A DNA stretch of 56,180 bases from Spirirestis rafaelensis WJT71-NPBG6 (GTDB taxonomy: Bacteria > Cyanobacteriota > Cyanobacteriia > Cyanobacteriales > Nostocaceae), in NCBI GenBank assembly GCA_019359015.1, contig JAHHID010000046.1, positions 1 through 56,180 on the forward strand. Reading direction: 5' to 3'. This document shows, piece after piece, positions 1-56,180 of the stretch; position 1 is the stretch's first letter; each line of letters begins with the position of its first letter. Below the pieces are notes generated by a model. That model searched no databases. It was not told where the DNA came from and saw only the letters and a list, made by a program, of their open reading frames with translations. A program made the position numbers and the translations under genes.

Positions 1-81
1 GCAGGCGTACTACCGGGGTCAAAAATGGCTAGGCAAGTGCCGAAATCCCAAAAGGGAAAAACCAGGAAATCCAAGAAGTGA
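1..81 (+). CDS. Partial TnpB-like transposase, C-terminal tail
   Basis: Only the last 26 codons are present, ending in TGA at 79-81. The tail is very basic (lysine, arginine and serine rich, ending KTRKSKK), as in many cyanobacterial TnpB C-termini. No catalytic motif is in the window, so the family assignment rests on the basic tail plus the hairpin that follows. An identical copy sits at the other end of the window on the opposite strand. Confidence 0.5.
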   Translation, partial: AGVLPGSKMARQVPKSQKGKTRKSKK

Positions 82-126
82 TTCTTTGGAATCCCCATCC
101 CTCTATAGGGTGGGGAGGATGTCAAT
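1..126 (+). mobile_element. 3' end of an IS200/IS605-type element (left copy)
   Basis: This is the tail of a tnpB-type insertion sequence. After the transposase stop codon there is an imperfect hairpin at 92-116 (TCCCCA-t-CCCT pairing with AGGGTGGGGA), the subterminal structure usual at IS200/IS605 ends. The same 126 bases occur in inverted orientation at 56054-56179. The 5' part of the element lies outside the window. Confidence 0.7.
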
Positions 127-2314
127 TACGATAGTGACGAACTACTTCTGCAACTGACCAAGCTTGAGCGATCGCACCTCTGGGATGATGAGGTTCATCA
201 CCATCAAAAATTTCCGAAATTGAGCCAATACAAGCATCATGAAGAAAGTGATCTAATAACGGTTGCCAATCAAAGGGCAGAGGTTCTTCTGGGTAAAAAC
301 GCTCCCAAGCGCGGATAAATGGACCTATTAGCCAACTCCAAACAGTGCCTTGATGATAAGCGCGATCGCGTTGTTCGGGATTGCCTAAATATTTGCCTAT
401 ATATTCGGGATCGCTTCTATCAAGACTGCGAAGACCATAGGGAGTGAGCAAGCTAGAAGTTGCTTTATCAAGTATCTGACGCCCGTGCTGTTGAGAAAAG
501 CCACAATGACGCAACGAAAGCGCTAAAACTGCATTTGGGCGAATTTGAGAATTTCGGCGATCGTCTGGCTCAATTGTGTCGTAGAAATAGCCTAGCTGGG
601 GATTCCAATACTTTTGCAGAGAAGCTTGCACTTGTTTGGCTTGCTCAATATAACGTCGTGCTTGCTTAACTAAGCGCGTTGACTCGGCTGGTGGTTGTTG
701 TTCGCTCAAAATTTCTGCCCACCGAGAAGCCCAACATAAAGCAGAATACCACAGCGCATTGATTTCCACTGGCTTACCGCGACGAGGTGTCGCAGGTTGT
801 CCCCCAACTACCGCATCCATCCACGTGAGAGCTTCACCACGAGTATCCCAACTAACCAGTCCATCAGTGGAATCAACCTGGATATTATACCGCGTACCGC
901 CGACAAAGGCTTTGTGGATTTGCTGTACTACTGGGTATTGTTGTGCCAAAAATGCCCAATCTTGAGTAGCTTCTAAGTAAAGTCCTAAAGTTTCAATCCA
1001 CCAAAGGGCGGCATCAATACTGTTATAAAAGGGTTCGCCACCAGCATCAGGAAATGCATTCGGAATTAAGCCGTAATGACAGTAACGCCCAAAAGTTTCC
1101 AAAACTCCTTTAGCCAAGTCAAAGCGCTGCGGAACCAACGCTAAACCCGGTAACGCAATCAAAGTATCGCGTCCCCAATCATTGAACCAATGATAACCAG
1201 CAATCACAGTCGGTCCAGCAATTGAGGCTCGATAAACGATAAATTGATCGCTTGCTCGTAGTAATTTTTGCCAAATTGGGGATGGGGGAAATGGGGAGAG
1301 GGGGAGAGAGGGGGATGGTGAGTCCAGCGCCGTGCGCGGGTTCCCCGCGTTGAGGCGACTGGCGAACCCGAAGGGGGAGAGGGGGGGACGACATGCAAAA
1401 ATCTGGGAAAGCCTTTCTTGTTCTGCTTCCAAAGCTTCTGCAAAGGTTTGCGAAGTCAAGACATCTGATGTCGGTTCGGGAAAACCTACCCGTGCTTCTA
1501 AAGTGACTGCATCTCCAGGATTGAGAGCGACTGTTAAATAACCAGGACTGAAAAAGTCTTCGCGATCGCCTAATCCCCGGCGCGTCTCTTCTAACAATTG
1601 ATAATTCCAGTACCAAACTGTGTCTGATTGGTAATTTCCTTGAGTCCAGCGCAAATGCCAAGGTGTGCCGAAGTTGCCGGAATTTATCGCTTGCAGACAC
1701 ACTTGCTGTTGTCCTAGCATTTGGGAAAAGTGTAATTCTGGCGTTGCTCTTTGTTGATGATGAAAATCGCGATCGCCTATCAACAGTCGCAGCCTTAAAA
1801 TCGCCGCATCCTTACCCTCATAGCGATAGTGAATCAAAATGCGATGGCTGAAAGAGGAAGGGGAGATGGGGGGATAGGGGGATAGGGGGAAAGAAGAATT
1901 ATTCTCCCTGTCTCCCTGTCTCCCTGTCTCCCTGTCTCCCTGTCCCCCTGTCCCCCTGTCCCCCTCCTCCCCAACCATCCCATAAGGCATGATCAATTGT
2001 CTGCTTAACTGCCAGTCATTCTCACCCCAAATCCATTTTGGGACTGGGTTAATATCAAAAGAGCGTTGCAGTTTATATCCTGTTGGCTCAACTTGACCAG
2101 TACCCCAAAAATTTGTCCCTAGTGGCACTACCCGTCCCGGTAGTTCCAGGCTAGCTTCTAGGTGCGAAAACAATAGGGTGCGCCCAGAAGGGGGACTGGT
2201 AGCGGCAATCAGCCAGCCGTGATAAGTGCGCGTGCGGACATCACAAACTGTACCACTGGCAAAACTTCCCATGCCATTGGTCAGCAACCATTCTCTTGTA
2301 TCTAAATCGTTCAT
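122..2314 (-). CDS. Amylo-alpha-1,6-glucosidase (glycogen debranching enzyme, GH133-like)
   Basis: A 730-residue cytosolic enzyme expected to hydrolyse alpha-1,6 branch points of glycogen. The N-terminal domain starts with the family signature WLLTNGMGSFASGTV (residues 9-23). The (alpha/alpha) barrel carries WFNDWGRDTLIALPGL (376-391), DGLVSWDTRGEALTWMDA (484-501) and KPVEINALWYSAL (514-526), which hold the expected catalytic acids. Two low-complexity stretches, about residues 115-157 and 309-347, are rich in G/D/R or P/S and coincide with dispersed DNA repeats. They appear to be in-frame repeat insertions at linkers. The gene is convergent with the insertion sequence tail and divergent from the peroxiredoxin gene at 2455. 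Confidence 0.9.
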   Translation of the reverse strand: MNDLDTREWLLTNGMGSFASGTVCDVRTRTYHGWLIAATSPPSGRTLLFSHLEASLELPGRVVPLGTNFWGTGQVEPTGYKLQRSFDINPVPKWIWGENDWQLSRQLIMPYGMVGEEGDRGTGGQGDRETGRQGDRENNSSFPLSPYPPISPSSFSHRILIHYRYEGKDAAILRLRLLIGDRDFHHQQRATPELHFSQMLGQQQVCLQAINSGNFGTPWHLRWTQGNYQSDTVWYWNYQLLEETRRGLGDREDFFSPGYLTVALNPGDAVTLEARVGFPEPTSDVLTSQTFAEALEAEQERLSQIFACRPPLSPFGFASRLNAGNPRTALDSPSPSLPLSPFPPSPIWQKLLRASDQFIVYRASIAGPTVIAGYHWFNDWGRDTLIALPGLALVPQRFDLAKGVLETFGRYCHYGLIPNAFPDAGGEPFYNSIDAALWWIETLGLYLEATQDWAFLAQQYPVVQQIHKAFVGGTRYNIQVDSTDGLVSWDTRGEALTWMDAVVGGQPATPRRGKPVEINALWYSALCWASRWAEILSEQQPPAESTRLVKQARRYIEQAKQVQASLQKYWNPQLGYFYDTIEPDDRRNSQIRPNAVLALSLRHCGFSQQHGRQILDKATSSLLTPYGLRSLDRSDPEYIGKYLGNPEQRDRAYHQGTVWSWLIGPFIRAWERFYPEEPLPFDWQPLLDHFLHDACIGSISEIFDGDEPHHPRGAIAQAWSVAEVVRHYRN
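1274..1390. repeat. Dispersed repeat inserted in frame in the debranching enzyme gene
   Basis: G-rich short-period sequence (gggaga, gggggaga) flanks a core with the dyad gcgggttccccgc. Core and flanks together add about 39 proline/serine-rich residues to the debranching enzyme without breaking its frame. Similar G-rich runs recur at 12440, 38750 and 1860. Confidence 0.6.
1844..1972. repeat. Short tandem repeat (CTCCCTGT heptamer/octamer type) inside the debranching enzyme gene
   Basis: Repeated tccctgtc and cccctgtc units follow gggggata units. Translated on the minus strand they give a GDRGTGGQGDRETGRQGDRE-like stretch, clearly foreign to the enzyme fold. This is the STRR type common in heterocystous cyanobacteria. 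Confidence 0.75.
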
Positions 2315-2454
2315 TGGCTACTCAAAATCGTTATGACTATGATATAGTCGTAACAGATCGTAATTAAAACTGTGACAGCTCTTAGGGGTGAGTTTTAGCG
2401 CTCCCCAAATTACTAAGCTGATAGACAAACATAAATTCCAGGAGAATTAAGTTA

Positions 2455-3066
2455 ATGCCCCTCACTTATTCAGCAGAAGGATGCCTTCGAGTAGGTCAAC
2501 AGGCTCCCGACTTTACAGCAACCGCTGTCGTAGACCAGGAATTTAAGACAATTAAACTGTCCGAATATCGCGGCAAGTATGTTGTCCTGTTTTTCTACCC
2601 TCTAGACTTTACCTTTGTTTGCCCGACAGAAATCACAGCATTTAGCGATCGCTACGAAGAATTCAAAAATCTGGACACCGAAATTCTTGGTGTTTCCGTT
2701 GATAGCGAGTTCTCCCATCTGGCTTGGGTTCAGACTGATCGCAAGTCTGGTGGTGTCGGCGATCTCAACTATCCTCTAGTATCTGACATCAAGAAAGAAG
2801 TTAGCGCCGCTTACAACGTTCTTGATCCAGCAGCAGGTATTGCCTTGCGCGGTCTGTTCATCATCGATAAAGATGGTGTCATTCAGCACGCTACCATCAA
2901 CAACTTAGCTTTTGGTCGCAGCGTCGATGAAACTCTGCGGACGTTACAAGCAATTAGATACGTCCAGTCCCACCCCGACGAAGTTTGCCCTGCTGGTTGG
3001 CAACCCGGAGACCAAACAATGGTTCCCGACCCAGTGAAGTCCAAAGTGTACTTCTCCGCTGTCTAA
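2455..3066 (+). CDS. prxA: Typical 2-Cys peroxiredoxin
   Basis: A 203-residue thiol peroxidase that reduces hydrogen peroxide and alkyl hydroperoxides, normally recycled by thioredoxin. The peroxidatic Cys56 is in FTFVCPTE and the resolving Cys178 in EVCPAGW. GGVGD (99-103) and the C-terminal YF (199-200) are the pair of motifs that make eukaryotic-type 2-Cys enzymes sensitive to overoxidation. A clear ribosome binding site (CAGGAG) precedes the ATG by about 9 bases. The symbol follows cyanobacterial usage and is tentative; the family call is firm. Confidence 0.95.
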
Positions 3067-3127
3067 ATTTCGCAAAGAAAGGAAAACTCCATCCGCAGCG
3101 TCTTTAGTTAGAGACACAATACATAAT

Positions 3128-3200
3128 AACCACAGATGAACACTCTTATAAACACGCAAGATAAATTAATTGGTGTTAAGTTCGGTGTCTATCTGTGGTT
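3128..3200. repeat. AACCACAGAT inverted-repeat element
   Basis: Perfect 10-base inverted ends AACCACAGAT and ATCTGTGGTT bracket about 53 bases downstream of the peroxiredoxin gene. The same element family occurs between pntA and pntA2 (16076-16270). It could act as a loose transcript-end structure, but no T-run follows. Confidence 0.55.
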
Positions 3201-3339
3201 TTACTGTAAGGCAATGGTTATTAGTTTGTGGTTAGTAGTTAGTTGGTAGTGAAGAATAATTTTTTTCAACTGATAACTAGCATCTCCAAATCACAAAGAT
3301 ATTAAATTATATTTTTTCTGACTAACCGGGGACAAGATA

Positions 3340-3876
3340 ATGCTGACTTCAAATGATTTTAGTGGCTTATTTAACGAGCGCTTCTTTCGCAATTTTCTGC
3401 CAATTCCAGCCACAAATAAACTGTTTTTGGGAGTAGCAACACCAGATTTTCACTTACCAGATATTACTAACGGCACATTAGTAAAGTTGTCGAATTACAG
3501 AGGTAATCAGCCAGTATTACTTGCCTTTACGCGCATCTTCACCGAAAAGCAATATTGTCCGTTTTGCTTTCCTCACATCAAAGCTTTGAATGAGAACTAC
3601 GAGCAATTTAAAAATCGCGGTATAGAAGTTTTGATGATTACTAGTACTGATGAACGGCAGAGTCAAATAGTCGTTAAAGATTTAAAGTTAAAAATCCCCT
3701 TGTTAAGCGATCCCACTTGCCGCGTCTTTCGTACATATCAAACGGGGCAAGCATTAGGCGCACCTTTACCAGCGCAGTTTGTGTTAGATAAAGACGGGAG
3801 ACTGCGTTATAGGCATTTATTTTCTTTTTTGGATCATAACGCCAGCATTGAGACATTATTAGAGCAGTTTAATTAA
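3340..3876 (+). CDS. AhpC/TSA-type peroxiredoxin-like protein
   Basis: A 178-residue thioredoxin-fold redoxin, probably a cytosolic peroxidase or thiol oxidoreductase. The core starts near residue 33 (ATPDFHLPDITNG). The active-site region is TEKQYCPFCFPH, with Cys73 and Cys76 in a CPFC arrangement at the position of the peroxidatic cysteine. No separate C-terminal resolving cysteine is evident except Cys127 (DPTCRVF). It follows the 2-Cys peroxiredoxin gene on the same strand after a 270-base gap holding a repeat, so the two are probably transcribed separately. Confidence 0.75.
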   Translation: MLTSNDFSGLFNERFFRNFLPIPATNKLFLGVATPDFHLPDITNGTLVKLSNYRGNQPVLLAFTRIFTEKQYCPFCFPHIKALNENYEQFKNRGIEVLMITSTDERQSQIVVKDLKLKIPLLSDPTCRVFRTYQTGQALGAPLPAQFVLDKDGRLRYRHLFSFLDHNASIETLLEQFN

Positions 3877-3936
3877 TCGTAGTAATCGCTTCAGCGATTC
3901 TTGTACAAGACTTTCAAGCACTCTTCGTGCTTACGA
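3877..3936. repeat. Two-hairpin cruciform repeat downstream of the redoxin gene
   Basis: An outer stem TCGTA/TACGA (3877-3881 with 3932-3936) encloses two perfect hairpins, AATCGC-ttca-GCGATT (3884-3899) and AAGCAC-tcttc-GTGCTT (3916-3932). The layout resembles a palindromic repeat element. It could also serve as a transcript end. Confidence 0.55.
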
Positions 3937-4015
3937 CGTTAAATTTTTTCCGGTAGGTCTACACCATATAATTAAGCTTGCCCATAGTCTGCTCATAAAA
4001 CAGTGAGGTTTTCTG

Positions 4016-4675
4016 ATGATCAAGCTATATCACTCAGCGATTTCGCCAAATTCGCGCCGTGTCTGGATTACCCTACTGGAGAAAAAACTAGAATTTGAAC
4101 TGGTAGAAGTGAAACTTGATGGCGAACAGTTGAAACCAGAGTTTTTGGCACTTAACCCCTTTCACCACATTCCAGTGTTGGTGGATGACGGCTTTAATTT
4201 AATAGAATCCTTGGCAATTTTAGACTATTTAGAAGCAAAATATCCCACGCCTGCAATGTTGCCTAAAGATGCAAAGGATTTAGCAATTGTCAAAATGGTG
4301 GAACTGGTAACTGTTAATGAATTGTTGCCCGCAACAGTCCCACTGTTTCCAGTGATGTTAGGCTTCCCTGGAGATCCAGAAAAAGTTGAACAGGCAAAGG
4401 AAAAAGCGTCAATAGTACTGAAGTTGTTTGAAAACTTACTTGACGATCGCCCTTACTTTGGCAGTGAAAATCTAACTCTTGCCGAACCTGTGGCTGGTAC
4501 TATTGTACCCTTATTGGCAGGGCTTGGCGTGTCTTTGAGTGATTGTCCCAAATTGAGTGCTTGGTGCGATCGCTTGACAGCGCGTCCGACGTGGCAAACT
4601 ACCGAAGCAACCCCAGAGATAATTCAAGACTTCAAGTCTATCTTCCAAACTCTAATGGCGCGACAAAATAGTTGA
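4016..4675 (+). CDS. Glutathione S-transferase family protein
   Basis: A 219-residue GST with an N-terminal thioredoxin-like domain and an all-helical C-terminal domain. The N-terminus LYHSAISPNSRRVWITLLEK supplies the serine-type active site. NPFHHIPVLVDDG contains the cis-proline, and the IES motif (about 63-65) binds the glutathione gamma-glutamyl group. It probably acts in detoxification or thiol chemistry; the substrate cannot be read from sequence. It stands alone downstream of two peroxidase-type genes, which loosely fits an oxidative-stress neighbourhood. Confidence 0.88.
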   Translation: MIKLYHSAISPNSRRVWITLLEKKLEFELVEVKLDGEQLKPEFLALNPFHHIPVLVDDGFNLIESLAILDYLEAKYPTPAMLPKDAKDLAIVKMVELVTVNELLPATVPLFPVMLGFPGDPEKVEQAKEKASIVLKLFENLLDDRPYFGSENLTLAEPVAGTIVPLLAGLGVSLSDCPKLSAWCDRLTARPTWQTTEATPEIIQDFKSIFQTLMARQNS

Positions 4676-4779
4676 AAAATTAAGGTGAATTTATCTTTTC
4701 TCATTACCACGTAGAGCGCATTGGTGACAACTTAAGAAAAAGGTAAGCTTGTCAACAGGTGCATTAAGGAAAAAAACGA

Positions 4780-5016
4780 TTGTTTAATCCAAGAGTGGGA
4801 AACCCAGACCACAAGGGAGATACAAACATACCAGCCCGCGAAAACGAAGCGATCGCAGCGCGGATAGAGAAGCTATTAACACCACTTGACATTTTGGCGA
4901 TCGCTTTAAGTTGTCACCAATGGTCAGAAACTGGGAATGCTTTGTGGGAGGCTCTGCCTTCCCTTGAATCAGAGCCAGAGTCTCCCAGAATTTCCTTACG
5001 AGGCAAAGCCTCGTAA
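4780..5016 (+). pseudogene. Remnant of an IS4-type transposase N-terminus fused to repeat sequence
   Basis: The first 35 codons (PRVGNPDHKGDT, then ENEAIAARIEKLLTP) closely resemble the N-terminus of a cyanobacterial IS4-family transposase as I remember it. After LLTP the similarity stops, and the frame runs into unrelated sequence and a palindromic repeat before ending at 5016. The only start is TTG and no ribosome binding site is visible. Most likely a dead fragment. If it is translated, it would be a 78-residue orphan. Confidence 0.45.
4996..5016. repeat. Perfect palindrome TTACGAGGC-aaa-GCCTCGTAA
   Basis: Nine-base perfect arms with a three-base loop overlap the end of the transposase remnant. 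It looks like a small dispersed palindrome or an old transcript end. Confidence 0.5.
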
Positions 5017-5086
5017 CGAGAAAAAACCCGACCGCGAGGAAAGGAAGCCCGCGCTCTATCCGCTCTTGGTGAGCATCGAGAAGATA

Positions 5087-6616
5087 TTACAAATAATCTA
5101 CCCGTGCGTCTAAGCCGCGCGATCGCAAATCTCTAGAAAGCTGTTCGGCTTGGGTGCGATCGGTAAATGCTCCTGCATTTACATAATTACCTAATCTCGA
5201 TTCAGCCGGGAAAGCATTAGGTACATACTGGCGCACTATATTGAGAGTGTCGTTATTGTAAATCGGCACTACTACTACATAGCGATTATTATTAGGACGA
5301 TTGGCTACTGGTGAACCATTCAACCCTAATACTTGCCAAGTTTGTGAATCTACAACCCCAGTAGGGTTGAGTTGATAATTTTGCTGGAATGCAATCACAG
5401 ATGACCTGGTATATTCGCTGAAATAACCGTCAGGAAACGCCTTAAAGTAACCTAATTGCCCTAAACGCTCTTGCAGTGCTCTAACATTTTCTCCTCTGTC
5501 ACCTACAGAAATATAATTTCTGCCTGGTTGATTATTAGCATTTCTATCTTCCCAGGCTCTACGTACAGCCTGCAATATTTGAGTGTCGGCAATTCCATCG
5601 GCATCAAGTCGATAATCTTGTTGGAATCGGCGCAGAGCATCTATAGTCAGCGGACCAGCATAGCCAGTTGGACTGACCTTAAAATAGCCGAGATCCCGCA
5701 AACGCTGTTGCAGTTCTCTCACTTGCTCAGTAGAAAGACTCGCTCCCCCAGGAGTGGGATTTTGAGAAGTTCTCAGTAATGCGTCCCAAGTTTGGCGATT
5801 CGCCACACCATCAGCAGCTAAACCTGAACTGCGTTGAAATGCAATTACAGCATTTCTGGTAATCGGTCCAAAGCGACCGGTCGGATTAGTATTAAAATAA
5901 CCTCTCTGCTGCAATAACTGTTGTAACCTTGTTACGGCTGGACCACTGCTATTTTCAGAAAGAACAGGATATTCGCCACCTTCACCTTCAGAACGTCTGA
6001 TTACTATTGCTTGTTTGGTTCTAGAACCGACAACACCATCAGCACGTAATCCAGAAGCTTGCTGGAATCTAATAACTGCTTGCTGAGTATCTAAACCAAA
6101 ATTGCCATTGACTGGACCGTAAAAGTAACCTAATTGTCGTAAATCTTGTTGTAGCCTAGAAACGCTGGCACCGCGACTACCCTGGCGCAAGTCGCCAGTG
6201 ACATTACCACCAGGGTTTCTAGCTTGACATGCTTGTTGGAGCGATCGCTCAGTGCTTATACCCACAACTCCATCAGCAGCTAGTCTATTAGCTCGCTGGA
6301 ATTCGATTACAGCGTTCTGAGTCAAGGAAGCAAAATTGCCTGTTACTGGACCATTAAAGTAGCCTAACTTTTTCAAACACCTTTGGGTGTTTGTGACTTC
6401 AGATCCGCTGCTTCCTAACTTCTGAAGTGCTACAGCTTGTCCAGCTATACTTAAAATACCCACAGTTAGCGCTACAGACAAAAGGCGCATCGCTGCAACG
6501 CCAGAAAAGTTTCTCCAATTGTTAAAAAATTTAAAATTCACGCCCAGAGGAACAACCTCGATCCTTTCAGATGCCTCGTGGGTTGAGACTATACCAAAAT
6601 TACCAATGGTTTCCAT
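5087..6616 (-). CDS. Exported protein with five peptidoglycan-binding repeats and a SPOR-like C-terminus
   Basis: A 509-residue envelope protein. After a long basic leader, a hydrophobic signal segment (LLSVALTVGILSIAGQAVA, residues 45-63) directs export. Five PG_binding_1 repeats follow, each with the core LGYF-x-G-x-F-x-T-x-A-V-x-FQ-x-GL-x-ADGVV; the fourth and fifth are the most diverged. The last 70 residues (VNAGAFTDRTQAEQLSRDLRSRGLDARV) read like a SPOR module, which binds denuded glycan strands. The long start at 6616 is preferred because related cyanobacterial proteins carry the same extended leader beginning MET. No hydrolase domain is present, so a structural or targeting role in the cell wall is likely. 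Confidence 0.85.
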   Translation of the reverse strand: METIGNFGIVSTHEASERIEVVPLGVNFKFFNNWRNFSGVAAMRLLSVALTVGILSIAGQAVALQKLGSSGSEVTNTQRCLKKLGYFNGPVTGNFASLTQNAVIEFQRANRLAADGVVGISTERSLQQACQARNPGGNVTGDLRQGSRGASVSRLQQDLRQLGYFYGPVNGNFGLDTQQAVIRFQQASGLRADGVVGSRTKQAIVIRRSEGEGGEYPVLSENSSGPAVTRLQQLLQQRGYFNTNPTGRFGPITRNAVIAFQRSSGLAADGVANRQTWDALLRTSQNPTPGGASLSTEQVRELQQRLRDLGYFKVSPTGYAGPLTIDALRRFQQDYRLDADGIADTQILQAVRRAWEDRNANNQPGRNYISVGDRGENVRALQERLGQLGYFKAFPDGYFSEYTRSSVIAFQQNYQLNPTGVVDSQTWQVLGLNGSPVANRPNNNRYVVVVPIYNNDTLNIVRQYVPNAFPAESRLGNYVNAGAFTDRTQAEQLSRDLRSRGLDARVDYL

Positions 6617-7155
6617 AATTTTTCCAAGTTTTTGGGTTATAAAAATTTTTGTTGCAGTATTTACCTTGCACGCTAACCTAGGTTGTTGATGTCAACTGTT
6701 GACAAATTTATTTTTATGTGCTAGCCAGTGTTAGCTATAACAGTCAATCATCGACAAATGGTTTTCTACTGATTAACAACACATCAATAGAACTCCTTTC
6801 CGGCAAGGTAGCAATTTTTTTTTGCTATTAGGATACCATGCACAACAATAACTTTAAAACCACTTAATTCCAGCTTGCTTAAAAAGCTATTTTTTGCAGC
6901 TTTAAGGTTAATTAAAGTTGCGTTTTTGAATAAAAGGACTTATTGTATGGTAGAAAATATAGCTTGATTCAACATGGCTGCTAAATATTGGCAGCCAGCG
7001 ATCGCCTGTTTGTCAGACAATATTACATAAATAATTTTTTGTTTCGGCTCCAGTCGCAGAGTCACAAACACAAAACCCAAAATTAAAACTTATGAACCAG
7101 GTTGACAAAAAAGTATAAAAACTTCTGTTTGTTAGTCGCCAGTCCCCAATCCCTT
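6617..7155. other. Intergenic region without a convincing gene
   Basis: AT-rich sequence upstream of the peptidoglycan-binding gene, presumably holding its promoter. The inverted motif GTTGATGTCAACTGTTGAC lies near 6685. The reading frame crossing 7102-7404 on the plus strand is antisense to the SH3 gene and has no coding character. Confidence 0.4.
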
Positions 7156-7686
7156 TTATTGTTGCGTTGGTTGGGAATTATCTTGAGCGTCAACTTTTTG
7201 AGTGTTACCTGCTTTCACCCAACCTTCTTTATCGCTACCTTCGAGGCGAATTTTTTGCCAGACTTTATCTTGACTTTCTTCCAAAACAACGATTTTTTCA
7301 TTAAAACCAATTCCACCAACACGTTCGGCATCCTGTTTTGCTTCTGCTCGCAAAATCAAGCCTTGAGACCAAGTAACACGCGCTGGGTAAGCTCCGGGTG
7401 GTAATGGCTTTTCTGATTCCGCAGTCTGGGGTGATTGAGTAGGAGTTGGGTTTGGCTTGGGAGTTTCTGCTTGCTCAACAGAGCTAGGGGTAAGTGCGGG
7501 TGATGCTCCTGGAGTTTTAGGAGCTTGTGCTTTTATCTCTGGTGAATCATTGGCAAAAATCGGTTTAGTAGCGGGTATGGCGGTTCGATTTATGAAATAC
7601 AACGCAGTCGCAACGCCACCACCAATTAAAACAACGATCGCCAAGAAAAACCCAAGTAGATACTTTAGTACGTTAGAAATTACCAT
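7156..7686 (-). CDS. Membrane-anchored SH3-domain protein
   Basis: About 176 residues. One N-terminal membrane helix (LLGFFLAIVVLIGGGVATALYF) is followed by a proline/alanine/threonine-rich linker. The C-terminal bacterial SH3 domain is PARVTWSQGLILRAEAK...KIVVLEES...WQKIRLEG...EGWVKAG. The start at 7686 is chosen because GGTGAGG lies seven bases before that ATG; an upstream ATG at 7713 adds nine residues. It is probably periplasmic and binds wall or peptide ligands. Downstream neighbour of the ycf46 gene on the same strand. Confidence 0.75.
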   Translation of the reverse strand: MVISNVLKYLLGFFLAIVVLIGGGVATALYFINRTAIPATKPIFANDSPEIKAQAPKTPGASPALTPSSVEQAETPKPNPTPTQSPQTAESEKPLPPGAYPARVTWSQGLILRAEAKQDAERVGGIGFNEKIVVLEESQDKVWQKIRLEGSDKEGWVKAGNTQKVDAQDNSQPTQQ

Positions 7687-7703
7687 ATTTATAACCTCAC
7701 CAG

Positions 7704-7810
7704 CAATAGTCAATAGTCTAAAATCAATCGTGCAAAGTCAAGAGTCATTAGTCAATAGTCTAAAGTCTAAATATTTACTCTTGACTTTAGACTATTAACT
7801 ATTGATTAAC
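7704..7810. repeat. Short tandem repeat, TAGTCTAAA / AGTCAATAGTC type
   Basis: Near-repeats of agtcaatagtctaaa and an inverted arm (gtctaaagt...actttagac) fill the gap between the SH3 gene and ycf46. This is a low-complexity intergenic STRR, not coding. Confidence 0.55.
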
Positions 7811-7813
7811 TAA

Positions 7814-9331
7814 TTATTGCAGTTGGCGTTGAATGCGATCGCTCAAGGGACTATGTTTCGACGCCAAACGCGCTCTGCCCGACGCTGCCCATTCTTGCAG
7901 TTTCTGAATTTGCTCCACAGCGGTTCGCGCTAGGGGTATAATCTGACTGGCTGCTTCGAGAATGTCGTCGGTAGCAAAGTCCCGGTTTTGGCTAAACCCG
8001 ATATGCATCGCTTCCACTAAAGTTTGCTCAATCTCCGCTCCGGAAAAATCAGGCGTTTCGTAAGCTAGCCTGTCTATTTCATAACTTTTCAGGTTATGCG
8101 GGCGCAGTCGGGATAAATGAACATTAAAAATTGCTTTTCTTTCTTCTTGGGTAGGTAAACCAACAAAGAAAATTTCATCAAATCGCCCTTTACGCAGCAT
8201 TTCCGGTGGTAGCGCTTGGATGTCGTTAGCAGTGGCAACGACAAACACAGGTGAGGTTTTCTCCGCTAACCAAGTAATAAATGTGCCAAATACGCGGCTA
8301 GTGGTTCCCGCATCACCTTTGCTACCAAGTCCGGAAAAAGCTTTATCTATTTCATCTATCCACAAAATACATGGGGCGAGGGCTTCAGCTACTTGTATCA
8401 TTTGCCGCGTGCGAGATTCTGATTCACCCACCAAGCCACCAAATAAGCGTCCTACATCCAGACGTAGTAAAGGTAAATGCCAGTGATGTGCGATCGCTTT
8501 TGCTGTCAATGATTTACCAGTTCCTTGAATACCCACCAACATTAAACCACGCGGGTGCGGTAATCCGTACTGACGCGCTCTATCTGTAAATGAGCCTCCC
8601 CGACGCAGCAGCCAGTCTTTGAGGTTATCCAATCCCCCAATATCAGATATTTGCTCAGTGGCGGGGTAAAAGTCCAAAATTTGCGTTTGGCGGATAGTTT
8701 GCCGCTTTTCTTCCAAAACCAAATCTACATCTTCTGGTTGCAATTCGCCATGAGTGGCGATCGCCCTAGCCAAAACTCGGCGAATTCTTTCCATCGAAAG
8801 CCCTTGACAAGAGCGCACTAAGTCATCTAAAACTTTGCCAGAAAGTGAATTACCACCAGTTGCTGCTAACAACCGTTCTATCTCTACTTTAATTTCTGGG
8901 GCTGCGGGTAAGGGAAACTCCAAAACCGTCAGAACTTCAGTTAAGTCGTCCGGGATGGCGATTTTCGGCGACAATAAGACGATATTTTTTGGTTGAGACT
9001 TGAGGAGGCGTGCAAGATTGCGGAGTTTGCGAGCGATCGCCACATCTTCTAAAAATCGATGATAATCTCTTAAAATCAACACCGCCGGTGCAGATGCCGA
9101 TAATTTTTCCACAAATTCCAAAGCTTGCAGTGGGTTACGACGACCAAACCCCGCATCATTGGGATTGCCTTGGTAGCCATCCACAAAATCCCAAGTATAC
9201 ACCGCACGGTTGCCCTGGTTTGCCGCTTCTTCCCGAATTGCTGCTTCTACCCGTTCTTCTTCATAGGTGGGAATGTAAATTAGAGGGTAACGGGCACGTA
9301 GCAGCAGTTTAAACTCTTCACGGAAGGTCAT
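7814..9331 (-). CDS. ycf46: Ycf46-type AAA+ ATPase
   Basis: A 505-residue cytosolic ATPase of the Ycf46 family, conserved in cyanobacteria and algal plastids. The N-terminal half (MTFREEFKLLLRARYPLIYI) is a degenerate ATPase-like domain. The C-terminal AAA+ module has Walker A GIQGTGKS (267-274), Walker B CILWIDEID (321-329), a sensor-1 ATAND and the arginine finger region LRKGRFDEIF. In cyanobacteria this family has been linked to inorganic carbon responses, but the exact substrate is not settled. Length and domain order are normal for the family. Confidence 0.9.
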   Translation of the reverse strand: MTFREEFKLLLRARYPLIYIPTYEEERVEAAIREEAANQGNRAVYTWDFVDGYQGNPNDAGFGRRNPLQALEFVEKLSASAPAVLILRDYHRFLEDVAIARKLRNLARLLKSQPKNIVLLSPKIAIPDDLTEVLTVLEFPLPAAPEIKVEIERLLAATGGNSLSGKVLDDLVRSCQGLSMERIRRVLARAIATHGELQPEDVDLVLEEKRQTIRQTQILDFYPATEQISDIGGLDNLKDWLLRRGGSFTDRARQYGLPHPRGLMLVGIQGTGKSLTAKAIAHHWHLPLLRLDVGRLFGGLVGESESRTRQMIQVAEALAPCILWIDEIDKAFSGLGSKGDAGTTSRVFGTFITWLAEKTSPVFVVATANDIQALPPEMLRKGRFDEIFFVGLPTQEERKAIFNVHLSRLRPHNLKSYEIDRLAYETPDFSGAEIEQTLVEAMHIGFSQNRDFATDDILEAASQIIPLARTAVEQIQKLQEWAASGRARLASKHSPLSDRIQRQLQ

Positions 9332-9964
9332 AAGGTGTTAGTGATTAGTTGTTTGTAATTTAGTTCTTTCTTTAATTGTTCAGGTTTGTATTAGCTATAA
9401 CAATTAAAAACTAACAACAAACATAAATCACAGGCTAGGAAAATTACTAGAGAATCCGAACTTTGTAGACTGATATCTTGCACCTACCAAGCGCGTAGGA
9501 CTATACGGGCAAAGTCTGCCGACCCTGGCTCTAAAACCCTTGATTTTCTGCACCCCACGCAGGTGGAGAGAAGTTTGAGCGAACGCCTTTTTCGTTTTTT
9601 CTCGTTCCCAGTCAAGCTGTGGAGGCTCTGCCTCCAACAACGCTCTCCTAGCCACAGACTGAGAAGGAGAATAATAACTAGCCCGCGAAGGCGGGCTTCG
9701 TTCGTTTAGCCCGTGGAAAAAAAGAGAGAAAAACGAGCAACCTTTTTGCTGGTCTACGCTACAACTTGTAGATCTCTGAACAAAACCGTTCGCGCAGGGT
9801 CTCCCCTTGGGAGAGCGGGAGGGGATATTTTGGTATCGGACTATACTTTTATCCCGCTCGGTTTTGTTTTCGCGCAGCGTCTCCTTTTGGGAGAAGGTTG
9901 CTCGTTTTTCTTAACTTTATGCGTCCCCCAGGCTTCCAGCCTGCGGGCGTGGGAACATGCGAAC
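9332..9964. repeat. Gene-free stretch packed with dispersed repeats
   Basis: No convincing gene. It contains a GCCCGCGAAGGCGGGC hairpin at about 9680, two copies of the cgcgcag(g/c)gtctcc...gggaga repeat (about 9790 and 9870), and cccaggcttccagcctgcgggcg at about 9927. The last is related to the repeat at 36262. The frames across 9428-9655 and 9713-10030 are repeat-derived and have no recognisable domain. Confidence 0.55.
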
Positions 9965-10492
9965 CTATCCGGGAAGTTCTTTTTTCAAAGCTTCCAACCC
10001 AGCCCAGCGCCGATCAACTGGTTTTTCTGACTTATTAGCAGTACTTGGTATAATACCGGGACACTTCTTATTACAAAGTTGGCGCTGAGGTATTGCTAAA
10101 CACATTTGCTCATAGAGCCATTCACTAGGATAAAAATATCCCTCTGGGGATAAAGTTTCTAGCAAATCCTCCATAGGGACTTCTCGCTCTAGAGGCAAGT
10201 CTTCTGTTTCGTTAGCGGCTTCATCCAACCAAATTATTTCTTTTGTATCGAGCTCGAGACGGTGATTATAATTTTGCAAGCAGCGGTTACAGGTACAGGT
10301 AATAATTGCTTCTGCTTGAGCGGACACTTGCAGGTAATTTCCTAGATGCTGTACACGCATGTTACCGCGAACTGGTGTCAACGTTTCTAAACCCGGCAGA
10401 AACTGTTCAACCTGAATCTCCTCTGTCCGCTCCGGGGCTTTAGTTAGCTGCGGAATGTAAATCGCGTCCATAGGATTGTGAGACATCCTCAC
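9965..10492 (-). CDS. YceD/DUF177 family protein
   Basis: A 175-residue protein of the YceD family, associated in bacteria and plastids with accumulation of large ribosomal RNA and often linked to rpmF. Family cysteines are present: CTCNRC near residues 95-100 and CNKKCPG near 139-145, which could hold a metal. The acidic tract EDLPLEREVPMEDLLE is typical. It lies at the downstream end of the rpmH-rnpA-yidC-jag cluster, a common position in cyanobacteria, after about 190 bases of AT-rich spacer. Confidence 0.8.
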   Translation of the reverse strand: MRMSHNPMDAIYIPQLTKAPERTEEIQVEQFLPGLETLTPVRGNMRVQHLGNYLQVSAQAEAIITCTCNRCLQNYNHRLELDTKEIIWLDEAANETEDLPLEREVPMEDLLETLSPEGYFYPSEWLYEQMCLAIPQRQLCNKKCPGIIPSTANKSEKPVDRRWAGLEALKKELPG

Positions 10493-10682
10493 GAAAAATT
10501 ATGTTTATTATCAGCATTGTTGCTGATTCTACATTATTTAGTTTAGCTTTTACTATTAGAGCAGGCGATCGCTTATATATACGGGTTTCCGAAATTTATT
10601 ATTAAAGACGCGAAAACGATCGCGTCTTATCAAAAATCAATCATCAGTTTAACTAAGGTACAGCCAAGGTTTGAGAATAAAA

Positions 10683-11198
10683 TTATTCCAAACGAGCAGG
10701 ACGCACAACAAGCAGACGATGCGGCTCTTTGCCTCGGCTGTATGTTTCCAAATCACTAAAGTCCTGAAAAAAGGTATGGATTTGACGACGTTCGGCGGAA
10801 CTGAGGGATTTAATTTCTACTTCTCTACCAGAAGCACGCGCTTCTTCAGCCGCAGATAAAGCCAAATGGCGAATTTCCGCTTGTCTTTTGACGCGGTAGC
10901 CGTTCAACTCGATTGTGTACGAGGCTTGCTGATCCTCCGATTGGTTCAGGTTGAGGACGGAGTTAGCCAAATACTGAATCGCGTCTAGTACTGAACCATC
11001 GGTGCCAATCAATACCCTAATTTGTTCTGGTGTTAAATTGCTTTCATCAATTGTCAACCAGTAATTGTCGAGTTCTTGAGAGCCATCCTGACCTTCAATG
11101 GTTTCTATTCCACCCGTAATCTCAGCATTTACGGCAGTTATGTGCAGCAGTGTTTTTAACCACTGCTGACCACGTTGCATCGGTTCTGCAATCATCAA
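10683..11198 (-). CDS. jag: Jag/KhpB RNA-binding protein (KH plus R3H)
   Basis: A 171-residue protein with a central KH-like domain ([21 protein letters not shown], about 57-77) carrying a GTDG loop. A C-terminal R3H domain follows ([13 protein letters not shown] and [14 protein letters not shown]). The N-terminal Jag linker domain of Gram-positive homologues is absent, as is usual in cyanobacteria. It overlaps yidC by four bases (ATGA), so the two are translationally coupled. Likely role: RNA-binding regulator linked to membrane protein insertion or cell division. Confidence 0.88.
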
Positions 11199-12340
11199 CC
11201 TGTAGCCTTTTTCTTAGAACTTTTTGGCTCAAAGGGCAGCGCTTTTTGTCCGGCGCTTTCTTCCTGTTTTTTCTCAGATTCTACAATTTTTTGTAGTTCG
11301 TCTGGTAGGGCTTCGCGGGAAAGTATATAGGTTTGCAATGTCTGGAAAATATTACCAATCACCATATACATCAGCACCCCGGCTGGCAGAGGGAAGAATA
11401 AAAACATTCCAGAAAAGATAACTGGAGTGATTTTATTTACCGTGTCTTGCTGGGGGTTGCCACCACTGGAATTTTGCCCAGAAAGCATTTGGCTAACATA
11501 AAGGCTAATTCCAAAGAATACTATCATGGCGACGATATCCCAGTGGACTGTGCCGTCTGGATCGGTTGCGCCAACTCTGCCTAAGGCTTCAATGAATAGA
11601 AATCCTTTCTCTGCCGCTAGTCCAGGAATCGTTCCCTGAATGGTCACATCTCCCGGTTGTAAGGCTTCCACGTTGCCTTCAGCATCAATTTTTACTCTAT
11701 CTTCACCTTTAGTTATTTTCCATTCCGGAACTAACTTTGTTTCCGGGTGTTCTGCTGAGAGTGCCTCAAATGGCTTGCCCTCAAGAGTTTGATATTGTAT
11801 CTTGGTGTGTTCTCCCACTGATAATTTGTTACCAGCCGGAAGTATGGCTGTTACTTTGACGTGTTCGCCATCAGCTACGTAGATGTTTTGGGGAGGAGTG
11901 GCAAAGGCTTGAGGTTGAATTCTTTCTACTTGATCAGCAGGAAGGATTTGCAAGTTAACGTTGTAGTTGGCGCCAGCAAAAGGTGAACCCCTCAAAGTAG
12001 CAAACAACGCCAATAAAACTGGCATTTGCACTAACAATGGAAAACATCCTGCTAGTGGATTGCCAAATTCTTTTTGGACGTTCATCATTTCTTCTTGCTG
12101 CTTTTGCGGATCGTCCTTAAAACGCTCTTTGATTTCCGCCATCCGCTTTTGCATCAGAGGTTGCACAATCCGCATTTTCCGCATGTTGCGAATTGAACCA
12201 GCACTCAGGGGATAGAGCGCAAAGCGGACTATCAATGTCAAAGCAACGATCGCCAATCCATAACTAGGCACAATTCCATAGAACAAGTCTATGATTGGCA
12301 GCATCACGTTGTTCGAGAGAAAGCCGATACCAAAATCCAT
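11195..12340 (-). CDS. yidC: YidC/Oxa1 membrane protein insertase
   Basis: A 381-residue inner/thylakoid membrane insertase. The hydrophobic start and the segments [62 protein letters not shown] and [23 protein letters not shown] form the conserved five-helix core. Between the second and third core helices lies a periplasmic/lumenal insert of about 110 residues, which occurs in cyanobacterial YidC. The charged C-terminal tail (SSKKKATG) fits ribosome contact. It sits in the classic rpmH-rnpA-PH-yidC-jag order. Confidence 0.95.
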
Positions 12341-12437
12341 TATTCTGAATTCAACCTGAGTTACTGTAAATTGACTGAATCTAATTTATCGCTTTTATCG
12401 CTCATCATCATTTCTGTGCGAGGATATTCCACTACGG

Positions 12438-12533
12438 ATAGCCGCACAAGGGGGAAGAGGGGGGGACAAGGGGAATATTATTCAAAAATTCTCCTTGTCT
12501 TCTTGTCTTCTTGTCTCCTTGTCTCCCCGTTAA
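12438..12533. repeat. Short tandem repeat (TCTTGTCTCCTTG type)
   Basis: G-rich units (gggggaaga, ggggggac) followed by repeated ccttgtcttcttgtc units lie between yidC and the PH-domain gene, ending at that gene's stop codon. The same class of repeat interrupts the debranching enzyme gene. Confidence 0.6.
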
Positions 12534-12922
12534 TTGTTAACAGTGCCTGTAAAATTAGGATTTTTGGCAGCAATTCTTGACAAAATGTAGTCGTAGGTTT
12601 CCCGAAATTTGGGAACTGCTCGCATTTCAAGACGACTACCATTTCTGAGAGTTAGCACCATATCTCCCCATATGCCAATGCCACGGGGAACCTTAACTAC
12701 TTTGACTATTTCTGAGTAAATTACGTCGGTGCGATCGCGTCCTCTCCAACCTCCAGTTATTGTAACTCGGCGATCGGTGATGCGGTAGCGTACCCACAAC
12801 GCTCTGACAATTGCTCCGACTGTCAATGGTAAACCTACAACACTTAGCCCAATCAGCAAGCTTATTATTAAATCCCCGATATGGGGACCACCCTCATAAT
12901 AAACATCTTCTTTAATACCCAT
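12530..12922 (-). CDS. PH-domain (bPH2/YdbT-like) membrane protein
   Basis: A 130-residue protein with one membrane segment (HIGDLIISLLIGLSVVGLPLTVGAIV) followed by a small PH-like beta domain (YRITDRRVTITGGWRGRDRTDVIYSEI...GIGIWGDMVLTLRNGSRLEMRAVP). It overlaps the end of rnpA by 11 bases. This gene is a regular member of the cyanobacterial rnpA-yidC cluster; its molecular role is not known. Confidence 0.8.
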   Translation of the reverse strand: MGIKEDVYYEGGPHIGDLIISLLIGLSVVGLPLTVGAIVRALWVRYRITDRRVTITGGWRGRDRTDVIYSEIVKVVKVPRGIGIWGDMVLTLRNGSRLEMRAVPKFRETYDYILSRIAAKNPNFTGTVNN

Positions 12923-13328
12923 TTAATACCTCAGCTTGTGCCAACAACTGCTCTAATTCTTGCAGAAATTGTTCTCTTACGCACTCTTGTGCGGCTGTTG
13001 GCTTCACAATTACTACTAACCGCCATCCCGGTAATAATTTGGGCAACAATTTATGCAAAGCCGCTGCTATCTGCCTTTTGAGCCGATTGCGAACTACTGC
13101 CCGTTTGCTGACTTTGGTGCTAATCGAAATGCCAATGCGCGTGCTGACAGGATTTGCTGAATCAGTCGGTTCTGTAGTTGTAGCGGCAGCATCCAAAGAA
13201 GGCATTCTTGAAGATAACGGTCGTAAGGCTCTTAATGTTAAATAAGAACCATGACGACGAGTTCCTTCTCGGAAGACTGCCTGGAAATCTTTTCGTGATT
13301 TTAGCCGATTTGCTTTAGGTAAAGCCAC
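12912..13328 (-). CDS. rnpA: Ribonuclease P protein component
   Basis: A 138-residue basic protein that assists the RNase P ribozyme in tRNA 5' maturation. The hallmark helix KVSKRAVVRNRLKRQIAAAL (about 72-91) and the N-terminal LKSRKDFQAVFREGTR are intact. A 22-residue alanine/threonine/serine-rich stretch (about 42-60) between the first strands is longer than in E. coli, as in other cyanobacteria. It lies 27 bases downstream of rpmH. Confidence 0.95.
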   Translation of the reverse strand: MALPKANRLKSRKDFQAVFREGTRRHGSYLTLRALRPLSSRMPSLDAAATTTEPTDSANPVSTRIGISISTKVSKRAVVRNRLKRQIAAALHKLLPKLLPGWRLVVIVKPTAAQECVREQFLQELEQLLAQAEVLNGY

Positions 13329-13355
13329 ACAAAAATGCGATCACCTTTAAATTTC

Positions 13356-13490
13356 CTAAACGCTAAGACGATGACGTCCCTTTTTTCTTCTTGCGCTAAT
13401 CACGTTTCTTCCATCTGGTGTCCGCATCCTGGCACGAAAACCAGAAGTTCTTTTTCTCTTACGGGAAGTGCCACCCAAAGTTCTCTGCAT
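13356..13490 (-). CDS. rpmH: 50S ribosomal protein L34
   Basis: A 44-residue, arginine/lysine-rich protein. It starts [20 protein letters not shown] and ends [11 protein letters not shown], the L34 fold that sits in the large ribosomal subunit. A ribosome binding site (AGGAG on the coding strand) lies just upstream. Short enough to be missed by length-filtered gene finders, but unmistakable by sequence and by position upstream of rnpA. Confidence 0.96.
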
Positions 13491-13620
13491 ACTGTTCTCC
13501 TCTTAGACTATTCCTATAAAAACTCACAATCTGGTATTGTACCACATGAATGGTAATTTCTATTGGGTAGTAGTTAGTTCTTAGTTGTCAAATACCACTA
13601 ACCACTATCCAATCTCTTGC

Positions 13621-14133
13621 TCAACTAACGTTGATAATCCAGGTTCCTATATAACGCAATAGTGGCACATCGCCTGGGGAGAGAACTTGGCAGTTAAAAT
13701 AGAATGTGCCGCCAAAGGCTGGGTTTTGGACGTTAGACAATTCCAAGACAACGTTAGTACCTGCGGGAACTGGCTCTTCTGGGAAGATTTCAATTACCCG
13801 TCCTTCTTTATCCCACTTCACTTCAGATACGGCAACTTTTTTGTTATTGACGAGTATGTTGATCTTTTTGGCGTCAAAAGTGCCTTTGTAATAATTTGGA
13901 TAGTTAACGACAAATTGAGCTGCCGCCAATTTCATCTTTTTGGCGGGAATTCTCAGATTATATCGATCCCATCCATTTGTTTGACCGCCAAAATCTAACC
14001 GGAAAGGCAGTTGATTTTTGCCTTCAATCCCACTAAACAGTGTAAATCCTGGTAAGCTCTGTGCGAAGGTGACGGCTGGCAACGCAGTCACCAAACAGCC
14101 AGTCACGGCTAAAGCCGAAAGTAAACGTCGCAT
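13621..14133 (-). CDS. DUF2808 family exported protein
   Basis: A 170-residue secreted protein with a signal peptide (MRRLLSALAVTGCLVTALPAVTFA, cleavage likely after residue 24). The mature part is an all-beta DUF2808 domain, characteristic of cyanobacteria: RIPAKKMKLAAAQFVVNYPNYYKGTFD, then FPEEPVPAGTNVVLELSNVQNP. Function is unknown; location is periplasmic or surface. A good ribosome binding site (GAGGAG) precedes the ATG. Confidence 0.85.
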   Translation of the reverse strand: MRRLLSALAVTGCLVTALPAVTFAQSLPGFTLFSGIEGKNQLPFRLDFGGQTNGWDRYNLRIPAKKMKLAAAQFVVNYPNYYKGTFDAKKINILVNNKKVAVSEVKWDKEGRVIEIFPEEPVPAGTNVVLELSNVQNPAFGGTFYFNCQVLSPGDVPLLRYIGTWIINVS

Positions 14134-14896
14134 TGTTAGGCTCCTCTGACAGAATATAAGTCTTTTATCTAAATAACCGGGCGTTATTGTTCTTAACTAA
14201 ACTTTACTACTGACTTTATGACAATGGACGTTAAATCGCAACGAAAGGTGCCATTATACCTAAATCTTTGCTTTGCGACATCCAGATATCTAGTAAGGTG
14301 TTTTACTTGATATATAAAGACTTTTCCGGGTTCTTTTGCGGTAAGTCATTTTTGATTTTTGGTACATTTGTTCCTCAAGCAGAAACGTTACAACTCAAGT
14401 CGGAACTCTCACAGAAAACACACTGATAGAAGTTGATTGTGTTTATAAATATGTACAAGTGTGTATAAAAGAAGTATATTTGTGATAAAACTTGATTATT
14501 AGAGAGAGCGATCGCAATCAGATTTGCGCTAAATTCAAACTTGATAACCTTTACTGCAAGCAGGAAGCATTCAGATTTTTTGGGGGAATAAGCAAGTTAA
14601 GAGAATTATGATGAATCTTCCGCAACGTAAAGAAAAAATACAAAAATTTTTCAATCCCTAAAATAAGTTGAAGACAAAGAAGCAAAATTTGGGGTTCAAC
14701 ATAGGATGTGCAGTATGTAGCTATGACTGCAATTGCCTGAAATTATGACATCTGCAAGTTCAAGTGCAAAGGCTCCTTCCTAGGCTTGACAATAGCTGAT
14801 AGCCTGAACACACTTGCTATCTCGTGCGCTAAATCCGAAAAGTGGAAAAATTTTGCACATCTTGCAGACAATAGGTATTTCGTTTAAGGAGATTTC
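14134..14896. promoter_or_regulatory. Long AT-rich leader between divergent DUF2808 and pntA genes
   Basis: About 760 bases with no credible reading frame separate two divergent genes, so both promoters must lie here. A TTGACA at about 14786 could be a -35 for pntA, with no strong -10. The ribosome binding site AAGGAG lies seven bases before the pntA ATG. The length leaves room for a small RNA or a long 5' leader, but no specific structure could be supported by eye. Confidence 0.4.
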
Positions 14897-16066
14897 ATGA
14901 AAATAGCAGTTGCTAAAGAAATAGAAGTTTGTGAACGCCGTGTAGCATTAATTCCTGACACTGTAGCCCGATTGGTAAAACAAGGCTTGGAAGTTTGGGT
15001 AGAAGCGGGTGCGGGTGAACGAGCATTTTTCGCTGATAGTGCTTATGAAGCAGCAGGAGCGAAAATAATCGCTGATACAGCTTCATTATGGAGCGAAGCA
15101 GATATTTTACTCAAGGTCAGTCCACCGCAAGAACGAGAAGATGGACGCTCAGAAATTGATTTGCTCAAGGAAGGAGCTGTATTAATTAGTTTCCTCAATC
15201 CCTTGGGAAATCCTGTAGTAGCGCAGGAATTGGCAAATCGCAAGGTGACAGCCTTAAGTATGGAGATGATCCCCCGTACCACCAGGGCGCAAAGCATGGA
15301 TGCTTTGTCCTCGCAAGCGTCAATCGCGGGTTATAAAGCGGTATTGATTGGTGCCGCTGCCTTACCAAAATACTTCCCAATGCTGACGACAGCAGCAGGC
15401 ACGATCGCACCTGCGAAAGTATTTATTATGGGGGCTGGTGTAGCGGGATTACAAGCGATCGCTACTGCCCGACGTTTGGGATCTGTAGTAGAAGCCTTTG
15501 ATATTCGTCCCGCTGTCAAAGAAGAAGTGCAAAGCTTGGGAGCGAAATTCGTCGAAGTCAAACTCGAAGAAGAAACTGTCGCTGCTGGTGGTTACGCTAA
15601 AGAAATTTCCGAAGCTAGCAAACAGCGCACCCAAGAAGTTGTCACGGAACACGTCAAAAATGCTGATATCGTCATTACTACCGCTCAAGTTCCAGGGAGA
15701 AAAGCACCGCTACTGGTGACTGAAGAAATGGTAGCGCAGATGAAACCAGGTTCAGTAATTGTTGATATCGCTGCCGAACAAGGTGGTAACTGCGCTTGTA
15801 CCGATCCCGGCAAAGATATTGTCTGGAATGGCGTTACTATCATTGGTCCGATTAATCTACCATCATCAATGCCAGTCCACGCCAGCCAATTGTACGCGAA
15901 AAACGTCACATCCTTAATGCAATTGCTGATTAAAGACAAAGCATTACAGGTTAACTTTGGCGACGACATCGTTGATGCAGCTTGCATTACCCACGCTGGC
16001 GAAATTCGTAACTCACGGGTGCGCGATGCGCTACAAAGTCTTAGCACTCAACCAGCAGTTAGTTAG
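14897..16066 (+). CDS. pntA: NAD(P) transhydrogenase subunit alpha, part 1
   Basis: A 389-residue cytosolic NAD(H)-binding domain I of the proton-translocating Re/Si-specific transhydrogenase, which couples hydride transfer from NADH to NADP with proton movement. The Rossmann motif VFIMGAGVAGLQAIATARRLG (about 172-191) and the mobile-loop region are intact, as is AAEQGGNCACTDPG (about 291-304). It ends before the membrane helices, which are encoded by the next gene, the split arrangement usual in cyanobacteria. Confidence 0.93.
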   Translation: MKIAVAKEIEVCERRVALIPDTVARLVKQGLEVWVEAGAGERAFFADSAYEAAGAKIIADTASLWSEADILLKVSPPQEREDGRSEIDLLKEGAVLISFLNPLGNPVVAQELANRKVTALSMEMIPRTTRAQSMDALSSQASIAGYKAVLIGAAALPKYFPMLTTAAGTIAPAKVFIMGAGVAGLQAIATARRLGSVVEAFDIRPAVKEEVQSLGAKFVEVKLEEETVAAGGYAKEISEASKQRTQEVVTEHVKNADIVITTAQVPGRKAPLLVTEEMVAQMKPGSVIVDIAAEQGGNCACTDPGKDIVWNGVTIIGPINLPSSMPVHASQLYAKNVTSLMQLLIKDKALQVNFGDDIVDAACITHAGEIRNSRVRDALQSLSTQPAVS

Positions 16067-16126
16067 GAAATGAATATTAACCACAGATAAACCACGAGAT
16101 TTACACCGATTCAATTCATCTGTGTT

Positions 16127-16265
16127 CATCTGTACGGCAGGTGCAGATAGCGCTCGATTTGCTCCCGGTTCGCTCCTAGTCGGCACGTCCCTTGTGCGAT
16201 TGAGAGGGAAACCAGGAGAATTAATTGCGCTCGTCTCACCGCAACGCACTGCCTCGTGCATCTGT
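16127..16265. repeat. 125-base insertion with 7-base direct repeats in an AACCACAGAT-type repeat
   Basis: CATCTGT occurs at 16127-16133 and 16259-16265. Removing the sequence between restores a continuous accacagat...atctgtggtt repeat of the kind seen at 3128-3200. The inserted 125 bases have no long ORF and only weak inverted ends. This looks like a small non-autonomous insertion. Confidence 0.45.
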
Positions 16266-16294
16266 GGTTCACTTCAAACAGGAGTTTTCAACAC

Positions 16295-16588
16295 ATGACA
16301 GAAGCATTAATTGCAGCTTTATTTGTATTCGTTCTCGCATCTTTTACCGGGTTTGAAATCATCAACAAAATACCACCAACTTTGCACACACCCTTGATGT
16401 CAGGCTCAAATGCCATTTCGGGAATTGCAGTACTTGGGGCAATTGTTGCCAGTGGTGCGAGAGAGACGAATCTTTCAGTAATTCTCGGTTTGATTGCTGT
16501 GGTATTAGCAATGATTAACGTGGTGGGTGGTTTCCTCGTCACTGATCGCATGTTGCAAATGTTCAAGAAAAAGGAGATTAAGGCGTGA
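16295..16588 (+). CDS. pntA2: NAD(P) transhydrogenase subunit alpha, part 2 (membrane segment)
   Basis: A 97-residue integral membrane subunit: three hydrophobic helices (ALIAALFVFVLASFTGFEII, NAISGIAVLGAIVASGA, LSVILGLIAVVLAMINVVGGF) and a short basic tail. It supplies the alpha-side helices of the proton channel. The ATG at 16295 is chosen because CAGGAG lies 10 bases upstream; an upstream in-frame ATG at 16256 falls inside a repeat. It overlaps pntB by four bases (GTGA). Confidence 0.92.
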   Translation: MTEALIAALFVFVLASFTGFEIINKIPPTLHTPLMSGSNAISGIAVLGAIVASGARETNLSVILGLIAVVLAMINVVGGFLVTDRMLQMFKKKEIKA

Positions 16589-17991
16589 GCGATTTTATAC
16601 CAACCGGGATTCAGCTAACGTACTTAGTCGCTGCATCTTTATTTATTCTGGGTTTGAAAAAGCTAGGTTCACCCGCCACAGCGCGAAATGGTAATCTGAT
16701 TGCAGCGGTGGGAATGTTGCTGGCGATTGTGGCAACGTTGCTGGATCAGAAGGTGTTGAACTATGAAATGATTTTGTTAGGTTTGGCGATCGGATCGGTG
16801 ATTGGGGCGATCGTGGCTTACAAAGTCCAAATGACACAAATGCCCCAAATGGTGGGTTTGCTCAACGGTTTGGGTGGTGCAGCTTCTGCGCTGGTTGCTG
16901 TTGCTGAATTCTGGCGTTTGCTCGATCATGGTGAAGCAATACCCCTGGATGTCAACATCTCGATGCTGTTAGATGTGTTGATTGGTGGTGTCACCTTCAC
17001 TGGTAGTTTTCTCGCATTTGCCAAATTGCAAGGTTTAATCAGCGGTTCCCCGATTACATTTCCGTTGCAGCAACCGTTTAACCTGTTGCTTTTGGGTAGT
17101 TATATAGCAGGCAGTGCCTATTTAATCGTATCCCCCCACAGCTTACCTGTATTTTTAGGGGTGGTTGCGGTTTCTCTGGTGCTGGGTGTGATGTTTGTCA
17201 TCCCCATTGGTGGCGGTGATATGCCTGTGGTAATTTCCCTGTTAAACTCGTTATCGGGGATAGCTGCGGCTGCTGCTGGTTTTGTGGTGATGAACAATAT
17301 GTTAATCATCGCTGGTGCTTTGGTGGGAGCATCTGGCTTAATCCTTACCGAGATTATGTGTAAGGCAATGAACCGCTCCTTATTTAGTGTGCTGTTCAGT
17401 GCTTTTGGTTCAGCGTCTGCGTCTAGTGGTGCCGCTGGTGGTGGTAGTGCAGTTGACCAAACTGTCCGCAGCATCGATCCAGAAGAAGGAGCGATGATGT
17501 TGGGTTATGCCCGTTCTGTGGTAATTGTACCTGGTTATGGGATGGCGGTAGCCCAAGCACAGCATAGCGTGCGCGAGTTGGCAGATCAACTAGAGCGTAT
17601 GGGTGTTGATGTTAAGTATGCGATTCACCCAGTTGCAGGGAGAATGCCGGGACACATGAATGTGTTGTTGGCTGAGGCGAATGTGCCTTATACTCAGCTT
17701 CACGACATGGAAGATATTAATCCTCAGTTTGAGCAAGCTGATGTGGCTTTGGTAATTGGGGCAAATGATGTAGTAAATCCGGCAGCGCGGAGTGATGTAA
17801 ATAGCCCGATTTATGGTATGCCGATTTTAGAAGTGGATCGGGCAAAGCAGACGATTGTAATTAAGCGCGGTATGAGTACGGGTTTTGCCGGTGTAGATAA
17901 TGAGTTGTTCTACAAAGATAAAACAACGATGCTCTTTGGTAGCGCAAAGGATATGGTAGCGAAGTTGGTTTCTGAGGTGAAGCAGCTTTAA
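16585..17991 (+). CDS. pntB: NAD(P) transhydrogenase subunit beta
   Basis: A 468-residue subunit with about eight to nine membrane helices followed by the NADP(H)-binding domain III from about residue 285. Visible signatures are GYARSVVIVPGYGMAVAQAQ, HPVAGRMPGHMNVLLAEA and VALVIGANDVVNPAARSD. It starts with GTG overlapping the pntA2 stop, so the two are translationally coupled. Length is normal for the family. Confidence 0.95.
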   Translation: MSDFIPTGIQLTYLVAASLFILGLKKLGSPATARNGNLIAAVGMLLAIVATLLDQKVLNYEMILLGLAIGSVIGAIVAYKVQMTQMPQMVGLLNGLGGAASALVAVAEFWRLLDHGEAIPLDVNISMLLDVLIGGVTFTGSFLAFAKLQGLISGSPITFPLQQPFNLLLLGSYIAGSAYLIVSPHSLPVFLGVVAVSLVLGVMFVIPIGGGDMPVVISLLNSLSGIAAAAAGFVVMNNMLIIAGALVGASGLILTEIMCKAMNRSLFSVLFSAFGSASASSGAAGGGSAVDQTVRSIDPEEGAMMLGYARSVVIVPGYGMAVAQAQHSVRELADQLERMGVDVKYAIHPVAGRMPGHMNVLLAEANVPYTQLHDMEDINPQFEQADVALVIGANDVVNPAARSDVNSPIYGMPILEVDRAKQTIVIKRGMSTGFAGVDNELFYKDKTTMLFGSAKDMVAKLVSEVKQL

Positions 17992-18010
17992 GGATTTTGG
18001 ATTTGAGATT

Positions 18011-18035
18011 AGGGACACAAAAATTATGTGTCCCT
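18011..18035. terminator. Bidirectional hairpin between pntB and the convergent gene
   Basis: Perfect arms AGGGACACA (18011-18019) and TGTGTCCCT (18027-18035) flank an A/T-rich loop between two convergent genes. A near-identical AGGGACAC hairpin ends the petN operon at 20643. Confidence 0.65.
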
Positions 18036-18039
18036 AATG

Positions 18040-19011
18040 TCACATTTGGCTATAACTTTCAGCGACCTCAGACCCAAAACCACCAGCTTTGACATGCCGT
18101 AGAATTGACTGAATAATTGGTGCAGCAATGCTAATACCAAATAGTGCATTAAATCCTGCAACCACAATCGGAGCGGATAAAACTACCATAAATTCAGGAA
18201 ATAACGCCATTACTGCAATTAAAACTAAAAAGATAATCGGTGTTGTAATTCCAACCTGAGTTGCAGTATCAACAATCAATTTTTTGTACTCTTCGATAGT
18301 AATGTCTCCTCGATAGAGGTCGAGGGAATATGAAAGGGCAGTAATGGTGACTTGCGTCAGTATCGCAACCCCAGTTGTTGTTAATCCCATACGGGCAATT
18401 GTCGCAGAGTTAGCCAAAATTGAATCTACAGCATTGTAAATACGAATATAAATTTGTTCACCACCTGTCATTGCATTTGCGCCACGCCGAATGTTATCGA
18501 CTCCAATTTCCCATACAATATTATCTGCCCCATTAGAACCGCCACCAGCCCGTGGGATAATATGGCTCCCATGCTTATCTGCTAAAAATTGCCCGATTGT
18601 AGTTTCCGGATCTCGACCAAGTTTTGAGGTGAGCGGAATTTTTGCAAATAGCTTCATTACATCAGGGTCAGTACGCGGTGCATCACCTAGTCGAAGACCT
18701 GCTCGGTAACGGAACCTGGTAGCAATCTTTGGCATTTCTTGTGCCAGTTCTATTGCGGTTGTGGGTAAATTTTTTAAGTCGTTTGCGATCGCAATTCCTA
18801 CCGTGCTGATTTCAAGTACAGTTTTGTTTATCAACTCAGTCGCTTCCTGGCTGACTTTAATGCTACTTTCAATTGCAGCATTGCTTGAAACTATAAATTG
18901 AGCAGTTACTTGATTGGTTTCATCAATAGCAGTTCTGATTTGCCCCGTGCTTTCTTGAACCTTTTCCTTAACTGTTTCTCCTAATTTTTTCGCTTGTTGA
19001 ATAAAATCCAT
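18040..19011 (-). CDS. Membrane protein with N-terminal coiled coil and an HNH-like core; not recognised
   Basis: 323 residues. The first 90 are amphipathic and helical (KKLGETVKEKVQESTGQ, ETNQVTAQFIVSSNAA), like a coiled coil. Residues about 148-185 read SHIIPRAGGGSNGADNIVWE and then DNIRRGANAM, a pattern of H, GG, N, and NxxRGA resembling some HNH-type nuclease cores. The C-terminal half has three to four hydrophobic segments (IARMGLTTTGVAILTQVTI, ITTPIIFLVLIAVMALFPEF, APIVVAGFNALFGISIAAPII). I know no family with this order. A membrane-tethered effector or nuclease is possible but unproved. Single gene, convergent with pntB. Confidence 0.6.
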   Translation of the reverse strand: MDFIQQAKKLGETVKEKVQESTGQIRTAIDETNQVTAQFIVSSNAAIESSIKVSQEATELINKTVLEISTVGIAIANDLKNLPTTAIELAQEMPKIATRFRYRAGLRLGDAPRTDPDVMKLFAKIPLTSKLGRDPETTIGQFLADKHGSHIIPRAGGGSNGADNIVWEIGVDNIRRGANAMTGGEQIYIRIYNAVDSILANSATIARMGLTTTGVAILTQVTITALSYSLDLYRGDITIEEYKKLIVDTATQVGITTPIIFLVLIAVMALFPEFMVVLSAPIVVAGFNALFGISIAAPIIQSILRHVKAGGFGSEVAESYSQM

Positions 19012-19225
19012 TACTTACCTGTTTTTTTAGTTCTGTATTAATTTCAATTAATTCGGTTTTAACATTGAATATAGAAGATTAAGTTCATCTTCATAGATAC
19101 TTGATACAAGCCATAAATTTTATTTATGTGCAATGAAGATTTTTATTAAACCTGAGCATGAGCAATTTATTGAATCCCAAATTAAAACTGGGACAGTAGA
19201 AAAAAACAGCAGGGGAATCAGGAAG

Positions 19226-19444
19226 ATGAGCAAATTTAAATATCAAATGCTGATTGAATGGTCTGATGAAGACAACTGCTTTTTAGTCGGATTTCCTGAT
19301 TTCCCCGGACAGCCTTTTCGGACGCATGGCGATACTTATGAGGAAGCTGTTGCAAATGGTGCTGAAGCATTGGAGTCACTGATAATGGCTTACGAAGCGA
19401 CCGGGGAAGCACTTCCAGAACCGACCGTTTGTAAGGTCGCTTAA
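19226..19444 (+). CDS. HicB-like antitoxin (solitary), preceded by a ParD-like fragment
   Basis: From the ATG at 19226 (AGGAAG just upstream) the protein is a compact 72-residue HicB/RNase H-like fold: YQMLIEWSDEDNCFLVGFPD, FRTHGDTYEEAVANGAEALE. The C-terminal DNA-binding part of full HicB is missing and no hicA toxin is adjacent, so this is an orphan HicB. The same frame is open upstream to an ATG at 19133. That stretch (MKIFIKPEHEQFIESQIKTG) reads like the first helix of a ParD-type antitoxin, so a decayed ParD gene may have become joined to HicB. Confidence 0.75.
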   Translation: MSKFKYQMLIEWSDEDNCFLVGFPDFPGQPFRTHGDTYEEAVANGAEALESLIMAYEATGEALPEPTVCKVA

Positions 19445-19638
19445 ATGGGTAGTGCGTTGACAAAGTGACTCGCTTGTTTTGTATAGCCTAATCTAGCTTT
19501 ATCATCAAGACGATCGCTTGCTTTTTATTGAAATGCGTTCACGTTCGCGCAGCGTGTCCGCAGGACTCAGTGACTCCGCAAGAGTATCGCCTAATTCCCT
19601 TTTCACAACAAACGCGATCGCTTGACACCAACCATACT

Positions 19639-20570
19639 TTAATCAACCGTTAGAAATTGCTGAAAATCTGCCAGAGAATTGACGGTAACGGCTCTTTCCA
19701 AAAGCTGTTTTAATAAGGATAAATCCTCAATATTATTTATCGTTTCTGCAAATTCTGTGGGGACTTCTCCAAAGCGCGATCGCAAAACAATAACCACCGA
19801 TTCACGGGCACTTTGTCTAGCTCCCTTCTCTATTCCCCTCAATTCCATATTGCTAAGTAATGGCATTTTTCTTTCCTCCTCGTAACGATTTAATCTTTCC
19901 TCAAAGCTTTGTGTTAACTCTTGCGGTAATGTCATCATCCTGTCAATTACCTGAAAGAGTTTGATAATTTCTCCGCGTTCATAACCTTTGTCATACAAAC
20001 CTCGAACAATATTCCACTTCCAGCGTTCTCTTTCCTGGGGTTTGCCTGTGGTAGCTTTCGTTTTTAAATGTGCCATTACTATGATGGCAAAAGGATTATT
20101 GCTTTGTTCTAAACTTTCCCATGCGGGTTCGTAATCTAATAATTTGACGATGGGAAATTTCAGATTAACTTCACACCCAGCGAATGCATAACCATAGGAT
20201 GAGGGACGCCAGTTTAAACGCTCATCGCCCAAAATGGCTAGACTAATTACGGGTCGTTGGTAGAGGTCAAACGCCCGATAATTATAAATATACATCCGTT
20301 TGCTAAAGTCAGATTCTTCTTGACTTTGCACTTCAGTATGAATTAATATCCAGACTTCTTGATTGTCGCGCAGCCACACTTGGAATAATTTATCGGCGTA
20401 GCGCGAACCGATGTCAGATGATGCGGTAATTCTTTATCTAGTGACTGTGGAGGTTTGCTCCAGTCTACTAAATCATGAACTTGGGGGAAAAAGAAGCCAC
20501 AGAATGGCTGAAAGTAATCGCCGATCGCTTCTTTCCAAGGCTCATCATAGTTAGCGTTTGGCTCGTTCAT
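19639..20570 (-). pseudogene. Rpn-family PD-(D/E)XK nuclease, frameshifted
   Basis: The family is a recombination-promoting nuclease/transposase-like protein with a C-terminal DUF4351. The first 48 codons (NANYDEPWKEAIGDYFQPF, FPQVHDLVDW) are in one frame. From about 20440 the reading continues in another as ITASSDIGSRYADKLFQVWL and then QEVWILIHTEVQSQEE, the nuclease core. A one-base indel near 20428-20440 separates the two. The downstream 246 residues include the DUF4351-type end (VVIVLRSRFGEVP, LLKQLLERAVTVNSLADFQQFL). Probably inactive unless frameshifting occurs. Confidence 0.8.
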
Positions 20571-20642
20571 GCTCGTTTTCTAAATGCGTATTCCCCGCTA
20601 AAGCTTTTATAATTATGCGATCGCTTACCATCACAAAAGCTA

Positions 20643-20667
20643 AGGGACACGAAAATTTCGTGTCCCT
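20643..20667 (-). terminator. Terminator of the petN operon
   Basis: Perfect 12-base arms AGGGACACGAAA and TTTCGTGTCCCT with a one-base centre lie 44 bases downstream of the small gene at 20711-20869. A second short palindrome (CGCTAAT-aa-ATTAGCG, 20701-20716) overlaps that gene's stop. Confidence 0.6.
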
Positions 20668-20710
20668 CAAAAAGATTGTTAACACACAGCGTATGTAGAA
20701 CGCTAATAAA

Positions 20711-20869
20711 TTAGCGTCGCTTGGGGGTGCGTTGTGTTTCGCGTTTTTCTTGTTCTCGCAAACGGCGATCGCGCCATTCGGAAATCGTCAAATAACCAAC
20801 TCCGCCAGTTAGTGCCAACAATAGCACCAAGCCAGATAAAGCCAAAATGCTCAATAATGGACTTTCCAC
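20711..20869 (-). CDS. Small single-helix membrane protein downstream of petN
   Basis: 52 residues beginning with GTG, seven bases after the petN stop. It has one hydrophobic helix (LLSILALSGLVLLLALTGGVGYL) and a strongly charged tail (EWRDRRLREQEKRETQR, ending TPKRR). The tight spacing suggests co-transcription and perhaps a role around the cytochrome b6f complex or thylakoid, but I do not recognise the family. Too short for length-filtered gene calling. Confidence 0.65.
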   Translation of the reverse strand: MESPLLSILALSGLVLLLALTGGVGYLTISEWRDRRLREQEKRETQRTPKRR

Positions 20870-20876
20870 GATTTTC

Positions 20877-20966
20877 TTACAGTCCGTTGCGACCCCATAC
20901 TACCATTGCAATTGACCAAGTGAACACAACTAACAGTGAAACCCAGCCCAATGTCAAAATCTCCAT
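20877..20966 (-). CDS. petN: Cytochrome b6-f complex subunit PetN (subunit VIII)
   Basis: 29 residues: a start close to [20 protein letters not shown] followed by MVVWGRNGL, almost identical to PetN of other cyanobacteria and plastids. It is the small membrane-spanning subunit needed for stable assembly of the cytochrome b6f complex in thylakoids. The gene is only 90 bases. It confirms that the host is an oxygenic phototroph. Confidence 0.96.
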
Positions 20967-21055
20967 AGTCCTATTCTTCAACTAATTTACAAAACGTCTC
21001 TAATATTTATGATACTGGGAATGGTCATTAGTCATTTGTTTCTTCCTCTGTGTTC

Positions 21056-21526
21056 ATGAAAGATACGAACGACATGGCTGAACGCCTAGAATCCCTGAAA
21101 GCTGGAATATTCGGGGGTTTATCTGTTTGCTTAACCTTTGTGATTACGACTTTTCTTAACAATCTGCTGCTAGATAAGTATTTTCCAGCACTCAGCATTC
21201 TCCAGATAAATATCCAGGATTGGCGTTGGTGGATAAGCGGTGCTATATCCTGCTTTTGTGGCTTGCTTTTTGGTGTTACCTATCGCTATATCATCCGCTC
21301 AGATAACAATCCGCAACTCAAAGCTGGGGGAGTGCTGGCTTTTGGGTTGGTGCGAGGCTTAACTCAGGTGGATGTGGGACTTTATTGTTATAGTATTTTG
21401 CCTTTTGTCGTGCTGGGTGCCCAAAGTATTGTTTGGTTTGCAATCAGTGCGATACTCTTCCAGAGTCACTTCGTGAACGCACTCGATACCACCATAAAGT
21501 TAGGCTGGGTCAAAACGTTTAAATAA
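21056..21526 (+). CDS. Four-helix membrane protein, not recognised
   Basis: About 156 residues with four hydrophobic segments (GGLSVCLTFVITTFLNNLLL, WWISGAISCFCGLLFGVTY, GGVLAFGLVRGLTQVDVGLY, LPFVVLGAQSIVWFAISAILF). The ATG at 21056 is the likely start; a GTG at 21050 and an ATG at 21074 are alternatives. It resembles a conserved cyanobacterial hypothetical membrane protein; no function can be assigned. Same strand as the exonuclease gene 34 bases downstream. Confidence 0.7.
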   Translation: MKDTNDMAERLESLKAGIFGGLSVCLTFVITTFLNNLLLDKYFPALSILQINIQDWRWWISGAISCFCGLLFGVTYRYIIRSDNNPQLKAGGVLAFGLVRGLTQVDVGLYCYSILPFVVLGAQSIVWFAISAILFQSHFVNALDTTIKLGWVKTFK

Positions 21527-21560
21527 AATCAAGTTGCAATCCTTCAAAAAACAGCGCTAG

Positions 21561-22124
21561 ATGAAACCTGACAGTTCCTCCTATTTTTTAATAATTGATT
21601 TAGAAGCTACTTGTTCTGATGATAATAGTATTCCTCGTCATCAAATGGAAATAATTGAAATTGGTGCGGTCATGCTCAACAAAGCAACATTGCAGATTGA
21701 TTCAGAATTTAAGGAATTCATTCAACCTGTAAGAAATCCGCAATTAACAGCTTTTTGTACAGAATTAACTAGCATTTCTCAAAAAGATGTTGAATTAGCG
21801 CCAAAATTTATTGAAGCAATGTCTAGCCTGCAAAAATGGCTTGAATTATTTCCCAATTATGTTTTCTGTTCTTGGGGAGAATATGATAAAAAGCAATTTA
21901 TTCAAGATTGTAAATATCACAATATTCCTTATCCTTTTGGTTCAGAACACATAAATATTAAAAAGGAATTTTCCGAATATATTGGTGTATCTAAAGGATT
22001 TGGGATGGCGCAGGCTCTACAGAAGCTTGGATTAGAATTGAAAGGCACTCACCATCGCGGCATAGATGATGCTCGCAACATTGCAGCTATCTACCGACAT
22101 ATGAAAACTATAAAACTAAACTGA
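21561..22124 (+). CDS. DEDDh-type 3'-5' exonuclease
   Basis: A 187-residue exonuclease of the ERI-1/KapD type. ExoI motif FLIIDLEATC with Asp13 and Glu15; ExoII around WGEYDKKQF (Asp108); ExoIII HHRGIDDARNIAAIYRHM with the catalytic His and Asp. Expected to trim RNA or DNA 3' ends using two metal ions in the cytosol. Family length and motif spacing are normal; the substrate is unknown. Confidence 0.88.
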   Translation: MKPDSSSYFLIIDLEATCSDDNSIPRHQMEIIEIGAVMLNKATLQIDSEFKEFIQPVRNPQLTAFCTELTSISQKDVELAPKFIEAMSSLQKWLELFPNYVFCSWGEYDKKQFIQDCKYHNIPYPFGSEHINIKKEFSEYIGVSKGFGMAQALQKLGLELKGTHHRGIDDARNIAAIYRHMKTIKLN

Positions 22125-22265
22125 ACTAGTTTACAAACCCCTCTAACGTTTGGTTGATGGAGCTCGCAAACTAAAAAGCTAGACTGCATAGTAGCTACAG
22201 GCAACTGTATGTGTTGATCACTAGTTTGAGCCTGTTGTTAGCACAATTTCGGCAGGAGAAATTAT

Positions 22266-23654
22266 ATGCAACTACCTAATACCCTAAAAACTCCTTCTTT
22301 TCTTCAGAAGCTTCAGTGGGTTGTTGACCCTGTAGGATATATGGAAACTGCCACACAGCAGTATCCCGACATTTTCACGGCTGAAGTAGTTGGTTTTGGG
22401 GACACCTTAGTATTTGTAAACCATCCCCAGGCAATCCAAGAAATTCTCACCAATGATAGAAAGAAGTTTGCCGCCGTCGGTGAGGAAAACAAAATTTTGC
22501 AACCCTTAATAGGCGATTATTCAGTGATAATGCTGGAGGGCAACAGGCACAAACGGCGGCGACAAATCTTGATGCCCCCTTTTCACGGAGAGCGGTTGCA
22601 AGCCTACGGTCATCTAATCTGTAATCTTACCGAAAAAGTCTTTAATCAATTACCACAAGATAAGCCTTTTTTCGCTCGTAATACCATGCAGGATATTTCG
22701 CTGCAAGTGATGTTAGAGGCTGTGTTTGGCTTATATGAGGGAGAACGTTATCAACAACTCAAGCGCTTACTAGCGTTGATTACAGAAAAGTTTAACTCTC
22801 CCCTTAGCGCTAGCTTGCTCTATTTCCCCTTTTTGCAAAAAGATTTAGGCACTTGGAGTCCTTGGGGAAAATTCGTGCGCCAACGGCAACAAATTGATCA
22901 ACTGCTCTACGCGGAAATTGCCGATCGCCGTGAGCATCCCGATCCAAATCGCATCGATATCCTCTCGTTACTGATGTCAGCCAAGGATGAACAAGGTAAT
23001 TCGATGACGGATCAAGAGTTACGCGATGAAATGATGACGTTGTTGTTAGCCGGACATGAAACCACAGCATCGGCGATGGCTTGGGGATTGTATTGGATTC
23101 ACCATTTGCCACAAGTGCGTGAAAAACTGCTCCAAGAACTCGATACCCTTGGGGAATCCCCTAACCCGATGAATATTGCGCGACTGCCTTATCTGAGCGC
23201 TGTCTGTAACGAAACTTTGCGGATTACCCCCGTTGCGATCAACACGTTTGCCAGAGAAGTCCAAGAACCAGTTGAACTACTGGGACATCGGTTAGAGCCT
23301 GGTACGCTAGTAGTTGGCTGCATTTATCTTCTGCATCAACGTGAAGATTTATACCCAGACCACAAGCAGTTTAAGCCAGAGCGTTTTTTGAAACACCAAT
23401 TTTCTCCCTATGAATTTATGCCGTTTGGCGCTGGTGCCCGTAGCTGTATTGGCAACGCTTTGGCTCCTTTTGAAATGAAGCTAGTATTGGCAACGATACT
23501 GTCACGCTATCAACTCGCGCTGGTTGATCATCGACCAGAAAAACCTCAGCGGCGGAGTATTACGCTTGCGCCTGCTGGTGGTGTCAAAATGGTAGTTACA
23601 GGGCGCTATGTGCGTCGAGAGTCTCGACAAGCTGTAGCAGCTAGTGAGAAGTAA
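22266..23654 (+). CDS. Cytochrome P450 (CYP110-like), copy 1
   Basis: A 462-residue heme monooxygenase. The I-helix motif AGHETTASAMAW, the K-helix ETLR and the heme-binding loop FMPFGAGARSCIGNA (axial Cys394) are all intact. There is no membrane anchor and no fused reductase, so it needs separate ferredoxin partners. CYP110 enzymes of filamentous cyanobacteria oxidise fatty acids, alkanes and terpenoids; the substrate here is unknown. The next gene is a close paralogue, so this is a tandem duplication. Confidence 0.93.
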   Translation: MQLPNTLKTPSFLQKLQWVVDPVGYMETATQQYPDIFTAEVVGFGDTLVFVNHPQAIQEILTNDRKKFAAVGEENKILQPLIGDYSVIMLEGNRHKRRRQILMPPFHGERLQAYGHLICNLTEKVFNQLPQDKPFFARNTMQDISLQVMLEAVFGLYEGERYQQLKRLLALITEKFNSPLSASLLYFPFLQKDLGTWSPWGKFVRQRQQIDQLLYAEIADRREHPDPNRIDILSLLMSAKDEQGNSMTDQELRDEMMTLLLAGHETTASAMAWGLYWIHHLPQVREKLLQELDTLGESPNPMNIARLPYLSAVCNETLRITPVAINTFAREVQEPVELLGHRLEPGTLVVGCIYLLHQREDLYPDHKQFKPERFLKHQFSPYEFMPFGAGARSCIGNALAPFEMKLVLATILSRYQLALVDHRPEKPQRRSITLAPAGGVKMVVTGRYVRRESRQAVAASEK

Positions 23655-23853
23655 TTTCAAATCATCGCTAAGAGCGATCGCATTTTCTTGGGTTTCGCGA
23701 TCGTTCAACTTTCCACACAAAAACAACAAAAAACTAAGCTTGTCTAGTTTTTAGTCGCTCAAGTTCACACCCGGAACAATAAAACTCCATATTCACAACA
23801 AGAATAGTTCAATTTGTTATTAGTACAATTAATTTTTTGTGGTGAAAAATCAA

Positions 23854-25242
23854 ATGCCATTACTCAATGTTGTCAAAACTCCCTCTATTATCCAGAGATT
23901 CCAGTGGATTGCTGACCCTGTGATATACATGGAAAAAGCGGTTCAAGAATATCCCGATATTTTTTCTACTCTTGTAGCTGGTTCTAGGTATCCTTTCGTA
24001 TTTGTAAACCATCCCCAGGCAATCCAAGAAATTTTCACCAACGACAGAAAGAAGTTTGCAGCCGTCGGTGAGGAAAACAAAATTTTGGAACCCTTAATAG
24101 GGGACTATTCAGTCATAATGCTGGAGGGCAACAAGCACAAACAGCGGCGACAACTCTTGATGCCTCCTTTTCACGGAGAGCGGATGCGAGCCTACGGTGA
24201 GCTAATTTGTAATCTTAGTGAAAAAGTCATTAGCCAGTTACCACAAAACCAGCCTTTCTCAGCCCGAAGTGCAATGCAGGATATTTCCCTGCAAGTCATC
24301 TTACAGGCTGTGTTTGGCTTGTATGAAGGAGAACGTTACCAACAACTCAAGCAGTTACTAAGTTTGATGTTGGATCTTTTTCGCTCACCGCTCAGTTCTA
24401 GCTTTTTGTTTTTCCGCTTCCTGCAAAAAGATTTAGGAGCATGGAGTCCTTGGGGGAAATTTGTGCGCCAACGGCAAGAAATTGATCAATTGCTCTACGC
24501 AGAAATTGCCGCTCGCCGTGAGCATCCCGATCCAAATCGCGTCGATATCCTCTCTTTACTGATGTCAGCCAAGGATGAAGAGGGGAATTCCATGACTGAT
24601 AAAGAGTTGCGCGATGAGTTGATGACTCTGCTGTTTGCTGGACATGAAACCACAGCAACCGCAATGGCTTGGGCATTGTATTGGATTCACCATTTGCCAC
24701 AAGTCCGTGAAAAACTCCTTCAAGAAGTGGATAGCCTTGGGGAATCCCCTGACCCCATGAGTATTGCGCGGCTGCCTTATCTGAGCGCTGTCTGCAATGA
24801 AACTTTGCGTATTTACCCTGTGGGTATGTTGACCTTTGCCAGGGTAGCGCAAGAAAGAGTTGAGCTACTAGGACATCAGTTAGAGCCTGGTACACGAGTC
24901 TATGGCTGTATCTATCTCGTGCATCAACGTGAGGATTTATATCCAAAACCCAAGCAGTTTAAACCAGAGCGCTTTTTAGAACGGCAATTTTCTCCTTATG
25001 AATTTATACCTTTTGGCGCAGGTGCGCGTCGCTGTATTGGTGATGCTTTAGCTCAGTTAGAAATGAAATTAGTGTTGGCAACAATTCTTTCACGCTATCA
25101 ACTCGCGCTGGCTGATAATCAACCAGAAATACCTCGGCGACGAGGTGTTACCCTTGCGCCTGCTGGTGGTGTCAAAATGGTAATTACAGGACAGCGTGTG
25201 CGTCCAGAATCTCCACAAGTAGTAACAACAGCGAGGAGTTAG
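23854..25242 (+). CDS. Cytochrome P450 (CYP110-like), copy 2
   Basis: A 462-residue paralogue of the previous gene. Long stretches are identical (for example NHPQAIQEI and GDYSVIMLEGN). The I-helix (AGHETTATAMAW), ETLR and heme loop FIPFGAGARRCIGDA are intact. Differences cluster in substrate-facing regions (for instance IYPVGMLTFARV against ITPVAINTFARE), suggesting divergence of specificity. The ATG at 23854 aligns with the start of copy 1; an upstream GTG at 23839 adds five residues. Confidence 0.93.
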   Translation: MPLLNVVKTPSIIQRFQWIADPVIYMEKAVQEYPDIFSTLVAGSRYPFVFVNHPQAIQEIFTNDRKKFAAVGEENKILEPLIGDYSVIMLEGNKHKQRRQLLMPPFHGERMRAYGELICNLSEKVISQLPQNQPFSARSAMQDISLQVILQAVFGLYEGERYQQLKQLLSLMLDLFRSPLSSSFLFFRFLQKDLGAWSPWGKFVRQRQEIDQLLYAEIAARREHPDPNRVDILSLLMSAKDEEGNSMTDKELRDELMTLLFAGHETTATAMAWALYWIHHLPQVREKLLQEVDSLGESPDPMSIARLPYLSAVCNETLRIYPVGMLTFARVAQERVELLGHQLEPGTRVYGCIYLVHQREDLYPKPKQFKPERFLERQFSPYEFIPFGAGARRCIGDALAQLEMKLVLATILSRYQLALADNQPEIPRRRGVTLAPAGGVKMVITGQRVRPESPQVVTTARS

Positions 25243-25402
25243 GAGTTAAGAGTTTTTCACATAAATAGACTACACGCAGACCTCGCTTCCATTCCTCTGT
25301 GTCTTGAAAAGCTTTGATGCTTGCGGCAAGCTCTGACGCTTTTGAGCGTCGAAGATCGCAACTATTAGAGACCAAGGCAAACGCTATCGCAATTCTGAAT
25401 TT

Positions 25403-25984
25403 TTAACTTTGAAAGACAGTTTGCAAATTGAGAACGAAACCAGGTAAGACATCTTCACCGGATAGTTCTTTTGGAGCTTCTAAAACTTCTACTTCTTGCC
25501 CCTGACGATATATTTCCACTCGGCGGGTTTTTCTATCAATTAACCAGCCGAGTTTAACTTGATTATTCATGTATTCTTGCATTTTTTCTTGTGTCTTTTG
25601 TAAATCATCAGTCGCATCGATTAACTCTAAAACAAAATCTGGGGCAATTGGCGGAAATTTCTCTTTTTCTTTGGAGGTGAGTGCATCCCATCTTTCTTGT
25701 TTTATCCAAGATACATCTGGGGAACGATTTGCTGCATTAGGGAGTTTAAAGCCAGTGGAAGAATCAAATACTTTACCTAGCTTAGTTTGGCGATTCCATA
25801 TTCCAAAGTCAATAATAATTTCTGCATTCCGGTTTCCGGTTTCTCCTCCGGTGGGTGACATGATAATCAGTTCTCCTAGAGCGTTGCGTTCAAATTTCAC
25901 ATCAGGGTTTTTCCGGCAAAGCTGATAAAATTGCTCGTCGGTTAGTTCAATCACTGGCTTGAGGTTTATCGTAATTGCGTTCAT
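25403..25984 (-). CDS. Uma2 family PD-(D/E)XK endonuclease-like protein
   Basis: A 193-residue protein of the Uma2 (DUF820) family, greatly expanded in cyanobacteria. It shows LTDEQFYQLCRKNPDVKFE, MSPTGGETGNRNAEII, SPDVSWIKQERW and the nuclease-core PDFVLELIDATDDL with LGWLIDRKTRRVEIYR. Biological role is unclear; members are often linked to mobile DNA. A dead relative lies at 40466-40600. Confidence 0.88.
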   Translation of the reverse strand: MNAITINLKPVIELTDEQFYQLCRKNPDVKFERNALGELIIMSPTGGETGNRNAEIIIDFGIWNRQTKLGKVFDSSTGFKLPNAANRSPDVSWIKQERWDALTSKEKEKFPPIAPDFVLELIDATDDLQKTQEKMQEYMNNQVKLGWLIDRKTRRVEIYRQGQEVEVLEAPKELSGEDVLPGFVLNLQTVFQS

Positions 25985-26093
25985 AGGGAGTTAATAGTTA
26001 AGAAACAATCATATATAGCAATTTAAAATTGGGTGCAATACATTAGACTTCTTGCACTTATAGCGTTTCCTAAGCAACTGAGGTACAGCGATT

Positions 26094-26162
26094 ACCTCAC
26101 CCCGATAAAGCTGTGCTTTATCTCCCCTCTCCTTGCGCTCGTAGAGGGGTTGGGGGTGAGGT
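26094..26162. repeat. Palindromic ACCTCACCCC repeat
   Basis: Perfect 10-base ends ACCTCACCCC and GGGGTGAGGT with nested arms CCCCTCT/AGAGGGG and AAAGC-tgt-GCTTT. This is a dispersed cyanobacterial repeat sitting upstream of the aminotransferase gene. Confidence 0.6.
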
Positions 26163-26261
26163 GCGTGAGATGTACTTCAATATTGCATTTTATGCTGCCT
26201 TTGCTGGCTATGAGATTAACTTTTGAGAGACAATTAAATTTAGCTTAAGTGTAATGCTCGC

Positions 26262-27440
26262 ATGAAAAACCTCATCTCTCGCATGGAGGCAGTGCAGTCT
26301 CCGATAATACCTGTTGTTGGCGAATTAATTAAAAGCAATCCGGGAACCATTTCTCTTGGACAAGGTGTTGTTTCTTACAATCCACCACCCGAAGCAATCG
26401 AGCTTTTGCCGAAATTCCTCGCAGAACCTACTAATAATCTCTACAAAGCTGTTGAGGGAATTCCTCCTTTGTTAGCAGCAATTGAAGCAAAATTGCAAGC
26501 TTTTAACAATATTGAACTTAACGACGAAAGCTGTATTGTTGTTACCGCTGGCAGTAATATGGCGTTTATGAATGCTGTTCTTGCTATTACATCGGTAGGC
26601 GATGAAATCATTTTAAATACGCCTTATTATTTTAATCATGAAATGGCAACCACAATGGCAGGTTGTCGTCCAGTGTTGGTAGAAACCGATGAAAATTATC
26701 AATTGCGACCGGATGCGATCGCTTCTGCGATAACATCAAAAACAAAGGCGATAGTTACAGTTTCACCTAATAATCCTACAGGTGTTGTTTATTCTGAAGA
26801 ACTGTTGCGAGAAGTTAATGAAATTTGCAAAGAACGCAACATCTATCATATTAACGATGAAGCTTATGAATACTTTACCTATAACGGCGTAAAACACACT
26901 TCCCCTGGTGCATTTTCGGGAAGTAGTGAATACACCATTTCTCTTTATAGCCTTTCCAAAGCTTATGGTTTTGCAAGTTGGCGGATTGGCTATATGGTGA
27001 TTCCTAAACACCTGCTTGTAGCTGTTAAAAAAGTACAGGATTCAATAGTGATTTGTCCACCTGTAGTTTCTCAGTATGCAGCATTAGGGGCATTGCAGGC
27101 AACAGAGGAGTATATCAAGGGAAATTTAGAAGCGATCGCCCAAGTCCGCTCTTTGGTGCTTGACTCTCTCAATCGTTTACAAGGATTATGTACTATTACC
27201 CCCGCTGATGGTGCTTTCTATTTTTTCCTCAAAGTTCATACAAATATGGATACCTTTGAATTAGTAGAAAGGCTAATTAAAGAACATCTTGTAGCAGTGA
27301 TTCCCGGTACAACCTTCGGTATGGATAATGGATGTTATCTGCGAGTTGCTTATGGTGCGCTCGAAAAAGAGACAGCAAAAGAAGGGATAGAAAGATTAGT
27401 AAAGGGTTTGCAGACAATTTTAACGAATAATTATATTTAA
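26262..27440 (+). CDS. PLP-dependent aminotransferase, class I/II
   Basis: A 392-residue fold type I enzyme. The PLP-binding Lys233 is in SLSKAYGFASWRIGYM. SPNNPTG (168-174) and NDEAYE (Asp199) position the cofactor ring, and the C-terminal arginine of LRVAYG contacts the substrate carboxylate. Probably an aspartate- or aromatic-type aminotransferase; specificity cannot be read. The next gene (YjbQ) begins only three bases later, so the two form an operon. Confidence 0.9.
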   Translation: MKNLISRMEAVQSPIIPVVGELIKSNPGTISLGQGVVSYNPPPEAIELLPKFLAEPTNNLYKAVEGIPPLLAAIEAKLQAFNNIELNDESCIVVTAGSNMAFMNAVLAITSVGDEIILNTPYYFNHEMATTMAGCRPVLVETDENYQLRPDAIASAITSKTKAIVTVSPNNPTGVVYSEELLREVNEICKERNIYHINDEAYEYFTYNGVKHTSPGAFSGSSEYTISLYSLSKAYGFASWRIGYMVIPKHLLVAVKKVQDSIVICPPVVSQYAALGALQATEEYIKGNLEAIAQVRSLVLDSLNRLQGLCTITPADGAFYFFLKVHTNMDTFELVERLIKEHLVAVIPGTTFGMDNGCYLRVAYGALEKETAKEGIERLVKGLQTILTNNYI

Positions 27441-27443
27441 GAT

Positions 27444-27890
27444 ATGCCCATAATTAATAAATTCATTGAACTCGAAACTGAACAGGGAATTAATATCTAT
27501 AATATCACACCACATATCAACGATTTTATCGCCTCAACTTCAATTAAAAATGGTCAGGTTTTAGTATTTTGTCGCCACACTACAACTGCATTGGCTATCA
27601 ATGAAAATGAAGAAAGACTGTTAGAGGATATTAAAGTCTTTTTAGGGAAATTAGCACCTGAGTCAGACCGATATTTGCACAATGACCTACACTTAAGAGT
27701 TGTGCCGGAAGATGAACCGATGAATGCTCATTCTCATCTCATGGCAATGATGCTGAGTACTAGTGAGGTAATTCCAATTGTAGATGGTAAATTAGCTTTG
27801 GGAACTTGGCAATCTGTCTTATTTTTTGAGTTGGATGGAGCGCGTAAAAGAAGTGTGTTTTTTCAAATTTCTGGTGAGGAAGCAGATTAG
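27444..27890 (+). CDS. YjbQ/UPF0047 family protein (secondary thiamine-phosphate synthase-like)
   Basis: A 148-residue single-domain protein. The family motifs are HTTTALAINENEERLLEDI (about residues 44-62) and NAHSHLMAMMLSTSEVIPI with conserved histidines. Known homologues show weak thiamine-phosphate synthase activity, but the native role is unsettled. It starts three bases after the aminotransferase stop and is surely co-transcribed. Confidence 0.88.
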   Translation: MPIINKFIELETEQGINIYNITPHINDFIASTSIKNGQVLVFCRHTTTALAINENEERLLEDIKVFLGKLAPESDRYLHNDLHLRVVPEDEPMNAHSHLMAMMLSTSEVIPIVDGKLALGTWQSVLFFELDGARKRSVFFQISGEEAD

Positions 27891-27892
27891 GA

Positions 27893-27947
27893 GTAGAGAC
27901 GCGATTGTTCGCGATTGTTGTAAAGACGCGATTAATCGCGTCTCTAC
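27893..27947. terminator. Bidirectional terminator between convergent genes
   Basis: Perfect 14-base arms GTAGAGACGCGATT (27893-27906) and AATCGCGTCTCTAC (27934-27947) end in a T-run, between yjbQ and the convergent reductase gene. The AGACGCGAT core recurs in terminator-like positions at 35134. Confidence 0.7.
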
Positions 27948-27950
27948 TTT

Positions 27951-28625
27951 TTAATCTAAGGTGAATTCCTCAAACTCCATTTGTCCGAAAAGCATATTTT
28001 TATCTATTGCTGATAATACTTTATTGTTTGCTTTATCAGAATTTAAGCAACGACAAACTAACTGTGCGACATCTGCACGATTAATTATACCTGCAATGCG
28101 CGGATCTTCAGTTAAAATTGCATTTCCGGTTGCTGCTTCTGACTTTAATCCACCGGGACGAATAATAGTGTAAGTTAATCCACTGTCAATTAAGTGTTTT
28201 TCAGCTTTTTCTTTTTCTATTAAAACCGATCGCAATGTTTCTAATGCTTGTGGATTCAATGCAACTACACTATCTCCACTACCAATAGAAGATACCAAAA
28301 CAAATGAGCCTACTTTAGCTTTCACTGCTGCGTCAATCAGATTCTTATTACCTAAGTAATCAGCTTTTTCACTAACTTGAGGCAAACCACCAACTGTACT
28401 GATAACTGCGTGGATGGGTTCTGCCAGCATAGCACTTTCTACATCTTCGCTATTCAACGCATCTCCTAGAACTACCTGAACACCCATTGCTTCTAGTTCA
28501 TCACGAGCTGCTTCTGTTCTCAAAAGTGCTTTTACCTTTTGCTGTTGTGCAATTAAGCATTTGGCAATTTCTCTACCGACACCCCGACTTGCTCCAGCCA
28601 GAAAAATGTAGGATGCAGTTGTCAT
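27951..28625 (-). CDS. Atypical short-chain dehydrogenase/NAD(P)-binding protein
   Basis: A 224-residue Rossmann protein of the NAD(P)H-binding, NmrA/YwnB-like group. The nucleotide loop FLAGASRGVGREIAK is near the start, VVLGDALN is the second contact, and VLVSSIGSG and YTIIRPGGLKSE take the positions of the catalytic segments. The classical Tyr-x3-Lys is replaced by a YTIIRPGG pattern, typical of atypical SDRs. The start at 28625 matches the Rossmann beginning; an upstream frame extension to 28706 is probably not translated. Confidence 0.82.
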   Translation of the reverse strand: MTTASYIFLAGASRGVGREIAKCLIAQQQKVKALLRTEAARDELEAMGVQVVLGDALNSEDVESAMLAEPIHAVISTVGGLPQVSEKADYLGNKNLIDAAVKAKVGSFVLVSSIGSGDSVVALNPQALETLRSVLIEKEKAEKHLIDSGLTYTIIRPGGLKSEAATGNAILTEDPRIAGIINRADVAQLVCRCLNSDKANNKVLSAIDKNMLFGQMEFEEFTLD

Positions 28626-28885
28626 GGTTATTTTTTCAGTAAATGCGATATTGTCAACAATTAATAAATATATCTTTGTTTGGTTACCCAAACTCTCAGT
28701 AGCCAAAAATTTATATCTTTTTATACAATTATCTATCTTTATACAGAGAACAATTTCATTCGTACGATAGAGTTCAACTCGATATAAAACTATTTATTTA
28801 GCAATTATACTTAACCCGATTGGAGGAGGCACTTTTACAGGCGATCGCGTCTGATTATTATAATTAAATCTTTGAGGAGACACTC

Positions 28886-29257
28886 ATGGCTAAAAAACCA
28901 GAAAAAAACTTCCACCAACCTGAGGATATCCGAGTTAGCGCGACTACCAAAATCTGGGGCTTGACTGTGGGGATTTTAGCAATTTGTGTTCCACTTTCGG
29001 CTGTTACCAGAAGTGGTGCGATTATACCATTAGCGGCGATCGCTGGCGCAGGAGCTGGTACAGTTGCTGTGTGGCGTTCTGGTGATAAAAAATACCAAAA
29101 TCAAGTTTTGTCACCGCAGCAGGTAGAACTGTTAGAACAGCGGATCGCTGACCTAGAAACAATTGTCAGCGGTGAAGACTTTGATTTGCGGATGAAAATT
29201 AAACAGCTAGAAGCACATGAGAAGGCTACACGTAAGTTACGCGATCGCCAAGAATAA
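28886..29257 (+). CDS. Small membrane protein with C-terminal coiled coil
   Basis: 123 residues: two hydrophobic helices (IWGLTVGILAICVPLSAV and IPLAAIAGAGAGTVAVW) followed by a charged helical tail (VELLEQRIADLETIVSGEDF, MKIKQLEAHEKATRKL) able to form a coiled coil. The ribosome binding site GAGGAG lies 7 bases upstream. Unknown family; probably an inner or thylakoid membrane protein with a cytosolic oligomerising tail. Confidence 0.72.
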   Translation: MAKKPEKNFHQPEDIRVSATTKIWGLTVGILAICVPLSAVTRSGAIIPLAAIAGAGAGTVAVWRSGDKKYQNQVLSPQQVELLEQRIADLETIVSGEDFDLRMKIKQLEAHEKATRKLRDRQE

Positions 29258-29646
29258 AATCAATAAATCCTGACTTTGGTATCTTTACTTATACAACTTA
29301 ATGCGCGGCTGTTGCAGCGACCATCATAGATTTATACTTTCACTCTTTGCGTCGCTTTAATTCTTATTGAGTATTATTTCGGGTTTGTCTCGCTAGAGAC
29401 AGTCTCATATTTTCCAGATAAGTTAGAATTAATTTCCAACGTCTAATTTATTTATACGCTCTTGCTAATGGTTGACAAAGTATCTTAGTGCTCAAATAGA
29501 TAGTTGCTTTCTGTTAGAGCATAAGTAATGCTTGTGTTACCCTAACTGGTCAAATTACTCAATTTTTAATTTATATTCATCTTATAAACTTGAGTAATTG
29601 CTTTGGTATAGCTTACCGTAGGTATGCATTCTTTGTGCCTCAAAAC
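29258..29646. other. Intergenic region, no feature recognised
   Basis: AT-rich sequence between the small membrane protein and the WD40 gene. An in-frame TTG at 29590 could extend the WD40 protein by 19 residues. No repeat, RNA or promoter could be supported. Confidence 0.35.
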
Positions 29647-31410
29647 ATGCAAATGGATTGGATTAGCTTACTGAAAGCTCAACAAGCTGACTTTCTTCAA
29701 CGTGTGAAAAAACCAAAGACTTATGACTTATCTTTGCTAGAAAGTCAAGTTAAAGGTTGTCATAGTGAAATTATGGCATTTTGGGGCGAATCATTGGCAA
29801 AATTGCTCAGTTTTGCTCGCTACCAAGCCGAAATACTCGCTAAAAATCCCCCACCGACACCACCGGAATATCCCGAACCTCCCGATTGGGTGATTCCGTT
29901 TCCCAAATATTTTCAGCAGCAAGCGGAAGATTATCTTTTGCGAGAACAAATCGTTCAGCGGGTGATAACTGAACGCTTGGGTAAGCTGGTTAAAAAAGTG
30001 CCACAAGACAGCTTGAAAAATATGGCATTAGATGATGAGGGAAATTTACGCGGGGAAAGTAAATTTGCTTACTTCTTGGTAGATAACCCAAAAGTTAGTA
30101 TTCAAGTTTACGCTGCTGATGGAGAAAGCTTTAATGGCATAAAAAAAGACAAAATCAAGTGGACTGTTACTCAAGAAGATGTACAGAATCACCAAGTATT
30201 AGTTTTTCTGTGTTTGTTTTATCCGTTTACTGGTCAATTAGGGTACGAAAAGCAAGCTGTAATCACAGGCTTTTTGCCAAACAATCAAATCGAATTTAGT
30301 GAGCCAAAAGTTTGTGTGACTCCGAGTAACTTGTTATATGGGGGTGGATTAAGTTGGTATTTAGAATCATTAATTCCCAAAAAAGATGCGCTGGTAGGAG
30401 TAGATGAAATTGCGATCGCCGAAACGATTGAGACTTTACCACCAGATCATCCCCTGAAGGATATCATCGGAGATTGGGAATGCTGGCAGACATTGAGCGG
30501 ACATTCTAGAGGCATTAATTGCCTTGCTTTTAGTCCTGGGGATAAAAACGGCAAAATGCCAATACTGGCTAGCGGCAGTCGCGGAGAGACGAAGCTCTGG
30601 GACTTGACAAAAGGAGAGTTAATTGGTACTCTCTCAGAATACCAATGGAGTGTCTCCGGCGTAGTGGATGAAGTAAATTCACTGGCATTTAGTCCGGATG
30701 GACAAACATTGGTGAGTGGTGGTGCAGACTCCACAATTAAGATTTGGCATTCCGGTGCAATAGATTTGATAGATATTCTCCACAAGCACAATGGAATGGT
30801 GCGCTGTGTAGCTTTTACTCCAGATGGACGGATGTTAGCAACTGGGGGAGATGATAGAAAGATTTTGTTTTGGGATTTGATGTATCGCCAAGTAGCGATC
30901 GCTCTTTCATTAGATGATACCGCTGCCCATTCCCTCGCTTTTAGCCAAGATGGACAAACTTTGATAACAGGTAGCTACCGTAAAATTAAAGTTTGGGATT
31001 TGTCATGTGAAGGTAAAGTGACAAGTTTTAATACAGAACCTTTGCACACCCTCATGGGACATTCTCACATAGTTCGTTCCCTAGCGGTGAGTGGAGATGA
31101 TAATATCCTCGTCAGTGGAAGTCGAGATAAAACGATTAAAATTTGGGATTTAGAGACAGGGGAATTGATTCGTACTCTTAAAGGACATCAAGATGGAGTT
31201 GATGCGATCGCTCTTAGTCCCGATGGAGAAATTATCGCTAGTGGCAGTTCAGATAAAACTATCAAATTGTGGCATTTACAAACAGGGGAACTCTTAAGTA
31301 CATTTACAGGACATGCCAACACAGTAACAGCTTTAGCGTTTACTGCTTCTGGGGAAATGTTGGTAAGTGGCAGTTTAGATAAAACAATTAAAATTTGGCA
31401 GCGAAGTTAG
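29647..31410 (+). CDS. WD40 repeat protein with an unrecognised N-terminal domain
   Basis: About 587 residues. The first 270 (starting MQMDWISLLKAQQADFLQRV) form a domain I do not recognise, with a proline-rich linker NPPPTPPEYPEPPDW. The C-terminal 310 residues hold seven WD40 blades, for example LASGSRGETKLWDL, LVSGGADSTIKIWH, LVSGSRDKTIKIWDL and IASGSSDKTIKLWHL, enough for a closed propeller. It is probably a cytosolic scaffold. The ATG at 29647 is preferred over the TTG at 29590, without a strong ribosome binding site for either. It lies upstream of the hairpin array and the NACHT gene. Confidence 0.85.
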   Translation: MQMDWISLLKAQQADFLQRVKKPKTYDLSLLESQVKGCHSEIMAFWGESLAKLLSFARYQAEILAKNPPPTPPEYPEPPDWVIPFPKYFQQQAEDYLLREQIVQRVITERLGKLVKKVPQDSLKNMALDDEGNLRGESKFAYFLVDNPKVSIQVYAADGESFNGIKKDKIKWTVTQEDVQNHQVLVFLCLFYPFTGQLGYEKQAVITGFLPNNQIEFSEPKVCVTPSNLLYGGGLSWYLESLIPKKDALVGVDEIAIAETIETLPPDHPLKDIIGDWECWQTLSGHSRGINCLAFSPGDKNGKMPILASGSRGETKLWDLTKGELIGTLSEYQWSVSGVVDEVNSLAFSPDGQTLVSGGADSTIKIWHSGAIDLIDILHKHNGMVRCVAFTPDGRMLATGGDDRKILFWDLMYRQVAIALSLDDTAAHSLAFSQDGQTLITGSYRKIKVWDLSCEGKVTSFNTEPLHTLMGHSHIVRSLAVSGDDNILVSGSRDKTIKIWDLETGELIRTLKGHQDGVDAIALSPDGEIIASGSSDKTIKLWHLQTGELLSTFTGHANTVTALAFTASGEMLVSGSLDKTIKIWQRS

Positions 31411-31459
31411 GAGTCAGGAGTTAGGAGTCAGCATTCAGGAGTCAGGAGTCAGGAGTTAG
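31411..31459. repeat. Heptamer STRR (GAGTCAG / GAGTTAG)
   Basis: Tandem 7-base units (ggagtca, ggagtta) start right after the WD40 stop codon. Typical cyanobacterial STRR. Confidence 0.7.
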
Positions 31460-31477
31460 AAAGCTTTGAAATTGCTT

Positions 31478-31771
31478 AACGAAGTATAGAACTGCCTTGA
31501 CGAGTATAAAAGACTCGTTGACGAGTATAAAAGACTCGTTGACGAGTATAAAAGACTCGTTGATGAGTATAAAAGACTCGCTGACGAGTATAAAAGACTC
31601 GTTGATGAGTATAAAAGACTCGTTGACGAGTATAAAAGACTCGTTGACGAGTATAAAAGACTCGCTGACGAGTATAAAAGACTCGCTGACGAGTATAAAA
31701 GACTCGTTGACGAGTATCAAAGACTCGTTGATGAGCATCAGAAGCTCTTTAATGAGTATCAGAACTCCGTT
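31478..31771. repeat. 14-unit tandem array of 21-bp hairpin repeats
   Basis: Each unit is GACGAGTATAAAAGACTCGTT or a close variant and contains ACGAGT-ataaaag-ACTCGT, a 6-bp stem with 7-base loop. Units 1-11 from 31499 are almost identical; the first (31478) and the last two (31730, 31751) are degenerate. Since 21 is a multiple of three, several frames stay open on both strands (heptads TSIKDSL or DEYKRLV), but none has a supported start site. Confidence 0.9.
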
Positions 31772-32020
31772 AATCTCAAATTTGTCTTAAACTCACATTT
31801 TACATCTCGCCGCCGACAAGCTACAAAACCCTTCAATTTATGTAGTCAGCCTTCTCGGACTTTGTTTGTGTGCCCGTAAACTCCCCGAATTCTATTCGCC
31901 AAAGCTAATCTAGTTACAAAGATTGTCTATGTAATTCCCTTTGCACCCATCGCGATTACTACATTAAAGCTGATTGTTGACGCCACGAAAAAAGAGCCAA
32001 GTCTCGAAAGCTGTGTAATA

Positions 32021-35000
32021 TTGGTTAGTCAGGTTGCTTATTTAGACAGTTTGAAAGCAATTCTGAAAGAAGATTTGCAATTACAACAGCAAATTAATCA
32101 ACAAAAACCAGTTTCGGAAAATTTAGCTCGACAAATTAAGAAACTGGGTGAGCAAGAATTTGAGGAACGAGAAGCGAAAAAAGCTATCCTCTATTTTCAC
32201 GAATCGAAACTAGCAGAAGCATTTAATCAAGTTTTACAGCAACGTTTACAAGAAGCAGGTTTAATCGAAGCAGACGCAAAAACTGTAACCGAAAAAGTTG
32301 CGCGGAAAACCGATGAATATATGCTTCCGACTTTAGTAAAAGTTGGCGATAAAGTCAAGCAACTTGTGGAATGGTATCGCGTTGGTGGAAAAGACAAACT
32401 AGAGAAATATTTCAGCATTGATGATTATTTAGAACAGCAAATTAAACCAAAGCCAGAAGAAAAGATTTTTGATGAGACTGATATCACCTTTCGGGATTTG
32501 TATGTACCGCTACAAGTTAAAGAACTGGATGAGAAAGGCAATGTAACTTCTCAAATCGAAGAATTTGTTAATTCAATACTTTCTGAAACTGACAAAAATA
32601 AACAGAAACAAGTTTTGTTTATTCAAGGTGAAGCTGGACGCGGGAAAAGTGTCTTTTGTCGAATGTTTGCCGACTGGGTGCGGCAGAACTTGCATCCCAG
32701 TTTTACACCGATTTTGATTCGCTTGCGGGATGTGCGGGTACTCAAAGATAACTTAACTGAGACTTTAGAAAACTATTTAGAAAACGTTGACTTTGTTCAA
32801 AGTGATTCTGGCTGGTTAACAGATAAAAATACGCGCTTTTTCTTTTTGCTTGATGGCTTCGACGAACTATTATTAGAAGGACGAGCTAACGGCTTAAAGG
32901 AATTTTTGGAACAGGTAGAGAAGTTTCAAAAAGATAGCTCTTGCCATCATCAACTTATAGTTACAGGTCGTCCTTTAGCGCTGCAAGGAATTGACCGCTT
33001 GCTCTCACAAACCAAAAGCTTGAAGCGCGTCGAACTTCAGCCAATGGATGATTCGATTCGGCAAACATGGCTGGAGAAATGGGAGGCTAAAGTTGGCACG
33101 CAAGAGGCAAATAATTTTCAGCAATTTTTGCAAGCTTGTCCCGATGAAATTAAGAATAAACTAGCACGAGAACCTTTACTGCTTTATTTACTCGCACGAA
33201 TGCACCGAGAGAAACATTTGAATGAGAAAATGTTTGAGGGTGCAGAAGGTATCAAGGCAAAAATCCGCATCTATGATGAATCGGTTAAATGGGTATTAGA
33301 AAAACAGCGGAAAAGTGACGATAAAGATGAAAACTTGCGCTTAACTCAACTGGAAAGCGAAGATTTGCGCCAATTTATGACAGAAGCTGCTTTGTGTGTA
33401 GTCCAGTCGGGGAATGAATCTGCAAAAGTGGCAATGTTAGAAACACGGCTCAAAGTTAGCAATAGCCCAGCAGCAAAGTTAATTCCGCAAGCGAGAAATG
33501 ATTCTAACGAAAATAACAAGCTACTCAATAACCTGTTGACTGCATTTTACATCAAAGCAGCCTCAGGCGATAAAGATGGTTCCGTGGAGTTTGTCCACAA
33601 GAGTTTTAGTGAGTTTTTATTCGCAGAACGGTTAATAGAAAGCTTTGTAGATTGGACAACTAAAATAAGCAAGCGTCAGCGTCAAGAAGATGCAGTTTCC
33701 ACAGAGGTGATGGATAGGGAAATTTACGATTTATTCGGCTATGGGAATTTAACCCCGGAAATTGTGGAATATTTAATGGGGTTGTTTATTGAGAGTTCAG
33801 AATTTCAAGATGTAGAACGCTTTTGTCAACTGTTTGAACGATTAGAGCATTTCTACTTGCGTTGGTGCGATGGGGAATTTATTGATGCGGAAGATGCAAA
33901 TTTGCCGCAGATGAAGAAGAAGCAATTAAGGGAGCAATTGCCAGACAGAGAAAATCACTTGGGTTTGCGACAAGTGGATGTGTGTACAGGATTGAATGTG
34001 ATGATTTTGCTTTTTGAGTTGCATCGCTATGCTCAAAGAAAAGATGATCTGAAAGATAAAATCAGCTTTCACCCCTGCGGTAAACCTGATACCGCTCAAT
34101 TTGACTCAGATTGCTTACTCTTTATTATTGCTTATAGTTACTGCTTGGGTGTTTACGGCTTTCGCGACAACTTAGGATTATTCCTGAGCAGTGCAAACCT
34201 CAGCAATGCCAACCTCAGCAATGCCAACCTCAGGGGTGCCAACCTCATCTTTGCCGACCTCAGGGATGCCCACCTCAGCGATGCCAACCTCAGGGGTGCC
34301 AACCTCATCTGTGCCGACCTCAGGGATGCCCACCTCAGCGATGCCGACCTCAGCTTTGCCAACCTCAGCGGTGCCAACCTCATCCGTGCCGACCTCGAAG
34401 ATTCCGACCTCAGCGGTGCCAACCTCGGCGGTGTCAACCTCAGGGATGCCGACCTCGAAGATTCCGACCTCAGCCTTGCCAACCTCAGCGGTGTCAACCT
34501 CAGGGATGCCGACCTCAGCGGTGCCAACCTCAGCGGTGCCGACCTCAGCGGTGCCAACCTCAGCTTTGCCAACCTCAAAGCAGTTGTGTGGGACAGTGAC
34601 ACTAAATGGCTCTGTACTAAAGGGCTGCATGAAGCACTAAACGTATCTCCATTAATGCAAAACCCAGCTTTCGCAGCTGCGGTTTCCTTAAGTCAGGGTA
34701 TCAGTTTGGTAACAGAGGGCAAGGTTAAAGAAGCACAGAACGCTTTCAAACAAGCCCTCAGCTTAGACCCTAGTCTAAATAACTCTGCCGAATATTGGCA
34801 TAGCATTTGCTGGGTTGGCAGCTTACACGGTCATGCGAAAGGTGTTCTCCGCTATTGTGAAAAAGCAGTTAACCTAGACCCTAATAATAAACGTTATCAA
34901 GATAGTCGGGGGCTGGCTAGAGTACTCACAGGCGACTTGGTAGGGGCATTAGAAGACTTTCGGGCTGCTGTTGACAGTGGCACATTTGATTACTCAGATG

Positions 35001-35101
35001 ATGAGAAGCAGCGCCGGCTACGCTGGATAGAAGCACTTGAGTTAGGAAATAATCCCCTCACACCAGAGGAATTAGAGAAACTGCGAAAGGCTGAGGGCTA
35101 G
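32021..35101 (+). CDS. NACHT NTPase with pentapeptide repeats and TPR-like C-terminus
   Basis: 1026 residues. A helical N-terminal region (1-150) is followed by a NACHT domain with Walker A GEAGRGKS (203-210) and Walker B FFFLLDGFDELLLEG (273-287). A helical arm comes next, then about 28 pentapeptide repeats (A(N/D)LSx, residues about 720-860) and a TPR-like tail (KEAQNAFKQALSLDPSLNNS; GDLVGALEDFRAA). NACHT proteins of this layout are bacterial STAND ATPases, several of which act in anti-phage defence; here that is inference. The start is TTG at 32021 with no ribosome binding site. The frame is open back to 31880 without ATG or GTG, so the true N-terminus is uncertain. Confidence 0.85.
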   Translation: MVSQVAYLDSLKAILKEDLQLQQQINQQKPVSENLARQIKKLGEQEFEEREAKKAILYFHESKLAEAFNQVLQQRLQEAGLIEADAKTVTEKVARKTDEYMLPTLVKVGDKVKQLVEWYRVGGKDKLEKYFSIDDYLEQQIKPKPEEKIFDETDITFRDLYVPLQVKELDEKGNVTSQIEEFVNSILSETDKNKQKQVLFIQGEAGRGKSVFCRMFADWVRQNLHPSFTPILIRLRDVRVLKDNLTETLENYLENVDFVQSDSGWLTDKNTRFFFLLDGFDELLLEGRANGLKEFLEQVEKFQKDSSCHHQLIVTGRPLALQGIDRLLSQTKSLKRVELQPMDDSIRQTWLEKWEAKVGTQEANNFQQFLQACPDEIKNKLAREPLLLYLLARMHREKHLNEKMFEGAEGIKAKIRIYDESVKWVLEKQRKSDDKDENLRLTQLESEDLRQFMTEAALCVVQSGNESAKVAMLETRLKVSNSPAAKLIPQARNDSNENNKLLNNLLTAFYIKAASGDKDGSVEFVHKSFSEFLFAERLIESFVDWTTKISKRQRQEDAVSTEVMDREIYDLFGYGNLTPEIVEYLMGLFIESSEFQDVERFCQLFERLEHFYLRWCDGEFIDAEDANLPQMKKKQLREQLPDRENHLGLRQVDVCTGLNVMILLFELHRYAQRKDDLKDKISFHPCGKPDTAQFDSDCLLFIIAYSYCLGVYGFRDNLGLFLSSANLSNANLSNANLRGANLIFADLRDAHLSDANLRGANLICADLRDAHLSDADLSFANLSGANLIRADLEDSDLSGANLGGVNLRDADLEDSDLSLANLSGVNLRDADLSGANLSGADLSGANLSFANLKAVVWDSDTKWLCTKGLHEALNVSPLMQNPAFAAAVSLSQGISLVTEGKVKEAQNAFKQALSLDPSLNNSAEYWHSICWVGSLHGHAKGVLRYCEKAVNLDPNNKRYQDSRGLARVLTGDLVGALEDFRAAVDSGTFDYSDDEKQRRLRWIEALELGNNPLTPEELEKLRKAEG

Positions 35102-35133
35102 TAGTCTGTCAAACTCCTAAATGACGGTTAGAG

Positions 35134-35198
35134 AGACGCGATAAATCGCCGTCTCTACAAAGGGCTGATTATTGTAAAGACGGCGATTTATCGCGTCT
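35134..35198 (+). terminator. Long perfect hairpin after the NACHT gene
   Basis: Arms of 21 bases starting AGACGCGATAAATCGCC (35134-35154) and ending TTTATCGCGTCT (35178-35198) pair perfectly and are followed by TT. It is placed 33 bases after the stop codon. It may be a dispersed repeat doubling as a terminator. Confidence 0.6.
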
Positions 35199-35367
35199 TT
35201 GTCATCTATAATTTTCATCAAAAAACATTATCCGAACCGTATTGGATTCACCTTTGCGCTTACCTTTGCGTCCCTCTGCGTTTAAAAACGATTTGTGATT
35301 TTACATCCACAGGGAAACGCAATCCGGCAGTTAAAATCAAAATAGCTTCCATCGCGTGAGGTCGCTT

Positions 35368-36165
35368 ATGCCATCGCCATTTCCGGGAATGAACCCCTAC
35401 CTAGAGCAGCCTATTTTCTGGTCAGAGTTTCACAGCCGTTTGATTGTAGCGATCGCCGATGCTCTTGCCCCAAAGTTGCTACCTAAATACTACATTGGCG
35501 TGGAGACGCGCACTTATCTAGACACTGCTGATGAGGAGCTATTAATCGGAATTCCAGATGCGGTTGTCCTTTCATCAATTAGCAAACAGCCTTCTGACCT
35601 AATTAGCTCAAAGGACGCTACTCAAGTTGCTGTCTACGCTCGTCCTCAACAAATCACTTTGCCCATGCCAGTAGAAGTGAAAGAGCGATACTTGGAAGTG
35701 AGGGAAACTAAAACAGATGCTGTAATTACAGTCATTGAAATTTTATCACCTAAAAATAAACGCAAAGGAAAGGGGCGCTCTATTTACGAACAGAAGCGTC
35801 ATTCGATTTTAGGAAGTATGTCTCATTTAGTTGAAATAGACTTGCTTCGAGCAGATGAACCAATGGCAATGAAAGGGGTTGATTCCATAACTGACTATCG
35901 AATTGTAGTCAGTCAGCATGAGCGGCGTCCCATAGCAGATTTATATGCTTTTACAATGCGTGAGGCGATTCCTGAGTTTTTACTACCCCTCAAGGAACCT
36001 CAAGAGGTAACAACTGTAAATTTACAATCTATCGTTAGTGGTATTTATGAGCGAGGCGGTTACCCTATCCGCATTGACTACCAACAAGCAGTTCCTCCCC
36101 CAGCACTATCACAAGGCGATCGGCAATGGGTTGAGGAACTACTCGCTTCGCGGTGTCAAAATTGA
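35368..36165 (+). CDS. DUF4058 family protein
   Basis: A 265-residue protein of a family common in cyanobacteria and planctomycetes. The start PSPFPGMNPYLEQPIFWSEF is diagnostic, and RYLEVRETKTDAVITVIEILSPKNKRKG is a nuclease-like core with conserved Glu and Lys (related to the PD-(D/E)XK fold). The ATG at 35368 aligns with the family start; the GTG at 35356 would add four residues. Function unknown. Confidence 0.85.
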   Translation: MPSPFPGMNPYLEQPIFWSEFHSRLIVAIADALAPKLLPKYYIGVETRTYLDTADEELLIGIPDAVVLSSISKQPSDLISSKDATQVAVYARPQQITLPMPVEVKERYLEVRETKTDAVITVIEILSPKNKRKGKGRSIYEQKRHSILGSMSHLVEIDLLRADEPMAMKGVDSITDYRIVVSQHERRPIADLYAFTMREAIPEFLLPLKEPQEVTTVNLQSIVSGIYERGGYPIRIDYQQAVPPPALSQGDRQWVEELLASRCQN

Positions 36166-36186
36166 GCCTCACACCCTTCAGGGTGC

Positions 36187-36261
36187 GGCTATACGAACAA
36201 AGTCCGCCTACGCGGACTTAATATCTAAAAGCCTGGGTCGGCAGGCTTTGTTCGTATAGCC
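36187..36261. repeat. Inverted repeat GGCTATACGAACAAAG
   Basis: Perfect 16-base arms (36187-36202 and 36246-36261) enclose a second small hairpin TCCGC-ctac-GCGGA. The adjoining cccaggcttctagcctgcgggcg matches a repeat at about 9927. It is a dispersed palindromic element. Confidence 0.6.
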
Positions 36262-36319
36262 CCAGGCTTCTAGCCTGCGGGCGTTTACCGATTATTGCAG
36301 GAAATCTATTGAGAATCAA

Positions 36320-36354
36320 AAAAGCGATCGCCCAACAAACAAGCGATCGCTTTT
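36320..36354. terminator. Bidirectional terminator built from two HIP1 sites
   Basis: AAAAGCGATCGC (36320-36331) and GCGATCGCTTTT (36343-36354) pair perfectly and carry A and T runs. They lie between the DUF4058 gene and the convergent ftsH gene. Confidence 0.7.
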
Positions 36355-36388
36355 ATTAACTAGCACTCTTTGTGCTGACGCGCGAATT

Positions 36389-38326
36389 TTAATTCAACAC
36401 ATGTTGCATCAAGGGTTTATCTTCCGACACCTTCCCGGAACGCAACCATTCATTAAGTTCGCTCGGTGCTTTTGCTCTTGCAAGTCTTTCCCGCAATTCT
36501 ACACCTTCGAGAACTTCGCGGTGCAGCAGTTCCTCTGCGGTTTCTTCTAACAAGTCGCGGTTATCTTGTAAAATGGTTAAAGCAATGTGGTGTGCATTAT
36601 CCACAATCTGCTTCATCTCGCGGTCAATTTCCTCAGCCACTTTCGGACTAATCGACCGACGCGGATTGCTGTAACCTTCAATAAACTGTTGTTGCGTCTT
36701 CTCAAAAGCCAGAGGACCGAGTTTATCACTCATTCCGTAGACAGTAACGTAACGTTCTGCCATATCTGTGGCTTTCTGGATGTCGTCACCCGCACCTGTG
36801 GAGACTTTACCAAACACGATTTCTTCAGCGGAACGTCCACCCAACAAAGTCGCAATCCGTCCGCGAATTTCGTCTTCAACCATCAAGAAGCGGTCTTCTT
36901 CCGGCATTTGAATTGTATAACCCAAAGCACCGATACCACGCGGCACAACGGAGATTTTTTCAACTTTACCAGCTCCGGGCATCAATGCACCGATGATGGC
37001 GTGACCGACTTCGTGATAAGCTACAGTCTTCTTCTCAGTTTCATTGAGTACGCGCGATCGCTTTTCTAAACCGGCAATCAACCGCTCGATCGCTTCGTTG
37101 AAATCTGCCATAATTACCGCTTCCCGATTTTGACGAGCTGCTAATAATGCGGCTTCATTTACCAAGTTCGCTAAATCTGCCCCAGCAAAGCCAGGTGTGC
37201 GGATAGCGATAGTAGCTAAGTTAACATCCTCAGCTAATTTGACGTTTCTCGCATGAACATTGAGAATCGCTTCCCGACCAATTTTATCAGGACGGTCTAC
37301 CACAACTTGGCGGTCAAAGCGTCCCGGACGACGTAAAGCTGGATCTAATACTTCTGGACGGTTGGTAGCAGCGATGATAATTACACCTGTGTTGGCATCA
37401 AAGCCGTCCATTTCTGTAAGTAACTGGTTTAGGGTTTGTTCGCGTTCATCGTTTCCACCGACGAACCCACCAGCACCACCGCGAGACTTACCAAGTGCGT
37501 CTAACTCGTCGATAAAGACGATACAAGGTGCTTGTTTTTTCGCTTGTTCAAACAAATCGCGCACCCGCGCAGCACCGACACCAACGAATAATTCGATAAA
37601 CTCGGAACCGGAGATACTGAAGAAAGGAACACCCGCTTCTCCTGCGATCGCCTTCGCTAACATTGTCTTACCTGTTCCTGGAGGTCCCACCAGCAACGCC
37701 CCTTTAGGTATTTTCGCACCTAAGCGGGTATATTTCTCAGCATTTTTCAAGAAATCAACAATCTCTTCTAGCTCGACTTTGGCTTCATCCACACCAGCCA
37801 CATCTGTAAATTTTACACCAGTGCTGCCATCAGAAGAAATCCGAGCCTTGCTTTTACCTACCGTCAATGCAGCGGTACCACCTCCCTGACGATTGAGGAA
37901 AAAGCCCCAAATGCCAATAAAAATTAACGGTGGAACCACCCAACTGATTAAAGTGCCAATCCAGCCATTTTGATCTGGTAGTGGTGCAGCAAATTGTACA
38001 TTATGCTCGCGGAGAATCTTCGGTAAATCCAGATCGTAAGCTACTGGTGTAGTTTGAAAGACTTGCTCTGCCGACTTACCATCTGGCGTTTGCGTCGGAA
38101 TTGAATATTCAATGCGATCGCTTCCAACAATTGCCTTATTTACTTTACCAGCTTCCACAGCCGTAATAAAATCACTATAAGCAACTTGCGGCGATCGCGG
38201 ACCAAAGAAGCTAGGAACAATAAAGTTAAGCAATAACAGAACAGTCAGCAGAATCAGGAAACTGCCGCCAAACTGCCTTACTCTCGGCGGTTTGATCGGG
38301 CTTTTGTTATTTTTTTCTACAGGCAT
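36389..38326 (-). CDS. ftsH: ATP-dependent zinc metalloprotease FtsH
   Basis: A 645-residue membrane protease. Two N-terminal helices (about 22-38 and 122-143) flank a lumenal/periplasmic domain. The AAA module has Walker A GPPGTGKT (214-221), Walker B IVFIDELD and the SRH with RRPGRFDRQ. The zinc site is HEVGH near residue 437, with the third ligand in [10 protein letters not shown]. It degrades damaged membrane proteins, including photosystem subunits in cyanobacteria. Which of the usual four cyanobacterial FtsH paralogues this is cannot be settled here. Confidence 0.95.
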
Positions 38327-38578
38327 TTTTTGATGTACCCTCTAAGTTTTGCGGGAAGGGCAATGGGCATGGGGCATGGGGTATGGAAAGAATCGGATTA
38401 AAACACGCATGACTTTGTTAAACTTCTTTAACTGCCAATGCCCAATGCCCATTGCCCATTGCCCTTTCCCTTTTTGTAATTGTTAAGCTTTGTAACTATA
38501 TGTTTATTGTAGAGACTGAGCGTAGCAGCCTTATTTAGGGTCAACCCCACATAAAAATGCGTATAGCCGTACTAAATT

Positions 38579-38782
38579 ATGGAAAATCAGATTGGATTTG
38601 TGGTGAAAGTGTTTGTATTTTCGGTTGTGCTGTCGTTGCTGATTAGATATATCGGTCCGGGTTTGGGGATTGGGGGGACGACAACCAACGTATTAATTAT
38701 GGTTTTGTCACCAAGTTTGATTATGGCGATCGCATTATTGTCGCGACTCCCCAGTAAGGGAGAGGGGGAGAGGGGGGGATAG
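38579..38782 (+). CDS. Small two-helix membrane protein with repeat-derived tail
   Basis: 67 residues: two hydrophobic helices (VVKVFVFSVVLSLLIRYIG and NVLIMVLSPSLIMAIALLS). The last ten or so residues (PSKGEGERGG) are encoded by an STRR that has overrun the original stop. Conserved small proteins of this kind occur in cyanobacteria; function unknown. Same strand as the downstream transporter. Confidence 0.65.
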   Translation: MENQIGFVVKVFVFSVVLSLLIRYIGPGLGIGGTTTNVLIMVLSPSLIMAIALLSRLPSKGEGERGG

Positions 38783-38915
38783 GGAGAGGGGGGGATGGGG
38801 AGAAATAATTGTCCTCCACTCCTCCACTTTTGTACAGACGCGAGGAACCAAAGCGTCTCTACCCCCACTCCTCCACTCCTCCACTCCCCCACTCTTCCAC
38901 TCCCCACTCCCCAGA
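38750..38915. repeat. STRR block (GGGAGAGG and CCTCCACT types)
   Basis: G-rich gggagag units followed by repeated cctccactc units fill the space between the small membrane gene and the transporter gene, and extend the former's reading frame. Non-coding. Confidence 0.65.
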
Positions 38916-38954
38916 TACAAGCGGAAGTAGCTAAAATCAGCTAATCTAGCTGCA

Positions 38955-40145
38955 TTGAAAGCAAAACGCATCTCGCCAACAGTTCGGAGACAGCCTGTGA
39001 ATCTAGGTCAATGGATCGGCTTAATCGCCCTCGTTATCTCGTTATACATCTTGTGGCAGATAAGGGAAGTACTTTTACTGATGTTTGCCGCAATCGTATT
39101 AGCCACCACCTTAAATCGGCTGGCGAAACGCTTGCAACGCATCGGGATGGGACGTGGACTCGCCGTAATTGTGTCGGTAGCGATTTTTTTGGCTGGAGTC
39201 GTAGGCTTTTTCTGGCTGATTGTACCGCCTTTTACACAGCAGTTCCAAGAACTAACGCTTCGGGTTCCCCAAGGGTTTCAACGCTTCAATACTTGGCTTG
39301 ACCAAGCAGAAACTCGCGTTCCTAGTGAACTTACACAATATATACCTGATGTAAATAGTCTAATCCAACAAGCGCAACCTTTAATAAATCGCGCCTTAGG
39401 AAGCTCTTTTACGTTTGTTTCTGGCACTTTAGAAGTAGTTTTGAAGATTTTGCTAGTGCTAGTTCTAACAGGGATGTTTTTAGCCGGTCCCCTAGCTTAC
39501 CGGAAAGTATTTATTCGGCTGTTTCCCGCATTTTATCGGCGACGGGTAGATGGAATTTTAGATAAATGTGAAGTTTCATTAGAGGGATGGGTAACAGGCG
39601 CTTTCATTGCTATGAGCGTAGTGGGATTGTTAAGTGTAATTGGCTTATCAATTTTAGGTGTGAAAGCTGCGCTTGCTTTAGGAGTGTTGGCGGGATTTTT
39701 GAACTTGATTCCCAATCTGGGCCCAACAATGAGTGTAATCCCAGCAATGGCGATCGCGCTTTTAGATACACCTTGGAAACCGCTTCTTGTATTTGCTCTT
39801 TACTTTGTCATTCAGCAAGTAGAAAGTAATTTTCTTACCCCAATTGTCATGGCACGTCAGGTGTCATTACTACCAGCTGTAACCTTAATTTCTCAACTTT
39901 TCTTTGTCACATTCTTTGGCTTTCTCGGATTATTTTTAGCGCTACCCTTGACCGTTGTCGCTAAAATTTGGGTGCAAGAAGTCTTAATTAAAGATGTTTT
40001 AGATGAATGGGGAAATAAATCAAATAAAGAGACAGAATTAGTCCTCGTTTCCGATCAGGTTTCTGTAGATGAGCGCCAAACAACTGAAATACATCCTTCA
40101 GAAAATCCTCAAAATGAAGATAAATCAATTGTTGATGATGTATGA
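38955..40145 (+). CDS. AI-2E family transporter / permease
   Basis: A 396-residue inner-membrane protein with about seven to eight helices (WIGLIALVISLYILW, VLLLMFAAIVLATTL, AVIVSVAIFLAGVVGFFWLIV, then a C-terminal bundle). The family signature is ALALGVLAGFLNLIPNLGPTMSVIPA, followed by QVESNFLTPIVMARQVSLLPAVTLIS. Members export signals or ions; the substrate is not known. The start is TTG at 38955; a GTG at 38997 is an alternative. The hydrophilic tail is acidic. Confidence 0.88.
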   Translation: MKAKRISPTVRRQPVNLGQWIGLIALVISLYILWQIREVLLLMFAAIVLATTLNRLAKRLQRIGMGRGLAVIVSVAIFLAGVVGFFWLIVPPFTQQFQELTLRVPQGFQRFNTWLDQAETRVPSELTQYIPDVNSLIQQAQPLINRALGSSFTFVSGTLEVVLKILLVLVLTGMFLAGPLAYRKVFIRLFPAFYRRRVDGILDKCEVSLEGWVTGAFIAMSVVGLLSVIGLSILGVKAALALGVLAGFLNLIPNLGPTMSVIPAMAIALLDTPWKPLLVFALYFVIQQVESNFLTPIVMARQVSLLPAVTLISQLFFVTFFGFLGLFLALPLTVVAKIWVQEVLIKDVLDEWGNKSNKETELVLVSDQVSVDERQTTEIHPSENPQNEDKSIVDDV

Positions 40146-40172
40146 TATAATGTCCGGCAAATCAGACATACT

Positions 40173-40201
40173 GTAGAGACGTTCCGACGGAACGTCTCTA
40201 C
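40173..40201 (+). terminator. Hairpin after the AI-2E transporter gene
   Basis: GTAGAGACGTTCC-gac-GGAACGTCTCTAC, perfect 13-base arms, lies 28 bases after the stop codon. The T-run is weak. Confidence 0.6.
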
Positions 40202-40465
40202 GACGGTTGCGATATTTTTATTACTGTTAATTAAACAGACATGATATGAAAAACTGTTTCTATACTTGAACTGGCTTGCTTTGAATAAATAAAGCAGGTT
40301 TTATCACTCAAGCCATACCCAAACTAGTAAGGTTTGATTAATAGACCTCTTGCAAAAGTCCCCAAAACCCACCCCCAACCCCTCCCCGCAGGCGGGGAGG
40401 GGAGACTTTGACGTAAGTTAAAGGCGGGGTGGGGTTCTTGTTTTTGATTTATGCAAGAAGTCTAA
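40202..40465. repeat. Intergenic region with a CCCCAACCCC-type palindromic repeat
   Basis: At 40362-40440, cccccaacccctcccc and a ccccgcaggcggggaggggag hairpin are followed by aaggcggggtggggttct. This is a dispersed repeat related to the one at 26094. The rest of the stretch shows nothing recognisable. Confidence 0.5.
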
Positions 40466-40600
40466 TTTATAGATTGGAAGCCTGATGGTAGACGCTATGA
40501 ATTGGATAATGGGGTGATTGTTGAAATGCCGCAACCATTAGGAAACCATGAACAAATTAAAGGTTTTTTGATAACTTCCAGAATTAAATTTGACTGCTGA
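40466..40600 (+). pseudogene. Uma2-family remnant
   Basis: The open frame reads DWKPDGRRYELDNGVIVEMP and then QPLGNHEQIKGFL before a TGA at 40598. This is the N-terminal strand-turn-strand of Uma2 proteins. It has no start codon and about three quarters of the gene is missing. A decayed copy, too short for length-filtered calling. Confidence 0.6.
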
Positions 40601-40775
40601 ACAGATTTTTTAGGCTGGCAATTCTGGGGTTTAAATATGAACACAAAAGCGGCTAAAAGCGCTCAATTTATACAAAATTTCGTTGAACCTTAACTATTAA
40701 GGTTCAACTTTTGCAAGACTGGCATTTCACCATCTTGACTTTAACTGAAGTTCAAGCCTAAAGGAAAATAAACTT

Positions 40776-41207
40776 TTAAGCGGTGATATCTACAAGTTGG
40801 ATATCGAAGATTAAATCTTCCCCAGCTAATGGATGATTCGCATCTAAAGTAACTGTAGAGTCAGAAATATTAGTGATCATCACCGGAATAATTTGTCCAG
40901 AGGGTTGCTGAATTTGCATCTGCTGACCAACTTCTGGTTCCATTTCCGGGGGCATTTGGTCGCGTTCAACTTCTACTACCATTTCTGGACGATGTGAACC
41001 GTAAGCTTCGTCTACGGGAATTTTTGTAGTCTTTGATTCGCCAGTATTCATTCCCAGAACCGCTTGTTCAAATCCAGGAATGATTTCTCCTGCACCTATG
41101 GTGAACTGCAAAGGGTCACGCTCAGTAGAAGAATCAAATACTGTGCCATCTGTCAATTTGCCTGTGTAGTGAACCATTACAGTATCACCATTTTTTGCTT
41201 GTGCCAT
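40776..41207 (-). CDS. SlyD-like FKBP-type peptidyl-prolyl isomerase
   Basis: 143 residues. The FKBP half-domains VMVHYTGKLTDGTVFDSS and FTIGAGEIIPGFEQAVLGMN flank an IF (insert-in-flap) chaperone domain (EAYGSHRPEMVVEV...QMPPEMEPEVGQQMQ), the SlyD layout. It lacks the histidine-rich metal tail of E. coli SlyD. The ATG at 41207 has AGGAGA nine bases upstream; the longer frame to 41378 is promoter sequence. It assists folding in the cytosol. Its promoter region abuts the left end of the transposon at 41382. Confidence 0.9.
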   Translation of the reverse strand: MAQAKNGDTVMVHYTGKLTDGTVFDSSTERDPLQFTIGAGEIIPGFEQAVLGMNTGESKTTKIPVDEAYGSHRPEMVVEVERDQMPPEMEPEVGQQMQIQQPSGQIIPVMITNISDSTVTLDANHPLAGEDLIFDIQLVDITA

Positions 41208-41358
41208 TAATTTTCTCCTGAGATTTTTTACTAAGGAAAGCGTTGACGTATAAATCAGATACCATCTTAACGACCCAATATCCGGTAAGCGGTGGTTTAT
41301 TTGACATGCAACGCTGACTTCCTTCATTAAAGGGTACAAGCGACTTGCAATCAAAAAA

Positions 41359-41376
41359 GTCTGCCAATTGGCAGAC
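41359..41376. repeat. Perfect 18-base palindrome GTCTGCC-aatt-GGCAGAC
   Basis: A dyad directly outside the putative transposon end (six bases away). It may be an operator of the slyD-like gene or part of the insertion target. No function can be assigned. Confidence 0.5.
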
Positions 41377-41381
41377 AATGT

Positions 41382-41423
41382 TGTACTTTAAATAATTATT
41401 GTCCAATTTAAATAATTGTTGTC
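41382..41423 (+). promoter_or_regulatory. Putative CAST left end with two TnsB-type sites
   Basis: The end starts TGTAC, as known V-K CAST ends do. Two direct 17-base sites, TTTAAATAATTATTGTC (41387) and TTTAAATAATTGTTGTC (41407), are 20 bases apart and differ at one base. They are the likely TnsB-binding repeats of the left end. Confidence 0.6.
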
Positions 41424-41440
41424 ATCTTTGCAATCATGCC

Positions 41441-41485
41441 CAAAATCGCTGGAATCTTTGTTTAGCAATAATTCCAGCGATTTTG
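41441..41485. repeat. 15-bp hairpin in the tnsB leader
   Basis: CAAAATCGCTGGAAT (41441-41455) and ATTCCAGCGATTTTG (41471-41485) pair perfectly around a 15-base loop between the left end and tnsB. It could insulate tnsB from outside transcription or be a regulatory RNA structure. Confidence 0.55.
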
Positions 41486-41521
41486 TTTGGAAATTATTTT
41501 TTTCTCCTTTTTAAATCAAAT

Positions 41522-41564
41522 TATGTCACAAATGCTTTAAAAATTTAAAGTAAATGATGACATA
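41522..41564. promoter_or_regulatory. Dyad of TnsB-type motifs at the tnsB start
   Basis: TATGTCACAAATGCTTTAAA (41522-41541) is the inverted form of the motif seen at the left end. TTTAAAGTAAATGATGACATA, split by the ATG at 41554, is its mirror at 41544-41564. The dyad overlaps the first tnsB start codon, which suggests autoregulation by TnsB or use as an inner end site. Confidence 0.5.
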
Positions 41565-43485
41565 TTTTTTAGGTCAGCTTATGCCCCGAAAAGCAACGAG
41601 CAAAGCCTTTCCAGGGTTGGAAAGTGAGGAACTGGCGAAAAGCGAGGAAGAACAAACCAAGTACCTGCTGAAGAACGAAGATTCACCAGAATATCTCAAA
41701 AAGGTGGAATTGATAGATGCGATTCGTCAAGCACCTAACAAGGTGGCTCGTAGGAATGCGATCGCAGATGCAGCAAAAGCGCTTGGTAAAAGTACTCGAA
41801 CAATTAAGCGCATGGTAGAGAAGCTTGAACTCGTAGGGGTTGCTACTCTAGCTGTTGGACGTAAGGATAAGGGACAATATCGTATTTCCCAACAGTGGCA
41901 TGATTTTATTGTGAACTTTCATAAATGGGGTAACAGAGAAGGTTCTCGGATAAATCACAATCAGATTTTTGGGAATTTAAAAGCTTTAGCCTTCCAAGGA
42001 GAGAAACTGCAACAGAAGAAGTATGATGAACAATTTAAGGGATACTCTCAGGTGCGGGAGGATTTAATAGCAGGAAGGCATCCTTCTCATGTCACTGTTT
42101 ATAAGGTAATAAATTCCTATTTAGAAGAAAAAAATAGCAGAGTTCGCCATCCTGGTTCACCTATTGAAGGACAAATTATTCAAACAACGGAAGGTATTTT
42201 AGAAATCACCCACAGCAACCAAATTTGGCAGATAGACCATACTCGGTTAGATATTTTGTTGATTGACGAAGAAGATAAAAAAGTTATTGGTCGTCCATAC
42301 ATAACCTTGATAATGGATAGTTATTCTGGTTGTGTCACAGGTTTTTATCTAGGTTTTGAACCTGCTGGCTCACATGAAGTTGGTCTAGCTCTGCGCCATG
42401 CAATTTTACCAAAGCACTACGGAAGAGAGTACGAACTTCAAGAAACATAGCAGGTTTGTGGAATTCCAGAATATATAATGACAGACCGTGCAAAGGAATT
42501 TAAGTCCGAACATTTAAAACAGATTTCACTACAGTTAGGTTTTATACGACGTTTACGTGCTTTTCCCCAAGCAGGTGGTTTAATTGAATCTATATTCGAC
42601 AAGATTAATAAAGAAGTTTTGTCGTTATATGGAGGATATACTGGTTCAAGTGTTGAGGAACGTCCTCCAGAAGCAGAAAAGGCTGCCAATCTGACGCTTG
42701 ATAAACTAGAGAAAATATTAGTTAGATATTTTGTAGATCACTACAATCGTCATGATTATCCAAGGATAAGAAATCAAAAACGCATTGAGCGATGGAAATC
42801 AAGTTTTTTACTAGAAGAACCTGAAGTTCTCGATGAACGTGAACTAGATATTTGCTTAATGAAAGTTGCGTATCGTAATGTAGAAAAATATGGTTCTGTA
42901 AACTTTCTTGGTTGGGTATATCAAGGAGATTGCTTGTTAAATTCTGAAAAGAAGCAAGTTTCTTTAAGATATGACAAGCGCAATATTATAAGTGTTCTTG
43001 CTTATACTCGCCCTAGTAACGGTGAACCAGGAGAGTTTATTGGTGTCATACAAGCTAGAGATTGTGAACGAGAAAGGATCTCTCTGGCAGAATTGAATTA
43101 TATCAAGAAAAAATTGCGCGATGAAGGTAAAGAAGTTGATAACTCCTCTATCTTGAACGAGCGGTTGTCTATATTCGAGGATGTTGAAGCAAACCGTAAA
43201 GATAGACGCAGACAACGCCGTAAAAAAGCCCAACAAAAACATGAGGTTAAATCTAACAAATCACAATTAGTCGAGTTATTTCCCGAAAATGCAACATCGG
43301 AGGAAATAATAACATCGCCAGAAAATTTAATATCTACCTTTTACACAGATTCACAAAACGTTGTAGATTCGACAAATAAGCAAATTAAGCAGAGTAAACC
43401 TGATACCAATCAAACAGCCAAAGCTAGACGACGCCCTAGAGTAGCTGTGAAAGATTGGAACCAATTCATGAAGGATAATTGGTGA
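41554..43485 (+). pseudogene. tnsB: tnsB transposase interrupted by an amber codon
   Basis: DDE/Mu-type transposase that cuts and joins the transposon ends. The N-terminal helix-turn-helix region is at about residues 60-105 (AAKALGKSTRTIKRMVEKLE). The catalytic residues are Asp228 (IWQIDHTRLDILL), Asp311 (YIMTDRAKEF) and Glu345 (GGLIESIFDKIN); the 34-residue D-E spacing equals that of ShCAST TnsB. A TAG at 42448-42450 stands where relatives have tryptophan (EWGTYG region), so one TGG-to-TAG change splits the gene into 298 and 335 codons. The C-terminal tail (ending WNQFMKDNW) is intact. Starts at 41554 or, with a better ribosome binding site, 41581. Confidence 0.85.
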
Positions 43486-43490
43486 GTGCA

Positions 43491-44411
43491 ATGTCACAGA
43501 CAAACTTAGCCCATGCTAATCTAGAATTTCAGAAGCCGTTTGATGGAAGTTTGCAACCTGCTGAGGAATCAAGGCGATCGCCTGAAGTTCAGGCTGAGGT
43601 AGAGCGGATTGGTAAAGCTAACACTTACTTTCCCCTAGAGCGCGATACGGAATTATTTGACTGGTTTGATGACCAGCGTGATGCAAAGCTGTGTGGCTAT
43701 GTTACATCTGCTACGGGTTCTGGCTTATTAAAAGCTTGTCAACTGTACAGAACACAGTACGTAAAGCGGAGAGGAACGTTATTGGAAGTTCCGGCGACTG
43801 TTATCTACGCCGAAATAGAGCAGCATGGTGGCCCAACCGATTTGTACTGCTCTATTTTGGAAGAAATTGGTCATCCACTTGCTCATGTTGGAACACTGCG
43901 AGATTTGCGATCGCGCGCATGGGGTAATCTCAAAGCATACGGTGTAAAATTTCTCGTTATCGGTAATGCAGATTACTTAACGTTAGAAGCATTTAACGAA
44001 CTGATTGATGTTTTCACAAAACTAAGAATCCCCGTTATCTTGGTTGGAACTTACTATTTAAATGAGAATATTCTGGAACGGAAAAGTTTGCCATACGTGC
44101 GCGTTCATGACTCATTTTTAGAGTCATACGAGTTTCCTAATTTAACTGAAGAAGAGATAATTGAGGTTGTGGACGATTGGGAAGCAAAATTTCTGCCAGC
44201 AAATGGTCGCTTAAACCTCACACAAATCGAGAGTGTGATTTCTTATTTGCGACTAAAATCTGGAGGACTGATTGAGCCTTTGTATGATTTGCTTCGCAAA
44301 ATAGCAATCCTGAAACTAGATGAGCCAAATTTTGAACTCAATCAAGCTAATTTGACTAGAAAATTCGGTAGACGCAAGGAACCAAAAGTTAAATTCAAAA
44401 GGAAAGGCTGA
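43491..44411 (+). CDS. tnsC: TnsC-like AAA+ regulator lacking Walker A and B residues
   Basis: 306 residues from the ATG at 43491 (a GTG at 43482 overlaps the tnsB stop). The fold follows V-K TnsC: LERDTELFDWFDDQRDAK, VIYAEIEQHGGPTDLYCSIL, IPVILVGTYYLNENIL. But the P-loop reads TSATGSGLLKA (about 72-82), with no GKT/GKS, and Walker B reads LVIGNADYL (155-163), where LIIDEAD is expected. The frame is otherwise intact and full length. It may be an ATPase-dead clade or a decaying copy. TnsC normally polymerises on target DNA and recruits TnsB. Confidence 0.75.
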   Translation: MSQTNLAHANLEFQKPFDGSLQPAEESRRSPEVQAEVERIGKANTYFPLERDTELFDWFDDQRDAKLCGYVTSATGSGLLKACQLYRTQYVKRRGTLLEVPATVIYAEIEQHGGPTDLYCSILEEIGHPLAHVGTLRDLRSRAWGNLKAYGVKFLVIGNADYLTLEAFNELIDVFTKLRIPVILVGTYYLNENILERKSLPYVRVHDSFLESYEFPNLTEEEIIEVVDDWEAKFLPANGRLNLTQIESVISYLRLKSGGLIEPLYDLLRKIAILKLDEPNFELNQANLTRKFGRRKEPKVKFKRKG

Positions 44412-44462
44412 AGTGGCTTATTAGCTTTGGCTTCAAACCATTTAGCTATTGAAACGTAAGTT

Positions 44463-44843
44463 ATGGAACCAGAAGCTGTTCAACATCCACCTTGGTATGT
44501 CGAACCCAACGAAGGGGAAAGTATCAGTCACTATTTTGGTCGATTTAGGCGTCGCGAAGCAGTTAGCGTGTCTTCACCTGGGAGTTTAAGTAAAGCCGCA
44601 GGAATTGGTCCAGTATTAGCAAGGTGGGAGAAATTTCGGTTTAATCCGTTTCCCAGTCAAAAGGAATTAGAGGCGATCGCAAAACTAATAGGCTTGGACG
44701 CAGACCGAATTGCTCAAATGCTCCCTCACTTGGGTGAAAAAATCAAAATGGAGCCAATACGCTTGTGTGCTGCGTGTTACGTAGAGCAACCATATCATCG
44801 AATGGAATGGCAGTTTCAATCAACGGTGGGGTGCGATGTCTGA
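44463..44843 (+). pseudogene. tniQ: tniQ, truncated within its zinc finger
   Basis: 126 codons of a V-K-type TniQ (about 165 residues in ShCAST). Conserved parts are PNEGESISHYFGRFRRREAV, GPVLARWEKFRFNPFPSQKE, LEAIAKLIGLDADRIAQMLP and the first zinc knuckle LCAACYVEQPYHRMEWQFQS. After GCD the homology stops, and the remaining cysteine pairs are missing. The frame ends two codons later, where IS630 sequence on the other strand begins. TniQ links TnsC to the Cas effector, so loss of its tail should disable guided transposition. Confidence 0.8.
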
Positions 44844-45538
44844 ATTACCTGCGTTATATGCTTTAAGGAGTAACTTTCCTTCGATATAATCAACCGCCCC
44901 ATAGTATGTCTGCTTGTCTCTTTCATTAATAACTGAAACGGTTACTTCTTGGTCAGTTTTGCCCCAGACATACCCGCTTAAATCTCCCCATAGCAAATGG
45001 CATTCATCAAGCAGTAATACTCTCAAAAATCCTGTTTCGATTTCCTCTCGGTGCAATGCCCCCGCAATGTTTCAATCTCTTTTTTTTTTGCAGCAACAGC
45101 CTCTGGATCAGCCTTTGGATTCAAAGAAGTGGTTTTCTTCCAACTAATTCCCGCCGCGTCAAATAAATCGTAATAGCTCCGTTTTGATTCGTAGGTAACA
45201 TCATATTCAAATGCCAATTTGTACTCCAGTTCACCAAGCTCCCAAGTATCTTTCGTTTGCAACCAACTTAATACTTCTTTTCGCTGTTCATCGCTCAGGT
45301 AACTCTTTCTTCCTTTATGATTTAAGCGCAGTCCATCTATTCCAAGTTGCTCGTAATCTTGTTTCCAGCCTGTTATCGAACCCAGTGACACATCTAAAAT
45401 CGTCTGAATCTCTTCGTATAAGTAGCCTTGATAAACCAGCTTGACTGCCAACGCTTTCCTTACCTCACGGGCTTCTGGACGAAGAGCGATAAATTCTTGC
45501 AGTTCTGCGATCGCATCCTGTAGATCCTGGTTTATCAT
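44836..45538 (-). pseudogene. IS630-family transposase, frameshifted and 3'-truncated
   Basis: The N-terminal 150 codons (start 45538) hold the helix-turn-helix segment YQGYLYEEIQTILDVSLGSI and WLQTKDTWELGELEYKLA. The DDE part continues in another frame as LHREEIETGFLRVLLLDECH, LLWGDLSGYVWGKT, VINERDKQTYYGAVDYIEGK. The shift lies near the G5 run at 45058-45068. It is not a slip on the A10 run at about 45080, since that frame meets a stop first. The gene is cut at AYNAGNSD, exactly at the tniQ junction. Confidence 0.8.
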
Positions 45539-45555
45539 TGTTCGCTGTTAGACAG

Positions 45556-46755
45556 ATGTACCTCCCCGTATTATCTCGTAGTCTTTTTCAAAAATCAAAT
45601 CGGATTCCTATACCATCTAATATTCAAGCATCTTTAGGGCAAACATTATGGATTTATGGAGAAGTAGATCCAAGTGAAGATTGTGATACACTAGCTGAAA
45701 AATTAGCCATAGCGTTAGTAGCTGACACAAATTTAAATCCTGTAGGAACACAACAAGGAGAACTGTTTGGTAGTCTTTTATTTGAATACCAAGCACTTGA
45801 CCCAGATGAACCAGATAATCCTGCCAAACAATGCCATATTTTAATAGTCATTAATAATAGTCAAGCTGCAACAGGAACACTTGCAGCAGAAGCCTATGAC
45901 TGGTTGCTAAATTTACTTTGTAGCTACCACAAAATACTTTACATTTATCACCTAGGTCGTGAACGCTACCGAGAAGCGAGAACAATTTATAGCGATTTAT
46001 AAAATAAAATCCAATAATTTAATAGTCTGATATCTGGAAAGAAAATACAATTATCTGGGTTAAAAAGCTTAATGGGAGAAATACCCAAAAAAAGCTTTGA
46101 TTACGCCAGATGCTTGCAAGATTTACAAACGCACCACACAGCAATTACTACTAATATTACTAATTACAGAATTTGTTTAGAGAATATTCAAACTATTGGT
46201 AGGGTCAATAGTCCTCAATCCTGGCAAGATTTTATTAATAAAGACTGTAAGAAATGGCAAGAACAAATACAAACAGATATTAACTATCTGACTCCAGGTC
46301 AAGAATTGTTTGGACAATTCGTTGATACAATTCGCGGTATAGTAGAAACAGAACAAGCCGAGAGCGATCGCGCTACCCAAGAAATTCTCCGCCAAAAAGA
46401 GGAAGCAGACAAAAGACGCAATGAGAACTTGCAAACAGCGATCGCAATCCTGGGTTTTGGCTTAGGTGCAGCACAAATAGGTGTCAGTACAGCACCCTAC
46501 ATAATTCCTCAACAGCAACCACCAACACCAATACAGCTACCTTTTACTACGTCTCAACCGCATCCCTTTGTTTTGTCGGTAGTGTTAAGCCTGCTTTTTG
46601 GCGTTGCGGGAGCATTTTTTGGTTGGGGTGTGAGTCATTTGTTTCAGGCGATCGCTACACGCAGATTTAAGGCTATTCAAGCCAGTAGTAACCAGCCAGC
46701 AATCTCAACCGGAAGTCAGCAAAGTTTGCCGCAAGGGGGAAAACAAGACACATAA
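45556..46755 (+). pseudogene. Unrecognised two-helix membrane protein gene with two in-frame TAA stops
   Basis: Two open parts, 45556-46002 and 46072-46755, are in the same frame, separated by TAA at 46000 and 46015. The sequence across the gap (NKIQ, FNSLISGKKIQLSGLKSL) looks coding, so this was probably one gene of about 400 codons. The first part is a mixed alpha/beta domain (LWIYGEVDPSEDCDTLAEKL; QCHILIVINNSQAATGTLAA). The second is helical, with two membrane segments (TAIAILGFGLGAAQIGVS, FVLSVVLSLLFGVAGAFFGW). Function unknown; transposon cargo. Confidence 0.65.
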
Positions 46756-46825
46756 AGTGTTTTGAGAGTTCAGTTAGAATGCGATCGCCTGCTCCTTGTA
46801 AACAAAATCTGGCTTAAAGTCGAAC

Positions 46826-47530
46826 TTAGTAGCTTCCAAGAGGGGAGCGGTTCAACTCATCCTTATAAAATTTCCAATTCGGCAGAAACTTATTCATCAA
46901 AGCTACAAAGCGATCGCCATGATGACGTTCTAAAAGATGCACCATTTCGTGAACTACAACGTACTCTAGGCAAAGCTTGTCTTTTTTCGCTAGTTCCAGG
47001 TTGAGCCAGATGCGTTTGGCTTGGATGTTGCAAGTACCCCATTTGGTTTTCATCAGTTTTACCCCCCAGTCCTCAACCTGGACTCCCATGTTCTTTTGCC
47101 ACTTTTCGATTAATGGGGGAATTTCCTGTTTTAACTGCTGTCGATACCAGGACATCATGACTTGTTTGCGTTGCGCTTCATGACTTCCTGGTTTCACATA
47201 AAGGTCGATATAAGTATTATTTCTAACTTCTACTTTGGGATTACCCTGATAATAGATGACATTTAGTAAATAGCGTTTGCCTTGAAAGTAATGACTTTCA
47301 CCAGACACAAATTCTCTTTTTGACTGGCGTTCTTGTGTTTCAAAGTTAGCTTGATGCTTTTTAATCCAGGCTAGTTTGGAGATGGCGAATAAACGCACAG
47401 CTTCGTCATCCAAGTGTAAGGGTGTGGCGATACGTACTCGACCATCAGGGGGATAAACTGCCAAGTGCAAGTTTTTAATATCTTTTCTGGCAACGTCTAT
47501 GACAAGTTCACCGACTGTTATTTGATGCAT
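46826..47530 (-). CDS. YgjP-like (DUF45, M48-type) metallopeptidase
   Basis: A 234-residue zinc peptidase with HEMVH (194-198) and the downstream HHGDRF, the WLG/SprT-like layout. The N-terminal region VARKDIKNLHLAVYPPDGRV is family-typical, as is WGTCNIQAKRIWLNLEL. It lies one base downstream of hsdR. YgjP-like peptidases often follow type I restriction genes, so a role in controlling or processing HsdR is plausible but unproved. Confidence 0.85.
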   Translation of the reverse strand: MHQITVGELVIDVARKDIKNLHLAVYPPDGRVRIATPLHLDDEAVRLFAISKLAWIKKHQANFETQERQSKREFVSGESHYFQGKRYLLNVIYYQGNPKVEVRNNTYIDLYVKPGSHEAQRKQVMMSWYRQQLKQEIPPLIEKWQKNMGVQVEDWGVKLMKTKWGTCNIQAKRIWLNLELAKKDKLCLEYVVVHEMVHLLERHHGDRFVALMNKFLPNWKFYKDELNRSPLGSY

Positions 47531-47531
47531 C

Positions 47532-50500
47532 CTAATACTCGCTTTGGCTCTTGACTATTTCAAAAATGCGCTCTAAATCTTCAGGGGAAGTTAGATATTG
47601 TTTAATGGCATTTTTTACTTCGCGCTTTTTGATTTTGTTTCCTCGCCAACCATCTTTTTTGGTTTGGCGAATTGTATCATCTATCGCTAGAGATAACGCT
47701 TCGTTTTGATTGAGGTTGTCGTATAACGCCCTTTTAGCAGCAGAGTTCAATGATTGAGGATACTGTGATGAGCTACTCGGTTGAGCAACTTGTTTACTTA
47801 ACTCAACAATTTTCTGCAAATAGGCTTTATAGTCTTGGGCTTTTGCTTTTCGGACTTGGATTAACTCATCGAGCAGCGTGGACATATTTTCAAAATATTT
47901 GGGATTGGTTGGCTGCTGATCGATAATGAGTTTGCGTAAGTTGTTTTCGATTGTTTCCGCTACAGCTGTTGGGTTTTGCTTGATGCTTTTGGGTAATGCG
48001 TCAACTGCATTTGCACCGCGTTCGACAATCAACTGAATCAGTGTCATGTCGTCAAAGGCTGAAATTAGTTCGCTTTCTTCTGCACCGATATAGCTATCAA
48101 TCAAGTGACGCATGGCGGGTTCATAGGTTTTCAAGTCGATATAATCGCCACTGCGTAGTTTCACCTCAGCGCGTACCTGTTCGTAATGCTTAACTTCTTG
48201 TTTAATAATTTCGATTTCTGCTGGAGTGTATCCGGCTTCGACCATGTCATTTGCTAAGTTGGCGTAGGCTCGAACCAAAGGGGCTGTATACTTATAAAGG
48301 GCAAGGCGTTTTTGCTGGTTGTCTTGAAGCTTGTCCGGCTCGTCGTTCGCACCACCGAAATAGCGTCCATAGGCATCGGTGTCTTTGGGTGGCTCTACTG
48401 GTTCACACAGAGCTTTGATGCTTTCTCTGGCAATTTCCAGACGCTCCCTACCCTTGGTTAACCTGTCGCTTAATAACCCATCAACATCGTCTGTATCATA
48501 ATCTTCAAAGGCTTCAGAAGTATAATCGTTAACTGATTTTTCTAAGCTTTTAAATAGGTCTTTGTAGTCGATAATGTAACCATATTCTTTATCTTCCCCA
48601 TCTAACCGATTGACGCGACAAACAGCTTGAAATAGACTGTGGTCACGCATGGATTTATCAATGTAAAGATAGGTGGTAGGGGGAGTATCGAAGCCTGTTA
48701 ACAGTTTATCTACTACAATCAGCAGCTTCATTTGGGCGGGTGATTCGACAAATTTATTTTTGACTTCTTTCTCGAATTTCTCTGGCGTTTTGCCATTGAG
48801 CATTTTTTGATAAATTTCGTACTGCTTTAGTTTTTCGGTGGGTTCATCTTCTCCGGTGCTTTCACCTTTAATACTCTGGAGAGAGCCGTCATAGGAAGTA
48901 ACAATGGCACATTTTGTAAAGCCAGCATTTTGGAATAACTCGTAATATTTGCAGGCTTCATAAATACTGCTACTGACGAGCATGGCATTGCCCCGACCGT
49001 TTTGCAGGCGGTCTTTGGTGTTAAAATCTAAGATGATATCAGCAACAATTTTTTCTAATCGTGATTTTGAACTGAGGACTTTTTGCATCGTACCCCAGCG
49101 TCTTTTGAGTTCGGTTTTGGCATATTCGGTTAAGTTTCTAGTTTTAGCTTCAAACCACTGATCAATTTTTGTTTGTGAAGTAATATTTTGGTCAACATTG
49201 CGGGCTTCGTAGCGCAAATCTAAGACAACTTGATCGCTGACAGCTTCATCAAATTTGTAGGTGTGAATGTAATCACCAAAAATTTCGATGGTTGTTTCTC
49301 TGTCTTTTTTGAGTAGGGGTGTACCAGTAAAACCGATTAACAAAGCATTGGGCAAAATTTGCTTCATGGCTTTGTGCAATTTCCCGGACTGGGTGCGGTG
49401 ACACTCATCCACAAAGACATACATATCGCCCTTGGCTTGAAAATTTTGGGGTAAACTGCGCTTGAGTTCGGCAATGTAGTTGTCGTAGTCTGCTTTATTT
49501 TTTTTACCGTCCTTTCTGCCAAATTTATGGATTAAGGAGCAGAGCAACCAACGAGTAGTATTATTCAGTTGGGTAATTAACTCTTGACCGCTTTTGGTGC
49601 GATAGATGTTTTCATTGACCCCTAGAAAGACGTTTTTAATTTGCTCGTCGAGTTCATCACGGTCAGTAATAATTAACACACGAGCATTAGGGTTATATTC
49701 CCGAATCCATTTGGTGAGCCAAACCATCGTCAGGCTTTTACCACTGCCTTGGGTATGCCATATGATACCTCCTTCCCTGCGATAGAGGTAAACTTGGGCA
49801 GCCTTAACTCCAAAATACTGGTTATGACGGCAGAGTTTTTTGATACCACTGTCAAAAACGAGAAAGTTGTGGATTAGTTCTAGAAATCGTTCTTTTTCAC
49901 AGAGTTGCAGCAGATGTCTGTCTAAGGGATTTTCTATATCGCTGGCTTCTTTCCAGGTTAGGTAATATTTTTCTGAGGTTTCAATGGTGCCATAACGGAG
50001 TCCTTCGGTGTCGTTACCTGCCATGACAAACTGCATGGTCGTAAAGAAGGGCTTAATAAAAACAGATTTTTGATTATCGAGGTTTTGGCGGATGCCTTCA
50101 GATACGGAAACGGTACTGCGTTTAAGTTCGAGAACACCGATCGCAATACCATTAACATAAAGTACGATATCTGGGCGTTTGGTGTTTTCGCCTTTGACAG
50201 TGACTTCTTCGGCGATCGCAAAATCATTTTCTAGAGGTTGTTCCCAGTTGATCAGCCAAACGGTTTGGGTGTTTTCGCCAACTTCTTCTTTGACTTTGAC
50301 CCCATAGCGCAGGAGGCTATAAACTTCTTTGTTGATGTCATAAAGGCTTTTGCTTTGGTCGCCTGCGACTTTCTTGAGTTCATACAAGGCTTTAGTGATG
50401 AGGCTGTTGCTGTAGCCTTGTTTATCGCGTAGGAAGGTACTGAGGATTTCCGTTTCGATGTTGCTGTTGTTAGGTCGGTCTTGCCAATTACCCAGATAGC

Positions 50501-50576
50501 GATAGTGTAATTGTTGCTCGAATAATTGCACAATGCGGTTTTGGGTTAGGCGTTCGCGTTGTCCGACCTTGCTCAT
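47532..50576 (-). CDS. hsdR: Type I restriction enzyme R subunit
   Basis: A 1014-residue DNA translocase and nuclease. The N-terminal PD-(D/E)XK nuclease is NTKRPDIVLYVNGIAIGVLE followed by LKRS. The SF2 motor has motif I WHTQGSGKSLTMVWL, motif II VDECHRTQSG, motif III FTGTPLL, and motif VI around QAVCRVNRLDG. The C-terminal helical domain binds the methylase. It is intact and of normal length. It needs HsdM and HsdS, both encoded upstream on the same strand, separated by a PIN-domain remnant. Confidence 0.94.
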   Translation of the reverse strand: MSKVGQRERLTQNRIVQLFEQQLHYRYLGNWQDRPNNSNIETEILSTFLRDKQGYSNSLITKALYELKKVAGDQSKSLYDINKEVYSLLRYGVKVKEEVGENTQTVWLINWEQPLENDFAIAEEVTVKGENTKRPDIVLYVNGIAIGVLELKRSTVSVSEGIRQNLDNQKSVFIKPFFTTMQFVMAGNDTEGLRYGTIETSEKYYLTWKEASDIENPLDRHLLQLCEKERFLELIHNFLVFDSGIKKLCRHNQYFGVKAAQVYLYRREGGIIWHTQGSGKSLTMVWLTKWIREYNPNARVLIITDRDELDEQIKNVFLGVNENIYRTKSGQELITQLNNTTRWLLCSLIHKFGRKDGKKNKADYDNYIAELKRSLPQNFQAKGDMYVFVDECHRTQSGKLHKAMKQILPNALLIGFTGTPLLKKDRETTIEIFGDYIHTYKFDEAVSDQVVLDLRYEARNVDQNITSQTKIDQWFEAKTRNLTEYAKTELKRRWGTMQKVLSSKSRLEKIVADIILDFNTKDRLQNGRGNAMLVSSSIYEACKYYELFQNAGFTKCAIVTSYDGSLQSIKGESTGEDEPTEKLKQYEIYQKMLNGKTPEKFEKEVKNKFVESPAQMKLLIVVDKLLTGFDTPPTTYLYIDKSMRDHSLFQAVCRVNRLDGEDKEYGYIIDYKDLFKSLEKSVNDYTSEAFEDYDTDDVDGLLSDRLTKGRERLEIARESIKALCEPVEPPKDTDAYGRYFGGANDEPDKLQDNQQKRLALYKYTAPLVRAYANLANDMVEAGYTPAEIEIIKQEVKHYEQVRAEVKLRSGDYIDLKTYEPAMRHLIDSYIGAEESELISAFDDMTLIQLIVERGANAVDALPKSIKQNPTAVAETIENNLRKLIIDQQPTNPKYFENMSTLLDELIQVRKAKAQDYKAYLQKIVELSKQVAQPSSSSQYPQSLNSAAKRALYDNLNQNEALSLAIDDTIRQTKKDGWRGNKIKKREVKNAIKQYLTSPEDLERIFEIVKSQSEY

Positions 50577-50640
50577 AGCAACTATCTCACTGTGATAATC
50601 ACGGTTTTACTCAGCTTTAAATATGACACTGTTTATCAAA

Positions 50641-50853
50641 CTATGTCATCTCTATTTGTGTCATCTGTGAATTTTCTGTGTAGCTTAATGTTTGTAGCCA
50701 GGAAACACCCGTGAGATTGGTATCGACTGTAGCTAATGTTAATTGGTGGTAAACTGCTGTAGCTGCAATAAAGCGATCGCCTGGGTCTTGGTGTGGTAAA
50801 TTAATCTGACGGCTTAAAATAGCGATGTGGCGGTTGAAAACCTTGGCGTTGAT
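50641..50853 (-). pseudogene. VapC-like PIN-domain toxin, C-terminal remnant
   Basis: The open frame directly after the hsdS stop reads NAKVFNRHIAILSRQINLPH and then QDPGDRFIAATAVYHQLTLA, TVDTNLTGV. This is the C-terminal half of a PIN nuclease with its conserved DPxDRFIAATA motif. The N-terminal catalytic half and a start codon are missing. It ends in TAG at 50641, between hsdS and hsdR. Confidence 0.7.
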
Positions 50854-51917
50854 TAATAACTGCTAATTAGCCTTGTCTTCCCGGTTAATAATTCTTGCAT
50901 CATGCCTTGTTTGATGGCTTTGTATTTGTCGCGCTTTTGTTCTAAGCCTGCAATTTCTGCATCCATATCGCTAAGGATTTGAGCGATCGCTTTTTGTTCT
51001 TCAACACAAGGCAAGTTAATTTCAATATTTTCAATCGTTTTAGCGTTTAAGCTGGGAACTCCAGAAGCCTCATTATAGGAATACCAATCAATCAAATTAA
51101 ATCGATAAAAAATAAATTTTGGAAATGCATTAGTTAATATCTCTGTATAAAACAAAGTGTCTATCGTCCAAAATGGAATATCCATATATTGTGGAATATC
51201 AATAGTTCCCTTCCGTCCGATTAGTACTGATGGTTTGTCGTATAAATATGTTTTTGCTCTACCAATTTCTCCTCCTGTAGCTAAAATTGGAAATTCGCCA
51301 TTTTTGTTTACCACATCATGCTGACTTTTTCCATGTCGGACTTTTAATGCTTCCCCCAACTTCTTCAGCTCCCACTCACCGCTAAAACCCGGCAGGCGTT
51401 TTTTGCCCGTGAGAAGTTGCTGCATCGTGCCTTGCTTGGTGTTGCGCTTTTTGGTGATGAGGCGATCGCACTCTGTAATCAGGGCATCGACATCGCTGAG
51501 GGTTTGGGCGATCGCTTTTTGTTCAGGAAGAGGAGGGACTTTAACTGGTATTGGATAAATAAAATTTCGGTTGAGTGAAGGTTGAGCGCCCCCTGAGTTA
51601 TATCGTTGAAAATCAATTGATTTCAGGAAATAGTAGGCGAATAGTTCATCATTAGCATGAAAATCAATAACGTATAGAGCAGTATTTAATGCCCAAAAAT
51701 CAACACGAGAGTAGCTAACTACTCCAAATGAAGCACCACTTCTACCTACAGTTACTCCCGGACCGTTTGTTGTGGCTGTGTCATGATAACCAGTGATTCC
51801 GAAGGAACCAAGCACGGGTATATTTCCTGGTTTTCGCTGAGGCTCAGGTAAATCATGTCCTCTTCGCAAGGTTACAAACTCCCCAAGCTTCGTGTGCTGC
51901 CATCCGTCAGATACCAT
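50853..51917 (-). CDS. hsdS: Type I restriction enzyme S (specificity) subunit
   Basis: 354 residues with two target-recognition domains, each closed by a conserved helix: PLPEQKAIAQTLSDVDALIT (about 135-154) and CVEEQKAIAQILSDMDAEIA (about 310-329). It sets the sequence recognised by the complex. The TRD signatures WALNTALYVI and WTIDTLFYTE are visible. Length is on the short side but complete. It lies downstream of hsdM with an hsdM-tail remnant and a small gene between. Confidence 0.92.
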   Translation of the reverse strand: MVSDGWQHTKLGEFVTLRRGHDLPEPQRKPGNIPVLGSFGITGYHDTATTNGPGVTVGRSGASFGVVSYSRVDFWALNTALYVIDFHANDELFAYYFLKSIDFQRYNSGGAQPSLNRNFIYPIPVKVPPLPEQKAIAQTLSDVDALITECDRLITKKRNTKQGTMQQLLTGKKRLPGFSGEWELKKLGEALKVRHGKSQHDVVNKNGEFPILATGGEIGRAKTYLYDKPSVLIGRKGTIDIPQYMDIPFWTIDTLFYTEILTNAFPKFIFYRFNLIDWYSYNEASGVPSLNAKTIENIEINLPCVEEQKAIAQILSDMDAEIAGLEQKRDKYKAIKQGMMQELLTGKTRLISSY

Positions 51918-51960
51918 AACGCAATCCTCGCAAGCTATTCCAAATCACCTTTTTCAACCG

Positions 51961-52096
51961 TTAACATTCATATCCAAATCCCATCCGCTTCAAATGCCCC
52001 TCAACCTTAGCCGTCAACTCCTCAACCTCACTCGTCAACTGCGGTCAAGGCATATCATACCGTTCCGCTAACTCCTTTATTCGCTGCGTCAATCGT
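51961..52096 (-). pseudogene. Duplicated fragment of an hsdM 3' end
   Basis: Read on the minus strand this matches the last 45 codons of the hsdM gene at 52306 (TQRIKELAERYD, EVEELTAKVEGHL), with an in-frame TGA and a different ending (MGFGYEC instead of MGLLW). It is a second, diverged hsdM tail, so hsdM or hsdS has been replaced or shuffled by recombination. Confidence 0.75.
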
Positions 52097-52105
52097 TCAA
52101 AAATT

Positions 52106-52306
52106 TTAATTAACTTTTCTATTTCTAATACGCTTAAGGTCTTCCCAAAACTCTTCTCTTGTTACTTTATCTAAAGTTTCCTTTCTTTCTTGTGTATAGT
52201 CACCGCTTCCCCATCCAGCTTGTTGTAAAAAGCGAATAGCATCTACTTGACCCAAATGTTCTACTAAAACCTCATAACCTTTTTTTCTCAATTCAATTTT
52301 ATCCAT
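52106..52306 (-). CDS. Small protein coupled to hsdM, not recognised
   Basis: 66 residues from an ATG that overlaps the hsdM stop (TGATG), so it is translationally coupled. Sequence (IELRKKGYEVLVEHLGQVDA, IRFLQQAGWGSGDYTQER) resembles small cyanobacterial antitoxin-like proteins often encoded beside PIN toxins. A PIN remnant does lie nearby at 50641. Function is not established. Confidence 0.6.
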   Translation of the reverse strand: MDKIELRKKGYEVLVEHLGQVDAIRFLQQAGWGSGDYTQERKETLDKVTREEFWEDLKRIRNRKVN

Positions 52307-54711
52307 CACCACAACAACCCCATCCTCTGCAAATGCCCCTCAACCTTAGCCGTTAACTCTTCAACCTTAGTCGTCAGCTGCGGCAAAGGCGTATCATACC
52401 GTTCAGCCAACTCCTTAATCCGCTGCGTCAACCGTTGCGAAATCCGATCCATCTCCGAAGCGATCGCCTGTCGCAATGTCGGCATCCACTTGTCATCTAC
52501 CACCAGCGTTTTTATCTCATCCTCTGTTAAATCCCCGTATTTTGTTAAAACATAATTATCCAAAAATTGAGTCAATACTTTAATTTGTTTACTAATTTCC
52601 GCCTCTTGCTCAATCAGCTTTAAATAAGCCTTTAACACCTTTAACTCATCCGCAAATGTTGCATCATTCTTAATCGTCTTGATGCGATCATTTACATTTG
52701 TTTTGGTAATTTTGCCGCTGTCGTTGGTGACTTCTTCCAGCAAACCCTCCTCACCGCCATGTTCTTCTTGCAGTTCCTCCTGCTGGCGGACAATTTCATC
52801 TTTTTTCGTTTCCAGTTCTGCGATCGCCGCCTGTTCAGCTTTAAAATAGCGGTTAATCATCAACTCCTTGGGAATGAGTTCGCAGACATAATCCGTAGCT
52901 ACGCCTTTTTTGTTCGTTACCGCCGTCAGTTCTGCCTTCCAGCCATCCTCTACCAAAATATAAACATCGTCCTTCATGCTCTCCACCCAATAGGTCATCA
53001 GGTGCTGGTAAACATCGTATTTATCAATGAGCTTTTTACCTGCAAACGCTTGCAATAGGTTTTCCGAGAGCATGTGAATAATGGCATTGGGCTTATCTCC
53101 CGGCTGGATGCCTTTCAGCAAAGGTGTGTGTTGCGCTTGCCAAGTCTCAAAAACCGCTTGAATGTCTTCCCCATAGCTGATAAATTCAGGATGGGCAAAA
53201 ATACAAGCTTTAACCTCCGACCCTGAGATTTTCAGCATCAGGTATCCTGGGCGATCTGCTAGCTGAAATAACTCTTGTTGCAGCGTCGGGTAAACTTGCC
53301 AGTAATCGCTCAAAGCCTCAATATCTCGCTTAGGTATCCCCCCCAACAAATGCGCCTCAATATCCTGAATATCCTCCTCCTCCTGACTGTCGATATAGCG
53401 CGGGATATTCAGATTGTACTCATTCCCCTCAATTTCCTTAACTGGCACCATCCGAGAATATTTCGGCACTTCAAGCTGCTTGTTAAAAACATCCACAATT
53501 TTATGAATGTCCTGATCCCGCAGGCGGTTTTTATTGCCGTCTTTAACAAACCCCTTGCTGGCATCAATCATAAAAATGCCTTGGCGATTCTCGGCATTTT
53601 CTTTGTCTAAAACAATGATGCAAGCCGGAATCCCCGTTCCAAAAAACAGGTTTGGCGGTAGCCCAATAACCCCCTTAATTATTCCCTTGCTAATCAGATT
53701 TTTCCGAATTTCTGCTTCTGCATTCCCCCGAAACAGCACTCCATGCGGCAGAATAATCGCCCCTTTGCCGTTGCTTTTCAGCGAGCGAACCATGTGCAGC
53801 AAAAAGGCATAGTCCCCATTTTTAGCCGGAGGGATGCCATAACCATCAAACCGTTGAAACTCATCCTTGGCTGGATTAAGTCCGTTGCTCCAAGCCTTGG
53901 AGGAAAACGGAGGATTCGCAACAGCAAAATCGAATATTTTCAGGCTCCCATCCGAATTTCTGAAATGGGGACTTGATAGAGTATTGTCCTGCCAAATCTC
54001 GGCGGTATCGTGTCCGTGCAGGATCATGTTCATCCGAGCCAAAGCGCGGGTGGCGTTGTCCATCTCCTGACCGTAGATTGTTAAGCCCCGTTCTGCTTCA
54101 TCCGCAGCTTTTAACAACAGAGAACCACTGCCACAGGTCGGGTCGTAAATGGTCTGATCCTGACTTTGAGCTAAATTAACGCTAATAACTTTGGAGATGA
54201 CACGGGAAACTTCAGCCGGAGTATAAAACTGCCCTTTGCTTTTGCCCGATTGCGTCGCAAAATTACGCATCAGATACTCATAGGCATCACCCAAAATATC
54301 ATCGCCATCAGCGCGGTTCTTACTGAAATTCAGTGCCCGGTTCTCAAAAATCGCCACCAAGTTGGAAAGCCGATCCTGCATTTCCTTGCCTCTGCCCAAC
54401 TTGTCGGCATCATTGAAATCAGCTACATCAATGACACCCTTTAAATCATTTGCCTCGGCTAGCGTGGTGATAATTTTGTTGATGCCATCCCCTATATCTT
54501 TCTGTCCTTTCAGGGCAACAATGTCCTGGAAGCCTCCACCTTCAGGTACTTCAATCAGCGCACCTGCGACACCCGCATATTTATCAGATACATATTTAAC
54601 AAACAATAAAACTAGTACATAATCCTTATACTGCGAGGCATCCATGCCACCTCGCAGTTCATCACAGCTTTTCCATAACGAACTATAAAGTTCACTTTTC
54701 TTAATTGCCAT
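52306..54711 (-). CDS. hsdM: Type I restriction-modification M (DNA methyltransferase) subunit
   Basis: 801 residues. The N-terminal helical HsdM domain is LRGGMDASQYKDYVLVLLFV. The N6-adenine methylase core has motif I DPTCGSGSLLLKA, motif IV FAVANPPFSS and GDYAFLLHMVRSL. It is longer than the usual 500 residues. The extra C-terminal 300 residues are mostly coiled coil (KVEELTAKVEGHL) and occur in a subgroup of HsdM. It transfers methyl groups from SAM to protect host DNA. Upstream-most gene of the restriction cluster. Confidence 0.93.
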   Translation of the reverse strand: MAIKKSELYSSLWKSCDELRGGMDASQYKDYVLVLLFVKYVSDKYAGVAGALIEVPEGGGFQDIVALKGQKDIGDGINKIITTLAEANDLKGVIDVADFNDADKLGRGKEMQDRLSNLVAIFENRALNFSKNRADGDDILGDAYEYLMRNFATQSGKSKGQFYTPAEVSRVISKVISVNLAQSQDQTIYDPTCGSGSLLLKAADEAERGLTIYGQEMDNATRALARMNMILHGHDTAEIWQDNTLSSPHFRNSDGSLKIFDFAVANPPFSSKAWSNGLNPAKDEFQRFDGYGIPPAKNGDYAFLLHMVRSLKSNGKGAIILPHGVLFRGNAEAEIRKNLISKGIIKGVIGLPPNLFFGTGIPACIIVLDKENAENRQGIFMIDASKGFVKDGNKNRLRDQDIHKIVDVFNKQLEVPKYSRMVPVKEIEGNEYNLNIPRYIDSQEEEDIQDIEAHLLGGIPKRDIEALSDYWQVYPTLQQELFQLADRPGYLMLKISGSEVKACIFAHPEFISYGEDIQAVFETWQAQHTPLLKGIQPGDKPNAIIHMLSENLLQAFAGKKLIDKYDVYQHLMTYWVESMKDDVYILVEDGWKAELTAVTNKKGVATDYVCELIPKELMINRYFKAEQAAIAELETKKDEIVRQQEELQEEHGGEEGLLEEVTNDSGKITKTNVNDRIKTIKNDATFADELKVLKAYLKLIEQEAEISKQIKVLTQFLDNYVLTKYGDLTEDEIKTLVVDDKWMPTLRQAIASEMDRISQRLTQRIKELAERYDTPLPQLTTKVEELTAKVEGHLQRMGLLW

Positions 54712-54910
54712 TTCGTGTCGCCTTCACGTATACCCCCCTTGATCAACTTTGTCAGATGTTCTCAAGTCCGTCTGACACTTTGCCTTGAAGTTTGTACATC
54801 TTGCAAAGAACCAATAACATACCACGCACAAGGACTTTGCTCATGTAGTGGCTGAGGATATATCGTATACCAGGAATTCGCAAATTGTCCTCATCTGCGA
54901 CAGCTAGATA

Positions 54911-55078
54911 TTATTGCGGCGGATTTTGCTGCTTCTCTCGCTCCTCAACTGCCTTACTCACAATCTGCACAACAAGATTACTGATGGGACGGTCTTCTTC
55001 CTCAGCCCATCTCACCAAAGCCTCGTGGATATCCTTGGGGAAATATATGGAAGTTTGTACGCGATCGCTCTGACTCAT
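54911..55078 (-). CDS. Ribbon-helix-helix (CopG/Arc-type) regulator
   Basis: 55 residues from the ATG at 55078: a beta strand VQTSIYFPKDIHEALVRWAE and then EEDRPISNLVVQIVSKAVEE, a canonical RHH DNA-binding fold. A frame extension to 55132 is possible. Some V-K CASTs encode Arc-type repressors near the effector and array in place of the MerR-type CvkR, so this may be the element's own regulator. An R-M controller or orphan antitoxin is the alternative. Confidence 0.75.
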   Translation of the reverse strand: MSQSDRVQTSIYFPKDIHEALVRWAEEEDRPISNLVVQIVSKAVEEREKQQNPPQ

Positions 55079-55205
55079 CAACACTACAAAGATTTGTTGC
55101 CAGTTCATCATACTCCCGTAACCTTGGAACAAGGCTCAATAATGTTTAACAATGTGTGGCAATGTTTTTGTGGTAGATTGAAAACATTATTGAACAAATG
55201 CGGCA

Positions 55206-55451
55206 ATGCCGAGGTTTTTGGATGGCGATCGGCTCAAGTGGCGATCGTTATTTGACGAAGACGAAATTAATAGAGGTGTTGTGATTGGGCGTTTTTATGC
55301 CTACACTCGCCATCGTGCTTCCTGGGGTTGGAAGTATTTGAGTTTACTGGATAGCAAATCCTACAGCATCGAATTTTGTGCTGCTGATACTGTTTGGGAA
55401 GAAGATTTGGAAGCAATAACAAACGAGGAAGGTTGCGATTACTCCTCGTAG
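55206..55451 (+). CDS. Small hypothetical protein beside the CRISPR array
   Basis: 81 residues, tryptophan- and aromatic-rich (RLKWRSLFDEDEINRGVVIG, RFYAYTRHRASWGWKYLSLL). The pattern looks like a real small beta-rich protein, not a shadow. It does not match Cas12k, TniQ or a known regulator as far as I can tell. It is divergent from the RHH gene across 127 bases and lies 197 bases before the array. Function unknown. Confidence 0.6.
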   Translation: MPRFLDGDRLKWRSLFDEDEINRGVVIGRFYAYTRHRASWGWKYLSLLDSKSYSIEFCAADTVWEEDLEAITNEEGCDYSS

Positions 55452-55648
55452 ACTGGACAACGAGAACTGGAATGAATCAAAAGGTTTGCTAACTGCAAAC
55501 TGGAAATGTTACTGCGTGCATTTGAGGAGATTTTGCCACTATGAGTCGCAATAGTAAGAAGGATTCCACGAGTCCCATCCTAAGAACTATACGATGCCAT
55601 CTAAATGCTAGCGAAGATGTACTTAGTGCAGCGGTTAACGTTTTTTCA

Positions 55649-55831
55649 GTTTCCAAAGCCCTCCCGTTAGGTGGTGGGTTGAAAGATTGAGCGTGAGGAT
55701 GGATCTACGTTTGAGGTGAGTGTTTCCAAAGCCCTCCCGTTAGGTGGTGGGTTGAAAGTTGGAAACTAGCTCAATCCGCTGTTAGCCGCACCATGTTTCC
55801 AAAGCCCTCCCGTTAGGTGGTGGGTTGAAAG
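55649..55831 (+). CRISPR. Three-repeat CRISPR array with V-K-type repeat
   Basis: Three identical 37-base repeats at 55649-55685, 55722-55758 and 55795-55831 are separated by two 36-base spacers. A third 36-base spacer may occupy 55832-55867. The repeat starts GTTTCCAAAGCCCTCCC and ends GGTGGGTTGAAAG, the same frame and length as the ShCAST repeat (GTTTCAACAACCATCCC...GGTGGGTTGAAAG). No cas1, cas2 or effector gene is in the window. Orientation is set by the 3' GAAAG. Confidence 0.9.
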
Positions 55832-55867
55832 TTATTATCATTGAAGACGGCACTTTGGCTATATAAT

Positions 55868-55907
55868 TTTGTATTAGGGTGGTTTGAAAGGAGCGCTGCA
55901 ATGGCAC
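55868..55907 (+). ncRNA. Putative delocalised homing crRNA: degenerate repeat plus tRNA-Ala-matching spacer
   Basis: After a 36-base gap from the last full repeat comes a degenerate half repeat, ending TATTAGGGTGGTTTGAAAG at 55890. The following 17 bases, GAGCGCTGCAATGGCAC (55891-55907), read as the D-stem 3' side through the anticodon loop of tRNA-Ala(GGC). In such a tRNA gene the preceding bases are GGTA, which gives a GTN PAM. This matches the known design of V-K homing crRNAs that direct insertion just downstream of tRNA genes. Confidence 0.65.
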
Positions 55908-56053
55908 GTAAAACGCAGCTATTTTTTGTAATGGAGCCTCTACTTCGGTGAAAACAGCAAAACAAGAGGTAGTAGATTTTTGTAATTAGACTGCAAATAA
56001 AGCGCTTTCAAGCTAGTCTTGTAATTCAAGAGCCTAGCGAAGTGCTGTAATAT
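55908..56053. other. Region where the CAST right end would be expected; none found
   Basis: AT-rich, with three TTGTAAT motifs (about 55927, 55980 and 56020). None of the TTTAAA/TGWC sites of the left end and no GTACA terminus are present. The right end is either deleted or displaced by the adjoining insertion sequence. Confidence 0.4.
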
Positions 56054-56179
56054 ATTGACATCCTCCCCACCCTATAGAGGGATGGGGATTCCAAAGAATC
56101 ACTTCTTGGATTTCCTGGTTTTTCCCTTTTGGGATTTCGGCACTTGCCTAGCCATTTTTGACCCCGGTAGTACGCCTGC
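56054..56179 (-). mobile_element. 3' end of an IS200/IS605-type element (right copy)
   Basis: Reverse complement of positions 1-126, identical over 126 bases, with the same hairpin. Sequence diverges immediately inside both copies, which marks the element end. Confidence 0.7.
56099..56179 (-). CDS. Partial TnpB-like transposase, C-terminal tail
   Basis: The same 26-codon basic tail as at 1-81, on the minus strand, running off the end of the window. Confidence 0.5.
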   Translation of the reverse strand, partial: AGVLPGSKMARQVPKSQKGKTRKSKK

Positions 56180-56180
56180 A

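Follow-up and report, generated by a model that had tools for sequence, protein, structure and literature searches.

Saito et al. reportedly described delocalised V-K guides for homing in 2021, and a bioRxiv preprint of the same year by Hsieh and Peters is said, going by its title, to deal with Tn7-CRISPR-Cas12k truncated repeat-spacer units that target tRNA attachment sites. The layout of type V-K CASTs, in which a truncated repeat (R*) is followed by an anchor spacer, has been published (PMC9938897, Nat Commun 2023), and the part of that paper on these units gives 46-82 nt as the distance from the PAM to the left end. When its guide is truncated, Cas12k directs insertion to positions next to tRNA genes (PMC9938897; PMC11406308, in their parts on homing). 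According to the section on att sites in PMC11406308, those of V-K CASTs are mostly tRNA genes and the att crRNA is truncated and set apart; that section adds that att sites differ even among close V-K CASTs and change oftener than those of other CASTs, in both cases for reasons that it gives as unknown.

Here we describe a unit of this kind near the end of the window, by which we mean the whole stretch of 56,180 nt that was analysed. Guides of this kind are already published, and the interesting part is the re-aiming. We put a probability of about 0.85 on the reading that the unit holds the att-site guide of a V-K CAST, that this guide was re-aimed from tRNA-Ala(CGC) to tRNA-Ala(GGC), and that the element then decayed and left the guide an orphan.

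A truncated repeat-spacer unit beside a short CRISPR array

The anchor spacer, GAGCGCTGCAATGGCAC, stands directly 3′ of ...GGGTGGTTTGAAAG, a short way downstream of a CRISPR array whose repeats (starting at 55649, 55722 and 55795) are identical in all three copies (Table 1). Because the half repeat before the guide agrees with the 3′ end of the array repeat at 12/13 bases and with the full 37-nt repeat at only 19/37, the initial annotation was right to call it degenerate. Its main call, a delocalised truncated repeat-spacer unit of a V-K CAST, is borne out by R* and by the published layout. The V-K anchor-spacer feature, a truncated repeat and short spacer set apart from the array, is thus present in the window, and by its layout 55878-55907 belongs to a type V-K CAST, as its R* together with the 17-nt anchor spacer.

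A site scan of 55600-56060 found neither a promoter-like site on the + strand nor a terminator-like site, and the R*-guide unit had no special fold (z-scores of 0.58, -0.54 and 0.32 for the three units folded). With the scan empty and the folds unremarkable, the idea that the guide has its own promoter and terminator was dropped. A TATAAT-like stretch upstream of the guide is conserved within one flank family, and GCTGC...GCAGC lies 3′ of the guide, with T-rich DNA. Neither ARAGORN nor Rfam found a tRNA gene inside the 56,180-nt window.

Table 1. Features of the CAST-derived element in the window
Feature	Position	Strand	Evidence
Right end (RE) of CAST, TGTACTTTAAATAATTATTGTCC...	41382-41423		41381-41423 (reverse strand) 81% to G002 left end
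AATGT beside RE, candidate 5-bp target duplication	41377-41381		Present at uninterrupted G002 site; other copy past contig end
tnsB with in-frame TAG at 42448-42450	41581-43485	+	81% over 635 aligned residues to L123 and L120 tnsB
tnsC, open throughout	43479-44411	+	84-85% to L123 and L120 tnsC; TniB, AAA_22
tniQ, truncated	44463-44843	+	125/170 residues to G002 tniQ at 86%; TniQ Pfam 27.1 against 27-bit cut-off
Helix-turn-helix ORF just past tniQ break	45023-45538	-	HTH_33, HTH_23, other HTH families
Cargo: YgjP-like peptidase, HsdR, HsdS, HsdM (type I restriction system)	46826-54711	-	Pfam
Ribbon-helix-helix regulator 5′ of cas12k, reverse orientation	54911-55132	-	RHH_5, 40.6 bits
cas12k remnant, first 28 codons	55541-55624	+	89% over 28 residues to L124 Cas12k, E 3.6e-9
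CRISPR array: three 37-nt repeats, two 36-nt spacers	55649-55831	+	
R*, truncated repeat	55878-55890	+	12/13 bases = 3′ end of array repeat
Anchor spacer (delocalised guide), 17 nt	55891-55907	+	16/17 bases of tRNA-Ala(GGC)
Left end, inner part, cut by IS	55908-56054	+	55649-56056 aligns to G002 element at 82%
Insertion sequence (IS) end, IS605-like by eye, cut by contig end	56055-56180	+	

The surrounding element has decayed

Counted from the right end, the genes run tnsB, tnsC, tniQ, as in a type V-K CAST, and the RE has the same layout as that of a related element in genome G039. The tnsB gene consists of two ORFs in one frame, with Mu-transpos_C, and both L123 and L120 have W at the position of its stop. 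The Walker A motif of TnsC, ATGSGLLKA, was considered as further damage and rejected, because relatives with full Cas12k have the same motif and an odd TnsC Walker A is noted for V-K in a passage of PMC11406308. By eye, the helix-turn-helix ORF is probably a transposase fragment. The cargo is common to the element of G002, a genome of the same genus, in pieces of 86-94% identity.

The relative that the cas12k remnant resembles, L124, has a Cas12k scoring 800 bits against NF038191, and the host assembly gave 0 NF038191 matches, in a search in which 2/14 control genomes gave a signal below the cut-off. Of the tracrRNA region, taken as the first ~650 nt after cas12k in four relatives, nothing matched in 54901-56180 except the array and guide parts. 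Having lost cas12k and the tracrRNA region, and with a broken tnsB and tniQ, the element would now be unable to use the guide alone; by its gene content it is a decayed descendant of a type V-K CAST and not a working member. Set side by side, window 55541-55648 and L119 14349-14548 belong to same-genus elements that have kept array and guide and whose cas12k/tracrRNA losses have different breaks.

Homologous guides stand beside tRNA-Ala genes

An R*-guide pattern made from the window's guide, with ≤3 mismatches allowed, matched 25 places in 24/217 family genomes (own included; control 0), and guides for other tRNAs thus lie outside this sample. For the tRNA search 25 guide loci were taken, namely 24 from the family search, with the window left out, and L159. 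ARAGORN found a tRNA-Ala in 24/25 of them, on the opposite strand and just past the left end, in agreement with the earlier statement, also published, that V-K CASTs home to tRNA genes with such guides. Guide and gene corresponded throughout: GGC-type guides stood by tRNA-Ala(GGC) in 7/7 loci and CGC-type guides by tRNA-Ala(CGC) in 17/17. L091 (G036:C1:4006434) has a CGC-type guide and no tRNA in its 3-kb locus.

In one set, 34 records came to 26 distinct ones. For the target comparison, contexts with an equal guide and equal first 60 downstream bases were counted once, which left 26 distinct contexts. A GTA-preceded 17-mer lies ≤900 nt from the guide in 23 of these 26, differing from it at 0 bases in 11, at 1 in 11 and at 2 in 1. 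The three contexts in which an adjacent matching target is missing are the window, L091 and L156, the last being a chance-like match in Mucilaginibacter; in the window, the view of a protospacer beside the left end stops inside the IS at the contig end. Among the 23 contexts with an adjacent target, the left end begins 54 nt past the PAM in 15, at 62 in one and at 142 in one, and the left-end motif went unrecognised in 6. A CAST 60-66 bp downstream of the protospacer, as the initial annotation had it, is therefore not the usual geometry of the relatives. Several tRNA-Ala(GGC) genes of other relatives run directly into left-end-like TGTACATTAAA..., and the G039 element is flanked on both sides by TATGG, a 5-bp target duplication.

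In L106 the guide at 1516 (-) reads GAGCGCTGTAATCGCAC, which is two bases off the adjacent tRNA-Ala(CGC) and has A at base 10, as GGC guides do. This guide is possibly an intermediate or a product of decay.

The tRNA-Ala(GGC) match in related genomes and in the host assembly

The window's spacer had been read as tRNA-Ala(GGC). With one mismatch to the search pattern, GTAGAGCGCTGCAATGGCAT was found in 21/149 related genomes (own included), and the backward control pattern had 0 matches in the 149; ARAGORN called tRNA-Ala(GGC) at all 20 loci listed of the 21 GTAGAGCGCTGCAATGGCAT genomes. Of the other four genomes of the genus three carry GTAGAGCGCTGCAATGGCAT (G001, G002 and G004), and G003, which is 54% complete, is without it. 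The GTA PAM and guide bases 1-16 agree contiguously with the tRNA-Ala(GGC) of the three, but at base 17 the guide has C and the gene T. The reading thus stands for 16 contiguous bases and fails at the last (16/17). GTA was also correctly taken as a GTN PAM: in the relatives' tRNA-Ala(GGC) it precedes the protospacer, and it does not precede the spacer in the array, as expected of a PAM.

In the host assembly (7.07 Mb in 143 contigs, with the window as the entire contig C46) the 17-mer with ≤3 mismatches had 18 matches, one of them exact, the guide itself, and 17 with 3 mismatches, among them the tRNA-Ala(CGC) on C78; the backward control had 5. No tRNA-Ala(GGC) was present among 57 host tRNA matches, in which Ala was represented by TGC twice and CGC once. 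That search scored 150 of 464 first-look candidates, and the 17-mer pattern search is independent of it. The initial annotation had named, as what would refute it, the lack of at least 14 contiguous matching bases in any host tRNA, and on this assembly its reading fails by that measure: the longest word common to the guide and 45 host tRNA loci, flanks included, has 9 bases. The smallest contig has 10,149 bp. This suggests that shorter ones were omitted; tRNA-Ala(GGC) may sit on one of them, and we infer that the host gene lies in an assembly gap.

Three further host loci bear on tRNA genes. The tRNA-Ala(CGC) at C78 23661-23735 (loci L057, L116) is followed 11 bases on by TGTACATTAACAAATTATTTGTC..., which is left-end-like and of another V-K type, and the 19.8 kb beyond it on C78 gave no match to Cas12k. 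At C54:12700-15800 more than 12 tRNA genes of many kinds are clustered, with no Ala among those called; this cluster resembles the cryptic tRNA array (L-array) that a passage of PMC9938897 mentions. Finally, at C64:18440-18486 (L165, L181), 25 bases away from tRNA-Gly(CCC), there is a short CAST left-end match that may be one end of another element.

The insertion site and the contig end

Host sequence to the left of the RE continues in G002, 94% identical over 612 bases, to the same point, where G002 is uninterrupted and runs on as GACAATGTTTGCATG... with AATGT. The 3.6 kb G002 locus at this site contains no tRNA. As the site in G002 is uninterrupted and without a tRNA, the window's RE stands at a plain intergenic site, on the side of an FKBP gene; the G002-type right flank of this FKBP-side site reads TTGCATGTCTATCC....

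In G004 the left-flank match stops 5 bases before the right end. A tRNA-Pro(CGG) in that genome was considered as a target and set aside, being ~200 bases off, against the published 46-82 nt, and unmatched by the guide. The array spacers were also rejected as guides to the right-end site, since their longest shared words with two sister flanks have 5-7 bases; for the anchor guide the longest words are 5-8. With the remaining fetched loci, neither full array spacer has a word of 16 bases in common.

The window stops 273 nt past the guide, within a repeated IS end: C46 and C114 begin, and C22 finishes, with 125-126 bases that are 100% identical to it. A search with the outer left end of G002 gave 3 host matches at E up to 0.1. 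One was the window's right end itself and the other two were short, one next to tRNA-Gly(CCC) on C64 and one near tRNA-Ala(CGC) on C78, and no convincing outer left end was found elsewhere in the host assembly. The flank upstream of the G002 tRNA-Ala(GGC) was not found in the host, with 40 of 388 and 40 of 143 candidates scored, and a piece from ~1 kb downstream of that gene was found in host C56. A search of 39/143 contigs (C104-C143 without C130; 35 whole, C104-C107 to 20,000 bases) and one C22 end for the G002 right flank, the tRNA upstream flank and the outer left end found none of them; it found only the IS end, in C114 and C22.

Probable retargeting between isoacceptor genes

We compared the flanks of the guides in a tree of 25 contexts (L159 left out), made from the 60 bases before and 133 bases after the guide with the guide itself removed. 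The window falls within a starred clade of 12 rows (96/93), in which the other 11 rows all have CGC-type guides. Its nearest flank row is G002, at 94% identity, and the two form a pair of lower support (87/69). A single clade of the 8 GGC guides is rejected (p-AU 8e-55), and the long branches L097 and L111 were flagged in the tree. Between the guides of the window and G002 there are just two differences, at bases 10 and 13, and in each the window has the base of the GGC gene; base 17 of the window guide is C, as in CGC guides. By chance, two-substitution outcomes that hit two of the three GGC-specific bases amount to 3/1224 (0.0025), a figure that is post hoc because the finding was chosen for reading as GGC.

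These relationships suggest that the window guide was probably re-aimed between isoacceptor genes by point mutation. As few guide positions distinguish the two tRNA-Ala isoacceptor genes, a pair of substitutions would be enough to re-aim a guide, and the window guide looks caught between targets, with the GGC gene at bases 1-16 and the CGC gene at base 17. L100 has a CGC guide amid GGC-type flanks, in a position without starred support, and may weakly point to the reverse change, from GGC to CGC.

We propose the following course of events. In intact relatives, Cas12k-tracrRNA with a short guide would bind a tRNA-Ala gene behind a GTA PAM, as published for the family, and the element would insert with its left end immediately behind the tRNA, ~54 nt on from the PAM, which is the geometry seen in relatives. 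In the window lineage the guide would descend from a tRNA-Ala(CGC) guide, and the substitutions G10A and C13G would have re-aimed it to tRNA-Ala(GGC), with base 17 staying C; both steps are read from the tree and outgroups. Later decay would have deleted cas12k and the tracrRNA region, placed a stop in tnsB, cut tniQ and brought an IS into the left end, making the guide the orphan that it now appears to be. We further infer that the guide worked on tRNA-Ala(GGC) before this decay. Against this stand the host assembly, in which no tRNA-Ala(GGC) was found, the RE at a G002 site without tRNA-Ala, the three contexts that have no adjacent target, the lower support of the window-G002 pair, and a unit without a + strand promoter-like site or special fold; in addition, two neutral changes in 17 nt of a dead element would be unsurprising beside 6% flank divergence.

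Weighing the alternatives

Neutral change is the core of an alternative that we consider improbable, though worth serious thought: the guide would be what is left of a tRNA-Ala(CGC) guide after neutral mutation in an already dead element, its GGC match a coincidence that directed no insertion. An element broken in four ways, a right end that is not at tRNA-Ala(GGC) and a guide base 17 that is still CGC-like would all suit such a relic. Coincidence would then have to account for two substitutions that both fell at GGC-differing positions and both took the GGC base (0.0025), leaving bases 1-16 in faultless agreement with GGC, and GGC and CGC guides mix in another flank family too (L100, weakly supported). 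That a random 17-mer merely happens to follow a random half repeat has a negligible chance of being true. The missing host target is the one thing in its favour, whereas 16/17 bases match together with a PAM (control 0/149 genomes), and homologous units beside a matching tRNA-Ala in 24/25 loci already refute it.

It is conceivable, if doubtful, that the element sits at a tRNA-Ala(GGC) gene just beyond the contig end, on the far side of the IS, a subsequent rearrangement having brought its RE up against the FKBP-side flank. The contig ends 273 nt past the guide and in G002 tRNA-Ala(CGC) starts 351 nt past its guide, neither tRNA-Ala(GGC) nor the outer left end was found in the assembly, and AATGT beside the RE is one base off NATGG, as found next to the left end at tRNA-Ala. 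The G002 FKBP-side site, however, is uninterrupted with AATGT, which fits direct insertion there, and FKBP is near 0/20 of the relatives' tRNA-Ala(GGC) loci and absent from the longer stretches of three genus genomes. A quite unlikely alternative is a non-autonomous, Cas12k-less CAST, with its guide kept for use in trans by another CAST in the cell. Cas12k is present in 4/8 stretches of guide-bearing relatives (L117, L120, L123 and L124), and none was found in the fetched stretches of L118, L119, L122 and L125, which are possibly incomplete; the guides of these four agree with the tRNA beside them to within one base. The G002 element, too, has lost cas12k and tracrRNA, at break points that differ from those of the window. 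Nevertheless, the host assembly yielded no Cas12k, tnsB and tniQ of the window copy are broken as well, and each relative's element was fetched in part only.

We thus favour a guide re-aimed from CGC to GGC before the element decayed. If retargeting of this kind is true, simple mutation is enough to move a homing site from one tRNA gene to its sister. A wider proposal, that V-K CASTs change att sites through point mutation of the anchor guide in both directions and that guides may outlive cas12k and tracrRNA because another CAST can use them in trans, is speculative and in our estimate rather unlikely.

Comparison with described V-K CASTs

In the literature on tRNA-Ala guides, lost cas12k and retargeting we found no isoacceptor switching; Saito 2021 and Hsieh and Peters 2021 were outside that search, and such switching may be in print. 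In kind and target, the window's unit matches what the title of Hsieh and Peters 2021 names.

As far as the units are described in the relevant parts of PMC9938897, they and that of the window are alike in a ~12-nt truncated repeat with a 17-nt spacer downstream of the array near the left end, and in a protospacer that lies in a tRNA gene behind GTN. The likeness extends to 37-nt repeats conserved at their 3′ end and to a small DNA-binding regulator beside the start of cas12k, the window's ribbon-helix-helix regulator being placed like the Arc-type CAST regulators of that paper. Unlike the CASTs presented there, the window lacks cas12k, its tracrRNA region and the outer part of the left end, and the host assembly shows no target for the guide. 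The section on att sites in PMC11406308 gives no route by which the target of a guide changes, and in the window two isoacceptor substitutions would provide such a route.
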